Shown here piece by piece: positions 1-64,000 of a stretch of 64,000 bases of DNA. The stretch is taken from contig JBBHKE010001300.1 in the NCBI GenBank assembly GCA_037447655.1, positions 1 to 64,000 on the forward strand. Direction: 5' to 3'. The position numbers and the translations under genes were made by a program. Origin of the DNA: Zygnema cylindricum (taxonomy: Eukaryota > Streptophyta > Zygnematophyceae > Zygnematales > Zygnemataceae). The notes under the pieces were generated by a model that saw nothing but the letters and a program-made list of their open reading frames with translations, made no database searches and was not told the DNA's origin. Numbering within the stretch: the first letter of the stretch is position 1; every line of letters begins with the position of its first letter.

Positions 1-28
1 TCCTAAAAAGGACATTCCGCCATATTGT
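1..28 (-). mobile_element. Element E (copia), gag zinc-knuckle fragment left of insertion A
   Basis: These 28 bases are the part of element E lying left of element A; E runs leftward out of the window. On the minus strand they encode the last part of a CCHC zinc knuckle whose first part lies at 31188 onward. The final five bases (24-28, ATTGT) pair with ACTGT at 31183-31187 as the target-site duplication of A, with one mismatch. The knuckle spacing is restored when A is removed in thought, which supports the assignment. Confidence 0.75.
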
Positions 29-235
29 TGTTGAAATTAATAGATTTCTAGAGTATTTTCTAGGTATAAATATGTTGGTATAAAAGGAAAAGAAAAGTAC
101 GAACAACCTGCCTCAACCTCCTCTCTTTAGCCCCCGTACTTGTTGTAGTCAGTGAAGGATAGAGAGGGTGATTTAACCATGGCTGCCTTAGTTTAACAAG
201 CAGTTATTTTTAGTTTACTAAAAAGAGAGGTGATG

Positions 236-300
236 GACCTACGACTTGATCTCGGTACCTGCCGTTCGTCAAGTTAGCCGGTAACTGTCAACTTTATCCT
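236..300 (-). other. Antisense tRNA-like relic in the LTR of A
   Basis: Read on the minus strand, this block has a degenerate B-box-like T arm (core at 243-252), preceded by a GACGGCAGGTACC-type stretch seen in every related LTR of the window. The copies in G (36673-36745) and B (15981-16045) are much closer to a real tRNA T arm. No complete cloverleaf can be drawn here. Confidence 0.45.
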
Positions 301-694
301 AATAGACTAGGACCAATGCTAAATGCTATAAGGTATGATAGATATATATTTATTTAGGAGTGAACGAATTCATTTAACTAAAACTGTATACGGCATGCAT
401 AGATACAATTTTGTAAAAGTACGAAGTATGTTACTAATTTGAAACGGATGCCACGCATTTTGTTTCGAAAACAAAACGAATATCACACAAGTATTTTTGA
501 CGGCTGAGATTGCGTTTTGGTTTATATCCAACGGCGCACATCATCGTCGAGATCCCGGAATGGTTACTTTGGTGTTTAATGACGTGGCATGACCTGGCGC
601 CACATGGAGTGATAACATTCGGTCGCGAGAATGGTGAGGAACATACGGACGAGTGAAAAGTGGACACGCGTCCGCTTAATAGCCTTCTCATACA

Positions 695-806
695 TAGGCC
701 GTACAAAAGGTACACCTGCAGTAGTACTTTTTGGTTCATTACATTATTGTGATTGGTCCGTACTTCAGTAGATAAGAGTTATTTGAGGGAATCAGGACTT
801 ATAAAA
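695..806 (+). promoter_or_regulatory. LTR promoter block of A (GTAC repeats, inverted CCAAT, TATA)
   Basis: Several GTAC words in inverted arrangement (697-727) are followed by ATTGG at 752-756, a CGTAC word and TTATAAAA at 799-806. The same order and similar spacing recur in the other LTRs of this family in both orientations. This fits a Pol II promoter driving the element, with transcription starting shortly after 806. Factor identity is not shown. Confidence 0.6.
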
Positions 807-1063
807 TTTTGGTAGGCAGTCACCTCTCACTTTCAGAGTTTGTACAAATTGGCATTTTTACTACCTCATAACTTATCGCCTGGTTGGGCGTTTTCAGGGA
901 TTCTTTTTCCTACAGGCTAAATGGAGTCCAAGCTGCACAGCGATGCAGTCAAATTGTCTGCTTGTCCGCTTGGGTAGCAATGGTTGCCAATGAAAGTGGG
1001 TTAGCTATTAACTATTTAGAGGCTTCTTGTATTTTGTAGTCCAATGGAAGACACATAATTGCA

Positions 1064-1078
1064 CGTTATGGGCCCACC
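1064..1078 (+). promoter_or_regulatory. Primer-binding site of A (half-tRNA type, initiator tRNA-Met)
   Basis: CGTTATGGGCCCACC abuts the LTR end. Apart from its first base it is the complement of the anticodon arm of eukaryotic initiator tRNA-Met (GGTGGGCCCATAACC). Priming by a cleaved 5' half of that tRNA is known for Drosophila copia. The ATG inside the site (1068-1070) is in frame with gag. Confidence 0.8.
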
Positions 1079-1394
1079 CTCTAGGGTGCCCATCTTTAAT
1101 GGATCAGGGTTTATCTATTTCGAAGCCACGATCACAAGAGCTTTGTGTGAAAAACGATACTGGGGTATTGTTAGTGGACAACTAAAACGTCCACCTCAAG
1201 AAACACCACCGAGATTTTATGGAAAAAGGTTTTTTGTAGCAACATCTGCTTCAGCAGGAGAGGTAGATGAAGGGGACAACAGTGTTTCCAAAAAAGGGAA
1301 ATAAAAGGAGACACCTCTTACTCCTATTGCTGCTATAACCACGACACCCGGAGCGGCAATTGTGAAGACCGTGGAGATCGATACTCAAATGTGG
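1068..1394 (+). pseudogene. gag: Element A gag, first part
   Basis: The frame encodes the copia gag N-terminus, beginning MGPPSRVPIFNG and including a WGIVSGQ motif shared with all related copies here. An upstream ATG inside the LTR is followed by a stop in this copy. A TAA at 1302-1304 breaks the frame. The coding sequence is split at 1394 by insertion N1 and resumes at 5795 in the same sense after one TSD copy. Confidence 0.85.
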
Positions 1395-1399
1395 GAAGA
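1395..1399. repeat. TSD GAAGA, left copy (element N1)
   Basis: GAAGA here and at 5790-5794 flank element N1 perfectly, as expected for copia integrase (5-bp staggered cut). Confidence 0.9.
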
Positions 1400-2590
1400 T
1401 GAAACTCTGAGACCTCCATTAGCCCTCAGAGTAAGCAGATCCAAAAGAAGCTTATCTAGATAGTACCGTCTCCAAGTTGATATAAACCCAAATGAATGAC
1501 ACCTTGACAATCACAAACCCATTATAGCTTCACCTTTGTGAATTAAGACTTTTTGTGTGCTCAATTCCACCACAGAATGCAAAGTTAGAATATGAGTTTT
1601 GGACACATTCACCCAATTTGACTTTCCCACTCAATAAGTGCCACCTTGGCAAGAAAAAACGCTGACCGACTACACCTCTATGTAGCTTGGACTCCTTTGA
1701 GTCTGCAGCAAAAAGAATCACTGAAAATGGTCAAGCAAATTGATAGTTATGGCTGGTCAAAGTTTGCCATTTATAAAAGATGCTCTCTGGGAGAGACAAC
1801 TACCTACCCAAAATTTTCTAAGTCCTATTCCCCCTTTAAAACTCTATCTACTGAAGTACGACACGAATCAAATTATTGTGTCGTACAGAAAAGTACAAGT
1901 ACCGTTGTACTTTCTGTACGATTATCGTACGATATGGCAAAAAAGTCGACAAGTGTCATAGCCGGATTTGTTCCTGCAATCTCCGGAGTCGTCCCAATCC
2001 AGCATTTTCGTGCCACGTGTCACATGACGTGTTGATGGCTGAAAAACGCCAAAAGTACATATTCCGTGATCGCGGCGCCTACCGTGGCCGTCCGATCAAA
2101 CCGCATACAATTATAGCCGTTGAAAATACACGCACAATATTTGTTTCGCGTTCGAAACAAATGCGCGGTATCTGTTTCATAAAATACATTAAATCGTACT
2201 TCGTATTATACAAAATTGTATCTATGCTTTACGTATCTATTTTGCGTTATACGAACAAGTCTACGTGTAAAAATATAAATATCTGTCAAACTTATTATAC
2301 TCTAGCACTAGATTTAGACTTATTGGTTAAAGCTAACAGCTAGTTTGATGGACGGCAGGTACCCGGATCAAATCGTGGGTCCATCAAACCTTTTTGATAA
2401 CTCTATCAAAATTTGCCATCTTGTCCTCTTTGGACAGCCTAGGCAGCCATGGACTGAACTCCTCTTCAAGTCTTCAGTGATTGCGACAAGTGTGGGGACT
2501 TGAGTGAAGAGTTAGAGGCAGGCTGTCACTGTCCCATTTTTGCCTTTTATTTTACAATCTCTATACCTAGAAAAAACGTAAATTTCAACA
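1400..2590 (-). repeat. 3' LTR of N1
   Basis: On the plus strand it begins TGAAACTC and ends TTTCAACA, the inverse of the family LTR. A 41-base GTAC palindrome lies at 1881-1921 and a tRNA-like B-box relic (GGATCAAATCG) at 2365-2375. Confidence 0.9.
1881..1921. promoter_or_regulatory. GTAC palindrome in the N1 LTR
   Basis: The left arm TCGTACAGAAAAGTACAA and the right arm TTGTACTTTCTGTACGA are inverted complements differing by one T, around a short loop. An equivalent hairpin is at 5080-5119 in the other LTR and in diverged form in the other family LTRs. It sits just upstream (in element sense) of the CCAAT and TATA region. Confidence 0.6.
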
Positions 2591-2713
2591 CTCCCCTTAT
2601 TTTCTAGTCTACTTATTTTGAACTCCCATCAAAAATAACAAATACATATACATATACTTTCCTTTCCTTTTTTCCTTTTTCCTTCATGAAGATTCAAGCG
2701 AATACCTTTATAT

Positions 2714-3481
2714 TTAAGAAAGTGTATTAGATGACCAAAAAAAAATAAAAAAATCATCTTGTCGATCATATATTTTATTTTGCATGCCACTTTTTATAAA
2801 TCGGATAAAAGATTTTATCCACCTCCTCCCCTTTTCATCCAACCAGAATCTATTTTCCTTTTTGCATTTCCAACAATCAGCCCCATCCCCAACCTGCAAC
2901 ACATACCCGGATGATAACCCTTTTACAGGCACATCTTCACAAGCGACATCACACCAAGTAGTGATGTCAAATCCATCCACCTCCAAATATTCCCAAAAAA
3001 CACTAGTCCCCACTAAGTTCCTCATAAGATCTACATCTTCTGTACTCATATTTTTATCCATGATAACTACCCCATTTTCTGAACTTCCCTCACTCTCTCC
3101 CATGGAATTCTTTCCACTATCACTTTCTATTTTAATTCCCAATAAATATTTCTTCTCCCCTAAACCTTTAATCAAATATTTTTCTCCTCCCCTATCCTTT
3201 AAAACCTCTTTGAGTTTCAATTCTCCCCTTTTCTCGGAATCCGTTGAAGTCTCCCTTTCCGACCAGTTTTATGTATCCCTATTATCTATAAAATTATCCT
3301 TATAAATTTTATTTTTCCCGTTTTCACTTATGGATCCTAGATCTGACTTTCTCATTTTTAAGTCATACACTCTACACTCCTTGACATCTTCAAGTACCTC
3401 CTCTCTCTTTATTTCCCTTATACCTCCAAATGCACACTGTTGTTTTTGTGGAATTTGTGTGTGCTTTTCTCTCTTCCCCAT
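2714..3481 (-). pseudogene. N1 pol remnants (RT end/RNase H scraps) fused after gag
   Basis: Two short minus-strand frames (2714-3220, 3269-3481) retain recognisable pieces. One is QCAFGGIRE, the gag-protease linker. Others are KYLLGIKIE from the end of RT and DITTWCDVACED...SSGYVLQVGDGADCW from copia RNase H. The catalytic YVDD of RT and all of integrase are missing, so this is a deletion product rather than an enzyme. Confidence 0.7.
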
Positions 3482-3712
3482 ACTACTAATTCACAGAAGC
3501 TCTAAAATGCCTTCATCTTCTTTCTCCTCTTCCCCTTCTTCCTCCTGATCCACATTCCAACTTCTACGTTTTTCCAAACAATGGCATTCCTCTATATAAG
3601 GACCCGATTCCCTACAAAAGAAGCAAACCCCGTTTTTTAAAGCTCCCCTTTCTTTTCCTCTCCCTCTATTTTCACCAAAGTTCCGATAAGGTTTTCATTT
3701 GTCTTTCTCCCT

Positions 3713-3811
3713 CTCATCACGCTTCCGCTCGTCACCACCGCTCCTCTAATCACGCTTCCGCCAATCACCACTGTTCCTCTCATCACGCTTCCGCTAATCA
3801 CCACCAGCTGT
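3713..3811 (-). repeat. Three 33-bp tandem repeats in the N1 gag region
   Basis: Units 3713-3745, 3746-3778 and 3779-3811 share the core ATCACGCTTCCGC. The period is a multiple of three, so each unit adds 11 residues of a charged (RKRDE-rich) segment just before the zinc knuckle. The related element E has only one unit (around 31308-31340), so the array expanded in N1 or its ancestor. Stops now interrupt the frame. Confidence 0.75.
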
Positions 3812-4618
3812 TAATGCATTCACCGTGTCACTTCCCCTACGAAGCGCCAAAGTGCTTTCCCTCACAAGAATAATCCCCATGGTAAAGCTCCAAGTCCATG
3901 AGGAGCCATCCATTGCCTGCATACGACAAATGATGTTTTCGTACTCATCTGGAAGTTTCATAAGTATTGTATTAATCTTCCTCTCCTCAAATTCTACATA
4001 TCTCGCACTAGCAAGCTCAACATATAACGCAGCAATATCATTGCAAAACTCTATCATGTTACCACCTTTATAAACATATGCCTCTATTTCCTGTTTTACT
4101 AACTGCTGCCTTTGAATAGTCTCACTCTTATAAATCTGAATTAGTGCTTCCCATATCTTTGAAGACTTGGTTAGACTTAAAAGAGTGATAGCTATGGACT
4201 TAGACACATATCTAAGTATGAGATGTTTTGCTATAGTGTTTTTGTATTCCCATATTTTTCTGTCATTTTCCTCAGTTTTAATCCCTAAAAGTGGTACCAT
4301 ATCTGAGAGCCTAGCTCCCCTCACCATAGGTGTCCCTTTTTTCTTCTCCCCTATTTCCCCATCCACGGAAAGATTTTTCCCTTCACCTTCCGTTGCATGT
4401 GAACTCCGGTTGATATTCTGGACAGCCTTAGATGATTCTCCATAAAAGGCTCCTCCAAAGCCAGGTGGCGGACATCTCACTTGTCCCGAAACAATTCCCC
4501 ATAAGTGCTTCTCGAAAAGCAATCCCTCCATTGTAAACTCCCAATAAGTGAAATCTGTTCCAACGAACATAGGCACCTTAGATGGTGGGCCAATAACCTG
4601 AAACTCTGAGACCTCCAT
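3794..4618 (-). CDS. gag: N1 Gag polyprotein (274 codons, largely intact)
   Basis: The protein starts MEVSEFQVIGPPSKVPMF. The ATG at 4616-4618 is within the last 20 bases of the 5' LTR, and the frame passes through the primer site. It contains the copia gag (UBN2/DUF4219-like) core: WGIVSGQ near residue 35, an acidic/lysine linker, then WEYKNTIAKHLILRYVS and the helical IWEALIQIYKSETIQRQQL segment. It ends at a stop in the 33-bp repeats. A CFFCRE zinc-knuckle start lies further on in broken frame near 3600. Gag would form the virus-like particle. The longest gag frame in the window. Confidence 0.8.
   Translation of the reverse strand: MEVSEFQVIGPPSKVPMFVGTDFTYWEFTMEGLLFEKHLWGIVSGQVRCPPPGFGGAFYGESSKAVQNINRSSHATEGEGKNLSVDGEIGEKKKGTPMVRGARLSDMVPLLGIKTEENDRKIWEYKNTIAKHLILRYVSKSIAITLLSLTKSSKIWEALIQIYKSETIQRQQLVKQEIEAYVYKGGNMIEFCNDIAALYVELASARYVEFEERKINTILMKLPDEYENIICRMQAMDGSSWTWSFTMGIILVRESTLALRRGSDTVNALTAGGD
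4584..4598 (-). promoter_or_regulatory. Primer-binding site of N1
   Basis: The minus strand reads GGTTATTGGCCCACC, one change from the half-tRNA site of its relatives, and directly abuts the LTR end. Confidence 0.75.
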
Positions 4619-5789
4619 TGGCCCTCAGAGTAAGCAGATCCAAAAGAATCTTATCTAGTTAGTGCCGACACCAAGTTGGTATAAACCCAAATGACTGACA
4701 CCTTGACAATCACAAACCCATTATAGCTTCACCCTTGTGAAATAAGACTTTCTTTATGCTCAGTTCCACCACAGAATGCAAAGTTAGAATATGAGTTTTG
4801 GACACATTCACCCACTTTGAATTTCCAACTCAATAAGTGCCACCTTGGCTAGCAAAAACGTTGACCGACTACACCTCTATGTAGCGTGGACCCTTGTGAG
4901 TCTGCAGCAAAAAGAATCACTGAAAATGGTCAAGTAAATTGATATTTATGGCTGGCCAAAGTTTGCCATTTATAGAAGGTGCTCTTTGAGAGAGGCAGCT
5001 ACCTACCCAAAATTTTCTAAGTCCTATTCCCCCTTTAAAACTCTATCTACTGAAGTACGACACCAATCAAATTATTGTGTCGTACAGAAAAGTACAAGTA
5101 CCGATGTACTTTCTGTACAGCCATCGTACGACATGGCAAAAATGTCGACACGTGTTATAGTCGGATTTGTTCCCGCAATCTCCGGAGTCGCCGCAATCCA
5201 ATATTATCGCCCCACGTGTCACATGACGTGGCGATGGCTGAAAAACGCCAAAAGTACATATTCCGTGATCGCGGCGCATATCGTGGCTGTCCGATCAAAC
5301 CGGATACAATTGTAGCCGTTGAAAATACACGCGCGATATTTGTTTAACGTTCGAAACAAATGCGCGGTATCCGTTTCATAAAATACATTAAATCATACTC
5401 CGTACTATACAAAAATGTATCTATGCATTACGTATCTATTTTTCGTTATAAGAACTAGTCTACGTGTAAAAATATAAATATTTGTCAAACGTATTATACT
5501 CTAGCACTGGATTTATACTTATTGGTTATAACTAACGGCTAGTTTGACAGACGGCAGGTACCCGGATCAAATCCAGGATCCGTCAAACCTTTTCGATAAC
5601 TCTATCAAGACTTGCCTTCTTGTCCTCTTTGGACAGCCTAGGTAGCCATGGATCCAACTCCTCTTCAAGTCTTCAGTGACTGCGACAAGTGTGGGGACTT
5701 GAGTGAAAAAATAGAGGCAGGCTGTCACTGTCCCCTTTTTGCCTTATATTTTACAATCTCTAGACCTAGAAAAAACTTAAATTTCAACA
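4599..5789 (-). repeat. 5' LTR of N1
   Basis: The same 1191-base length as the other N1 LTR, and closely similar throughout. It contains the first codons of gag at its inner end, a GTAC palindrome at 5080-5119 and a B-box-like GGATCAAATCC at 5564-5574 on the plus strand (antisense to the element). Confidence 0.9.
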
Positions 5790-5794
5790 GAAGA

Positions 5795-6560
5795 CATCAA
5801 CATGGCTACTAAGAACTTCATTCTAAGACACCTCACACAAGATTTGACAACTTGTCACCTTCACCTTCACCAGGCTGAGGAGTTGTGGGTGAGTTTGATT
5901 GAGATCTATTGAGCTAGTACAATTCAGAAGCTCTAGCTGGCAGAGAAAAATTTGGGAAATTATACTTAAAAAGGGGGAAAGATATTAGACTACTGTAATG
6001 ATCTTTCTTGTTTGTATATGGTGATGGAGAGTGCCGGATGGACAGGTATAATGAAGATGAAGGTTAAAACTCTTATCATAAAGTTACCCGACGAGTATGA
6101 GAATATATTGTATAGAGTACAAGAAATGAGAGATAGTTCATGGAAGTGGAATACAGTGGTCAGCATGATACTTGTGCAGGAGAACAAGATGGAAAACAAG
6201 AGAGGAGGAAAGAGCGTTCAAGCTCTAGCCGCTAGAGGGGACAAGTGGAAACCGGACCCGAAAAAACCATACAAAGGAGAAAGAGTTCAGCCTGGAGGAC
6301 CGAGGTCCCCAAAGGGCCTATGTCATTTATGCAAAAAGCTGGGACACTTCATCGCGGATTGTGTAAAGCTATCGGAGCTGACTCTCCAACAGAACGATGG
6401 ACGAGGTTCTTCCAGAGGAAAAACAAAGGCACTGTTGGTCACAAAGGTGACAGGAGAGACCGAGGGCGAGTCCTCTGAAGAGGATGGGGAGCTTCTTATT
6501 GACGAGAGTCTGGAGGAGAAGGAGATCCCTCGGAGAAAGAATTGTGCCCTTCAAACAATT
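5795..6560 (+). pseudogene. gag: Element A gag, second part with zinc knuckle
   Basis: Coding resumes after N1 with the helical gag segment (ILRHLTQDL), then from 6012 a long open stretch. The nucleocapsid knuckle CHLCKKLGHFIADC (CX2CX4HX4C) is near 6318-6360, followed by a basic and an acidic linker leading into protease. A TGA at about 5910 and frame changes make it non-functional. Confidence 0.85.
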
Positions 6561-7990
6561 CGGGAAGCTCTACAGGAAGGATGGATCATTGACTCTGGTG
6601 CATCCATGCATATGTGTTGTAACAAGGACCAGTTCACTAAGCTAAGGAAAATCCCTGCTGTAAAAATAGAGTATGGGGATGGGAGAGTGGTTACTACAGA
6701 TCTAGTGGGATCAATAGATATGATAGTCTTAGTAGAGGATAAGACTTCTCTACTCACATTTTCAGATGGACTCTACATTCCTTAGCTAAGTAAAAATCTT
6801 GTCTCTACGTTTGTGTTAGATGACAAAGAGTTTGATACCTTTACTAGAAAGGGAGTCTTTAAAGCTAAGTATGGGGATGAAGTTTACTTCACGGCAGATA
6901 AGGTTAGCCAAGGAATGTTTAGGCTTAATCTGAGTAATGAAAAGAAAAATGCTTACTATGTTGGTGTTCCTAAGTTAATGATTTGGCATAAATGATTGGG
7001 GCATGTGCATTTTGATAGGTTGAGGGAAATGAAAAAGCTTGGGGTAGTAGAAGGCATTCAATTTGGGGATAAAGAAATGATGAATGATTGTAGTGACTGT
7101 GCTCAAGGTAAGGCTCACAGACTTCCCTTTCCCAAAGCCGCCACTTATAGAGGTGAGAAGGTACTAGATCTAGTCCACACAAATATCTTGGGACTTGCAA
7201 AAGTGCCTTCGGTTGGAGGAAAGAGGTTTATGTTGACAATAACCCATGACTGGTCTAGATACTCTAGAGTCTACTTCCTAAAAACAAAGTGTGAAACATC
7301 ACCTTACTTCAAAGAATATAAAGCTTGGAGTGAGAAGTTGCATGGAACCCCCATTAAGAGGATAAAGATTGATAATGGGGGGGAATATACCTCTAACCAG
7401 TTTGAGGAATACTTTAGAGATGAGGGAGTTCAACAACAGAAAAAGTACCATATAACCCGGAACAATATGGGGTAGAAGAGAGGTTAAACCGAACACTAGG
7501 AGATAGTGCATGTAGTATGTTGGCCGACAAGAAAATATGAAAGAGATTTTGGGCAGAGGCCATGAACTGTGCCAACTACATTAAGAATAGAGTCCGTACC
7601 TCAGCTGTAAAAGGAAAGACATCTTATGAGAGATGGGTGGGAAGGAAACTTGATATCCTTCACCTTAAAGTATTTGGTAGCCAAGTTTATAGTCTTGACA
7701 TGGATAAGAAAAAATGAAAACTAGATGCTAAGGGAAAACCCGGATACTTTGTAGGATATGATGAGGATGTCAATGGATATAAAGTCTATGACTTAGCAAA
7801 GAGAGATATTATTCTGGTCAAACACCTAGTTGTCATGGATGAAGGTAAATCATTTGACCCTTTTAAATATACCAAAAAAATAAGAATCTGATTTGAGTCT
7901 GAAAATGAGGATGACTTCATCCTTCCCGAAAGGGACATGAGTGAAACAAAGATTGCAGATTCAAAGGTGATCCAAGACACAGGCAATCCA
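6561..7990 (+). pseudogene. pol: Element A protease and integrase
   Basis: The protease active-site motif WIIDSGASMHMC is at about 6580-6620. A TAG at 6783-6785 interrupts LYIP/LSKNL. The integrase zinc domain follows (WHK, GHVHFD, then CSDCAQGKAHRLPFP; 6984-7140). The DDE core has THDWSRYS at about 7244 and IDNGGEYTSN at about 7370. Stops fall in several conserved words (TGA at 6993, 7538, 7717, 7890), mostly explicable as CGA, GGA or TGG mutations. A frameshift near 7465 precedes the region equivalent to NGVAERLNRTL. Confidence 0.85.
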
Positions 7991-7999
7991 CCGGAAACG

Positions 8000-8870
8000 T
8001 CACATATTCTTATAGACTTCGAGGAGACACAAGAGGAACTGGAACCAACTTCTATGGATAGGTGAGCCGATAAGACAATGAAGAGAAATCTAAGACTTCC
8101 CTCCAATCAGCCTCGGAGTTTGAGGGGGGGAGATAGAGCAGCAAAAGGATTCAAGAAAAAAATGCAGCTCACAAGGTAACTAAGCTATCTCACCTAAATG
8201 AGCCTCAATCATACTCGGAGGCAATAAACAGTCCCGAGAAAGACAGATGGATAAGAGCCATAAATGATAAGATGGCCTCTATCATGGAAGCAAATACTTG
8301 GGAACTAGTTGACTCTCCTCTTGACAGGAAACCTATTTGCTGTAAATGGGTGTTTAAAATAATACTGAACCCACATAATACTATTGAGAGATATAAGGCT
8401 CGTTTGGTAGCAAAGGGGCTCACCCAAAAAGAGGGGATTGACTATGAGGAGACTTTTGCTCTAGTTGTTCTATTCCCATCAGTAAGGATTCTCCTCAGTC
8501 TAGCAGCAGCGGAAGACATGGAAATTTATCAGATGGATATTAAGACCGCATTTCTCAATGTGAGTCAGAGGAAGAAATCTTCATGCGGCAACTAAAGGGA
8601 TTTGTGGAGAATGGGGAAAAGAGCAAAGTCTACAGGCTCATAATGTCCTTGAATGGACTTAAGCAGGCTCGTCGACAGTGGAACAAGAAACTAGATGAGT
8701 TTCTCATTGGTCTGGGATATATCCAGATCAGCTTTGACCATTCTATCTATATGTTTGATTATGAGAATGGTGTCATTTTTGATGCAATTTATGTGGATGA
8801 TCTGCTTGTGTTGAGTAAATCTTTGGAAAAGATTAATAGGCTAAAGAAAGATCTTAGAAGTGCAATTATG
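8000..8870 (+). pseudogene. pol: Element A reverse transcriptase, first part
   Basis: From about 8205 the copia RT is clear: CCKWVFKIILNP, YKARLVAKGLTQKEGIDYEETFA, MDIKTAFLN, and the catalytic YVDDLLVLSKS at about 8790-8820. A frameshift lies near 8563. The frame is cut at 8870 by insertion of B and continues at 16258. Confidence 0.85.
8866..8870. repeat. TSD of element B, left copy (AGAAG)
   Basis: AGAAG here and ATAAG at 16253-16257 flank element B with one mismatch. Confidence 0.75.
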
Positions 8871-9605
8871 TGTCCTCCATTTTGACAAAAATTGAGGGAG
8901 CCTCTAGGTAGTTTTTTACTAACCCACTTTCAACGAGAGCAACTGCTACCCTAACAGATAAAGAGATAATTTGATTGCACTCTTCTGTAGTCTGGACTCC
9001 CCTGAGTCCACAGCAAAAAGAATCACTGAAAACGCCTAACAAGGCGATTATTTAAGGAGTGGCAAAGATGCCAATATTTATACAAGCTTGTTGGGAGAGA
9101 GGTGGCTACCTCCTCAATCCACTAAGTCCTAAAGCCTCTCACAACCCCTATCTACTGATGTACGGAACCAATCAGAAGACTGTATACTACAAAAAGGTAC
9201 TATGGCCGATGTACTTTCTGTACGGCCTATGTACGACAAGGCCATAAAGTGGACGGCTGTCTCCTCCAGACTTATCCTCACGCTCCCCATGATTCTAGCT
9301 TCCCAATGTCATATCGCCACGTGTCGTCAGGTCACGTTACATCCAAAAACCGCCAAAGGGGCCATTCAAGATCTCGGCAATGATGTGAGCCGTTGGATCC
9401 AAATCAGCTTTAATTCCCAGCTGTTCAAAACAAATGTCCGGTACATTTGTTTCGTGTGCACTTAATTTCCCAACTAGTTTCTATGTATCTTATTTGTAAT
9501 TCTGTTAATCAGATTAGTCTTCTATCTATTGTCTAAATAGCTATCGAACCTTGTTTATCCCAACACACTACTACGATAGATTGGTAAGGGTTGACGGCTA
9601 TGCCT
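8871..9605 (-). repeat. 3' LTR of B, partial
   Basis: Matches 15258 to about 15990 in the other B LTR. It is interrupted after TGCCT by element C, and the distal part (with the tRNA-like relic) was lost in the deletion. Confidence 0.85.
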
Positions 9606-10663
9606 TGTAGAAATTAATGGTCTTTTAAAGTATTTTCTAGGTCTGAACAGAAATAAGAAAGAAGCCGAGGCAGTTTACCTCTAACTTCTCTCTCCAACTC
9701 TCAAACTTGTCGCAATCACTGATATTTAGAGAGGGAGCTAGAGCCATGGCTACCTAGGCTATCCAGAGGTTTACGGGAAAATATGTTTTACTTCGGGGTA
9801 TAATTTATTAAAAGATATGTGCTGGCCACAGGATTTGATCTTGGTACCTACCGGCCGGCAGACATCTGGTAGCCGTTAGCCTTAGCCGTTAAGTCTACAA
9901 GTAGTGTTACGTAATATTGGGTTTGATAATTATTTAAACATTTATACGTAGAAAAGTTCATTTAACTTTAACTGATTACAGGAGACATATATCCAGTAAA
10001 TGTAAAAGTACGGATTTTGGTACGGATAAGAAACCAATACCGCGCATTTATTTCTTTAGTGAAACGAAAAAACCGCGCATGTACTTATTATGGCTACGAT
10101 TAAATGTGAATTTAATCAGACGGTCGAAATTAACGCCGAGATCGCGGAAGAGGATTTCGGCGGTTTATGGTCATCGCCACATCAAATGACACGTGGCGGA
10201 ATGATATTGGATCGCGACATCTCTAAGGATTAAGGGAGCGAATCCGGACATACCACGTGACAACATTTAGGCCATGTCGTACAATGGCCGTACATAAAGT
10301 ACACCGGCAGCAGTACTTTTGTGTACGAAACTACATTCTGATTGGTTTCGTACATCAGTAGATAGAGTCTGTGAGAGAGATAGGACTTAGAAAAATTAGA
10401 AGATAGGACCCTCTCTCCCAGAGAGCTTCTGTAAAAAAAGGTCAACTTTGACCCTCCATAACTTACTGCTCAAGGGAGCAAATTCAGAGATTCTTTTTGC
10501 TATCGACTCAGGGGAGTCTTGTCTTCACAGGGGTGAAGTTGGTCAGAGTTTTTGTCTGCCAAGGTGGCGGTTATTTTTGCTGAAACACAAAGGGGTCAGG
10601 GTTATCCTAGAGGCTTCTTGGAAGCTGTCCACTCTGAGGACTTATGGAGGTCTCACAGTTTCA
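9606..10663 (+). repeat. 5' LTR of C
   Basis: 1058 bases, from TGTAGAAATT to TTTCA directly before the primer site. It is closely similar to the F LTR (35232-36278). On the minus strand it has a B-box-like GATCAAATCC near 9833-9842. Confidence 0.9.
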
Positions 10664-11830
10664 GGTTATGGGCCCACCCTCTAGGGTACCAATCTTTAAT
10701 GGAATTGGCTTCATATACTGGGAAAGTATGATGAAAGGAGCTCTATGCGAAAAAAGGTTTTGGGGGATAGTGAGTGGACGGTTGGGGCGTCCATCAAGTC
10801 TTGGAATTCCTCCACGCTTTGGAGGAAGCAGATTCACAAGAAAAGAGGATCCACCTTCAACGAAGGAAACAAAAAAAGGAGAGGTGGTGGACAAAGGAAA
10901 GGAGAAGGAGGCGACCACACTAATAACAACTAGTTCGGCATTCATGTCACTTATTCCGAGGAACGAGGAGAATGATACTGAAACCTGGAACTTCAACAAT
11001 ATGGCGTTAAGCACTTCATCCTACGGTATCTCACCCAAGGACTTGCATGTCCTCATTTGCAGGTAGAAAAGGCATCTGATCTTTGGATGGCTCTCATAGA
11101 GATGTACCGAAGTGGTACGATTCAGCAACAACAGTTGGCTGATCAGAAAGTTAATTAGTATATATACAAAGGGGGGAAGATGTTGGATTTTTGCATTGAG
11201 CTTGCTACACTCTTCATGGAGCTAGAGAGTGCGGGAAAAGATTTTAGTGAAAAAGAAAAGGTTAACTGTTTACTGATGAAGTTACCCGATGAGTTGGAGA
11301 ACATAGTCAACCTTGTGCAGGACTTGCCAGACTTAAGGTGGATATGGAACTCACTGGTAGGGATGAATCTCGTTCGGAAGAATACGATTGAGATCCGAAA
11401 GGGAGGAAAGAGTGGCCAAGCCTTGGCAACAACGACCGATTGGAGGAACAAGGATTCCCGGAAACCGGTCGGAAACAATGGGGGGAGGGAGCAAAAAAAT
11501 AAGACCTACGAGTTAGGACCAAGGGCTCCCAAAGGTTTATGTCATTTTTGTAAGAAACCTAGGCACTATATTGCAGAGTGCACTAAGCTAACCGAGCTTC
11601 GGTTAAAGAAGGGGCAGACCGGTGGTATCTTGAGAGGAAAGAAAAAGGCCCTTGTGACACAGGTACATGAGGCGGAATCCGAGGACGTGGACGATGAGCT
11701 CCTTTTAGATGAGGAGTTGGAGGCGAAAAACCAGGTCGAAATACCACGAAGGCAAAAATGTGCTTACGGTGGATTGAAAGGTGAAGCAGGCTGGATTGTA
11801 GATTCTGGTGCCTCCATGCACGTGAAAGGA
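10644..11830 (+). pseudogene. gag: Element C gag
   Basis: The ATG at 10644 lies in the last 20 bases of the LTR, and the frame (MEVSQFQVMGPPSRVPIF) runs through the primer site. The N-terminal part ends near 11066 by frame change. The middle part resumes at 11180 (LDFCIELATLFMELESAG). The zinc knuckle CHFCKKPRHYIAEC is near 11537-11580. The run to the protease motif WIVDSGASMHV (about 11790) is open, then breaks at 11831. Confidence 0.85.
10664..10678 (+). promoter_or_regulatory. Primer-binding site of C (exact half-tRNA match)
   Basis: GGTTATGGGCCCACC is the exact complement of a 15-base segment across the anticodon arm of plant-type initiator tRNA-Met and directly follows the LTR. Confidence 0.85.
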
Positions 11831-11834
11831 TAGG

Positions 11835-13340
11835 CACCTGTTCACTAAGATAAGAAATATTCCCACCGTAGAGATAGAGTACGCGGATGGGAGGATAGTC
11901 ACTAGTACTCTTGTAGGATGGGTAGATTTGAAAGTGTTAGTAGAAGGAAAGACATCCATAGTAACATTCTCCGATGTATTGTTTAATCCGGAGCTGAACA
12001 AAAACCTCATCTCTACATTCGTATTAGATGATAAGGGTTTTTTTACTAGCACTAGGGAAGGAGTCTTTACTGGTAGTTTTGAGGAGGATGTCTATTTCAT
12101 TGCTGAGAAAGGTAGCCATAAAATGTTAAGGCTGGTTTTAAGTAATGAAAAGAAGAAACTTTAGTATACTGGTGTTCATGATATTATGATGTGGCATAAG
12201 AGGCTTGGGCATGTGAATCTAGACAAGTTAAGAGAGATGAAAAAGATGGGAGTGGTGGAAGGGATTAAGTTTAGTGAGAATGATAATATAAGTGATTGTA
12301 GTGGATGTGCTCAAGGTAAAACACACATATTACCCTTTCCTAAAACAACCACCTATAAGGGAGAAAAAATTCTAGATCTATTACACACAGATATTTGGGG
12401 ACCAGCTAAAGTGCCCTCACCGGGAGGGAAGAGATTTATGATGACTATCACTGATGATTGGTCTCGGTATTCCGAAGTTTTTTTTTTGAAAAACAAGTCC
12501 GAAGCTCAGGATTGTTTTAGACTATATAAAGCATGGAGCGAAAAACTACATGAAACCCCAATCAAGAGAATAAGGAGGGACAATGGTGGAGAGTATACTT
12601 CTAACCAGTTTGAGGATTTTCTGAGGAAAGATGGGGTCCAACACCAAAAGACAATTCCAAAAAACCCGAAACAGAATGGGGTAGCTGAAAGGTTAAATAG
12701 AACACTAAGTGATAGTGCTAGAAGTATGTTGTCAGATAAGAAAATAGGAAAAAGGTTTTGGGCAGAAGCAATGAACTGTGCTAATTACCTCAAAAATAGA
12801 GTTTTTACTTCAGCTATAAAAGATTAAACACCTTATGAGAGATGGACAGGCCGGAAACCAGACTTATCTCACTTAAAGGTTTTTGGCAGTGAAGTATTTA
12901 GTCTAGATACAAATCGGTCTAATTGGAAGCTAGATCCTAAAGGAAAACCGGGATACTTATTTGGATATGATGAGGATGTTAAAGGATATAGAGTTTATGA
13001 TCTAAAAAGGGAAGATATAATCTTAGTAAAGCATCTAGTAGTTATGGATGAAGGAAAGTCTGTGGATCCCTTCAAATATACAAAGTCAGTAAAAATCAGA
13101 TTTGAGTCAGAAAATTCCGATGACTTTGAGCTCCCTAACTATCCAGGTTTTAGAGAAGATGACATTCTTGCAAATAAAAATCAAACCGAAAAGGACTCGG
13201 CTGTGGAAACTCAAGTGACAACTCTACCCAAAGCGGAAGACGTGGTGGAAGTTGATTCATAATCAAGGGATAGGGGAGAAGCCGAGTTTGTTCGAAAGAA
13301 TCTACGAGAACCATCTATTCAGGCCTCAGATTTTGAGGGG
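11835..13340 (+). pseudogene. pol: Element C protease remainder and integrase
   Basis: The protease tail (RNIPTVEIEY-like, VEGKTSIVTFSDVLF) leads to an open integrase frame at 12186-12827. It shows the HHCC finger (WHKRLGHVN, CSGCAQGKTHILPFP) and DDE-core words HTDIWGPAKV, DDWSRYSEVF, RRDNGGEYTSNQF and QNGVAERLNRTL. TAA at 12825-12827 replaces the CAA seen in F. The C-terminal part (13044-13262) ends in TAA where F has GAA. Confidence 0.85.
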
Positions 13341-13676
13341 GGAAGGAGAAGTAGCAAAAGACTACAAGAAAAACAGGTTAATAACAAGGTAACTAAACTA
13401 TCTCCTCAAGATGAACCTTAAACTTATGGAGAGGCGATGACTTGTCCAGAAAGAAATCGGTGGAAGACAGCCATCAATGAGGAGATGGCCTCAATTATAG
13501 CAGCCGATACTTTGGAGCTGGTGGATTGTCCACCTAACCGAATACCAATCGGTTGTAAGTGGATTTTCAAATTAAAAGTGAACCCAGATAACACAATCGA
13601 GCGCTACAAGGCCCGACTAGTGGCAAAGGGATTTACACAAAAGAAGGGAATTGACTATGAAGAAAACTTTGCCCCA
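13341..13676 (+). pseudogene. pol: Element C reverse transcriptase start, truncated
   Basis: From 13437 the frame encodes the RT N-terminus (RWKTAINEEMASI, GCKWIFKLKVNPDNTIERYKARLVAKGFTQKKGIDYEE), as in F at 33656. A TAA at 13419-13421 just upstream is CAA in F. Homology to F stops at the CCCCAG near 13672-13677, and the sequence becomes element B in the opposite sense. Confidence 0.85.
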
Positions 13677-14330
13677 GCTTCTTCATTTCCCTCAGTCTAT
13701 CAAAATGCACATGTCCAAAACGCTTTTGCCAGATCATCAAGCTCGGAACACCACCATAGTAAGCACTCTTCTTTTCATTACTCAGGTTAAGCCTAAACAC
13801 TTATTGGCTACCCTTATCTATTGTGAATTATACTTCATCTCTAAACTTAGTTGTAAAGACTCCGTTTCTACTGAAGGTATCGAAATCCTTGTCATCTAAT
13901 ACAACTGTAAACACAAGATTCTTACTCAACTGAGGAATGTAGAGCACATATGAGAAGGTAAGAAAAGAAGTCTTACCCTCCACTAAGACTTTCAGATCTA
14001 CTGATCCCACTAGATCTGTGGTAACTACTCTCCCATCCCTATACTTTATTTCCACAGTAGGGATCTTTCTTAGCTTAGTGAAGAGGTGCCTGTCTCGACA
14101 CATATGTATGGATGCACCTGAGTCGATGATCCATCCCTCCTCTGGTGCTCCCGAATGGCTCCAAAGGCACACTTTTGTTTCGAAGGGATCTCCTTCTCCT
14201 CTAGATTCTCGTCAAGAAAAAGCTCCCCATCCTCCTCGGAGGACCCGTCCTGCTCGGTCTCTCCTTTCACTCGTGTGACCACAAGTGCTTTTTTCTTCCC
14301 TCCGAAAGAACCACCTCCATGATTTTCTTG
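13677..14330 (-). pseudogene. pol: Element B protease and integrase N-terminus
   Basis: On the minus strand, the protease motif GWIIDSGASIHMC is near 14105-14145, followed by KIPTVEIKYRDGRVVTTDL and VLYIPQLSKNLV. The start of the integrase finger (GHVHFD near 13700) follows. It is cut at the junction with C. Confidence 0.8.
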
Positions 14331-15277
14331 AAGCCTCTGCTTTGATAGCTTGATTCAATCACCTATGAGGTGCCCCAGTTTTTTGCAGAAATGACAAAGG
14401 CCCTTTAGAGTCCTCGGTTCTTTAGATTGATCATTTTCCCCTTTAATATGTTTTATGGCTTCTTCGGATCCTTCGTCCACCGGTCCGTTCTAGCAGCTAG
14501 AGCTTAAACGCTCTTTCCTCCTCTTCAGATCTCAATAGTGTTTTCCTGTACAAGTATCATTCAAACCACGGTGCTCCACTTCCAAGCACAATCATCCATT
14601 TGTTGCACTCGGTACACTATGTTTTCATACTCCTTCGGCAACTTCATGATGAGAGTGTTAACTTTCATCTTTATAATGCCTGTCCATCCGGCACTTTCCA
14701 TTTTCATGTATAGACAAGAGAGATCGGTGCAATAGTCCAACATCTTTCCTCCTTTGAAAGTGAAACTAATCAGCCTTTGCTCAGCCAGCTAAAGCTCCTG
14801 GATGGTGCCAGCTCTATAGATCTCCACTAAGGTCATCCACTACTCCTCGGCCTTGAAGATTTGAAGGCGAGAAGTCGCCAACGCTTGGGTGAGGTGCATC
14901 AGAATGAAGTGCATGGCATTCATGTTGGTGTACTCCCACATCTAAATGTCGTTTTCCTCGGTCTTCACGACCACCGCTCCGGGTGCCATGGCAATAGGAG
15001 TGAGAGGTGTCTCCTTTCCTTTCCCTTTTTCGGACACACTATTGTCCCCATCATCTGTCGCCTTTGTTGGAGCAGATCTTGCTGCAGAAAACCTCACTCC
15101 TCCAAACCTTGGTGGAGTTCCTTGAGATGGATGTTTCACTTGTCCACTAACAATACCCCAATATCGTTTCTCAAATAATGCACCTTTCATCATAGCTTTC
15201 CAGTAACTGAACCCACATCTGTTGAATAGGGGCACCCTAGAGGGTGGGCCCATAACTTGCAATTCTTTGTCCTCCAT
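14331..15277 (-). pseudogene. gag: Element B gag
   Basis: The ATG at 15275-15277 sits 20 bases inside the LTR (MEDKELQVMGPPSRVPLF), and the frame is open to 14942. Remnants follow: LDYCTDLSCLYMKMESAGWTG, KLPKEYENIVYRVQQM (14561-14743) and a zinc-knuckle region near 14380. Frameshifts and stops separate the parts. Confidence 0.8.
15243..15257 (-). promoter_or_regulatory. Primer-binding site of B
   Basis: Minus strand AGTTATGGGCCCACC, one base from the half-tRNA consensus of the window, abutting the LTR. Confidence 0.75.
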
Positions 15278-16252
15278 TTGGACCAAAATTGAGGAAGCCT
15301 TTGGGTAGTTTTTGACTAACCCAATTTCAACGAGATCAACTGCTACCATAGTATATAACTAGATAATCTGACTGCTTCCCTATGCAGTCTGGACTCCCTT
15401 GAGTCCAGAGCAAAAAGAATCACTAAAAACGCCTAACCAGGCAATTAATTAAGGAGTGGCAAAGATGCCAATATTTATACAAGGTTGTTGGGAGAGAGGC
15501 GGCTACCTCCTGAATTCACTAAGTCCCAAACCCTCTCACAACCCCTATCTACTGATGTACGGAACCAATCAGAAGACTATATAGTACAGAAAGGTAGTAT
15601 GGCCGATGTACTTTCTGTACGGCCTATGTACGATAAGGCCATAGAGTGGACGGCTGTCTCCTCCGGACTTATCCTCACGCTCCACGGGATTCTAGCTTTT
15701 CAATGTTATATCGCCACAAGTCGTTTGGTCATGTTACATCCAAAAACCGCCAAAGGGGCCATTCAAGATCTCGGCGATGATGTGAGCCGTCGGATCCAAA
15801 TCGGCTAAAATTCCCAGTTGTTCAAAACAAATGCCCGGTACATTTGTTTCGTGTGCACTCAATTTCCCAACTAGATTCTATGTATCCTATTTGTAATTCG
15901 GTTAATCAGATAAGTCGTCTATCTATTGTCTAAAAAGCTATCAAACCCTATGTATCCACCGGACTATTACGATAGACTGGTAAGGGTTGACGGCTAAGCC
16001 TCGCCCTACCGGTCGGAGGTTCAAGTCTTGCCGAACTCAACCGTTTTGGTTGAGAGTGACTTTGGTTACTCTTAAGCCCTGCCTATGGAGCTAAGGGAGC
16101 CATGGCTCCACCACCCTCTTTCTCCTTCAGTGACTACAACAAGTGTGGGGGCTAGAGAGAGAAGGTGGAGGCAGGCTGCCTCTGCTTTTGTTTTCCTTTT
16201 TATTTTAATTAAGACCTAGAAAATACCTCCCCTAAATCTAGTGATTTCAACA
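15258..16252 (-). repeat. 5' LTR of B
   Basis: 995 bases, TGCAATTC to TTTCAACA on the plus strand. It has the GTAC/CCAAT promoter block near 15555-15640 and a well-preserved tRNA-like relic at 15981-16045. Confidence 0.9.
15981..16045 (+). other. tRNA-like relic in the B LTR (antisense to the element)
   Basis: A T arm GGAGG/TTCAAGT/CTTGC with B box GGTTCAAGTCT at 16018-16028 is followed by CGAACTCA, an acceptor-like end. The 3' half aligns with the relic in G (36673-36745), including GGAGGTTC and the CGRACTCAAC end. A preceding GGCTAAGCCTCGCC stretch resembles D and anticodon arms, but the acceptor stem does not close. Confidence 0.55.
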
Positions 16253-16257
16253 ATAAG

Positions 16258-17155
16258 CAGATTTGATAAAATAGATTAAGGTGAGGCAAGATACATTTTG
16301 GGGATCCAAACTGAGAGAGATAGGGGGAAAGCGATAAGCAGACTTACTTAGAAAGAAGCAATAGGTAATATGCTTGAAATTTCCAAATTGAAAAGGCTAG
16401 CAATTGTACCACTCCCATGGACTTGAAAAAAATAAGTGATGGGAGTGTAGGAGTGAGGATCTTAGACGATCAGATGAGTCTTGAGGAGAGAGAGCTTATG
16501 TAGTCTATCCCTTATACACAGGTCGTAGGAAGCTTGATCTATTTTATGAATTGTACCAGGCGAGACATATCGGCAGCAGTTGGTGTACTCAGTAGGAGTC
16601 TTAATGATCTTAGAAAGAGATATTGGGAGGCGCTCAAGAGTCATAAGATATCTGGTGGGAACTAGAGAGTTATGGTTGCATTTGGGAGAAGAGCACACAG
16701 ACATCACTACTTGGAGTGATGCTAGTTATGGGGACGCACCTATTGAAAGATACACTTCTGGGTATGTGTTGTATGTGGGGGAAGGTGCTTGCTGTTGGAG
16801 CAGTAAGCATCAAAAGGTGGTGGCTTAGTCTACTATGGAGGGTGAGTGCATGGCCTCTTGTTTTGCTGTGAAAGAATAGATGTGGGTCAAGTCCTTGTTG
16901 CAAGAAGTGGGGTATATGAAAGAGGGAGTGCATGAAGTGTTTTCTGATAATCAAGATGCCATTTCAGTTGCAGCCTATTCAAAACATCATTTCAAAGCTA
17001 AGCATATGGACAAAAGATTGAGTTTTGTGAGGGAAAAAGTTGAGAATAAGATTGTGAATCTTGTATATAAATTTGATGAGGAAATGGGTGCTGATATGAT
17101 GACAAAACCAGTGCCCTCTCCTAAATTGAAATATTGCAGAGAAAAATGTGGCTAA
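16258..17155 (+). pseudogene. pol: Element A RT end and RNase H
   Basis: This continues the RT cut at 8870: the region of KYILGI, then RNase H with ITTWSDASYGDAP, SGYVLYVGEGACCWSSKHQKVVA, SDNQDAISVAA and KHMDKRLSFVREKV. A TAG at 16826-16828 stands where F has CAG (Gln), and another TAG replaces a Leu codon at about 16878. It ends just before the purine tract and 3' LTR. Confidence 0.85.
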
Positions 17156-17191
17156 AACTGTAGTTAAAATTAGACTAGAAAATAAACAGAG

Positions 17192-18039
17192 TGTTGAAAT
17201 AAATAGATTTCTTGAATTATCTCTAGGTATAAAAATATTGAAATAAAAAGAAAAGAAAAGTACAGACAACCTACCTCCACCTCCTCTCTCTAGCCCCCAT
17301 ACTTGTTTTAGTCACTGAAGGATAGAGAGGGTGGTTGAACCATGGTTGCCTTAGTTTAACAGGCAGTTATTTTTAGTTAACTAAAAAGAGACCTGACGGA
17401 CTTACGACTTGATCCCGGTACCTAGCGTCTGTCAAGTTAGCCGGTAACTGTCAGCTTTATCCTATTAGACTCGGACCAATGCTAAATGCTATAGGGTATG
17501 ATAGATATATATTTATTTAAGAGTGAACGAATTCATTTAATTGAAACTGTATACAATATGCATAGATACAGGTTTGTAAAAGTACGAAGTATGTTACTAA
17601 TTTGAAACGGATACCACACATTTTGTTTCGACAACAAAACGAATATCACACAAGTATTTATGACGGTTGAGATTGCGTTTTGGTTCACATCCAACGGCGC
17701 ACATCATCAGCGGGATCCGATAATGGTCACTTTGGCGTTTAGTGATGTGGCATGACCTGGCGCCACGTGGAGAGATAACATTCGGTTGCAAGAATTTCAA
17801 TGAACATACGGACGATTTAAAAGTGGACACGCGTTCGCTTAATAGCCTTATCGTACATAGGCCGTACAAAAGGTACACCGGCAACAATACTTTTTGGTAC
17901 GGTACAGTATTCTGATTGGTCCGTACTTCAGTAGTTGGGAGTTATTTGAAGGAAACAGGACTTATAAAATTTTGGTAGGCAGTCACCTCTCTCTTTGAGA
18001 GTTTGTACAAATAGGCATTTTTGCTGCCTCGTAACTTAT
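17192..18039 (+). repeat. 3' LTR of A, first part
   Basis: Starts TGTTGAAATAAATAG after a purine-rich tract. It matches the 5' LTR 29-876. It is interrupted at 18040 by element D, with the TSD CTTAT at 18035-18039. Confidence 0.9.
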
Positions 18040-19184
18040 TGTAATTCTGTGACCTCCATTGGTACACATAATGTCCAGCTTATGTGAAGCCTCTAGGATA
18101 GTATATGCACTTTGGACTTTGAAAATAAATAAGTCCCACCCTGGACCACAAAAACTCTGACTCACTACACCTCTGTGTAGCACGGACTCCCCTGAGTCCG
18201 CTGCAAAAAGAATCACTAAATTTGCTCACCTGAGCATTAAGTTATGGCTGTTCAAAGACAACATATTTGTATAGATGGCCTTTAAGAGAGAGAGGACTTG
18301 TCAATATTTTTCTAAGTCTTGAAAAACTCCAAATAGCTATTCTAAACCAATCAAAATAGAGTACCGTAACTATCGTACATATAAAGTACAGAAGCCGCTG
18401 TACTTTATGTACGGATATATTCAGCACCACTCTCGGTCTGCCACATGGCAAATAGGTCAATGTCATTCTGTCCCTTTTCTCTTCCGGTAACCAATAGGAT
18501 GATGCCACGGGTCATTTCTTCCCATTTCGCCGAACTGCTTCAGATAGTAGTTCGGGCATAGCGGCACTCATGCGTGCCGTCTGCTCTTTTTACGGCGATC
18601 GATTTCTGCCGTTGGATCCGACGGCGCGTCGAATAAATGTTGACCGTTGAATTTCACCGGTCAAAGTTCCGTGTTGACCGTTGAATTTTGACGGTCAACA
18701 TTTCGTGTTGACCGCTTCAAATTCGTTCTCGCTTTGCGAACCGTAGATCGCGACATTTAATTTCATCCGTTGAAATTAAATGTTTGTTTCATTAATTTTG
18801 TGCGGTACTGCATTTCGTGCGGTACCACACGTTCCATGTTGCGTTTCCTTTCGTAGGATGTTAAATGGAATATGCCGTAGATAAAACTCTAAATAAATAT
18901 CAAAAACAACATATGTAACGATTCACCAAGACCTAACGGATAAGTCAGGCGCCAATTCCGTACGGCCGTAGTCCGAAGGTTACAAGATCAATTCTTGTCT
19001 GTGGCAACATTATTTTTGTAGGAGCCTATTCTTCTGCCTATCTCCTCATCTGTCTAAGGCAGATATGGCTGCCTGTGAATTCTCAGTGACAACGACAAGT
19101 ATGAGAATTGCAGTGACAACAACAAGTATGAGAATTGCAGGACCCAAAAAAAAACAATAGAACATAAAATATCATTTTTCAACA
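18040..19184 (-). repeat. 3' LTR of D
   Basis: 1145 bases on the plus strand, from TGTAATTC to TTTCAACA, followed by the complement of a purine tract (CTCCCCTAATTTTC). It has a GTAC palindrome near 18376-18415 and a tRNA-like relic near 18940-19015. Confidence 0.9.
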
Positions 19185-19197
19185 CTCCCCTAATTTT

Positions 19198-20312
19198 CTA
19201 GTCTATCTTTTCTTTCAGTCCACACTTCTCCCTACAAAATTTTAATTTGGGAGAAGGAACCGGCTTAGTCATCATATCTGCTACCATCTCTCTATCCGGT
19301 CTATATTCCAAACTAATTATTTTATCATCAACCTTCTCTCTAACAAAGCTCAAACAAATATCTATATGCTTTGCTTTAAAGTGATGTTTTGGGTTTGCTG
19401 CAATTGAAATCGCAGCTTGATTGTCACAAAATAATTTTTGCACTCCGCTTTTTATATATCGTAATTCTTTAAGCAAATATTTTACCCACATCAATTCTTT
19501 CACAGCCCTACAAGAGGCCATATACTCAGCCTCCATGGTGGACTAAGCAATTACCTTTTGTTGCTTACTGCTCCAACAGCAAGCCCCATTCCCAATTTAC
19601 AACACATACTTAGAAGTACACCTCCTCATCGGAGCATCCCCATAACTAGCATCACTCCAAGTGGTGATGTTAGTATTATCCCCTCCCAAATGCAACCATA
19701 GATCTCTCGTTCCTATCAAGTATTGCATGACCCTTTTAGCCGCTTCCCAATCTTTCTTCCTAGGATCATTCAGACTCATACTTAATACTCCCATAGTTGC
19801 AGCTATATCAAGACGATTACAGTTCATAAAGTAGATCAAACTACCGACAACTTGTCTGTACATAATAGTTTGCATGAACTTGCTTTCCTCAGGTCTTAGC
19901 TCATTATCTAGGATCAAGACTCCCTTTTCTGAGCTCCTCTCATTTCCCTTCTTTAAGTCTATTGGAGTCGTACAACCATTTGATTTTTACATTTAAAATT
20001 TTTCAAGCTTATTCCCAATTGCTTCCTTTTGAGTTAGTCTAATTGTTTTGTTTTCTCTATCTCTCTCCATTTGAATTTTCAAGATGTACTTTGCCTCTCC
20101 CAAATCTTTCATTTAAAATCTACCATTTAAATCCTTTTTCAATCTATTAATTTTCTCCATTGATTTACTCAAAACTAGCAAATCATCAACATATATGGGA
20201 ATGAAAATTATACCTTCCTCATCCTCAAATAAGTAAATAGAATGATCCGAACTGATTCGAATATATCCCAAACTCGTCAAAAACTCGACCAATTCTTTGT
20301 TCCATTGGCGTG
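19198..20312 (-). pseudogene. pol: Element D RT end and RNase H
   Basis: Minus strand: RT from PRQW... with LVLSKS near 20170, then KYILKIQMERD-like, then RNase H 19198-19917 (ITTWSDASYGDAPMRRCTS, EAEYMAS, CDNQAAISIAA, KAKHIDICLSFVREKV). A TAG at 19543-19545 (minus) is at the same Gln site as in A (16826). Several further stops. Confidence 0.85.
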
Positions 20313-20317
20313 GAGCT
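20313..20317. repeat. TSD GAGCT, left copy (solo LTR J)
   Basis: GAGCT at 20313-20317 and 21647-21651 flank J exactly. Confidence 0.85.
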
Positions 20318-21646
20318 TGTTGTTCTTTGGTCTAAAATAGACCGCAGAAGCGACCCAAACTATCATGCAAGAAGCTAAGCAAAAATAGGTCGACGAACAA
20401 TCATATGAAATGCATCCTCCATTTAACATACAACAACATTTAGGGTTTCATGAAATAATCAACATAAATAAACCCTATGACATCATCTAAGGTTTGATGG
20501 AATAATCAACATAAGCAAACCTTAGGACAAATGCATAAACAGTGCATATCAAACATATATAAAATAACATAAATAAATAATAACAAACAAATGCATTTCA
20601 CATAAACAAAAGTATAATCAAAGTATAATTAAATAATCATTATATCATTCAAAGTGCATGACCTAATCGACAACCCTAAAATACTACATCTTCGGTCCCC
20701 ACTTTACTAACCAGCATTGATAATTATTCTAATGAAGCTCAAACCTATATATACACTTGTGAGCTGTTAACAAATCACTAAGTGTCAAAATAACCAACGT
20801 AAATTACATAACTGTCATTAAATAAAACTAATCGTAAGCGTACACTTGTCTGCAAATACGACACATAAATTAAAGTGTCGATATCCTCATTAATCACGTA
20901 AAATATAACTATTTTAATCAACACTAAATCATTAATTCAAATAAGACAAAACATCGATGCTTCAATTATTTACACCGACGCATCCAAAAATCCGCGTCAT
21001 AAGTGACAACTTGCTTAGTCACTTGTCGATAAGTCCACGTAGTGAACCGACATCGCATATGTACGGTCCACTAGATAATGTGTCATAAAAACAATGTGGT
21101 CCCTTAAAAAATCGGCTGATGCCATCCGCCTTCCACGTGTACCACGAATCACTTGTCAAACAATCCGTACCATACAAATCTTGTCCGTACCGAAATCACG
21201 TACTTCGTCATAAATGTCGCGTGTCAAATACGACGCTCCGTACCGGCGGCGTCACATTTAATAAATGCGGTCTGTCGCATTATGTTTCATATGGCCGGCG
21301 TACTTTTCAAATTCTTCGAATATTTCAAATCGAATCGCGAAGCGATCCGCCGTCCATTTCCATTTCGTATTCCGTATTTTTCGTACGCTTCTTCGCGTCA
21401 CTTAATTTGTACTTTTTCGTCACCTTAAATTCATATTTCATATCGGATCGCTTCGCGATCCGCCGTACATTTTCAAATGTTTGTTCGCGCCACTCACACG
21501 TAACTTTAATTTTGCTCGTACACTTACTCCCCCAATCCACAAATCCTTTCGAACCTCCACAGTATATAACGTAAATATATACGCACGAAACGTCGCGTGC
21601 GCATCAAATTTCACATACGCACGAAACTAAATCTTCAAAAAAAACA
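20318..21646. repeat. Solo LTR J (K-type family), inserted in D's RT
   Basis: Begins TGTTGTTC and ends AAAAAACA with a perfect GAGCT TSD. It contains no coding sequence. The TGTTGTTC start and internal blocks (CGCTTCGCGATCCGCCGTCCATTT-type near 21340 and 21450) are shared with 39480-40538, and the first bases with the K LTR. A solo LTR from recombination between the two LTRs of a former element is the simplest reading. Confidence 0.8.
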
Positions 21647-21651
21647 GAGCT

Positions 21652-21935
21652 TGCTTTAGTCTATAAAGGGACTTTATCAATCTGCACACCTTCCTTTCCT
21701 CTCCTTTCTCCACAAATCCTTCCGGTTGTCGCTTGAAGATCTCTTCTTCCAATTCTCCGTGTAAGAAAGCGATATTGATGTCTATCTGGTGCACTTCTAT
21801 GTCTTCCGCTGCCGCGAGACTAAGTAGAATCCGGACGGAGGGGAATCTAACAACCGGAGCAAAAGTCTCTTCATAATTGATCCCCTCCTTCTGTGTGAAC
21901 CCCTTTGCCACTAATCTGGCCTTATAATGCTTGAT
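21652..21935 (-). pseudogene. pol: Element D RT, middle part after deletion
   Basis: Encodes YKARLVAKGFTQKEGINYEETFAPVVRFPSV, MDINIAF-like, EGFVEKGEERKVCRLIKSLYRLKQA, then is cut by J. It joins directly to the protease motif on its upstream side. Confidence 0.85.
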
Positions 21936-23060
21936 AATCAATGATCCATCTTTCTTTAGGAGCTTCTTTCACTCCACCAAAAGCACACTTTTGCCTTCTT
22001 CGAATCTCCTTCTCGCCTTTCAAGAAGTTCTCCATCATCATTATCGGCATCCTCTTCCACAACTTGTGTCGCAACGAACGCCTTCTTTTTCCTTCCGGCT
22101 GGTTTTCCAATCGATTCCTCCTTCAATCTTAACTTTGTCAACTTAGTGCACTCAGCCATGTAGTGTCTTGACTTTTTACAAAAATGGCAAAGCCCTTTCG
22201 AAGCCCTTGGTGCAGATCCATCATGGTTTCCTCTTCCTCCTCCGCCAAAGTTCCCATAAGGTTTCTTGGAACCCTTACCCCCCCAGTCATTACCACTAGC
22301 CAATGCTTGAACACTCTTTCCTCTCCTACGAATCTCAATTGTGCTTTCCCAAACCAAATTCATCCCCACAACAAAATTCCAGATCCAACGATAATCTGAC
22401 AAATCTTGGATCGTGTTAACAATATTCTCATAATCATCAGGTAGTTTCATTAGCAAAGTGTTCACCTTCTCTTTCTCGGCCTCCTTTTTCCCTGCACTTT
22501 CTAACTCGATGAATAACCCAGCCAAATCATTACAGAAAATCTATCATCTTTCCCCCTTTGTACACATATGCTTGTACCTTCTGATCAACCAGCTTCTGCT
22601 GGTGAATCGTACTGCTCTTGTAAATGTCGACAAGAGCTTCTCACAACTCGTCTGCCCTCTTCACATGAAGACAAGGTGTAGCCACTCCTTGAGTGAGACG
22701 CCCGAGAATAAAATGAGTTGCCTCGGTATTGTTAAAATCCCTTACTTCAGTATTATTCGCCTCTGTTTTTTGAACAGGTGCTACTGGAGCCGATCCACTA
22801 GCCATCGGTGTGATTTTCTCCTTCCCTTTGTCCAACATGCTGCTTCCTACAACATCCTCCACCCCCTCTGCCCCTGTAGATCCTCCAATGAATCGAGATC
22901 CTCCAAACCCTGGTGGAACTCCAAATTTAGCGGATGGCCGACGCACACGGCCACTCTTAATGCCCCATAGATTTTTTTCAAATAATGCACCCCTCATCAT
23001 GGTTTCCAAATAGATGAACCCTATTCCATTAAAAATGGGTACCCTAAAGGGTGGGCCCAT
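21936..23060 (-). pseudogene. gag: Element D gag (with protease start)
   Basis: The usable ATG is inside the primer site (23058-23060), since the LTR-borne ATG is followed by a stop here. MGPPFRVPIFNG and WGIKSGR open the protein to 22641. A frame change leads to 21956-22525 with LMKLPDDYENIV, the zinc knuckle CHFCKKSRHYMAEC near 22150-22190 and WIID at the end. The frame is broken near 22530-22640. Confidence 0.85.
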
Positions 23061-23064
23061 AACC
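23050..23064 (-). promoter_or_regulatory. Primer-binding site of D (exact half-tRNA match)
   Basis: Minus strand GGTTATGGGCCCACC immediately after the LTR end AATAACA. Confidence 0.85.
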
Positions 23065-23218
23065 TGTTATTCTATGACCTCCATTGGTACACAGAATGTC
23101 CAGCTTATGTGAAGCCTCTAGGATAATATATGCACTTTTGACTTTGAGAATGAATAAGTCCCACCCTCGGTCACAAAAACTCTTACTAACTACAACCCTG
23201 TTTAGCGTGGACTCCCCT
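23065..23218 (-). repeat. 5' LTR of D, inner part
   Basis: Matches the start of the left D LTR (18040 on). Interrupted by K, and continues at 30027. Confidence 0.9.
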
Positions 23219-23862
23219 TGTTGTTCTACAACCAGCGGTGCAGGTGAAGGAGCAGCAGTAGTAGTAGAAGTAGACATGATACACTCTCAGAAGCTATCAT
23301 GAATCCTACCAAACAGTTGTTTACAAGTGTTCACCAAATCTTATGCAAGCATCCAAACTTCACAAAGTTATATCAAAGTATAGAGCAGCATAAAAACAGA
23401 CAACTCCCAAAGTTTCAGTACAATTGACGCGACAACACTCAAGATATAATACTCAGAAGTTTCTTAAAAATTGTGTGCAGTTTTACTCCTAGGAAGTCTG
23501 GATACATCATGTGTTCTAAGCCTTTAGTCTTATACTAGTGTTCTACCTCGATACCAGTGTACCTGAGAGGTACGTCAAGCTGCCAAGCTAATACTAAGAT
23601 ACCACAAAGCTATGAGTGAGCTACCACTTAGCTACCACTAAGCTACCATTAAGCTACCACTGAGCTACCCACTTAGTTGAGGTGCGTTGACTTGATTCGT
23701 ATCAATTGCAGCTGCGTTGTCCGTACGTGTCACAGCTTAGCTGTTGCGCTGCTCTGTCTGCATAGCAGGTGCGTTGGTGCATTGCTCTGCTGCTGCGCAG
23801 CTCTCCTGCTGGGCTGCTGTACTTTTGTGTTTGCTGAGACTGAAAGCTTTCCAAAAACAAAA
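23219..23862 (-). repeat. 3' LTR of K
   Basis: 644 bases. Its outer end still encodes the MSTSTT gag leader (minus, from 23277), which proves that this leader is part of the LTR. It contains a short array of GAGCTACCACT-like units (23618-23673) and a GCTGCTGCGCTGCTCTG-rich segment (23690-23820). The purine-tract complement CTCCCCT follows. Confidence 0.85.
23618..23673. repeat. Short tandem array (about 11 bp unit, GAGCTACCACT-like) in the K LTR
   Basis: Five imperfect AGCTACCAY units. A longer version is at 29692-29765 in the other K LTR. Confidence 0.7.
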
Positions 23863-24022
23863 CTCCCCTAAAGCTATAGTCTTAGTATACCGACACAGCT
23901 CCGATGACAAACTAGCACAGCATCGCAGCATAGTTGTATAACAATTAGCAAGTCACCCAGTCCCATTACATCTCAATGTTTGACTTAACGCGGTATCGCA
24001 TCATAGCAATATAGCAACTCAA

Positions 24023-24673
24023 TTATTCCCTTAGTCCCATTGCGTCTCTGTAATACTTCTGTTTAGGAGCGGGAAGAGTTTTAGTGGGCATATCAACAAT
24101 CATTTTTGCATCTGGCAAATAACATAATTTAATCACACTAGAGAACACTTTCTCTCTTACAAAATGTAATCTTACATCCATGTGCTTGCTTTTGAAGTGA
24201 TGACTCGGGTTAGACGCAATGGCAATGGCAGCCTGGTTATCACACCAGATCACCTGTGGACAAATCTGCATATATCCTAGTTCTTGTAACATGGATTTTA
24301 CCCATAAGAGTTCTTTGAGGGCCGAGCTTGCTGCCACATATTCTGACTCCATTGTCGACTGTGCTGTAACCTTTTGAAATTTGTTGCTCTAGCAGCAAGT
24401 CTCGTTCCCAATTTGTAGAACAAATCCCGTGGTGGAATTTTGGCTTGGCATGTCACCATAGCTTGCATCACTCCACATTTGCAGCTTTAATTCTCTTCTG
24501 CCTAGTGTGAGTTTGAGGTCTTTGGTTCCTGCCAAATATCTTAAGACTCTCATTGGTGCATCAAAATCAGATTTTCTCGGATGCTCTAGACTTCTGCTCA
24601 GTACCCCAACTGCTGCAGCAATGTCAAGACGGGTACAGTTCATGAAATATATTAAGCTATCACTATCTGTCAA
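24023..24673 (-). pseudogene. pol: Element K RNase H
   Basis: Minus-strand frames encode IYFMNCTRLDIAAAVGVLSRSLEHP, WSDASYGDMPSQNSTTGFVLQIGNETCC, then ESEYVAASSALKELLWVKSML, CDNQAAIAIASNPSHHFKSKHMDVRLHFVREKV and the tail DMPTKTLPAPK. A TAG where related copies have TGG (Trp) separates the two frames near 24390. Confidence 0.85.
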
Positions 24674-24762
24674 TAAGACATCATTGACATAGGATCATTC
24701 TCCCCTGACTCTAAATACTCGCTAACAATGACACCCGGTTCTGTCTCTTCTCCCTCTTACAT

Positions 24763-25440
24763 CTACCGAAACTCCATTGGAGTTAGACATCCTTTTGCCC
24801 CCCGCATTCCATACTCATCTAAAAGGTTTCCAATAGCCTCTTTTTGCGTCAATTTTATTACTTTCTTATTTCTGTTCGTCTCTACATGGGTACCCAAAAT
24901 ATACTTTGCCTCACCGAGGTATTTCATCTTGAACCGTGAGTTCAAAGGAGTTTTGATTTTGTTAATTTCAGTCATTGATTTGCAAATTAATAGTGAATCA
25001 TCTACATACACCGCTATATACACTATCCCATTTTCACCCTTTAGAACATAGATAGAGTGATCAAAACTTATCTTTTGAAATCCTAGACTAGTTAAGAATT
25101 CATCAAGCTTCAGATTCCATTGCCTAGGGGCTTGTTTTAAGCAGTACAAAGATTTTAACAGTTTGCATACTAAGTGCACTTTTCTTGGTTCTGCATACAT
25201 TTCAAGCTGCTGCATGTAGATGGTTTCTTCTAGTTTTTTATTCAGAAATGTCGTCTTACATCCATCTGATGAATTTCCATATCTTCTATAGCAGCTAGGG
25301 AGAGCAAAATTCTAACTGTCGGACATCTTACAACCAGAGAAAATGATTCTTCAAAATCGATTCCTTCCTTTCGATTGTAGCCGTTTGCCACAAGTCTGTC
25401 CTTATAGCGTTCAATGGTGATATCGGGATTTAACTTCACC
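24763..25440 (-). pseudogene. pol: Element K reverse transcriptase
   Basis: Frames 25242-25439 and 24763-25215 contain KLNPDITIERYKDRLVANGYNRKEGIDFEESF, HQMDV, LKSLYCLKQAPRQWNLKLDEF and the catalytic YVDDSLLICKS, then KYLGEAKYILGTHVETNR. A frameshift lies near 25230. Confidence 0.85.
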
Positions 25441-25924
25441 TTGAATACCTATTTAATGTCGATCGCTTTTGGTCCGAAGGAAGGTCCACAAGCTCCCATG
25501 TTTCAGCCTCCATGATGGACTTCATTTCGTCGTTTGCTGCCTCAATCTAGTGATTCCCCTCTGGTGATGAGAAGGCCTCTTAGATGGTCAAGGGCTCTCC
25601 TAAGGTTGCCGAGCAGGCAAAGTGAGAGATTGCTTATAGGCGGCTACTGGATTTTCTTCCCCCCCGAAAATTCTGAGGCTGAGATCGTTGGATGCCGCGC
25701 ATTGTGCTGATTGCGGTGGTTGCGATCTACGTGTATTGACTGCTATTGTTCCGGTTGGAACTGAACTTGTTGAGGAACTTACAGAGAGGCGGAATTCGGA
25801 GTCACTACTAGAGAATTTTGCATCTACGGGACTATATCTTGCATGCAATCTAAAATGACATATTCCTGTACTTTTTGCTGCTTTTGTTGCTCTGTCATTT
25901 GAAATAAATCTATGGAGTCAAGCT

Positions 25925-27200
25925 AATCCTTTACAATAATATTTTGTGCTACAACTATTTTTTGCCTCTCAAACACAAAGACTCTATAACCTTTTGAGTG
26001 ATCATCATATCCTAACAGAATACCCGGTAATCCCTTTGGTTCCATTTTCCATCTATCCGTAGACGTTTCCAAGATAAAGCATTGATTACCAAAGACCTTG
26101 AAATGGTTAAAATCTGGTTTGTTTCCTGTCCAGATCTCGTAAGGAGTAGTTTTTACCGATCTTGATCCTATCCTATTTTTAATATAAATTGCACAATTGA
26201 GAGCCTCAGCCCAGAATTTCAGATCCACATTTTTATCTGCGAGCATCGACCTAGAGCTCTCTATGAGAGTTCTATTTAATCTCTCTGACACCCCATTTTG
26301 TTTCAGTGAGTATGGAACAGTCAATAGATGACTTTTTCCCTCATCGAGTAAAAAGGTTTCAAATTCCTTTGATGTATATTCACCACCATTATGCGATTTC
26401 AGCTGCAAGATAGGTAAATAATGAAGCTTTTCAACCCATGCTTTATAGTGTTTGAAATGACCAAACACTTCAGTCTTTTCCTTCATGAAGTAAAATTTTG
26501 TAAACCTGGAGAAATAATCTGTAAATGTGACCATATATTTCATTGACCATATATTTCATCCCCCCGGCAAATGGAACCTTCGCAGGACCAAAAACATCTG
26601 AATGAATTTGTTTTAAAAGTTTTGTTGATCGATGCTCAAACTCCTTTGGAAATGGCAGTCTGTGGATTTTTCCTAAAGCGCAACCATCACATGTTTTGAC
26701 CGGCTGATCTGTGATTGCTACACCCTCTATTTTTCCAGCAAGTACCATTTTTCTCAGACTATCATAGTTTACATGGCCTAATCTTTTATGCCACAACTCA
26801 TTTGAGTGCAAAACACCGGAGTACAAAACATCATTCTCCTTGGTATTAGCCATATCCATACGGTACATCTTGCTACTATCTGTAGTACGTGTAACCGCAA
26901 CCTTGCCATTTTTGCTAACAACCTGCCGACCATTTTTCAAATTAACCTCAAAGCCTTGACTCTCTACCAACGACGTAGAAAACAGATTTTTCTTAAAGTC
27001 AAGCACAAATAAGAAATTGTTAAGAGTCTTTTCAATTGCTTTTCCTTCTACATCAACTAGCAAGGACACATCACCCACAACACGAGTCTGGACACTCATT
27101 CCACAAGCATAATAAATATTTTTCTCCGGCGTTGCTTTCAAATTTTTGAAGATGGCCTTGTTCCAGCACATGTGTGCTGACGCTCCTGTATCCATTATTC
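25925..27200 (-). pseudogene. pol: Element K protease and integrase
   Basis: The protease word MDTGASAHMCW is at about 27165-27195, then SLLVDVEGK and FSTSLVESQGFEV. The integrase finger is NELWHKRLGHVNYDSLRKM with CDGCALGKIHRLPFPKEF. The core has HSDVFGPAKV, TDYFSRFTKFYF and NGVSERLNRTLIESSRSM. At the second catalytic position the usual DNGGEY reads HNGGEY, a loss of the aspartate. The 16-base unit TGACCATATATTTCAT is tandemly duplicated at 26528-26559 and shifts the frame. Confidence 0.85.
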
Positions 27201-27433
27201 ATCTTGGGTCCTTCACACTCTCCATTGTTGCCGCCATAGCGAATAGATCCGTGTCGTCCTCCTCAGAAAATGTCAGAGCCTCGTCGTGAGTGATGAATAA
27301 GCTGAAAACAATGCATTTCCACGAGGTGTAGGCCCCGTGAAGGTTTTGTAAACCTGACTTTGTTGCCATCTCGGCCTGTATAAACCTGTATCGTTAGCTT
27401 GTTTAAGTTTAGGATAGAATTTGTATCCATGAC
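27201..27433 (-). pseudogene. gag: Element K gag end (after the solo LTR)
   Basis: Minus strand HGYKFYPKLKQAN continues the zinc knuckle whose CFYC half lies at about 28625, then a glutamine/threonine-rich linker to protease. The last Cys of the knuckle reads Tyr here. Confidence 0.7.
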
Positions 27434-28611
27434 TGAAACTGTGAGACCTCCATTGGCCCTCAGAGAAAGCTGATCCAAAAGAAGCTAATCTAGATAGTGC
27501 TGACTCCAAGTTAATATAAACCCAAATGAATGACCCCTTGACAGTCACAATCCCAATATAGATTCACCCCTGTGAAATAACACTTTCTGTGTGCTCAGTT
27601 CCACCACAGAATGCAAAGTTAGAATATGAGATTTGGACACATTCACCCACTTTGACTTTCCCTTATAAATGCAGCCACCCTGGCAGACAAAAACTCTGAC
27701 CGACTACACCCTTGTGTAGCATGGACTCCCTTGAGTCTGCAGCAAAAAGAATCACTGAAAATGGTCAATTAAATTAATAGTTATGGCTGGCCAAAGTTTG
27801 CCATTTATACAGAGTGCTCTCTGGGAGAGGTAGCTGCCTACCCAAAAATTTCTAAGTCCTATTCCCTCTCTAAAACTCTATCTACTGAAGTACGGCACCA
27901 ATCAAATTACTGTGTCGTACAGAAAAGTACAGGTGCCGGTGTACTTTATGTAAGATCATTGTACGACATTGCCAAAATGTCGACACGTGTCGAATCAGGA
28001 TTAGTTCCTGTAATCTCTGGAATTCCCGTGGTCCAATGTTATCACGCCACTTGTCATCTGACGTGGCAAAGACCATAAAACGCCAAAAGTACATTTCCGT
28101 GATCGCGGCGCCTATCGCGGCCGTCCGATCAAAACCGGCTATAATCCTAGCCGCTGAAATTCGACTCGCGGTATTTGTTTCGCTATCGAAACAAATGCGC
28201 GGTATCCGTTCTGTCCACATACCGTACTTCGTACTAAATCAAACTGTATCTATGTACTAAGTATGTATTAGCCGTTAAACGGATTAATCTCCATATAAAG
28301 ATTTATATATTTATCAAACCCCATATATCGTAATATCTGTTTTAGACTTAACGGCTAGAGCTACCCGTTATTGCAGTGACGGACGGCAGGTACTAGTTTC
28401 AATTCCTGGGTCCATCAAGTAACTTTTGGTAAGTCTACCTAATTCACCCCCTATCTTCTCTAGATAGCCTAGGCAGCCATGGCTCTAGCTCCCTCTCCAG
28501 CCTTCAATGACTACAACAAGTGTGGGGGCTTAGATAGGGGAGTTAGAGGCAGACTGCCTCAGCTCTTTTTCTATCCTAATACAGACCTAGATAATATTTC
28601 AAATATCAACA
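27434..28611 (-). repeat. Solo LTR of the N1/E type inside K gag
   Basis: Begins TGAAACTGTGAGACC and ends ATCAACA on the plus strand. It is closely similar to the N1 LTRs, including the CTCAGAG start, GTAC palindrome (27915-27955) and tRNA-like relic (28378-28420). No internal region remains. The flanking 5-mers (ATGAC, CTCTC) do not match, so either the TSD has decayed or the LTR arose by recombination between different insertions. Confidence 0.8.
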
Positions 28612-29371
28612 CTCTCTCACTACAATAAAAACATGTATTGGTGGATTGTCTATTTCCACCTTGATTAAACTCTTTGAACTGGTTAAACTGAGTACATTGC
28701 TGATTTAACTGACCTTTCCTTCCAAGGTCTGAATTAAAAGCCTCTACCTGCTCAACATTGAGAATATTAGATGTGGCTTCCTCCTCTAGTAAAATAATGA
28801 TGGCTAACTGTAAAGTCCAACTAGCTTTATCTTTTTGTTTGAGCATGTCCGATGCTCCTTTCATACTACGAGGGAGACCCCTCATGAGCAAAGCTGCCTG
28901 TTGAAACGGTGAAAACACCCCACTTGCACAAGCATGTGCTTCTACAAGGATGCGGAATTTGTTAAAATATTCAGCTATTGTACCGCCAGTGTACTTATAG
29001 TCCCAAATTTTTCCAGCCAGTAGAAGCTCTTCTTGGACATAAGCCTTTTCATAATCATTTTTATGAGATTTCCAGATATTAATTGCTTTTTAAATTTTTA
29101 TATAAAACATAGCTAAGTCCTCAAATATACAAAACTTTAGAATAGAACGAGCTTGCGTATTTTTCTTAGACCATGACGGATCAGATTCATCTAGCGAACC
29201 ATCCAATATATCCAAAAGATTGACATTCTCAAAATGTGTCTCCACCATATCCGCCCAATAAACATACTTTTCCCCGGAAAAGATAGGAATTCTTGATGAC
29301 AGGCTGAGAACATGTTGTCCTACAACCACCGCTGTAGGTGGAGGAGCAGCAATAGTAGTAGAAGTAGACAT
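28612..29371 (-). pseudogene. gag: Element K gag
   Basis: Starts MSTSTTIAAPP at 29371. The first 19-20 codons lie inside the LTR (inner edge 29313). Then SRIPIFSGEKYVYWADMVETHF, the gag helical region, and after a stop at 29090 the part 28612-28918 (LLMRGLPRSMKG, ASWTLQLAIIILLEEE). It ends at the first half of a zinc knuckle, CFYC, where the solo LTR interrupts. Confidence 0.8.
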
Positions 29372-30021
29372 GATACACTCTCAGAATCTATCAAGAATCC
29401 TACCAAAAAGTTGTTTACAAGTGCTCACCAAATCTCATACAAGCATCCAAACTTCACAAAGTTCTATCAAAGTATAGAGTAGCACAAACAGTGACAACTT
29501 TCAAAGTTTCAGTACAATTGACTCGACAACACTCAAGATATAATACTCAGAAGTTTCCCAAAAATTGTCTACAGTTTTACTACTTGGAAGTTTGGATACA
29601 TCATGTGTTATGAGTCCTAAGTCTTATACTAGTGTTTTACCGGCAGTACCAGTGTATCTGAGAGGTACATCAAGCTGCCAAGCTAATACTAAGCTACCAC
29701 AAAGCTACCAGTGAGCTACCACTGAGCTACCACTAAGCTACCATTGAGCTACCACTAACTACCTACTAAGTTGAGGTCCATTTACTTCATTTATATCAAT
29801 CACAGTTGCGTTGTCCGTACGTGTCGCTGCTTAGCTGCTGCGCTGCTCTGTTTGCATAGCACCTGTGCTGCTGCATTGCTCTGCTGCTGCGCTGCTCTGC
29901 TACAACGTTGCTTTGTCTCCATAACAGTTGCGCTACTGCATTGCTCTACTGTTGCGCTGCTCTACTGCTACACTGTTGAATTGCTCTGTCTGCTTAGACT
30001 AAAAGCTTTCCAAAAACAACA
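29313..30021 (-). repeat. 5' LTR of K
   Basis: 709 bases, bounded by TGTTGTCC inside and ACAACA outside. It contains an 11-bp unit array (29692-29765) and a long CTG-rich segment (29830-29990). It is longer than the other K LTR mainly because these repeats are expanded. Confidence 0.85.
29692..29765. repeat. Tandem array (GAGCTACCACT-like) in the K 5' LTR
   Basis: Six to seven imperfect AGCTACCAY units, matching the shorter array at 23618-23673. Confidence 0.7.
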
Positions 30022-30026
30022 CCCTT

Positions 30027-30990
30027 GAATCGGCTGCAAAAAGAATCATTGAATTTGCTCACCTGAGCATTAACTTATGGATGTTCAAAGACAGCATATT
30101 TGTACAAATGGCTTCTAGGAGAGAGAGGACTTTTCAATATTTTTCTAAGTCCTGAAAACTCCTAATAGCTATTCAAAACCAATCAAAATAGTGTACCCTA
30201 ACTATCGTACATATGAAGTACAGAAGCCGCCGTACTTTATGTACGGATATATTCGGCACCACTCTCGGTCTGCCACGTGGCAAATAGATCAATGTCATGC
30301 TGTCCCTTTTCTCTTCCGGCAACTAATAGAATGATGCCACGTGTCATTTCCTCCCACTTCACCGAACTGCTCCCAGATAGTAGTCCGGCATACCGGCACT
30401 CATGCGTGCCGTCCACTCTTTTTACGGCGATCGATTTCAGTCGTTCGATCCGACGACGCGCCGAATAAATGTTGACCATTGAATTTCACCGGTCAAAGTT
30501 TCGTGTTGACCGTTGAATTTCGACGGTCAACATTCTGTGTCGACCGCTTGAAATTCATTCTCGCTTTGCGAACCGTGGATCGCGACATTTTATTTCATCT
30601 GTTGAAATTAAATGTTTGTTTCATTAATTTCGTGCGGTATTGCATTTCGTGCGGTACCACACGTTCCATGTTGCGTTTTGTTTCGTAGGATGTTTAACGC
30701 AATATGCCGTAGATACAAATTTAAATAAATATCAAATACAATATATGCAACGATTCATCAAGACCTGACGGATAAGGCGGGCGCCAATTACGTATGGCCG
30801 TAGTCCGGAGGATACAAGATCAATTCCTGTATGTGGCAACATTATTTTTGCATGGGCCTATTCTTCTGCCTATCTCCTCATCTGTCTAAGGCAGACATGG
30901 CTGCCTGTCAATTCTCAGTGACTACAACAAGTATAAGAACTGGAGGACTGAAAAAAAAAAGGATACAACATAAAATATCATTTTTCATCA
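30027..30990 (-). repeat. 5' LTR of D, outer part
   Basis: Continues the D LTR after K. Ends TTTCATCA where the left LTR has TTTCAACA, then TSD CTTAT. Contains a GTAC palindrome near 30204-30246. Confidence 0.9.
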
Positions 30991-30995
30991 CTTAT

Positions 30996-31182
30996 TGTCT
31001 GGTTGGGCGTTTTCATAGATTCTTTTTCCTACACACTCAAGGGAGTCTATGCTGTACATGGGTGCACTTAGATTCTCTGCTTGTCCGCTAGGGTAGGAGT
31101 GGTTGCCATTGAAAGTTGGTTAGCTAATAACTATCTAGAGGCTTCTTGTATTCTGTAGTCCAATGGAGGACACAGAATTGCA
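30996..31182 (+). repeat. 3' LTR of A, last part
   Basis: 187 bases matching 877-1063 of the 5' LTR and ending TTGCA. Followed by the second A TSD copy, ACTGT (31183-31187). Confidence 0.9.
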
Positions 31183-31187
31183 ACTGT

Positions 31188-32114
31188 GACTCGGTTCCCT
31201 ACAAAAGAAGCAAATCCCTCCTTTCAAAGCTCCCCTTACTTTTCCTCTTCCTCTCTTTCCATTGAAGTTCCGAAAAGGTTTAACTTTATCTTTCTTCCTC
31301 TCATCACGTTTCCGCCACTCACCAACAGCTATCACTGCATTCATCTTGTCACTTCCCCTGCGAAACTCTCAAGTACTTTCCCTCTCCATAATCATCCCTA
31401 TGGTAGTGCTCCAATTCAATGAGGAGTTACCCATTTCTTGCATACGGTTAACGATGTTCTCGTACTCATCTAAAAGTTTTATGATTAGTGTGTTAACCTT
31501 TCTCACCTCGGATTTTACATAGCGTGCACTAGCAAAATCAACATATATTGCAGCAATATAATTGCAAAGCTCTATCATGCTACCGCCTTTATAAACATAG
31601 GCCACTATTTTCTGTTTTACTAACTGTTGCCCCTGTATAGTCTCACTTTTATAAGTCTTAATTAGTGTTATCTTGGTTTCCCTAGACTTGAATAAGTTTA
31701 TAAGAGTGATAGTTATAGACTTAGATACGTTTCTAAGTATGAGATGTTTTGCTAGTTCCATATCTTTCTGCCGTTTTCTTCAGTTTTTTGTTTATTTATA
31801 ACCTCTACAAGTGGAATTGTAGCCGAGAGCCTAGCTTCCCTAACCACAGGTGTTCCTTTACCCTTCTCCCCTTTTCCCCCTTCCATGGTAATGATTTTCC
31901 CTTCACCTTCCTTTGCATCTGAACTCCGATTGGTTTTGAGCGAAGCCCCAGATGAATCTCCATAGTGACTTCCACCAAAGCCCAGTGGCGAACACCTCAC
32001 TTGTCCCGAAACAATTCCCCATTAGTGCTTATTAAAAGGCATTCCCTCCATCATAAGTCCCCAATACTTGAAGTCTAATCCATCAAACATAGGCACCCTA
32101 GATGGTGGGCCCAT
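31188..32114 (-). pseudogene. gag: Element E gag
   Basis: The ATG at 32112-32114 is in the primer site. Minus-strand frames 31752-32000 and 31369-31761 encode the gag core (LAKHLILRNVSKSITITL, ETIQGQQLVKQKIVAYVY, LLDEYENIVNRMQEMGNSS). 31188-31344 carries RKRDERKKDKVKPFRNF and the knuckle CFFCREPSH, cut by insertion of A. It is the closest relative of N1 gag, with a single 33-bp unit instead of three. Frameshifts and an early TAA make it defective. Confidence 0.85.
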
Positions 32115-32118
32115 AACC
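32104..32118 (-). promoter_or_regulatory. Primer-binding site of E (exact half-tRNA match)
   Basis: Minus strand GGTTATGGGCCCACC directly after the LTR. Confidence 0.85.
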
Positions 32119-32522
32119 TGAAATTCAAGGGCTCTATTCCCCCAAAGTAATCGCAGATCCAAAGAAGATTATCTATGTATTACCGACTACAAGTTTATAC
32201 AAACCCAAATGACAAACACCCTGATAGTCAAAACCCCAATACAGCTTCACCTTTGTGAAAGAAGACTTTCTGTGTGCTCAGTTCCCCCACAGAATACAAA
32301 GTTAGAATATGAGTATTTGGGCAAATTCCCCCACTTTGACTTTCCCTTATAAATGCCGCCACCTTGGCTGGCAAAAACTCTGACTGACTACATTCATGTG
32401 TAGCGTGGGCTCTCCTAAGTTCTGAGCAAATGAATCACTGAATTTCCTCCCTTGAGCAGCTAGTTATGGCAAGCCAAAGATGGCTTATAAATACAAAAGC
32501 ACTCTAGAGAGAGGTGGCTACC
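32119..32522 (-). repeat. 5' LTR of E, inner part
   Basis: Matches the inner third of the N1 LTR. Interrupted after CTACC (32518-32522) by the TRIM-F composite. Continues at 36284 and 37488. Confidence 0.85.
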
Positions 32523-32751
32523 TGTTGATTTCCGTGAAATCCGGGATTTGGTATGTCCCATACTAGGGAAAAGTGAGCCGGCCAGGGCTCGAACCTGAGA
32601 CCTCTGACTTGAGCTATCAGCGCACTAACCACTGTGCCACCAGCTCGATGTAGAGCCTGGCGGGTCCGTACCTATTTATTTTAGGCGGCTTCGAGTGTGA
32701 TGTATCACATTCTACCCCGTATTGAACCGGCATTCACGTGCCAATCCAACA
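32523..32751 (-). repeat. TRIM 3' LTR (complete, 229 bp)
   Basis: Perfect 5-base inverted ends TGTTG/CAACA. It includes the tRNA-like block 32575-32646. Confidence 0.85.
32575..32646 (-). other. tRNA-like cloverleaf in the TRIM LTR (copy 1)
   Basis: The 72-base minus-strand block folds as a tRNA. Acceptor GAGCTGG/CCGGCTC (7 pairs, one G-T). D arm GCAC/GTGC. Anticodon arm CTGAT/GTCAG with a 7-base loop AGCTCAA. Variable region of seven, and T arm TCAGG/TTCGAGC/CCTGG. A box TGGCACAGTGG (32629-32639) and B box GGTTCGAGCCC (32585-32595) match the Pol III consensus, and TTTT follows two bases after the end. The loop lacks the universal U33, so a translating tRNA is unlikely. It is probably a tRNA-derived promoter. 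Confidence 0.8.
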
Positions 32752-32762
32752 CCCCCCCTCAC
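32752..32762 (-). promoter_or_regulatory. TRIM polypurine tract
   Basis: Minus strand GTGAGGGGGGG immediately before the 3' LTR, the plus-strand primer site of an LTR element. Confidence 0.75.
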
Positions 32763-32795
32763 GGGAAGGCCGGTCACACCATCCGCAATCCCGCT

Positions 32796-32808
32796 GGCTC
32801 CGATACCA
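32796..32808 (-). promoter_or_regulatory. TRIM primer-binding site (initiator tRNA-Met 3' end)
   Basis: Minus strand TGGTATCGGAGCC begins at the base next to the 5' LTR. Element L uses the same TGGTATCGGAG word, so the host tRNA probably ends CTCCGATACCA. Confidence 0.8.
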
Positions 32809-33032
32809 TGTTGATTTCCGTGAAATCCGGGATTTGGTATGTCCCATACTAGGGAAAAGTGAGCCGGCCAGGGCTCGAACGTGAGACCTCTGACTTGAGC
32901 TGTCAGCGCACTAACCACTGTGCCACCAGCTCGATGTAGAGCCTGGCGGGTCCGTACCTATTTATTTTAGGCGGCTTCGAGTGTGATGTATCACATTCTA
33001 CCCCGTATTGAACCGGCATTCACGTGCCAATC
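32809..33032 (-). repeat. TRIM 5' LTR (lacks its terminal 5 bases)
   Basis: Matches 32523-32746 with about two differences. The expected terminal CAACA is replaced by copia F sequence starting TATAAAAGATC. Confidence 0.85.
32861..32932 (-). other. tRNA-like cloverleaf in the TRIM LTR (copy 2)
   Basis: Same fold as copy 1. The anticodon stem is fully paired here (CTGAC/GTCAG), whereas the B box has one change (the GG before TTCGAGCCC reads CG). Confidence 0.8.
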
Positions 33033-33600
33033 TATAAAAGATCAAACACCTTATGAGAGATGGACAGGCCGGAAACCAGACTTATCTCATTTAAAGGTTT
33101 TCGGCAGTCAAGTATTCAGTCTAGATACAGATCAGTCTAATCTGAAGATAGATCCTAAAGGAAAACCGGGATACTTATTAGGATATGATAAGGATGTTAA
33201 GGATATAGAGTTTATGATCTAAAAAGAGAAGATATAATCTTAGTAAAGCATCTAGTAGTTATGGATGAAGGAAAGTCTGTGGACCCCTTCAAATATACAA
33301 AGTCAGTAAAAATCAGATTTGGGTCAGAAAATTCTGATGACTTTGAGCTTCCTAACTATCCAAGTTTTAGAGACGATGACATTCTTGCAGGTACAAATCA
33401 GACTGAAAAGGACTCGGCTGTGGAAACTATAGTGACAACTCTACCCGAAGCGGAAGACGTGGTGGAAATTGATTCGGAATCAAGGGATCGGGGAGAAACC
33501 GAGTTTGTTTTCGAAAGAATCCACGAGAACCATCTATATCGGCCTCAGATTTTTAAGGGGTAAGGAGAAGTAGTAAAAGACTGCAAGAAAAATAGGTTAA
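33033..33600 (+). pseudogene. pol: Element F integrase C-terminus and linker
   Basis: Encodes TPYERWTGRKPDLSHLKVFGSQVFSLD, GKPGYLLGYDKDV and MDEGKSVDPFKYTKSVKIRF. One base is missing near 33201 (frameshift). In the linker a TAA replaces GAG and a TAG replaces CAG of C near 33552-33596. Confidence 0.85.
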
Positions 33601-33655
33601 TAACAAGGTAACAAAACTATCTCATCAAGATGAACCTCAAACTAATGGAGAGGCG

Positions 33656-35218
33656 ATGGCTTGTCCAGAAAGAAATCGGTGGAAGACAGCCATCAATGAA
33701 GAGATGGCCTCAATTATGGCAGCTGATACTTTGGAGCTGGTGGATTGTCCACCTAACCGAAAACCAATCGGTTGTAAGTGGGTTTTCAAATTAAAACTGA
33801 ACCCAGATAACACAATCGAGTGCTACAAGGCCCGACTAGTGGCAAAGGGATTTACACAAAAGGAGGGAATTGACTACGAGGAAACCTTTGCCCCGGTAGT
33901 CAGATTTCCCTCCGTCCGCATACTTCTCAGCCTGGCAGCAGCGGAAGACATGGAAGTGCAACAGATGGACATCAAAACAGCCTTTTTACATGGAGAATTG
34001 GAAGAGGAGATCTTCATGCGACAACCCGAAGGGTTTGTGGAAGAAGGAGAGGAGAGTAAGGTATGCCGGCTGATTAAATCTCTTTATAGTTTGAAACAGG
34101 CGCCTCGACACTGGAATAAGAAGCTTGATGAGTTTCTCACCGGTCTGGGATATATCCGGATCAGCTCAGATCACTCAATCTATGTTTTCGAAGATGAGGA
34201 AGGTTTTATATTTATTGCAATTTATGTTGATGATTTGCTTGTTTTAAGTAAATCAATGGAAAAAATTAATAAACTGAAAACCGATCTTAAGGGGGGATTT
34301 GAAATGAAGGATATGGGGGAAGCAAAATATATTTTGGGAATTCAAGTAGAGAGAGACCGAAAAAGAAAAATTCTAAGATTGACTCAAAAAGAAGCAATAG
34401 GGAACATGCTTGAAAAATTTCAAATGGATAAAGCTAATAGTTTTACAACTCCAATGGAATTGAAGAAGGGAAGTGAGGGGAGTGAGGAAGAAGGAGTCAT
34501 AGTCTTAGACGTGGAATTATCTCCTGAAGAACAGAAGTTCATGCAGACTATTCCTTACAGGCAAGTAGTGGGAAGTCTAATCTATTTTATGAATTGTACC
34601 CGGCTGGATTTAGCTGCAGCTGTAGGAGTGCTGAGTAGAAGTCTAAATGCTCCCACTAAGAAGGATTGGGAGGCAGCTAAGAGAGTTCTTAGATACTTGA
34701 TAGGAACTAGGGATCTATGGTTGCATTTGGGTGGGGAGAATACTGACATCACTACTTGGAGTGATGCTAGTTATGGTGATGCTCCGATGAGGAGATGCAC
34801 TTCTGGATATGTATTATATGTGGGTGATGGGGCTTGCTGTTGGAGTAGCAAACAGCAAAAGGTTATTGCTCAGTCCACCATGGAGGCTGAGTATATGGCC
34901 TCTTGCTCTGCTGTAAAGGAATTGATGTGGGTCAAGTCTTTACTTGGTGAACTTGGTCATCTTAAGAGTGGTGTGCAGAAAATATTTTGTGATAACCAAG
35001 CAGCAATCGCTATTTCTGCCAATCCTGCACATCATTTTAAAGCTAAACACATGGACATTAGACTCAACTTTTTTAGAGAGAAAGTAGATAATAAAATAAT
35101 CAGTTTAGAGTACCGACCATTTAGTGAGATAGTAGCAGATATGATGACCAAACCTATGCCTTCCCCTAAGCTAATTTTCTGCAGGGAGAAGTGTGGTCTG
35201 AAATTAAAGATTGACTAG
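33656..35218 (+). CDS. pol: Element F reverse transcriptase-RNase H (520 codons, open)
   Basis: An uninterrupted copia RT/RNase H segment. RT N-terminus RWKTAINEEMASIMAADTLELVDCP, GCKWVFKLKLNPDNTIECYKARLVAKGFTQKEGIDYEETFAPVV split over two blocks, QMDIKTAFLHGELEEEIFMRQPEGF, SLKQAPRHWNKKLDEF, and catalytic IYVDDLLVLSKS near residue 205. RNase H has TTWSDASYGDAP near 385, EAEYMAS, CDNQAAIAIS and KAKHMDIRLNFFREKV. It ends ten bases before the purine tract. The ATG at 33656 is internal to the polyprotein and is not a true start. The enzyme copies element RNA into cDNA in virus-like particles, but without gag, protease and integrase this copy cannot move alone. Confidence 0.9.
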   Translation: MACPERNRWKTAINEEMASIMAADTLELVDCPPNRKPIGCKWVFKLKLNPDNTIECYKARLVAKGFTQKEGIDYEETFAPVVRFPSVRILLSLAAAEDMEVQQMDIKTAFLHGELEEEIFMRQPEGFVEEGEESKVCRLIKSLYSLKQAPRHWNKKLDEFLTGLGYIRISSDHSIYVFEDEEGFIFIAIYVDDLLVLSKSMEKINKLKTDLKGGFEMKDMGEAKYILGIQVERDRKRKILRLTQKEAIGNMLEKFQMDKANSFTTPMELKKGSEGSEEEGVIVLDVELSPEEQKFMQTIPYRQVVGSLIYFMNCTRLDLAAAVGVLSRSLNAPTKKDWEAAKRVLRYLIGTRDLWLHLGGENTDITTWSDASYGDAPMRRCTSGYVLYVGDGACCWSSKQQKVIAQSTMEAEYMASCSAVKELMWVKSLLGELGHLKSGVQKIFCDNQAAIAISANPAHHFKAKHMDIRLNFFREKVDNKIISLEYRPFSEIVADMMTKPMPSPKLIFCREKCGLKLKID

Positions 35219-35231
35219 AAAATAAGGGGAG

Positions 35232-36278
35232 TGTAGAAATTAATGGTTTTAAGTATTTTCTAGGTCTGAATAGAAATAAAGAAGCCGAGGCAGTCTACCT
35301 CTAACTTCTCTCTCCAACTCTCAAACTTGTCGCAGTCACTGAGAAATTGGAGAGGAAGCTAGAGCCATGGCTACCTAGGCTATCCTCAGGTTTACGGGAA
35401 ATTTATATTAGTATAGGGATTAATTACTAAAAGGTATGTGCCGGCGACAGGATTTGATCCTGGTACCTGCCGGCCGTCAGATAGTAGATAGCCGGTAGCC
35501 TTAGCCGTTAAGTCTAGAAGTAGTGTTACGAAGTATATAGTACGATAATGATTTAAACATGTACACGTAGGATAAGTCATTTAACTATAACTGTTAACGG
35601 GATACATAGATATGGTAGTGTAAAAGTACGAATTGCGGTACGGATAAGAAATCAATACCGCGCATTGATTTCGTAAGCGAAACAAATACCTCGTATGTAT
35701 TTATTATGGCTACGATCAAATGCGAGTTTAATCGGACGGCCGGAATTAGCGCCGAGATCGAGGATGGAGAATTCGGCGGTTTGTGGGCATCGCCACATCG
35801 GATGACACGTGGCGATGTAACATTGGAGCGCGGCATCTCCGAGAATTAAAGGAGCGAATCCGGATATTCCACGTGTGGACATTTAGGCCATGTCTCACAA
35901 TGTTCGTACATAAAGTACACCGGCAGATGTACTTTTGCGTACGGAACAGTAATCTGATTGGTTCCGTACATCATTAGATAGAGTCTCTGAGAGAGATAGG
36001 ACTTAGAAAAATTAGAAGATAGGACCCTCTCTCCCAGAGAGCTTCTGTACTAAAGGTCAACTTTGACCCTCCATAACTTACTGCTCAGGGGAGCAAATTC
36101 AGAGATTATTTTTGCTATCGACTCAGGGGAGTCTTGCCTTCACAGGGGTGAAGGTGGTCAGAGTTTGTGTCTGCCAAGGTGGCAGTTATTTTTGCTTAAA
36201 CACAAAGGGGTCAGGATTATCCTAGAGGCTTCTTAGAAGCTGTCCACTCTGAGGACTTATGGAGGTCTCAGAGTTTCA
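35232..36278 (+). repeat. 3' LTR of F
   Basis: 1047 bases, TGTAGAAATT to TTTCA, preceded by purine tract AAAATAAGGGGAG. Near-match to C's LTR. It has an antisense B box (complement GGATTTGATCC at 35460-35470) and a GTAC/CCAAT/TATA block at 35900-36010. Confidence 0.9.
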
Positions 36279-36283
36279 CTACC

Positions 36284-36472
36284 TTCTATTTTTCTAAGTC
36301 CTAAACCCCTCTCTAAACCCTCTACTACTAAAGTACGGAACCAATCACAAGACTATACCGTACATGAAAGTGTAGGTGTCGGAGTACTTATTGTACAGCT
36401 TTTGTACGGCATGGCCATAATAGTGACATCTTTCACATCCGGACTTGTTTTCATGCGCTCCAAAGATTATGT
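36284..36472 (-). repeat. 5' LTR of E, middle part
   Basis: Continues from 32522 after one TSD copy (CTACC), including the GTAC palindrome block. Interrupted by solo LTR G. Confidence 0.8.
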
Positions 36473-37482
36473 TGTTGAAATAACTTATTTTTTTGGATTT
36501 TCCAGGTCTAAACAGATTAGCTGAAAAGATAAAGATAGTGTAGGCAACCTGCCTCCATCACTTCTCTCTTGCCCCCATACTTGTTCTAGTCAATGTAGGA
36601 GAAAGAGAGTGATAAAGCCATGGTTGCCTCAACCCAGTAGACAAGACTAAAGAGTTACTTAAGTCATTCTCAACAAACGTTGAGTCCGGTAGGATTCGAA
36701 CCTCCGACCTGCAAAGCACGGCGTAGCTGTTAGCTCTAACTAGTCTGTCTAGGAGTCCGTTAAGGTATATAGGGTTTGATATGTATTTAAAGTTTTGTAC
36801 GGGCGTGAAACTGATTAACTAAAATATGAACAAAGGAACATATAAATATTTAAAGTTTAGTGCGGACGACATTTCGCACGAAACAAATAAATTAGACATT
36901 TGTTTCGACGGCTATGATTAAATGTCAGATTTTCATCCTACGGCATATATCGCTGCCGAGATACCGGAGTGGTCACTTTGGCGTTTTTATGACGTGGCAT
37001 AACCTGGCGCCACGTGGAAATATCATATTTGGTCGCGGGAATTCCAAGGAACTTACAGAAGAGTAAAATGAGGCACGCGTCCACATAATAGCCTTGTCAT
37101 ACATAGGCCGTACAAAAGGTACACCGGCATTAGTACTTTTTGGTACCGAACAATAATCTGATTAATCTGTACTTTAGTAGATAATAATTATTAGAGGGAA
37201 TCACGACTTAGTAAATTTTGGTAAGTAGTCACCTTTCTTTTTGAGAGCTTGTACAAATTGGCATTTTTACTGCCTCATAACTTATCGCTTGGTTGAGCGT
37301 TTTTAGAGATTCGTTATCCTACAGACTAAGGGGAGTCTAGGCTACACAAGGGTGCAATCAGATTGTCAGCTTGTTTGCTTGGGCAGCAGTGGTTGTCATT
37401 GAAAGTGGGTTAGTTAACAATTATTTAGAGGCTTCCAAAATTATGTAGTCCAATGGAGGACAAAAAATTGCATCTGTAAACC
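36473..37482 (+). repeat. Solo LTR G (A-type)
   Basis: TGTTGAAATAAC to AATTGCA, 1010 bases, similar to A's LTR. The flanks TATGT (36468-36472) and TCTGT (37483-37487) are a 4/5 TSD. No internal sequence remains. Confidence 0.85.
36673..36745 (-). other. Best-preserved antisense tRNA-like relic (in solo LTR G)
   Basis: The minus strand shows an exact B box GGTTCGAATCC (36691-36701), a T arm with four of five pairs and the acceptor-like end CGGACTCA. An anticodon-arm-like GTGCTTTGCAGGTCGG precedes it. The acceptor 5' strand and A box are degenerate. It is oriented opposite to the LTR, as in all related LTRs here. Confidence 0.6.
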
Positions 37483-37487
37483 TGTAA

Positions 37488-38030
37488 GATGTTGCCGCGC
37501 GTCATCTAGAGTGGCACTGACCGAAAAACGCCAAAATCCCCACTCAGCGATATCGACTCCCATCATGGCCGTGCGATCAAGACTATATTTAAATTCTAGC
37601 TGTCGAAACAAATATGCCGCACATTTAATTCGTGCAGTATCCTAATTCAAACTCAATCTAGTAGTATCTATGTGTTGAGAATCTTATTAATTACGTTAAA
37701 TGAATTAATCTACGTGTTCACTTTTAAAAACCTATCGAACCCTATATATTTTAGCAGAGGTCCTAGACTATAGGACAAAGCTAATGGCAATCGAGGATTT
37801 GACAGACGGTAGGTACTACGATCAAATTGGGCCGTCAATCCCTTTTTTGGTAAATCTACCAAAACTACTCCATGTCTCTCTAGAGGGCCTAGGTAGCCAT
37901 GGCTCTAGCTCCCTATCCAACCTTCAGTGAATACAACAAGTGTGGGTGCTAGGAGAAGGGAGTTAGATGCAGACTGCCTTTGCTCCTTTTCTATCCGAAT
38001 ACAGACCTAGAAAATAAACCAATTTCAACA
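37488..38030 (-). repeat. 5' LTR of E, outer part
   Basis: Ends AATTTCAACA at 38030. The three E LTR pieces sum to about 1136 bases. The next base enters element H in the opposite sense. Confidence 0.85.
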
Positions 38031-39474
38031 AAGAGTTGGAGGTGAAATCCAGGCAAAAGACTCTATGGAAGCAAAAGTGTGCCTTTGACGGAGTGAAAAA
38101 AGGTCTCGAAGAAGGTTGGATTATTGACTTTTGTCGCTTTTTGAATATGTGCGAGAGACAGATACTACTAAAATGTGAAAGATCCTTACTGTAGAGATAG
38201 AATATGGGGATCGGAGAGTAGTAACCAATAGTATAGTGGGTTTGTGGATCTGAAAGTCCTAGTTGAAGCTAAGACATCCTTTTTTCTAATCCTTTCATTC
38301 CACAATTGAAAAAAAAATATTATCCCTACGTCGATTTTAGATGAAAAGGGTTTGGAGACTAACACCAAGATAGGAGTCTTTGTTGCAAGATATGAGAATG
38401 AAGTATGCTTCACAGCTGAAAAGTGTAGCCAAAGAGTGTTTTGGCTGAATTTGAGTAATGAAAAGACGGGAGTTTACTATGCCAATGTAGATGACTTGAT
38501 GATTTGGCATAAACGATTAGGGCATATGTATCTAGATAGACTAAGACAAATGAAGAAAAAACAATGGTTGAGGGAATACAATTTGGGGATAATGAGACCT
38601 TGGGTGGCTGTAGTTTATGTGCTCAAGGTAAGGCCAACAGATTACCTTTACCAAAAACCGCAACCTCTAAGGGAGAAAAAGTTCTACATCTAGTTTATCC
38701 TGACATATGGGGACCGGCCAAAGTGCCATCAGTTGCTTACTATTACTCGTGACTGGTTTATATATTCGAAAGTATATTTCTTGAAAAATAAATTTGAATC
38801 ACCGACTTATTTTAAAGAGTATAAACCATGGAGTGAGAAGCTCCATGAGACACCTATAAAGAGAGTGACGAATGATAATGGAGGGGAATAAAATTCTTAT
38901 CAGTTTGAGATTTTTTTTTAAAGAGGAAGGGGTTCAACACCAAAAGACTTTCCCAAATAATCCAGAACAAAACGGTGTAGAGGAGATATTAAACCAAACA
39001 TTAAGTGATAGTGCACGTAGCATGCTATCAGATAAAAAGATAAAAAAAATGCTTCTCGGCAGAAGCTATGAACTATGCTAATTATCTTAATAGTAGATTC
39101 CTCACGTCGGCGGTGAAAGGTGAAATACCCTAAGAAGGATGGACGGGGAGAAAAACGGAAATCTCACACTTAAAGGTGTTCGGAAGTCAAGTTTTTAGTC
39201 TAAGTGCAAAAAAATGTGATTCGAAGTTAGATGCAAGAGGAAAGCCAAGGTACCAACTTGGATGTGATGAAAATGTAAAGGGATATAGAGTTTATAATAT
39301 TGGGAAAGAAGATATCATCTTAGTAAAACACTTGGTAGTTATCGATAAAAGAAAGTCAGTAGATCCCTTTAAATATTCTAAATTAGTCAGAATTAGAATT
39401 GAATCCCGAAGTGAGAAAGATTCAGATTCTTTTAGCACAACTGTGCTTCATCCGGACATTGCAGACGAAGGGAA
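38031..39474 (+). pseudogene. pol: Element H protease-integrase remnant
   Basis: Fragments in changing frames: QKCAFDGVKKGLEEGWIIDF (protease site with DSGA lost), ENEVCFTAEKCSQRVFWLNLSNEK, DLMIWHKRLGHMYLDRLRQMKK, CAQGKANRLPLPK, YPDIWGPAKVPS, then EGVQHQKTFPNNPEQNGVEEILNQTLSDSARSML and the C-terminal VFSLSAKK, RGKPRYQLGCDENVKGYRVY. Multiple frameshifts. Confidence 0.8.
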
Positions 39475-39479
39475 TAATA

Positions 39480-40538
39480 TGTTGTTCATAGCCATTTTCA
39501 GCCATGAATGTACCCTCGGAAGCACCACATACTACCCCAAAACAACCTACTTTGATTCCACTCATAATTCTACAAAATAACCAAAAAAATCTTCAACTAC
39601 TCAATCAAGTAGTTCCTAGGCCACTAAGTATTCCCACCAATTTCCATATGACAATACCAAACAGAATTATCAAAACACCCAGTCAAAGTTGCAAAAAAAC
39701 TGCCTGCTATAACTTTGATAAATCTCACCAACTTCACAATGAAGCCCCAAGCAAATCAGACATAGAATAGGTCTGAAAATTTTCCTTAATATTTCCAATA
39801 CAAGGAGGAACACACATGCAGAATTTAAGATAATTCTGCCAATACAAGTGAGAGCAATTCTCAGATGAAATTCCCAAAAATGAGCAAAAACAGTTTCTGT
39901 CCAAAAAGTTCCTAAGTCTAGAAATGACTAAGTCCTACAAATATACACTACGGCTTACTACTAACTGTACGGAGGCATACCAGCCGTAAGTAATCAATCA
40001 ACTACCTCTATTAATGTGAGTGTAACTAAGATCTACATTAATAATTAATACACAGGACAAACATTGTTAAATATTTAAAAATCTTACGAATTACGTCAAA
40101 CGAATCGGGACCGTCCAAAATAAATATCATGTGATGGACGCGATTTCACGTCCCTCACCAAACTGAAGGCGCCGCCGTCCATAGCTTAGGTGGCGTCTAA
40201 TTCATCACATGTTCACCGTCGCATTATGTTTCGTACGGCCGACGTAAAATTTAAATCATTTCGAATATTAATCATTTGATCGCTTCGCGATCCACCGTCC
40301 ATTTCTCCAACACATTCCACACTTTCGTCTATGTTTCTTCGCGTCAATTATTTCCAATTCCGTACGTTCCAATACTCTTAGTACTTAGTATGCAAGCAGT
40401 TATGAGTGCGATGTGACCAGCGCGCATGGCAGCACAATATCTTTTCCATACATGCTGCTATGGCTGCGGTGTGACCAACGCAGCATGGCAGCATAGCAAT
40501 GTGATATAGAGAGGACTAAAGGTTTCCAAAAACCAACA
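39480..40538. repeat. Probable solo LTR of J/K type in H
   Basis: Starts TGTTGTTC like J and the K LTR and ends AAACCAACA. Internal blocks (CGCTTCGCGATCC near 40278, GCATTATGTTTCGTACGGCCG near 40213) match J, and the end GACTAAAGGTTTCCAAAAAC matches the K LTR end. The flanks TAATA and AAATC do not form a clear TSD, so boundaries are less certain. Confidence 0.65.
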
Positions 40539-40543
40539 AAATC

Positions 40544-42390
40544 TCGCGGAGAATGACTCTTTTCTGGAGCCACAGTTTTCGGTTCAAACCGAGGAAGAGG
40601 ACAAGGAAAGGCCGAAAATGGCCGATGAATGATCTAAGATGGATTCAACGGATAGGGGAGAAGATGAAGTCATTCAGAGGAATTCGAGATTACCCTTTTT
40701 TTCCAGCATTAAATTTTTAAAGAGGAAGGAAAAGCAGAAAGAGAATTCAAGAAATATAAGTGAATAATAAGGTAACTAAGCTGTCAAATTTGAGTGAACC
40801 CCACACTTATTTGGAAGCAATTAACAGTCCCAAAAAGAGTCGATGGGTGACAACCATTAATGACGATATTGCTTCCATTATAAAAGCAAACATATGGTAG
40901 TTGTGTCCGTCGAACAGAATACCAATCTGATGCAAGAGGGTATTTACGTTGAAACTCAATCATGATAACACTATCGAGCGGTACAAGGCTATATAATGGC
41001 CAAAGGATTCACACAGAAAGAAAGGATCGATTATGAGGAGACATTTGCTCTGGTTGCTAGATTTCCCTCTGTCCGAACTCTATTTAGTTTGGCGACAACG
41101 GAAGACATGAAAGTGCGTCAGATGGACATCAAAACAACTTTTTTACAGGGAGAAATGGAAGAAGATATCTTCATGCGAAAGCCGGATGAGTTTGTGGAGA
41201 AAGGGGAAGATAGCAAGGTGTGCATTTTGATAAAGTCACTTTATGAACTAAAGCAGGCTTCGCGCCAATAAAATTACAAGTTGGACGAGTTTTTGACAAA
41301 TTTGGGTTATGACCAAATAAACCAAGTTTATTTCATCTATCTCTTTAAGGATGAAAATGGTATAATTTTCATTGCAATCTATGTTGATGATTTGCTTGTT
41401 TTAAGTAAATCAATGGAGTTAATTAATGGACTTAAAAGGGATCTAAAGAGTAGATTTGAAATGAAAGATTTGGGGGAAGCAAAACATATCTTGCGAATTT
41501 AAATGGAGAGGGATAGAGAGAAAAAAATAATTAGACTACCTCAAAAGGAGGCAATCAAAAGCATGCTTGAAATTTTTTAATTAGATAAAGAAAATAGTTA
41601 TATAACTCCCATGGATTTAAAGAAAGGAAACGAGGGGAGTTCAAAAAGAGGAGGTGTGGTCTTCGATGATGAGTTAGGATCGAAGGAAAGAGAGTTTATG
41701 CAAAATATTGCCTATTAACAAGTTGTCAGCAGTACATGTCTTGATATAACGACAACTGTATGAATATTTTGTAGGAGTTTGAATGATTCTAAGGAAAAAA
41801 TATTGGGAAACAACCAAGAGGATCATGCGGTACTTGATAGGAACAATAGATATGTGGTTGCATTTGGGGGGGGGTAATACTGACATCACCACTTGGAGTG
41901 ATGCCAGTTATGGGGATGTTCCAATGAGGAGGTGTACATATGGGTACGTGTTGTATGTTGTGAATGGGGCTTGCCGTTGGAGAAGCAAGCAACAAAAGGT
42001 ATTTGCTCAGTCCACAATAGAGGTTGAGTACATGGCCTCTTAGAGGTTGAGTACATGGCCTCTTGCTCTGCTTTAATAAAACAAATGTGAGTGAAATCCT
42101 TGCTCCAAGAGCTTAGATTTATGAAATGTGGTGTTCAGAATGTATTTTGTAATAATTAGGCTGCAATTGCCATCGCAGCCAATCCAACACATCATTTCAA
42201 AGCAAAACATATCGACGTGAGATTGAGCTTTGTAAAAAAAAAAGTTGAGGATAAAATTATTAAATTGGAATATAGAAAAAATGGAGAAATTGTAGCAGAT
42301 ATGATGACAAAACCTGTCCCATCTCCAAAACTGATGTTTTGCTGAAGGAAATGTGGATTAAAAAAAAAGACAAACAAGAAAATAATGAGA
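40544..42390 (+). pseudogene. pol: Element H RT and RNase H remnant
   Basis: Open pieces 40996-41271 and 41281-41502 encode FTQKERIDYEETFALVARFPSV, QMDIKTTFLQGEMEEDIFM, IKSLYELKQASRQ and IAIYVDDLLVLSKSMELI. 41783-42043 has ITTWSDASYGDVPMRRC. A short tandem duplication (GAGGTTGAGTACATGGCCTCTT, 42023-42063) lies in RNase H. Ends KAKHIDVRLSFV and MMTKPVPSP. Confidence 0.8.
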
Positions 42391-42391
42391 G

Positions 42392-43317
42392 TCTTGAAAA
42401 ATGTATTTCCTAGTTATCTAAACTAGACAGCACTTTGAGTGTGTATACATGTTGTAGTCATTGAGACATAGGCAGCCATGGTTGTGTAACACTCAAGGTG
42501 ACACAATAATGAAGAACATATATGTGCCTCTAACAAAAAAAGATTTTGTGATCAGACCACGATTTGATCCTGGTCCCTACACAGTCATTGCCAGTGAAAC
42601 TGTTGTTAGCCTTATCCGCCTGGTCGTAGATGAATCGTTACGTATATAGGGTGTGATACTAATTTGAACAATAATGGTACGGCTTAATCATTTTAGTGAA
42701 AATTACTAACCAAATGGCACATGTAACCAATGAAATGCACGGATAGGATCCAGCCCGCATAAAATACATTGATTGAATGGTCATTATTACAACTACCCAC
42801 TCGGAACGACCTTTTGGCGGTTTTGGCGTTAGATTTACGGAATGCCATGTGGCACCATACCATTGGACACTAGAGAAGATGGGGGGAGCAACTATGGCTC
42901 TTGAGCTGACGGGCGTCACCCAAAAGGCCATGTCGTATAATGACCGAACAAGATGTACATCGGCCATTGTACCTTTTTGAACTGTACAGTCCTCTTATTG
43001 GTCAAGGGTTCACTAGTAGGTCGCTAAAAGTAGAAGGTTTGGGGACTTCGTTTTTTTTGAGGCGCCTCTCTCCAGGTGACCTTTTATACAAATAACCATC
43101 TTTGGCCACCTATAACTAACACTTCAAGGGAGCAAATTCATAAATTCTTTTTGCTTCTAACTCAAGAGAGTTGGGCCTTCACAGGGGTGAAGTTTGTGAG
43201 AATTTTTGTCTGAAGTGGTAGCTTTTATTTGGTCTGAAAGTCAAAAGGGCAAATGTTATCCTATATGTTTTATATAAGCTAGACATTCTGTGCGCGAATA
43301 GTGGTCACATAATTACA
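42392..43317 (+). repeat. 3' LTR of H
   Basis: Starts TCTTGAAA (decayed TGTTGAAA) after a purine tract and ends AATTACA, about 926 bases. It contains an antisense B-box relic (complement CGATTTGATCC, 42560-42570) and the GTAC/CCAAT block around 42940-43010. Confidence 0.75.
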
Positions 43318-44019
43318 TACGTCTCCAACTCTCTTTTTCTCCTCTCCCTCTCAATCTAAATTTTCCTCTAACTATCGCACTCACACTTTCTCTCCCTCCC
43401 ATTATAAAAACATGGAGGGGTCTTGGACCACCCACTTTATTTGCAAAATTTTGCGCCGTCGTCGCCTCTCCTTTCTCCAACTCACACTATCACTTTTATC
43501 TCATACTCATAAGAATGAGGCACGACAATAGTTGTATGAAATGAAATATATTTGAAAAATAATTCTTGTGACTACCTTTATGTATATTTTTATGGCAAGT
43601 CGAGTGAGAAAAGTCGAAAAAACGAAATTGGGTAGCTAAAGTTCTTGAATATGTGATGTCGACAGTGTCACAAGTGAGCATGGCGTCACAATGTCACAAA
43701 ACTCGAAACATCTGCCATGTCACAAAATTACAAAAATCTAGCCGTTTAGAATTGTTGTTGTTTTTGTTGGCGTCGCCAATTTAGTAATTTTCTTCAGCCG
43801 TCACAAAGTTGTACCAACATCTACAACCATCAAATGTCAAACTTCCGATTTTATTTTTGCACATTAGGACGCTCTTCAAATTATTACGAGAAATCTTCAC
43901 TACAGTCTAAAATACTTTATCAAAGTAACGATTACATGGGGTCACCCCCTTATAAAGATACATGGTGTGTGGTACTGAACTTTATGATTTTTGGGTAGAA
44001 ATAATCGTAGCCGAAATTC
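43318..44019. other. Intergenic stretch, no gene seen
   Basis: The first 180 bases are pyrimidine-rich, then AT-rich unique-looking sequence. Short frames here show no recognisable domain. The last eight bases before the final T (44012-44019, CGAAATTC) are the TSD of the next element. Confidence 0.6.
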
Positions 44020-45577
44020 TAGTGTTGTGTATCTGTAAGGATTTGCCGATAATCGATATGGGCCCTTTTCCGGGTTGTTGAAAATCGATACATTGCTACG
44101 ATTTATCGTTATCGGTGTTATCGCAGATAAATAACCAATCATATCGGTTCTTTATCGGTGATAACATCGATATCGATAACTGTACGGGTTGTATAGATAA
44201 ATGTACGCCAAGTACACTCAACTGTACGTGTTATTCCTCGGACGCGCCGCATACCCTCTTCCCCCCGATTTCGGTAAAAAATCCCAATATTTCATTGATT
44301 ATTTCTAATTTAAGGAGGTTTTACTCGGGTTCCACGCTCCCATACCCGCCTAAAATGCCTTTTTGATTGTTTTTTATTTACAAGGTTAGGGTACGACCCC
44401 GTGTGGCTAAGTACGGGTTTTTTTCTGTAGTTTTCCTTTAATACTTAGCGCCGTACTGCCTAAGTTACGACAGTACGAAAAAACCGGAAATCCATTGAGT
44501 ACAATTTGCATCAACGTTGAACTTAAGATGTACAAAAACTTGTAGTCTTGACTTTTTTCGAGCGACGGTGACGTTATCTTGAAACTTATCATCAACCACC
44601 TCGGCAATGTGTTTTAAATAAAGTAAAACCGTTTACACCAATATGAAAACATATTACCATGTGTGAAAAGTTGTCAAAAGTTTTTAACAACTGAAAAAAG
44701 TACACAGCTGTTCGTTTTTGTTTGCATGCAACTTGTACGTTTTTTTTAAAAGGGTCTCGATGGTGTAGTGTCATTTAACGTAAAGGTGGAAAATATGCGA
44801 AGGTGAAAAATTTGTGAAGTCATGGTGGCCGGACGGGAGAGGTTTAAGCAAAGGCATGTTGTACAGCCACGGCTGCAAGGCTGTACGTCTACGATGTCAT
44901 GCGAATGGCATTCGACATGCCAAATCGTTTCAAAAATTATGATGTGTCTTACGACGCTTCAAAAAGTTTCAAAAAATATTGTACGGCAAGACAGATTGTA
45001 CATGTTGAAAGCCGTCACGAGCATTGTCGACGTATATAATTGTCACAAAGTTAAGTAACAATTTTGAGTAAACACATAGAGACACCCGAAATCATGGTCC
45101 GCTGGATCTGCGATAAGAAACAAAATAAATTCGCTAAGTTATAAGTACATGGGGCCATACCCTTAGCCATAATATCACTTCCATGGAGGCAGTAAATGGC
45201 GTGAGTGTGAAAGATGTGTTCGTCTGCTCTGTTCGTCCGTTTTGTGAAAAAGTTTGATTTACAAATTTACAATGTAACTTAATATTTTCGTTTCGGTAAT
45301 ATATTTTTAGAACTATAAAGTATTATATTACATTTGTCAACGTTTATGTGCTGCGTTGTTTGTAATAAATTTTAGTTAAACAGATACGGAAAAATTTCTT
45401 ATACGTGGCATGCCACGCTATATAAAGTCAATAATATCATACAGTATGTTATAAAGTACTATATTATGCATACTATATTTTTTAAAGTTATCGCCGATAT
45501 GGAATTTGTTGGTCTCGTACCGATATATCGGGACCTTTGACCGTTCGATAATCGATAGCTACCGATACACAACACTA
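44020..45577. mobile_element. Non-autonomous hAT-type DNA transposon
   Basis: Terminal inverted repeats TAGTGTTGTGTATC (with subterminal GATAATCGATA words at both ends) and a perfect 8-bp duplication CGAAATTC at 44012-44019 and 45578-45585. An 8-bp TSD with TAGTG-type ends fits the hAT superfamily. The 1558-base interior shows no transposase-like frame. It includes GATA/TATCG-rich subterminal segments, possible transposase binding sites. Confidence 0.8.
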
Positions 45578-45626
45578 CGAAATTCCGTAGTGTTGTTGAA
45601 TCTAATAACGACGGCATTGTACGTTA

Positions 45627-46136
45627 CAGTGCACCGCGAATCGTAATTAGAGAAATGAAAAAATTAGATTACAAAAACTAAAAAAAAAATTAGAGTAATT
45701 AACGCTAATTTATGTGATAGAGATTTTTCAACTATGAAGTTTACTCTAATTTATTTAAGTACTCAAATTTGGCACGCTAATATCCTCTACTGTAAATAAA
45801 GTATTCGTACAGAATTTGGCAAAACGTACATTTTATCGTCACTATGACGTTTGCACTACGCGGTAAGTTAAAATGCAGTAACATGATAACGGCCTGTATT
45901 AAATCATTATTTGTACTTTTTTACTCAATAAAGTACAAATTTTGCACGGCAGACACCCTCCGTACTCCACGCTATTTAAAACGTACCTATATTAGAATTG
46001 AAAACGCTAATTAAACTTTACCTTAAATAGAATAATGAAAAAATTAGAATCATTTACTCTATTTCATGTGATAGAGTCGAAATTTCGAGCGACCGAATTA
46101 GAGTAATTTACTCTAATTACGATTCGCGGTGTACTG
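45627..46136. mobile_element. MITE-like element with about 25-bp inverted ends
   Basis: The left end CAGTGCACCGCGAATCGTAA continues to TTAGAG, and the right end is its inverse with one change (CAGTACACCG...). The interior is AT-rich with repeated TTAGAGTAA and GTGATAGAG words and no coding potential. TA precedes the left end, but the right flank is CATA, so the target duplication is unresolved and the superfamily is left open. Confidence 0.65.
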
Positions 46137-46204
46137 CATACAAAGGCGTTGTGCGTAAACATGGAAAATTCCGTTTTGGATTCCCCTTTCATTTTCACTT
46201 GGAA

Positions 46205-46460
46205 GGACAGTCCCGCCGTACAATTCTTCCGTACAGGATGACAAATTACGATTGTACTTTTGAGACAGGCGTTGTCAGCAAAGGATACAGAACTGTGCCG
46301 TACAGGATGACACTGTGCACAGGCGTAGTTCAGAAAAGGTGGAACATTCTGGTGTCAGTTTCCCGGTTCATTTGCACTCGAAAAAACATTCGTGCCGTAC
46401 AAACTGACACACACCTATTGTACTTTTGAGACCGGCGTAGTCGGGGGAGAAACATTTAAC
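46205..46460. repeat. Imperfect direct repeats around GTAC/GGCGT words
   Basis: Blocks starting CCGTACA(GG/AA)(A/C)TGACA and ending TGTACTTTTGAGACNGGCGTNGTC recur at about 46215-46280, 46298-46330 and 46396-46445. They probably reflect old local duplication. No frame or known element is recognised in 46137-46882. Confidence 0.5.
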
Positions 46461-46882
46461 GAGGAACATTCCAGTGCTGTCCCATCCTATACCGTACGAT
46501 TGCTGTTGAATCGTGTTGACTAAGTCCTGTCCATCGGGCGTTGCCAGTAATCGTACGGATACGATTACCTGCAAGGTTAAGTACTGTACCTCTCGCCTAA
46601 ATGCTTTATTGCAATTGGTAACAGTGTAGTTAAGCATGTAATCGGGACGGTGACGACCGCCAAGATTTTTCAAGCGCAAAATCTTAATGTCATATCTATA
46701 CGTACGGTAAATATGTGTACGGACATTTTTTTTTTATAATCTTTCAATGCGTATTATATCATTATGGAAAAATATGGAATATTTCTCGTAGACGTCAACT
46801 TTAAATGGCGTTGTTACATTGACAGCGTAACGACACTATAACAACATCGATTTGACTAAAATGTACTTTATATGTAATTAAT

Positions 46883-47290
46883 TAGTGTTGTGTATCTTGT
46901 AGCTTGTCGCCCATATTCGATATGTGGCTTTTTTTGACATGACGATAATCGATATTTTTGATTCGTTATATTGAAAAGGCTAAAATGGCGATAAAAGTAC
47001 GAAATATCGTTATGAATTGAAGGGTCGATAAAAAACCATAGCGATATCTCCGTACGCCGGCCTGCCTAAAATTTTAAAAAACCCCACCCCTCCCTCTCCC
47101 TCCCCTCGCGGCGGCCGGGGGAGGAGATGCGGGTACATATTGCTTTCCGTACGAACTTTCTCGACAACATCTGTACGGACATTTACCTCTCACAAAATAT
47201 ATCGCGATATTTTTTGTTAGTATCGAAGCGATATACAGAGGCCTCTTACCTAATTTACAGCAATGAAAAAATCGCCGATACACAACACTT
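46883..47290. mobile_element. Short MITE related to the hAT element
   Basis: Ends AGTGTTGTGTATC (46884-46896) and its inverse (47277-47289), the same as 44020-45577. About 408 bases with similar GATATCG-rich subterminal sequence. No 8-bp TSD is visible. It lies about 470 bases upstream of the surface-protein start codon. Confidence 0.7.
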
Positions 47291-47759
47291 GCCGTCGAAT
47301 AATGCACTATACAAAAGTCAAAAGGCAAGTTACAAACTTAAAAGGGGTGGGCAAAAGACAAAAAACAATTGTGTGGTATCCGCTTATTGGTGGATCGCAG
47401 TGCATTTTATGTCCATTTGAACCGTGAATTTAAAAAAAAACTTAAACTAAAACTTAAATAAAACTTCCGAATAAAGCTTAGACCGTACATCACAACCGTA
47501 CGAAACGAAACTCAAAATTATTGCCGCATTTTACACGACGGCATGTACCCGATCGCTAATACGACAAAGAACAACGTACTCGCTAACCCTATAATCGCCA
47601 AACGTCAGAGCTTCCCCATTCCTGTCCTCGCTCTCCCTTCTCACCACCTCCCTTCCACCTCTTCCTCTATCCCTGTCTACCTGCCGACGTATTTCCCGTT
47701 AACCCTTCTCTCTCTTCCAATGCCTTCTGTTCCTTAGTTCTTACTTTACATCTGTCCAA
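47291..47759 (+). other. Upstream region of the surface-protein gene
   Basis: A presumed promoter and 5' leader, with several GTAC words and a pyrimidine-rich, CT-rich leader (47608-47735) just before the ATG. No clear TATA box is placed with confidence. Confidence 0.4.
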
Positions 47760-47995
47760 ATGTCGTTTCCTTCCGTACATTCCCTCCTCCTTCTCTTCCT
47801 GTTCCTCTTACCACAGGTGCTGTCGCTCCAACGGTCCAGCTTCATTCCGTACGGTACGGACAACGGTGACGCCACGCTCTTTCGCAATGACGACTCCTAC
47901 AGTGACACCATACCGCTGCCCACTCCGATGTCGTTCTTCAATTACACTGCGACACGTGTCTTCGTAAACAACAATGGCGATCTCACATTCGACGA
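47760..47995 (+). CDS. Exon 1: signal peptide and NIDO start
   Basis: The start ATG at 47760 opens a typical signal peptide: MSFPSVHS, a Leu/Phe-rich core, then a likely cleavage near VLSLQ. The NIDO start IPYGTDNGDATLFRNDDSYSDTI, in two short blocks, and VFVNNNGDLTFDE follow. The exon ends in phase 2 before donor GTGAGT (47996-48001). Directs secretion. Confidence 0.8.
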
Positions 47996-48413
47996 GTGAG
48001 TATGAGGAAAACGTATCTGACACGCATGTATAGAACTGTTTTGGTGTTTTTAATTTTATTTTTTCCTTTCAATTTACGTCTTGTTTCTGTCTCTCTCTCT
48101 CACTCGTTATCCCAATTCCATCAAATATCACTTTCCTTCTGCTATTCCTCCTCTCTCCCTCTCTCCCTCCTCTGCTTCTTACTCTTCTAAGTCTCTACTC
48201 CCCTCTCGTTCACATTGTCCTCCCTTGTACCGACTTCTTTTAGGTGTTTTCTTACTTTCCACATCAAGCTTACCATATACAATTGTCGATTTGATGAGAA
48301 TTCCTTAATTATTTTTTAGACATGTTCATGCGTAATTATACTAGCACCTCGTTTTTCTGCTCCACTTTTGTCTTTATCTCAACGAAAATGACCCCGTAAA
48401 ATTTTCCCTCCAG

Positions 48414-48493
48414 GCAATATTCCTCTTATACTCCATCGCCTTTTCCCCTCTCGAGTGGAATTCGAATTATTGCCCCGTTTTGGTCTGACATAG
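48414..48493 (+). CDS. Exon 2: NIDO continued
   Basis: Follows acceptor TCCAG. It supplies the third base of the split Glu codon, then QYSSYTPSPFPL and GIRIIAPFWSDI, the classic NIDO APFWADI word. Ends in phase 1 before GTGAGA. Confidence 0.85.
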
Positions 48494-49168
48494 GTGAGAA
48501 ATTAATTTTCTTTGTCTCCAGATTCAAAAGGGGACAATGCGTCATTCTTTTTTAAATGGCGTGGACAACTATGATTCTGGGTGAATGGTTTACTGTCTGC
48601 TTATGATTTAGTGTGGGTCACATTTGTTTAAGAATTTGAAGCATAAATGCTACTTGTCGGTTCACTACGACTTCCATTTCTGTTACAAATAATGATTTAT
48701 CGTGCAGTTTTTATCGTTTTTCTCACTATAAAATTTTCCTATTGTTGTTTTGGGACCAGCAATTGACAGTTAGGGGTCTGACCTTTCTAAAGCAACATCT
48801 TGTTTTGCTGCTTTCAAAATAAGCTCATCAGGCGAGGAACATGAAACTTACCGTAGTAAAATTTAATCCTGGTCCATCTCCTTTATTTCTCTTCTTCCCC
48901 CGTTCCGTTTTCTCCTTCTCCCTCTGGCCCCATCCTATCTACCTCGCATCCGCCCTCTCCCGTTGATTCTCATGCTCTTCTCCTCTACCTTCCCTCAGTA
49001 CAAAATCAGCTACATTTTCCTGTTATAAACCAAACTAGTGTCAAAAATCCAAGGAAAAATAATAATAAAACAAAAAGACAGTCCTATCCAGGCATAGCCA
49101 AGGTAGTACCGAAGCTACTGAGGTTGTGACTGGGAAGGAGGCTGAACGGGGAACTTTTTTTTTATCAG

Positions 49169-49340
49169 ACACAAGGCCTTCTAATGGAGGATTTGTCCAT
49201 ATAAGGACAGTGAGCAGCAGTTCAAGGCCACAAGATTTGGCTTAAATGGCTGCTGAAATAAAACAAGTATTTCCGGAGGCGAAACTGTTTGTCCCAGATG
49301 GAGGCTTTGTGGCCTCTTGGATCGACGTTGGGTACTTCAA
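49169..49340 (+). CDS. Exon 3: NIDO continued, with in-frame TAA
   Basis: Acceptor TTTATCAG follows a T-run. Phase joins exon 2 to give SDIDTRPSNGGFV, then AAEIKQVFPEAKLF and GFVASWIDVGYF, conserved NIDO words. A TAA at 49243-49245 lies between DLA and MAAEI, where a polar residue is usual. Ends AA|GTATGT in phase 2. This exon has no long open frame but is fixed by splice phase and domain order. Confidence 0.8.
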
Positions 49341-49589
49341 GTATGTGCCAAATTTACATGAATATGGAGAATGTGCCTAAAGTCTTATTTGCTATTTTGT
49401 TGGTCTAACTTTACCACGACATGTGGAGCATATTTGAGCACGATGATGGTGTTAAAGTCGATGATTTTGTACCTTTTGCTACTTGTTCCTTTTTGAAAGA
49501 TTTCTGTTATTGGAACAACTATCAATGGCATTGAAAATGCTGAAGATTGTGCCTTGAAGAAATACATGGAACATGTGGCACTAAATGTT

Positions 49590-51440
49590 CGGCATTAAAG
49601 ACTGGGAATTGAACAGTGGACCTTGAATTTTGGACACTGACTGCGGGGAACTGATCATGGGAAATCGAGTGTTAGGAACTGAATGTTTTAAGCCAAGCAA
49701 TGGGTATCGAATGTTAGGCACTGACATTTGCATTGAATGTAATAAACTAGAGCTGTGGGCATGAAATGCTGGAAATTTGGGTTACTAAAGATTGGACATT
49801 GATTGTTGCGCATTCATTGGTGGATTTGGGATGTTAATCGTGGAATGTTTGGTAATAATTCTTGGAGGGTAAATATTTGACACTGAAAGATGGACATTAA
49901 ATAATTAGGAACTAAGCGTTGGACACGGTGTGTTGTTCATGGAATTTCGCATTTATTGAAAATTGAATATTGGAACTTGAGTGCTTGGCATTAAATGTTG
50001 GATACTGAATACTGGCTGGACTCGGAATGCTGATATGTTATGGCTGGAAATTTAATGTTGGAAATGAACATTGGAATGTCGAATTAACGTTGGTCAAGGT
50101 AAAAAGTTGGGCATGTACTGACGAATGCGCAGACTATTTTGGGAATCTTGGATATCGAATTTTAGGCATTGGACGTGGAACTTCTTGTTGGACATTTGAC
50201 TTTGGACACCGGATAGTGCGAAATATTTTGGATGTCAAAATATTGGAATTTGAACGCTGGAAGTTGAATGTTGGACATTGAATGTCATATACTAAATGCT
50301 GGATGAAAAATGTTAAACTGTTACGGCTGGACATTTGTTTCTTGAATATCATACATTGGAAATGAATACTCGATGCCGAATAAATATTGGTTTATGAATA
50401 CTGGTAGCAGTGAAATACGGACACAGAATGTTGGCATATTATGTTGACCACTGATTACTAGGTTGTAAATTTTCGAAATCGTGTATATTGAATTCTGGGC
50501 ACTTGATGTGGAGGTGTTAGCTGGACCATGCATTCTGGACGCCGGATATTGAAAACATCTTCTTTCTTGTTAAAGACTTTCCATTCAACGGTGGATGTTG
50601 GATATTGATTGCTTCTGCTTTGAATGTCTGACATTAAAGTCTGGACATCGAATGCTTGAAAGGGATTATTGGATACTGAGTGCTTCAAATTTATGGCTGG
50701 ACATTGCTGAGAATTTAGTGTTAGACACTGAATGTTTAGATTTTGATGCTGGAAACTGATCACCGGCGTTGGCTGTCGAGAACTTAGAATGAAACATTGA
50801 GTACTGGATATTGAATGTTTATAGACGAAATGTCTGAAATTTGTTAATAACCTTTAATGATTTAATTCAAATCCTAGAGATGGGAAGTAGGAAACCGAAT
50901 ATCAGGCACCAATATCCGAGTATTGAGTGCCGGAAGCTAGAATGCTGGTGGTTGAGTCTTAAATATTTAACTCTGGACACCGAATGTGAATGGTATGGGC
51001 ATTGAATTCGAATTGTGGTGAATTTATTATTTTTGTTCAATTCATTCAACCTCCAATGTTGGATATTAAGTGTTTCAACATATAATGTTTAACTTCAATT
51101 TTTGGATGTTGAATGACGGAATTGCTTTTGTGTTTAAAGCTTATGGCTGGACGTTGTTGAGCGTTAAGTGCTTGACATTAAATGCTGAACTCCTTATATG
51201 CTGTCATTGCTGATTGTTATATCCTGAAATTTTGTATGCTGAAAATTTAGTAAAAGACATCAGATATTGGTCACTGAATGTTGGATAGGCGGAATGTTTA
51301 AAGTTAAATGTTACGATGTTCTCAAAACCAAGTGTTAATGGAAATTGGATACTGGAAGCTAAGAATGATTCTGATCGAGACTTGAGCATTAAATGTTGGA
51401 CACCTAATGTGGATTTTATGGACATTGAATTCTGGAAATA
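49590..51440. repeat. Degenerate intronic tandem repeat (core near GAATGTTGGACATT)
   Basis: For about 1.85 kb the plus strand is built of variants such as TTGGACATTGAATG, ACTGAATGTTGGA and GGCATTAAATGTTGGA, spaced roughly 12-26 bases, with almost no exact copies. This lies within intron 3 (49341-52312) and has no coding role. It looks like a very old minisatellite. Confidence 0.7.
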
Positions 51441-52312
51441 ATATGTAGGGCATTATTCAGTCAACTTTTGATGCACTCATAACTCATAAAATAGTGGTAA
51501 AGATATTGTGGAACCATTTATTATGACGGTGAGGTTTAAGTAACAACGAGGGAAATGTAGCCATGCATTTAGATTTTTGCTGGGTGCGAGCATAATAGAA
51601 ATCAAAGAGAGAACAAATGGGAGTCACTAAGTTTCAAACAATAGAAATTAGACATGAATTGTTGCCTCTGCAGATGTTGATTATCACAACTAGTGTGGTT
51701 TATGCTCTCAAGTTTAAGGTGACTTTACAATGTTAATCAACACCAATGTTGAAAGAATTCGTAGGAATTAGACGTTCTCAACAGACTTCTTTAATTCAAA
51801 CATGAATTTTTTTTAATGAGCCAAGTTGAAAAATAATACAAATCCTAGCGATGATCATGATAAGTCTCCCAAAATGTAAATAAATAAAACGATAATGTTT
51901 TTTTATTTCCGTACGATCGTACAAGAGTGTCCGCAACTCACACCCATACAATATGCCTACTCTACGCGAGTTTAGTGCCAAGTTTTGTGCGCCTACCAAA
52001 GGCCTACCATAAAAACGCCTACTTTTGAACTATGGTGTAAATAGTTTTTGACCATTATACTAATATGCGCACGTCCTTCTTTTGAGCCAAGATCATGAGA
52101 TAGTGTTTGAAAAAAAAATTAAAGGAGCGAACATCAAGCTGCAACATTACCCGATCTACATTTGTATTATTGGTATGCTTAGGGAAGACCTTTGCTAGTT
52201 GGGATTTTCATTGGCTTATTTTCCCAGGGCCCTGAATGTTTGTGGGTCCGTGGGGTTTCGTCTGTGGTTTGCACCAATCTTGTATTGTCCATTTTTTTTA
52301 TTTTTTTTGCAG

Positions 52313-52437
52313 TCAAGGAACCGACCGGGTGAACACTTTTCAAACATGGCTAGTTTGGAGTTCTGTGGGTCCTTCTCCTGTTTCCTTTTCGTGTACTTTG
52401 TACCCGGAGAATGGCTTGCAGTGGCTTTCTCCAGGAG
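52313..52437 (+). CDS. Exon 4: NIDO continued
   Basis: Acceptor TTTTTTTGCAG. The phase joins exon 3 to give VGYFNQGTDRVNTFQTW, then a beta-strand-rich segment ending NGLQWLSPG. Ends phase 1 before GTAAGC at 52438. The VNTFQ word is the NIDO hallmark. Confidence 0.85.
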
Positions 52438-53605
52438 GTAAGCTGCTTTGCAAAGCACACCATCAATTGCACAAGGAAAAAACGGTTAATGCAACAATAA
52501 ATATATCAATACATGGAAAAAGGACCAGTTGATCACATGTGTTTTTCTGTGTGATTTTTATTCTTTTCTGGCTACTTTCTTGATAATTAAAAAAGCAAGA
52601 AATAAACAAATGCAATTTTGCCTGTGTAAATAAACAAGTGAAGTACGATTAAGGATATGTTTTACGTTTTTAAGGAGGTTCATAGTAGGGGTTTTACACC
52701 ATTGAGATTGCGATCAAACACATAGGCCAAATGCGAACTCATAATGTCAACAAAGGGGTTTTCGTGAGTTTCGATTGGTCCTTCCAAGTTGTGAAGGAAT
52801 CATCGTCATCGTCACTAAGCTTTATTACTTCAACTGACTATCAGTGACATCAAGGGCGGCCGTCAATTGAGAGCCCTTACAAAAATGTAAAGGCTTAAGA
52901 TGTTTTTTGGCATTTGTTTTGTCTTACTCCGTCTACTTTGTCAGACTAGCGTTTTTTTGTTATTTTATCGGAGAGGGGGCGATAAATGACTACTTGTCTG
53001 TTATATTTTTACCTTACAAAGGGCTTATTTTTTAATTTACCTTGACTAAGCGAGAATGAGTCAAGCACACATTTTTTGAAGGGAATAGGGTTTAAGTTGG
53101 TGTAAGTTCACAAATGTTTGTCCAAAGTGCATATTTTTTCTCTGACAGGTTCGCCTTTTGCTCATTTGTGTTTCCTCTCCATTTTTCTTATTAGAGAATT
53201 TTTCATCATTTTTTCGATGCTCCTTTGATAGTAGTCATTCATGACATTTTCTGGAAAATTCCAAATTGTTTGATACAAGTCTTCCGTGGAAATTTGTAAT
53301 CTACGCCTAAAAATTACATAACCCACTGCGTCATACGTTGTGGGTCAGAACCTGTTTTCAATTTCAATGAAATGTATCAAATTTTATTTGGGAGAAAAAT
53401 AATTATGATTTTAAAGTCACTTAAATGAAGTGGGTCCATAAGTTTCTATAAAAAATGCACAAACTTGACTTATTTTATTATAGATTTGTGTAAATTAACA
53501 TTAAACCTAAAGACTTGTAAGGTTGTTGGTCGTGTACCAAATGTTACTTGGTTGCTGAAAACAACACGTGGAAGGCTAAGTTATGTTAAAATTCATTCCA
53601 TGCAG

Positions 53606-53776
53606 ATGGTAGTAATTATGGTCAATGTGGATTTGATGCCGGAGATGGAACCAATTTCTATAACTTTCCAAGATCCGGCACTCCAAGCATGTCTGATTTG
53701 CCCTTAACATCTAATGTGAACATTCCGGGAAAATGGTGCTTCCGAATTTCAGCGAGTAGTATTGTTATTCCTCCAG
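53606..53776 (+). CDS. Exon 5: NIDO end
   Basis: Acceptor CCATGCAG. Completes GDGSNYGQCGFDAGDGTNFY, then PRSGTPSMSDLPLTSNVNIPG and KWCFRISASSIVIPP, the C-terminal NIDO block (usually SNV..PG.W.FRID). The probable donor is GCGAGT at 53777, a GC-AG type site or a mutated GT. The phase agrees with the next exon at 60492. Confidence 0.8.
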
Positions 53777-53902
53777 GCGAGTCTGTGATCTGGCACCTCT
53801 AAAGGCATCTTGTAAAATTTGATATGCATCTATAATCCTAATTGAAGTGAAACCAAATTCTCAAGAAATTTCAAGTGTTGATATCGGGTTTTCGCTTGCT
53901 AA

Positions 53903-54584
53903 TGATAGGAATAAGAGTCAATTGGAATGGGCTCACAAATACTTAAATGTCTCAATGCAAAAGCGATATTAAAATGAAATCAAACATCAAAACACATCGA
54001 AAGCGCATAATCCAAGATAGAGAGAAATTGAATACTCAATAAAATAAACTCATATTAACTCAATTCTTAAACATTACATTTTTTTTAATTTATTCCTCCT
54101 TAATTGACTCTTGATTGATTCCTAATTATTATTTCTAACTCACACGATGGCTTTTAAACTAAGTCCTGGAAACAATCTAGAACACTAACTCTAACTCTAG
54201 AAGTGTCTAAATGTACTTAGACGTATATGTGGTACAAAACAAAATGAAACTACTAGAAGCCAAACTGACAGTCCTATACGACAAACTTAACTTATGCGAA
54301 ACGAACATACTAGATGTACGTCGCGCGAAATGAAACTTCCCGAAGTACAAATCTAGAACTTGACCGAAACGAAACAAAACAAATGTAATTGTGTACACGT
54401 GAAAAGTACACGCACGAAATAATACATCAAACTAAACGAAACCAAAACCGAATCCGTAAACCGTCGCACGGAGTACTAAATGAAACCAAACTAAATACGC
54501 GAAGTGACGCAAGACCAAAACTAAACCACACTTAAACCGAACCAACGTTACGTAAACATAGATTCAATATTGTAATTCGTAACA
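53903..54584 (-). repeat. 3' LTR of L
   Basis: Matches 59366-60042. Followed by the complement of a purine tract (ATCCCCCTCTCAATATTG). Confidence 0.9.
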
Positions 54585-54771
54585 ATCCCCCTCTCAATAT
54601 TGAATCTATACTAAATCTTAACTAGACTAAAAACAATCCTAACTTATGCTTTCCTCTCACAAATACTTCATACATAACAGCTTTAGTTAACATGTCAGCT
54701 GCTTCTTCACCCGTTGCCACAAAAATGAACTCAATCTTACCAGCATTTACTAAATCTCTCACAAAATGCCA

Positions 54772-55206
54772 CTAAATCCTAATGTGCTTAGTCCTCTTAT
54801 GAAACACGGGATTCTTAGCCAATGCAATGCTAGACATACTATATGAAAATAACTTCATACACTTAATGACAATTCGCAACTCACTTAACATTTCTCTTAA
54901 CCAAATTGAAGCTTTGACAGCATGGCAAGCCGCCATATATTCGACCTCTATCGAACTCAAGGCCACTGTAAGTTGAAGTCTCGAACTCCAAGAAGTTGCA
55001 CCTCCACATAAAACAAAAGCATAACCGGATGTTGACTTTTCCGTGTCAAAGTCTCCACCCCAATCGGAATCACAATATCCAAAACAATCTAACTCTGAAT
55101 CCGCCTTATAAACTAAACCATAACTTAAAGTTCCAACCAAATATCTAAAAATGCTTTTAACACTCTCCCAATGACACTTCGTAGGTGTTTGACAATACTT
55201 ACTCAC
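54772..55206 (-). pseudogene. pol: Element L RNase H
   Basis: Minus-strand open frame of 144 codons: KSIFRYLVGTLSYGLVY, DCFGYCDSDWGGDFD, TSGYAFVLCGGATSWSSRLQ, EVEYMAACHAVKASIWLREML and HKRTKHI. This is the copia RNase H typical of the HKRTKHID type. A stop near 54771 separates the last residues. Confidence 0.9.
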
Positions 55207-55251
55207 AATACTTACAACAGCTGAAATATCTGGTCTAGTTCCAATAATAAG

Positions 55252-56113
55252 TTACATGAAACAACCAACAGCTTCTCTATAAGGTACATCAATTGTTGGC
55301 TCACTTTTTGCTTTACTCAACTGAGCCCTAGGATCCAAAGGTGTACTCAAAGGCTTAGCATTCAACATAGAGAATCTAGCTAAGACTTCTTTACAATATT
55401 GTTCCTGACTAAGTTTCAAAGAACCAAACTCATCTCTAATCACCTCAATACCAAGAATGTACTTAGCGTCTCCTAAATCTGTAACTTTGAAGAATTTACT
55501 AAGAAAACATTTCAATTCATGAATCCTTTCAAGACTGTTTGAAATTATAATAAAATCATCAACATACACACTAAATATAATCTGATCAACTCCTTTTCCT
55601 TTCACATAAACACCTAAATCCGAAAATGTACGAACAAAGCCAAAATCCAAAAGTACCTTATGAAGACGAGTGTACCATGTTCTTGGTGCTTGCTTAAATC
55701 CATAAAGGGACTTCTTCAACTTCCACACCTATCCAGGTTTGCCAGAAACTCCTTCTGGAATCTTCATAAAAAAAAATTCTTCTAATTCTCCATTTAGAAA
55801 TGCGGTTTTCACATCCATTTGGTGGATATACTTCCTCTTAGCAGCAGTAATCGCAATAATCATCCTTAAATTATCAAACTTAACTACAGGTGCATATGTT
55901 TCTATATAATCTATACCTATCTATACCTTCTTTCTGTTGAAAACCTTTACCAACTAATCTTGCTTTATATTTGATAATTTCACTTGATGCACCCATCTTA
56001 GTCTTGAATACACATTTACAATCAATAGCTTTCTTTCCCTCTGGTAAAACTACTTCTTCAAATGTTCCATTATCAATAATAGACTTAAGCTCCTTCTCAA
56101 AGCTGGTTTCCAC
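55252..56113 (-). pseudogene. pol: Element L reverse transcriptase
   Basis: Frames 55880-56113 (IDCKCVFKTKMGASSEIIKYKARLVGKGFQQKEGID in two blocks) and 55252-55728 (KKSLYGFKQAPRTWYTRL, catalytic VYVDDFIIISNS, KVTDLGDAKYILGIEV). A frame change near 55730-55880 crosses the MDVKTAFLNGEL region. Confidence 0.85.
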
Positions 56114-56190
56114 TTTTCATTCCAATCACTTGATGCTTTAACTTCTGAATAGGACATAGGATTCCCATTCAGAGGCTCACTCAGTAATTA

Positions 56191-56634
56191 CTATAAAAAA
56201 AACTCATTTAATCTAGCATCTGAAATAAAATTGACCAACTTATCCTTAACATTCATGTGAAGAGTTAATCTCTCAATAGCCTTTCCTTTATTTGCTCGAT
56301 TACTTCTTCTAACAAAAATATCTTCTTCAACAACATCATCTCTCTCACCCTTCTCACTTACAAATGGCAAACTACATTCACTTCTTTGTTTGCTAAGGGA
56401 TCTTTCACTAGACTTAGAACTTTGACTTCCATTCTCACTTTTCAAGCTTTCAGAATCAGATTGGGAAGATTCAGATTTCTTACCAACTTTAACAGATTTC
56501 TTCTTTTTCAATGGAATTTCTTCATCCTGCGTTTCGTCACTTTCATTATCAATGTTGAACTCCTCCAAATTGCTCTCTTCCTCAAAATCCAAACATTCTT
56601 CTTTATCCTTTGTAAACTCCATTGCTTTCGCCAA
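56191..56634 (-). CDS. Element L integrase-RT linker (acidic/serine-rich)
   Basis: An open 147-codon frame rich in Glu, Ser and Lys (EEIPLKKKKSVKVGKKSE, SSERSLSKQRSECS) ending RRSNRANKGKAIERL. This matches the position of the variable linker before RT in copia polyproteins. It has no enzymatic motif. Confidence 0.7.
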   Translation of the reverse strand: MAKAMEFTKDKEECLDFEEESNLEEFNIDNESDETQDEEIPLKKKKSVKVGKKSESSQSDSESLKSENGSQSSKSSERSLSKQRSECSLPFVSEKGERDDVVEEDIFVRRSNRANKGKAIERLTLHMNVKDKLVNFISDARLNEFFL

Positions 56635-56639
56635 ATCTT

Positions 56640-58019
56640 CGTGAAACTACACATTCCTCGATTCGACAACCGTTCGAGTAGTTGGATTGAAGATCTTGTA
56701 TTGACTTGATATTGGACTATATCTAACAAAAATACCCGTCCAAGATCTGGGACTAAATTTCCAGCTCGATATCTTTTCTCGATGTTGACAGTGGCTTGGC
56801 ATTCTCAAATCCTCAAATGTCGAACAAATGAAACCATGCCACTCCACAATTCTTCAGGTGTCTTATCTCCAAAATCCGAAGTTAGTCTTTTGTTACAAAT
56901 GCAATTTGCTGTAAGAGCAACTTCTCCCCAAAACCTTACACTATGTTTATTGCTATGTAACGTAGCTCTTACCATCTCTTGAAGAGTCTTATTCTTTCTT
57001 TCAGCAGCTCAATTAGACTCAGGTGAGTATGCAACCGTAAATTGTTGCTTAATACCTCTTTTATGATAAAAGCTTTTAAAAGCAACAAATTCTCCTCCAT
57101 TATCTGATCTTACTGCTTTTAACTTTTTATGTGTTTCTCTCTCATCCATTACAACAAAATCTCGAAACTTATATAATGCCTCTGACTTATGTTTCAACAA
57201 ATACACCCAACTCTTTCGACTATAATCATCCACAATTACAAAGATATACTTATGTTGTCTTAGACTAACTGGTTTGACGTCTCCACTTAAGTCAACATGA
57301 ACAAGCTCAAGAAGAGCATCAGCTCTATACTTTACATCTTTTACAGGATGAAATTTTTTAATCTGTTTCCCTTTGCTACAACCGTTACAACCTTGAACTT
57401 TCTCTCCTGATACACACTCTAATCCTCTTACTACTACACTTTTCATCATTTGTTTTATATTAGACTTAGAAGTATGACAATGTCTATGATGCCATAAACT
57501 TAGATCTCCTCTTTCAAAACTTACAACATTAATTGAAATTACTGATTTCTGATTTTTCTGTGGTCTAATCCATTTTAACTTACTTTGCATACAATCAGTT
57601 ACATAACCTTCTCCAAGTTTACTTCCTTCTCCATCTTGGGAAACTATTATTCCATTTTCAAACGAGGTTACTCTACCACCATTCATTTGACTCTGAGGAA
57701 CACAGACAAGGTTTACATTTCCATCAAAAAAATACAAAGTATTGGTCAGATTCACTTTGTTTACAACAACTTTACCATTCATATTCTTAACAGGTAAATC
57801 TAAACTGAAAGTTCCCACTGTATCTATCGGAACAACATGTCCACTAGAAACCGTAATATTCTTAGGAACTATAAGCTTTCTCAAATCAGTAAACAAACTT
57901 AAATCACCACAAAGATGATGAGTTGCACTTGAATCAACTATCCAATCTTTATAACTTTGACTCCCACATGCAAAATTTGCTGAATTGACAACATCATTTT
58001 CATCTTCTTTCATCATCAA
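56640..58019 (-). pseudogene. pol: Element L protease and integrase
   Basis: The open frame 57009-58019 starts in protease. WIVDSSATHHLCGD has Ser in place of the Gly of the usual DSGATHH. The integrase finger is LSLWHHRHCHTSKSNIKQMMK with GCNGCSKGKQIKKF. The core has HVDLSGDVKPVS, DDYSRKSWVYLLKHKSEA and VRSDNGGEFVAFKSF, then YSPESN. A TGA where Gly is expected (near 57008) separates the AAERKNKTLQEMVRATL part. Confidence 0.85.
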
Positions 58020-58139
58020 AAAAAAGTTTAGAGACTTATCGCCTTGATCGTCATTAAAATCTGAATATTGGGTTTGATATCCTCTTCTACGTGATTGTCC
58101 AAATGTTCTAACACCTCGTCCTCGTTGTCTTTATCGACA

Positions 58140-59320
58140 TTTTCCTCTTTCCGAGTAGTAAGATGATCCTCCTCCATTTCGTTGAAAACACTGAGCACTA
58201 ACATGTCCCCATTTCCGACAAATGTTGCATTGCTTTTCCCTATCTGGACAGTTAGTAGCCATATGTCCTTCCTTATTACACTTAAAAAAAATAAAATGAC
58301 TTAGATCACCCTGATCAGTATAACCTCTTTCAAAACTTGAATACGGAAAGTTGTTTCTACCCCCTCTTGATCTAAATCTTCCTCTACCTCCACAACCACG
58401 TAGAGAATATACCTCAGACGTGTCAGTGAGGTTACATTACTATTTCCAAATCCTTACCATCTTTCTCTTTACTCTTTTCTGCACCTTTTAGAAAGTTAAT
58501 AGCAAAATCAAAAGTGGGTTTCTCTGTAGATCTTATGATTTCAACGGTGACATCAAACTTAGATGGTAATGCATTTAGAAACACAAATGCTTTTTCATCT
58601 TCACGAGGAAACTTTCTTGCGCTATTCAACTGCTCTATCAATACATTAAATATTTTTAAAGCATCATCAATCGACTCATTACTTTTCATCCTAAACTGAA
58701 TAAAGTCTTGAAATACATAATTAGACTTAGTTGCAAATCCCTTCTCATACAAATTTTGTAGATGAGTCCAACAAGCATGAGCCGTATCATGAGTTAACAT
58801 ATGCTCATGAACTAAACTACTACTACTCTGAGTAATGCAGTCATAGCTGCCATATCTTTATCATCCCACTTTTTCCTTCCTTTTGCATCTAATGGTCTTT
58901 TCTCTTCTCCAGTAAGTATTTTCCACAATTTCTTTAAAGTAAAGGTTCCCTAAATATATCTCTTCCATACAGGATAATTATTTCCATTTAGCATGATAAT
59001 TTTAGAAAACACCTTATAATCTGACTCTTCATCTGAACTCCACTCATCATCATCATCATAAAAAAGTTATTTCATTTTGCCTTTTTTACTCTTCTTAGAA
59101 CTCTCATCATCTGAGTTGCCCCCAAAGGTAGGAGTTTTACCGAAATATTGTCCTTTTTTTTTTTGCTTTTAGAAATTCGTAAAGTTCCTCGATAGTCGTT
59201 AGATCAAACTGAATTGTGTGACTCTCCTTCGCCATTGATAACTTCTCCGATTCTCCAACTCCAAAACTTACTTCAGTGTCTTCTTCCTTTGCCAAGTATT
59301 CCTCAACCATAATTTATAAA
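58140..59320 (-). pseudogene. gag: Element L gag with zinc knuckles
   Basis: Gag N-terminus from about 59310 (MVEEYLAKEEDTEVSFG), then NGNNYPVWKRYI, and the UBN2-like helical part in open frame 58432-58800 (CWTHLQNLYEKGFATKSNYVFQ, DEKAFVFLNALPSKFDV). Two zinc knuckles lie near 58180-58290. CNICRKWGHVSAQC is intact, while the upstream one (KCNKEGHMATNC) lacks its first Cys. Several stops. Confidence 0.8.
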
Positions 59321-59350
59321 CTCTCAATTCTTACTCAATTCTTAAATGAA

Positions 59351-59363
59351 ATCTCCGATACCA
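59351..59363 (-). promoter_or_regulatory. Primer-binding site of L (initiator tRNA-Met 3' end)
   Basis: Minus strand TGGTATCGGAGAT, two bases from the LTR end. It shares the G at position 8 with the TRIM site. Confidence 0.8.
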
Positions 59364-59365
59364 AT

Positions 59366-60042
59366 TGATAGGAATAAGAGTCAATCAGAATGCGCTCATA
59401 AATACTTAAATGTCTCAATGCGAAAGCGATATTAAAATGAAATCAAACATTATAACACATCGAAAGCGCATAATCCAAGATAAAGAGAAATTGAATACTC
59501 AATAAAATAAACTCATATTAACTCAATTCTTAAACATTACATTTTTTTTAATTTATTCCTCCTTAATTGACTCTTGATTGATTCCTAATTATTATTTCTA
59601 ACTCACACGATGGCTTTTAAACTAAGTCCTGGAAACAATCTAGAACACTAACTCTAGAAGTGTCTAAATGTACTTAGACGTATATGTGGTACAAAACAAA
59701 ATGAAACTACAAGAAGCAAAACAGACAGTCCTATACGAAAAACTTAACTTATGCGAAACGAACATACTAAATGTACGTCGCGCGAAATAAAACTTCCCGA
59801 AGTACAAATGTAGAACTTGACCTAAACGAAACAGAACAAATGTAATTGTGTACAAGTGAAAAGTACACGCACGAAATAATGCATCAAACTAAACGAAACC
59901 AAAACCGAATCCGTAAACCGTCGCACGGAGTACTAAATGAAACCAAACTAAATTCGCGAAGTGACGCGAGACCAAAACTAAACCACACTAAAAATGAACC
60001 AACGTTACGTAAACATAGATTCAAAAATTGTATATCGTAACA
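59366..60042 (-). repeat. 5' LTR of L
   Basis: 677 bases matching 53903-54584, with a handful of differences and a short deletion near 59650. Confidence 0.9.
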
Positions 60043-60491
60043 GCTATCAGAAAATTCCGCATTCTTCAAGTTGGTAATGTATTGTTAAAGCTAACATAGG
60101 TTTGCCATCTTGCAAGTCCGTTCATGAGCCTTTACTTGTAAAATTTACCAAATGTAGACTCAATCTTCTTTGGTTGATTGTGATAGTCTCTTTCTTTTGT
60201 TTTTAGAGTAAAAGTTGCACCAAGAAAATTAGAATTTTACGGATTACAATGAAATCTGCTTCACAGTTGTAATAATTACAGAAAAACACATGTACACAGC
60301 TTGATGATTTTTGGAGATTGAGGTCACGAGCATGAGGCAAAGGTGGTGCTAAACATTAAATCCGCTAAGATTTCAAAAGCATTTTGATTATATTTTCGGC
60401 TTTAATTTCAAAGCTGTAGTTATGATAACCAAGGTAACAGGAGATCACTTTGATGTATTTTTTTCGAAACCGTTTTTGAAATTGTTTTCAG

Positions 60492-60789
60492 ACATTGCAC
60501 ATGCGAACGGGCCATACACTGTCGTAAAAAAAGTTACACAAAGGGTTGTTCTCAATGGAACTGCTGGTCGTTGATATGACGGTTGTGGAAACATAATGGT
60601 GCTATGGGATTTAAATTACAATGGATCGATTTCGTGCCAACTTAAGGAGCAAACAGATTGACTCCAACCATCGACATTTTTAATGAAAACCTGGATGGAG
60701 AGCTTGTTGCCTCGAGATTTTTTTTTTTAAGGACAGTAGCTTTGAGAGTATATGATACGTGTGGACCATACACACTTGCAACAGCCTAA
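60492..60789 (+). pseudogene. PKD-like module (exon 6, start)
   Basis: Acceptor TTGTTTTCAG. The phase matches exon 5 and opens DIAHANGPYTVV, VVLNGTAG, then YDGCGNIMVLWDLNYNGSI and, after a frameshift near 60655, TPTIDIFNENLDGEL and VALRVYDTCGPYTLATA. The order GPY..V, L.G.A, WD.N.DG, V.LRV.D is that of PKD/Ig-like surface domains. TGA at 60572-60574 and TAA at 60787-60789 break the frame. Confidence 0.65.
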
Positions 60790-61250
60790 TTGATTGTCCT
60801 TAAGAGAATAGACCTCAATATCACCAACAGTGTTGAACCGTTTAGTGGCTCATGCCTCACACTCGGACTCTTAACCGATTCTAATTCATATTCTCAAAAT
60901 ATTTTGGTCAAAGTGGGCAACAAGGGGCCCTCAAATGCTTACGTTGTAACTGTGAGAAGTGTCATAACTAGTGTGGTACCCGTAAACGGAGACTCTTCTT
61001 GTTTCTCAATCAATTCCACAGCCATCCAGTGTGAGGCATCTTTCCAAGGCCCTTTGGCTCCCAAAGCAATTCGTTCATTTCGCTTTGGAGTAGCCTTTCC
61101 GATTGGCCGTCGCCGCCTCAATCAAATACAAGAGGAGTTCAAGTTTCAACCACTCTATTAGTGGATTACTCTCGCTACAATGAAGAAGAGATACTATCAA
61201 GTGACTTTGCTGCTTCGAGTACTTTTTGCACAATTGCCGCTAGCGAGTGA
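60790..61250 (+). pseudogene. DUF11-like module (continuation of exon 6)
   Basis: LIVLKRIDLNITNSVEP, QNILVKVGNKGPSNAYVVTV, SCFSINSTAIQCEASFQGPLAP match the DUF11 repeat pattern (NxGPS.A..V.V, C, G.L). From about 61104 the frame changes to PQSNTRGVQVSTTLLVDYSR, and it ends near AASE at about 61245, probably followed by an intron to 61871 in which nothing else is seen. Confidence 0.6.
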
Positions 61251-61871
61251 ATTTGCAATCACATGTTATCGTATATCGAATATCCACTTATTATTTCTTT
61301 GAAAGAATATTGTACAAAATTTCAAGAACCTAAAGGAGCAAAAGATATGCATCAGAGTCTGTGTACCATCTTTGTTTTTTACTCTCTCATTTTTCCCCTC
61401 ACTTCTCTCGTATGTATTTTATAAATGTGTCTTCTCTCATGTTGTTCCTTTGTCCACCTTATTTTTCTTTGGGGTTTCCACAACGCAAGTTTATCCATTG
61501 AACTTTTTCATAATATACCACATTTTTCTCACTTTAAATTTTACAATGTCGATATTTTGGCAATGTTTCTTTGACTTTTTCTCTCAAGACTTCGTTTTGC
61601 TTTCTTCCAATCCATCCAATTGCCACCCGCGTTTTGCATTCTCATTGTGCATTAATTTCCATCTTCCAAATTTCTAGTATGTGCTATGTTGCTCATGATA
61701 TTTTTCATACCTTGATTACCTATGCTCACTTTTAACTTTAATAAGACGCCAAATAGAAATATTGATTTAATTTGGTGTTGTTTAGACTAGTTCTGACGAG
61801 CATATTAATGGTTTCACCAAAGGATTATAAAATTTAAATATTTTTTACCGCACCGTGTTTGGATTTTCCAG

Positions 61872-62390
61872 TATATCCACCACCTCCCAATCCACCACCA
61901 AGTCCACCTCCCTCACCTCCCTCTTTTCCACCACCTTCAAGCCTGCCTCCCTCTCCTCTGCCTAGTCCTCCTCCACCACCTAGTCCTCCCCTGTTACCTC
62001 CTGCCTAGTCCTCCTCCACCACCTAGTCCTCCCCTGTTACCTCCTCCTAGACCTCCTCCTCGCCCCCCTCTGTCTTTGCCCCCACGTCCACCTCTTTTCC
62101 CTCCTCCCCTGAATCCTCCAACATAACCTCCTCCACGACCTTCTCCTCGAAGTCCACCTACTTCTCCTCCGCCATCCCCACCTCCATCTCCTCCTCCCCA
62201 TCTACCTCCCTCTCCTCCTCGATCGCCTCCTCCTCCCCCTCCATCACCATCCCCTCCACCATCACCCTCTCTTCCCCCACCTCCTCCAAGTCCTCCACCA
62301 TCTCCTCCTCCACCTCCACCTTCTCCTCCTCCTTGTAGTCCTCCGCCCTCTCCCCCTCTCCCCCCTATCTTGTTTTCCGTCTTGGGTTTC
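61872..62390 (+). pseudogene. Polyproline (PPPSPP-rich) linker exon
   Basis: Acceptor TTTTCCAG, then about 170 codons almost entirely Pro with Ser, Leu and Arg, resembling hydroxyproline-rich matrix proteins. A 43-bp tandem duplication (61962-62004 and 62005-62047) shifts the frame. Removing one unit makes the upstream and downstream frames continuous. A TAA at 62124-62126 interrupts the downstream frame. The minus strand gives an artefactual Gly-rich frame. Confidence 0.7.
61962..62047. repeat. 43-bp tandem duplication in the polyproline exon
   Basis: Two adjacent copies, nearly identical (one base differs at the end). 43 is not a multiple of 3, so the duplication is frameshifting. Confidence 0.85.
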
Positions 62391-62726
62391 TCTCCACCTT
62401 CTATCATCACTATTGGAGGACTCATCACCATAATTGTTCGTGGATTTTATTCCACCACAATTTATATGTGTCTTGCGAATGGGGTACAAATAAGACAAGC
62501 TACTTTTATTTCTTTCAACTCTCTTATATGCAATTTTACGAGCGGAACTACTAGAAATTCCGTTACGATTAAAATTTCGGCGCTTTTTCTGGGAATTTTT
62601 GCCTCTAACCGTTTAAAATACTATGGACCTTGTGCGAGAGCTCTTTCCTGTTCCCGAAAAAGAGTTTGTAGCGCAGGAGTTTGTATCTGTTCCGCAACTT
62701 TTTACTCGGACAATTGTAGTGTCTAA
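62391..62726 (+). pseudogene. TIG/IPT-like and EGF-like modules
   Basis: In frame with the polyproline segment: PPSIITIGGLITIIVRGFYS, CLANGVQIRQATF and ICNFTSG follow the TIG/IPT pattern (P.I..I....GG..ITI.G..F, C, C). Then CARALSCSRKRVCSAGVCIC and YSDNCSV, six-cysteine EGF-like spacing. TAA at 62724-62726 separates it from the next module, which continues in the same frame. Confidence 0.6.
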
Positions 62727-63590
62727 TTGATTCCTCCAGTTATTTCCACATTAGGGATTCCTGGAAGGGACACCACTATTACTGTGTCATCTGGTACATA
62801 TTACACTATTTTCCCAAAAATAGAAAGTGGGACAACTCCTATTCAATGGAGACTTAGTTATGCCCCATTAGGAATAACAATTGATGAATTGACAGGTGTC
62901 ATTTGCTGGAGGGTTGTAGCCAGTACAAGACAAACTGTACCAGTTGTACTTGTCGTAGTAAATGCCATTGGATCTGATGTTTACACGTGGCAAGTTGTGG
63001 TTCCAATTGCGTACACGGCTACAGTAAGGATTCAAGGCACAAAACGTCTTTTTCCCTATGCTCAACGGATATCGTATTTCGGTACAGCTTCTCTAGTCTT
63101 ACCTCTTTGTTCGGTGCTATTAGATCGCCAGTAAATATTTTTATAACTTCATCGAACAACGAACTGCAAAATGTGATCTCAACGATCACTACGGATACAA
63201 ACGGAAAATTTCAAGGGATTTTCGACCCTATCACAACAATGGCAGGAACATTTAATATCTTTTCCGGACACCCGAGTGATTTGAGCTACCTTGCACAGAA
63301 TAGTGTTCCGGAAGACACCTTTAATTTTCTAGGCTTGTTTGCCAAACTCGCCTTTCCAACTGTCCAGTACGAAGGATCCGGGCTTCTTTTGAAGATTCTA
63401 ACTAATTTCACCTCAGTTATAACAAGTTTTGCCACTATCACAAACACTGGAGGTTTAGATGTGACAGGTGTCACAGTTACTGTGAGAATGGCCCAATGGT
63501 CTGGAATTCTAGCCACAACCTCTATTGAAAAATCCGCATTGGGAGCAAGTGAATCAACAAATATTAATTTCACATTAATTCCGGGTTAAA
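62727..63590 (+). pseudogene. He_PIG-like and following Ig-like modules
   Basis: IPPVISTLGIPGRDTTITVSSG, APLGITIDELTGVICWRV and VNAIGSDVYTWQVVV match the putative-Ig (He_PIG) pattern PxGL.ID..TG.I.W. A frameshift near 63085 leads to SLFGAIRSPVNIFI, TTDTNGKFQGIFDPI and AGTFNIFSGHPSD, a carboxypeptidase-regulatory-like fold candidate, then VITSFATITNTGGLDVTGVTV, an adhesion-type beta sandwich. A second frameshift lies near 63580. Confidence 0.6.
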
Positions 63591-63860
63591 CTTAACTATC
63601 TTGGGTCCCCAAGCGACAACTCTATATTTGAGTTCTAACGAGGGTATAAACGCCTCTCTCTCTTTTTCAGTGAAAGTCAAAGCCCCTTCTCTCCAAGTGT
63701 TTGCGAGTCCTTTGTATCTATCCGGCTCTGGTTTAGCTGGTTCAGAATTAACTTTTGACGTCTCTATTTCCAATGTCGCTTTACTCGGGTATTCACCAAC
63801 TATTCCACTTTCTATCACTCCCACAAGTTCCATTTTCACTTTTGCCACACCTTCACTTCT
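63591..63860 (+). pseudogene. C-terminal beta-sandwich module, cut by a copia fragment
   Basis: LNLTILGPQATTLYLSSNEGINASLSFSVK in two blocks, then GSGLAGSELTFDVSISNVA and PTIPLSITPTSS resemble repeats of the preceding module. Homology to a retroelement begins between about 63850 and 63870, so the native gene end is not in the window. Confidence 0.5.
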
Positions 63861-63861
63861 C

Positions 63862-64000
63862 GCACATATTCCACTGCAACTTTACTCAGTTTGCTAACAA
63901 CCTGCCTTCCTCCTTTGAGGATTACATCAAAGCCTTTGCTCTTTACCAAAGAAGTAGAAAATAGATTCTTTTTGAATTGTGGTACATATAACACATTGTG
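63862..64000 (-). mobile_element. Copia fragment (K-type protease-integrase region) at the right edge
   Basis: The minus strand encodes NVLYVPQFKKNLFSTSLVKS, KGFDVILKGGRQVVSK and KVAVE, matching K at about 26910-27030. No LTR separates it from the surface gene, so the junction is a deletion or truncation. Confidence 0.75.

Follow-up and report, generated by a model that had tools for sequence, protein, structure and literature searches.

A short LTR element of Zygnema cylindricum with a tRNA-derived block in each LTR, almost certainly of the Helenus type, and its candidate Pol III promoter

A pair of short direct repeats in Zygnema cylindricum, each enclosing a tRNA-like block, raises the question of what kind of element the repeats form and what the block does in it. 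The locus was analyzed within a stretch of 64,000 nucleotides of contig JBBHKE010001300.1 (assembly GCA_037447655.1), referred to here as the window. The repeats (32523-32746 and 32809-33032) are 224 nt each, 99% identical and spaced 286 nt apart. The element lies on the minus strand, with a 5' LTR at 33032-32809, a 57-bp internal region (32752-32808) and a 3' LTR at 32751-32523. The full LTR is 229 bp long and ends in TGTTG...CAACA; the 3' LTR is complete, while the right-hand copy, the 5' LTR, lacks the outer 5 bp with the TGTTG. The internal region starts with the primer binding site (PBS) TGGTATCGGAGCCAG (32794-32808) and ends with the polypurine tract GTGAGGGGGGG (32752-32762), which adjoins the 3' LTR. 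With two LTRs, a PBS, a polypurine tract, a total length of ∼515 bp and no coding capacity, the element is a TRIM, as a preliminary description had proposed. That description had also called it young, which in terms of divergence would fit the two differences in 224 positions between its LTRs (LTR positions 136 and 157, 1-based, both within the tRNA-like block).

No TSD was found at the borders of the window copy. On the left, the element adjoins the truncated 5' LTR of an abundant Copia element (32118-32522, minus strand; half-tRNA iMet PBS at 32118), which is interrupted after GGCTACC where its paralogues within the window run on as TACCCAAAA. On the right, the broken LTR is fused to the middle of the pol gene of another Copia copy (33033-33916, plus strand; 92% identical to 12814-13697), whose paralogue matches from 12814 onward, with a 1-bp microhomology at the broken end. 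We infer that a deletion after insertion, at this microhomology, took the outer 5 bp of the LTR together with neighboring DNA; the TSD is missing because one end of the element is broken. Copia elements account for 29.8% of the genome of Zygnema cf. cylindricum SAG 698-1a as given in PMC9915684, and the window is likewise rich in Copia.

The assembly (352,776,454 bases in 2689 contigs, 353 Mb) carries at least 70 loci of this family, comprising complete elements, single LTRs and tandem arrays. Similarity to the LTR gave 64 matches, with 40 of 905 candidates scored; the sampled loci are 38 found by LTR similarity, 31 found by a PBS 21-mer and the window copy, each of which matches the LTR at least in part. 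Exact 5-bp TSDs were found in 24 of the 39 elements that have at least two LTR matches and both outer ends, compared with 0.76 expected by shuffled pairing; three more agree at 4 of 5 bp, and 15 in all lack an exact TSD. The 39 elements include one insertion counted twice, L056 and L057 (C46:372844 and C46:379597), which lie ∼6.7 kb apart, share one LTR sequence and one TSD and represent a segmental or assembly duplicate. Single complete LTRs have exact TSDs in 6 of 18 cases and agree at 4 of 5 bp in three more; L031, L059 and L081 are preceded by a G-tract and are therefore ends of truncated elements. The internal region is 57 nt long in 44 cases. Three-LTR arrays (LTR-internal-LTR-internal-LTR) occur at L018, L078, L080 and L085, and the array at L030 has been heavily rearranged. 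The preliminary description had named paired LTRs, solo LTRs and 5-bp TSDs as the genomic marks of such an element, and all of these are present elsewhere in the genome. Across 34 two-LTR elements, LTR-LTR identity spans from 100% (three elements) down to 87.6%, and activity has therefore been prolonged and partly recent, in line with the recent activity previously proposed.

The tRNA-like block is 73 nt long and occupies positions 106-178 of each LTR, on the minus strand at 32932-32860 in the 5' LTR and 32646-32574 in the 3' LTR; the block had been placed correctly within the LTRs before, with a length of 72 bases and without the strand. ARAGORN called tRNA-Glu(CTC) in both window LTRs and a tRNA in none of 2000 dinucleotide shuffles of the LTR, which rules out chance tRNA-likeness. 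The Rfam tRNA model scored the 3' block at 49.3 bits and the 5' block at 41.0 bits (gathering threshold 29), the latter being unlisted in two whole-window Rfam scans. All four stems pair, with a single T-stem mismatch (pair 52:62) in the 5' copy. A fold other than the cloverleaf has the minimum energy, the cloverleaf being 6.6-7.4 kcal/mol worse (-25.1 vs -31.7 and -23.5 vs -30.9 kcal/mol), and plain folding energy barely beats that of shuffled sequence (z -1.96 and -1.38). Of the proposed comparison with shuffled sequence, the tRNA-model part thus came out clearly in favor and the folding-energy part did not; the claim of tRNA-likeness rests on tRNA-specific models, and folding energy by itself adds little to it. 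The A box in the window is TGGCACAGTGG, with an A where Y is usual and with YGG present, while the B box reads GGTTC in the 3' LTR and CGTTC in the 5' LTR, further variants occurring among the genome copies. A TTTT lies right behind each block (32855-32858 and 32569-32572), where it is a candidate Pol III terminator. The tRNA-derived block, its two boxes and the T4 were all found in each LTR as first described. Position 33 of tRNAs is generally U. The anticodon loop of the 3' block is AGCTCAA, with G in place of U33, and the block is therefore unlikely to be a working, translating tRNA. By eye, its end reads GGCTCA, compared with the GGCTCCGATACCA needed by the PBS. A SINE that inserted into the LTR might have left short repeats around the block, but only an unconvincing 5-bp match was found there. 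Among 20 fetched genome tRNA candidates and iMet, the best identity to the block was 66%, in a sample that lacks many isotypes (63 of 24620 candidates scored in an Rfam tRNA search of the same genome, 20 of the 63 fetched, mostly one per score class).

This arrangement is not a new kind, as tRNA-like sequences in the LTRs of TRIMs have been published as Helenus (Kojima, 2024, PMC10886601), where the term TRIMp3 covers Helenus, Cassandra and Ajax. Like Helenus, the element described here is a short TRIM with a tRNA-like sequence per LTR, an internal PBS and polypurine tract, 5-bp TSDs and a tRNA that is unlikely to be functional; the Helenus description gives 5-bp TSDs in fungi and plants, a box A of TRGCY...YGG and a box B of GGTTC in most families, and a tRNA-like block that is not complementary to the PBS (PMC10886601). 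The only plant host listed there is Selaginella moellendorffii, with the family Helenus-1_SMo, from which the present element differs in LTR length (229 vs 120 bp) and internal region (57 vs 85 bp), as compared by description rather than alignment; its A box is TGGCA where TRGCY is usual, and its host is probably an alga. It is almost certainly of the Helenus type, as a new Helenus family in a streptophyte alga and probably in a new host group, the zygnematophytes. The product of an EF-1alpha exon of the assembly is 93% identical to that of Closterium sp. NIES-64 and no more than 90% to any other among the best 120 of 8000 proteins, with 86% to Chara braunii and about 88-90% to many land plants; ranked by E-value, Lathyrus sativus (84%) came first. 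Searches with the Copia reverse transcriptase and integrase gave no host assignment, and no RuBisCO large subunit was found in the assembly. Literature searches of an open-access library listed no algal case of a TRIM with a tRNA block, and the words TRIM and Cassandra are absent from the main text of the Zygnema genome paper (PMC9915684). The analogy to Cassandra drawn beforehand was borne out: both have a sequence derived from a small RNA in their LTRs, as Pol III promoter in Cassandra and as candidate promoter in the alga, an iMet PBS (TGGTATCAGAGC in Cassandra, PMC7215508) and tandem arrays, which also resemble those reported for one Helenus. The LTR sequence of Cassandra is derived from 5S rRNA, whereas that of the present element is derived from tRNA, and Rfam scans of the window element gave only tRNA. 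Cassandra is given as the only validated Pol III TRIM, and Pol III transcription of Helenus itself is called unproven (PMC10886601); the Pol III promoter of the algal element is a candidate only. A predicted tRNA-derived Pol III promoter is also shared with tRNA-derived SINEs, which have no LTR or PBS and are mobilized by non-LTR elements (PMC10886601).

We therefore read the element as a Helenus-type TRIM with a proposed Pol III promoter in its tRNA block, and assign this explanation as a whole a probability of roughly 0.87. Pol III would bind the block of the 5' LTR at its A and B boxes and initiate just before it. Some transcription would end at the first TTTT, giving a tRNA-sized RNA, while the remainder would read through this leaky T4 and terminate at the TTTT of the 3' LTR. 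With a start at the block and a stop at the second T4, the block itself would therefore be the R repeat at both ends of the RNA and permit strand transfer, and Copia proteins would act in trans as helper. The block would now act as a promoter rather than as a tRNA in translation. Judged from sequence features, it is moderately likely that Pol III drives the element, and the chances that the block is R may be put slightly below even. The conserved A box and the T4 behind the block in 63 of 67 LTRs both count for the Pol III reading, yet a T4 in this place should often terminate Pol III before it has copied the element, which counts against this reading. One genome would allow tests of whether Pol III makes TRIMs with tRNA blocks and of how the PBS follows the primer tRNAs of the host.

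Conservation of the block was assessed in 67 complete genome LTRs, and pairing in the 53 distinct blocks among them. Of the 67 LTRs, 56 have a tRNA predicted by ARAGORN, in most cases Glu or Gln, a warning for annotators of tRNA genes. Nucleotide diversity was 0.087 in the block, 0.122 upstream and 0.111 downstream, the block ranking 22nd lowest of 157 windows of the diversity scan; no significant block-wide purifying selection was observed (Fisher p 0.22-0.51). The A box had a diversity of 0.041, compared with 0.122 in the 5' flank, and that of the B box (0.116) was not below the flanks. A run of at least four T directly followed the block in 63 LTRs. No other T4 run was present in 62 of the 67, which is unremarkable, as 544 of 1000 element shuffles have none at all. 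Within elements, 130 of 369 LTR-LTR mismatches fell inside the block, with 118 expected, and the block is thus unprotected after insertion. The cloverleaf was paired in 1049 of 1109 cells (94.6%), compared with 34-48% when the pairing scheme was slid along the sequence. Double changes that keep a pair occupied 26 cells in 5 of 21 pairs, compared with 1-5 cells when slid, and were reached by none of 1000 shuffles. Most of them trace to a single split, which sets apart subfamily II (11 distinct blocks, most with the loop AGCTGAA), in which pair 27:43 is changed from C-G to T-A and pair 29:41 from G-C to C-G. Subfamily I alone had 5 double-change cells, compared with 2.2 expected, a weak signal that 63 of 1000 shuffles reach. 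Stems were more variable than loops (0.105 vs 0.062), and of the 39 distinct blocks without gaps, 35 had G at position 33. Variation within the LTR is highest at about positions 44-79, where an AT-rich stretch is located, with CTAAAAGAAATAG in 23 and CTAAAATAAATAG in 16 of the 67 LTRs; in the window this stretch is TAAAATAAATA, 27-37 bp upstream of the block.

These data bear on other explanations of the element. A tandem duplication of a SINE or a tRNA gene could mimic an LTR element, and would fit both the tRNA score of the block and the window copy without TSD. However, the PBS and polypurine tract lie exactly at the LTR borders, 24 of 39 copies are flanked as complete units by TSDs, solo LTRs have TSDs of their own and the 57-nt internal region recurs in 44 cases; a duplicated SINE has a negligible probability and is ruled out by the TSDs, PBS and solo LTRs of the genome copies. 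The element is an LTR element that integrates in the LTR manner.

It appears unlikely that the element is an ordinary Pol II TRIM in which the block, left by an old insertion of a SINE or tRNA, is a passive passenger of the LTR. The AT-rich TAAAATAAATA upstream of the block, conservation of the block that is not significantly above that of the rest of the LTR, and the description of TRIMs other than Cassandra as Pol II elements (PMC10853983) agree with such an origin, but the AT-rich stretch sits where the LTR varies most, nearly all copies retain the A box and the T4, and the cloverleaf is preserved through pair swaps. The swaps would also be expected if the cloverleaf RNA itself were functional, as a tRNA-like RNA or a cutting tag for RNase P/Z, and were selected beyond the needs of a promoter: the 26 double-change cells exceed all 1000 shuffles and include the 27:43 and 29:41 swaps of subfamily II. 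That most double changes come from one split, that 63 of 1000 shuffles reach the 5 cells within subfamily I, that G33 prevails in a cloverleaf which is not the minimum-energy fold and that stems vary more than loops makes this function rather improbable.

For the Helenus-type element with a candidate Pol III promoter, the evidence on the primer is unusually good. The PBS is complementary over 15 nt to the 3' end of the host initiator tRNA-Met (acceptor ATCGGAG/CTCCGAT, CCA added). An iMet pattern gave 12 matches, 8 of them at tRNA-like places (L047-L054), and ARAGORN called tRNA-Met at six of these (L047-L052) and not at the degenerate L053 and L054, the gene listed within L054 being its neighbor L050. 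The host iMet genes, which are of the plant type, have three acceptor stem variants, ATCGGAG (L049, L052), ATCAGAG (L047, L048) and ATCAAAG (L050, L051 and the degenerate L053 and L054). In 54 PBSs, found with a pattern that held all other positions fixed, positions 8-9 were GG in 37, AG in 9, AA in 6, GC in 1 and TG in 1, and thus GG, AG or AA in 52. When only the 23 PBSs retrieved through LTR similarity alone are considered, position 8 varied in 5 and position 9 in 3, compared with 0-2 at each of the others. PBS states did not cluster on the LTR tree as built, with branch support unassessed (51 rows; 15 Fitch steps vs 15.3 when shuffled, 526 of 1000 at or below). LTR elements generally recopy the PBS from the primer tRNA. 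Since the PBS variants match the three iMet acceptor variants and scatter over the LTR tree, the PBS seems to be recopied from whichever iMet primed each round. The change from GG to AG falls at a CpG and could be decay, whereas AA is unreachable by CpG decay in one step.

No autonomous element with the same LTRs or internal region was found among the copies fetched. Exact pattern scans of viral and prokaryotic contig collections, as well as a plasmid search, gave no match. A Copia helper is quite likely. The candidate type is represented by an autonomous-type, frame-broken Copia (53903-60042, minus strand) whose PBS (59363-59353) begins with TGGTATCGGAG; it has no LTR similarity to the TRIM. 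It is the likelier kind of helper because its PBS starts with TGGTATCGGAG, while a half-tRNA PBS, GGTTATGGGCCCACC, complementary to the iMet anticodon arm, is found in the commoner Copia family of the window. A fuller reading, in which the cloverleaf block of the TRIM would at the same time be its Pol III promoter, its R repeat and a structured RNA whose fold is under selection, with a PBS rewritten in each round from one of several iMet isodecoders, is improbable as a whole; if it were true, every copy would record which tRNA gene product primed it.

The half-tRNA PBS of the commoner Copia was observed at 10664 (plus strand), 32118 and 23064 (both minus) and, with one mismatch, at 4598 (minus). 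Three of these copies (10664, 23064 and 4598) have an ATG 20 nt ahead of the PBS, and in two (10664 and 4598) the gag frame crosses the PBS; Copia gag therefore seems to start inside the LTR. Lone 5' halves of tRNA-iMet (nt 1-39) occur elsewhere in the genome at L086 (C741) and L087 (C2151), with partial ones at L088 and L089, and the bases after the half at L087 resemble a Copia LTR end of the window. These halves are possibly fossils of a half-tRNA primer copied into DNA. Further along the window, 60790-63900 (plus strand) represents exons or remains of a gene for a large protein that is rich in proline and looks secreted; its EGF- and Ig-like matches are weak and below the cutoff, and an in-frame stop at 62724 reflects an intron or decay.
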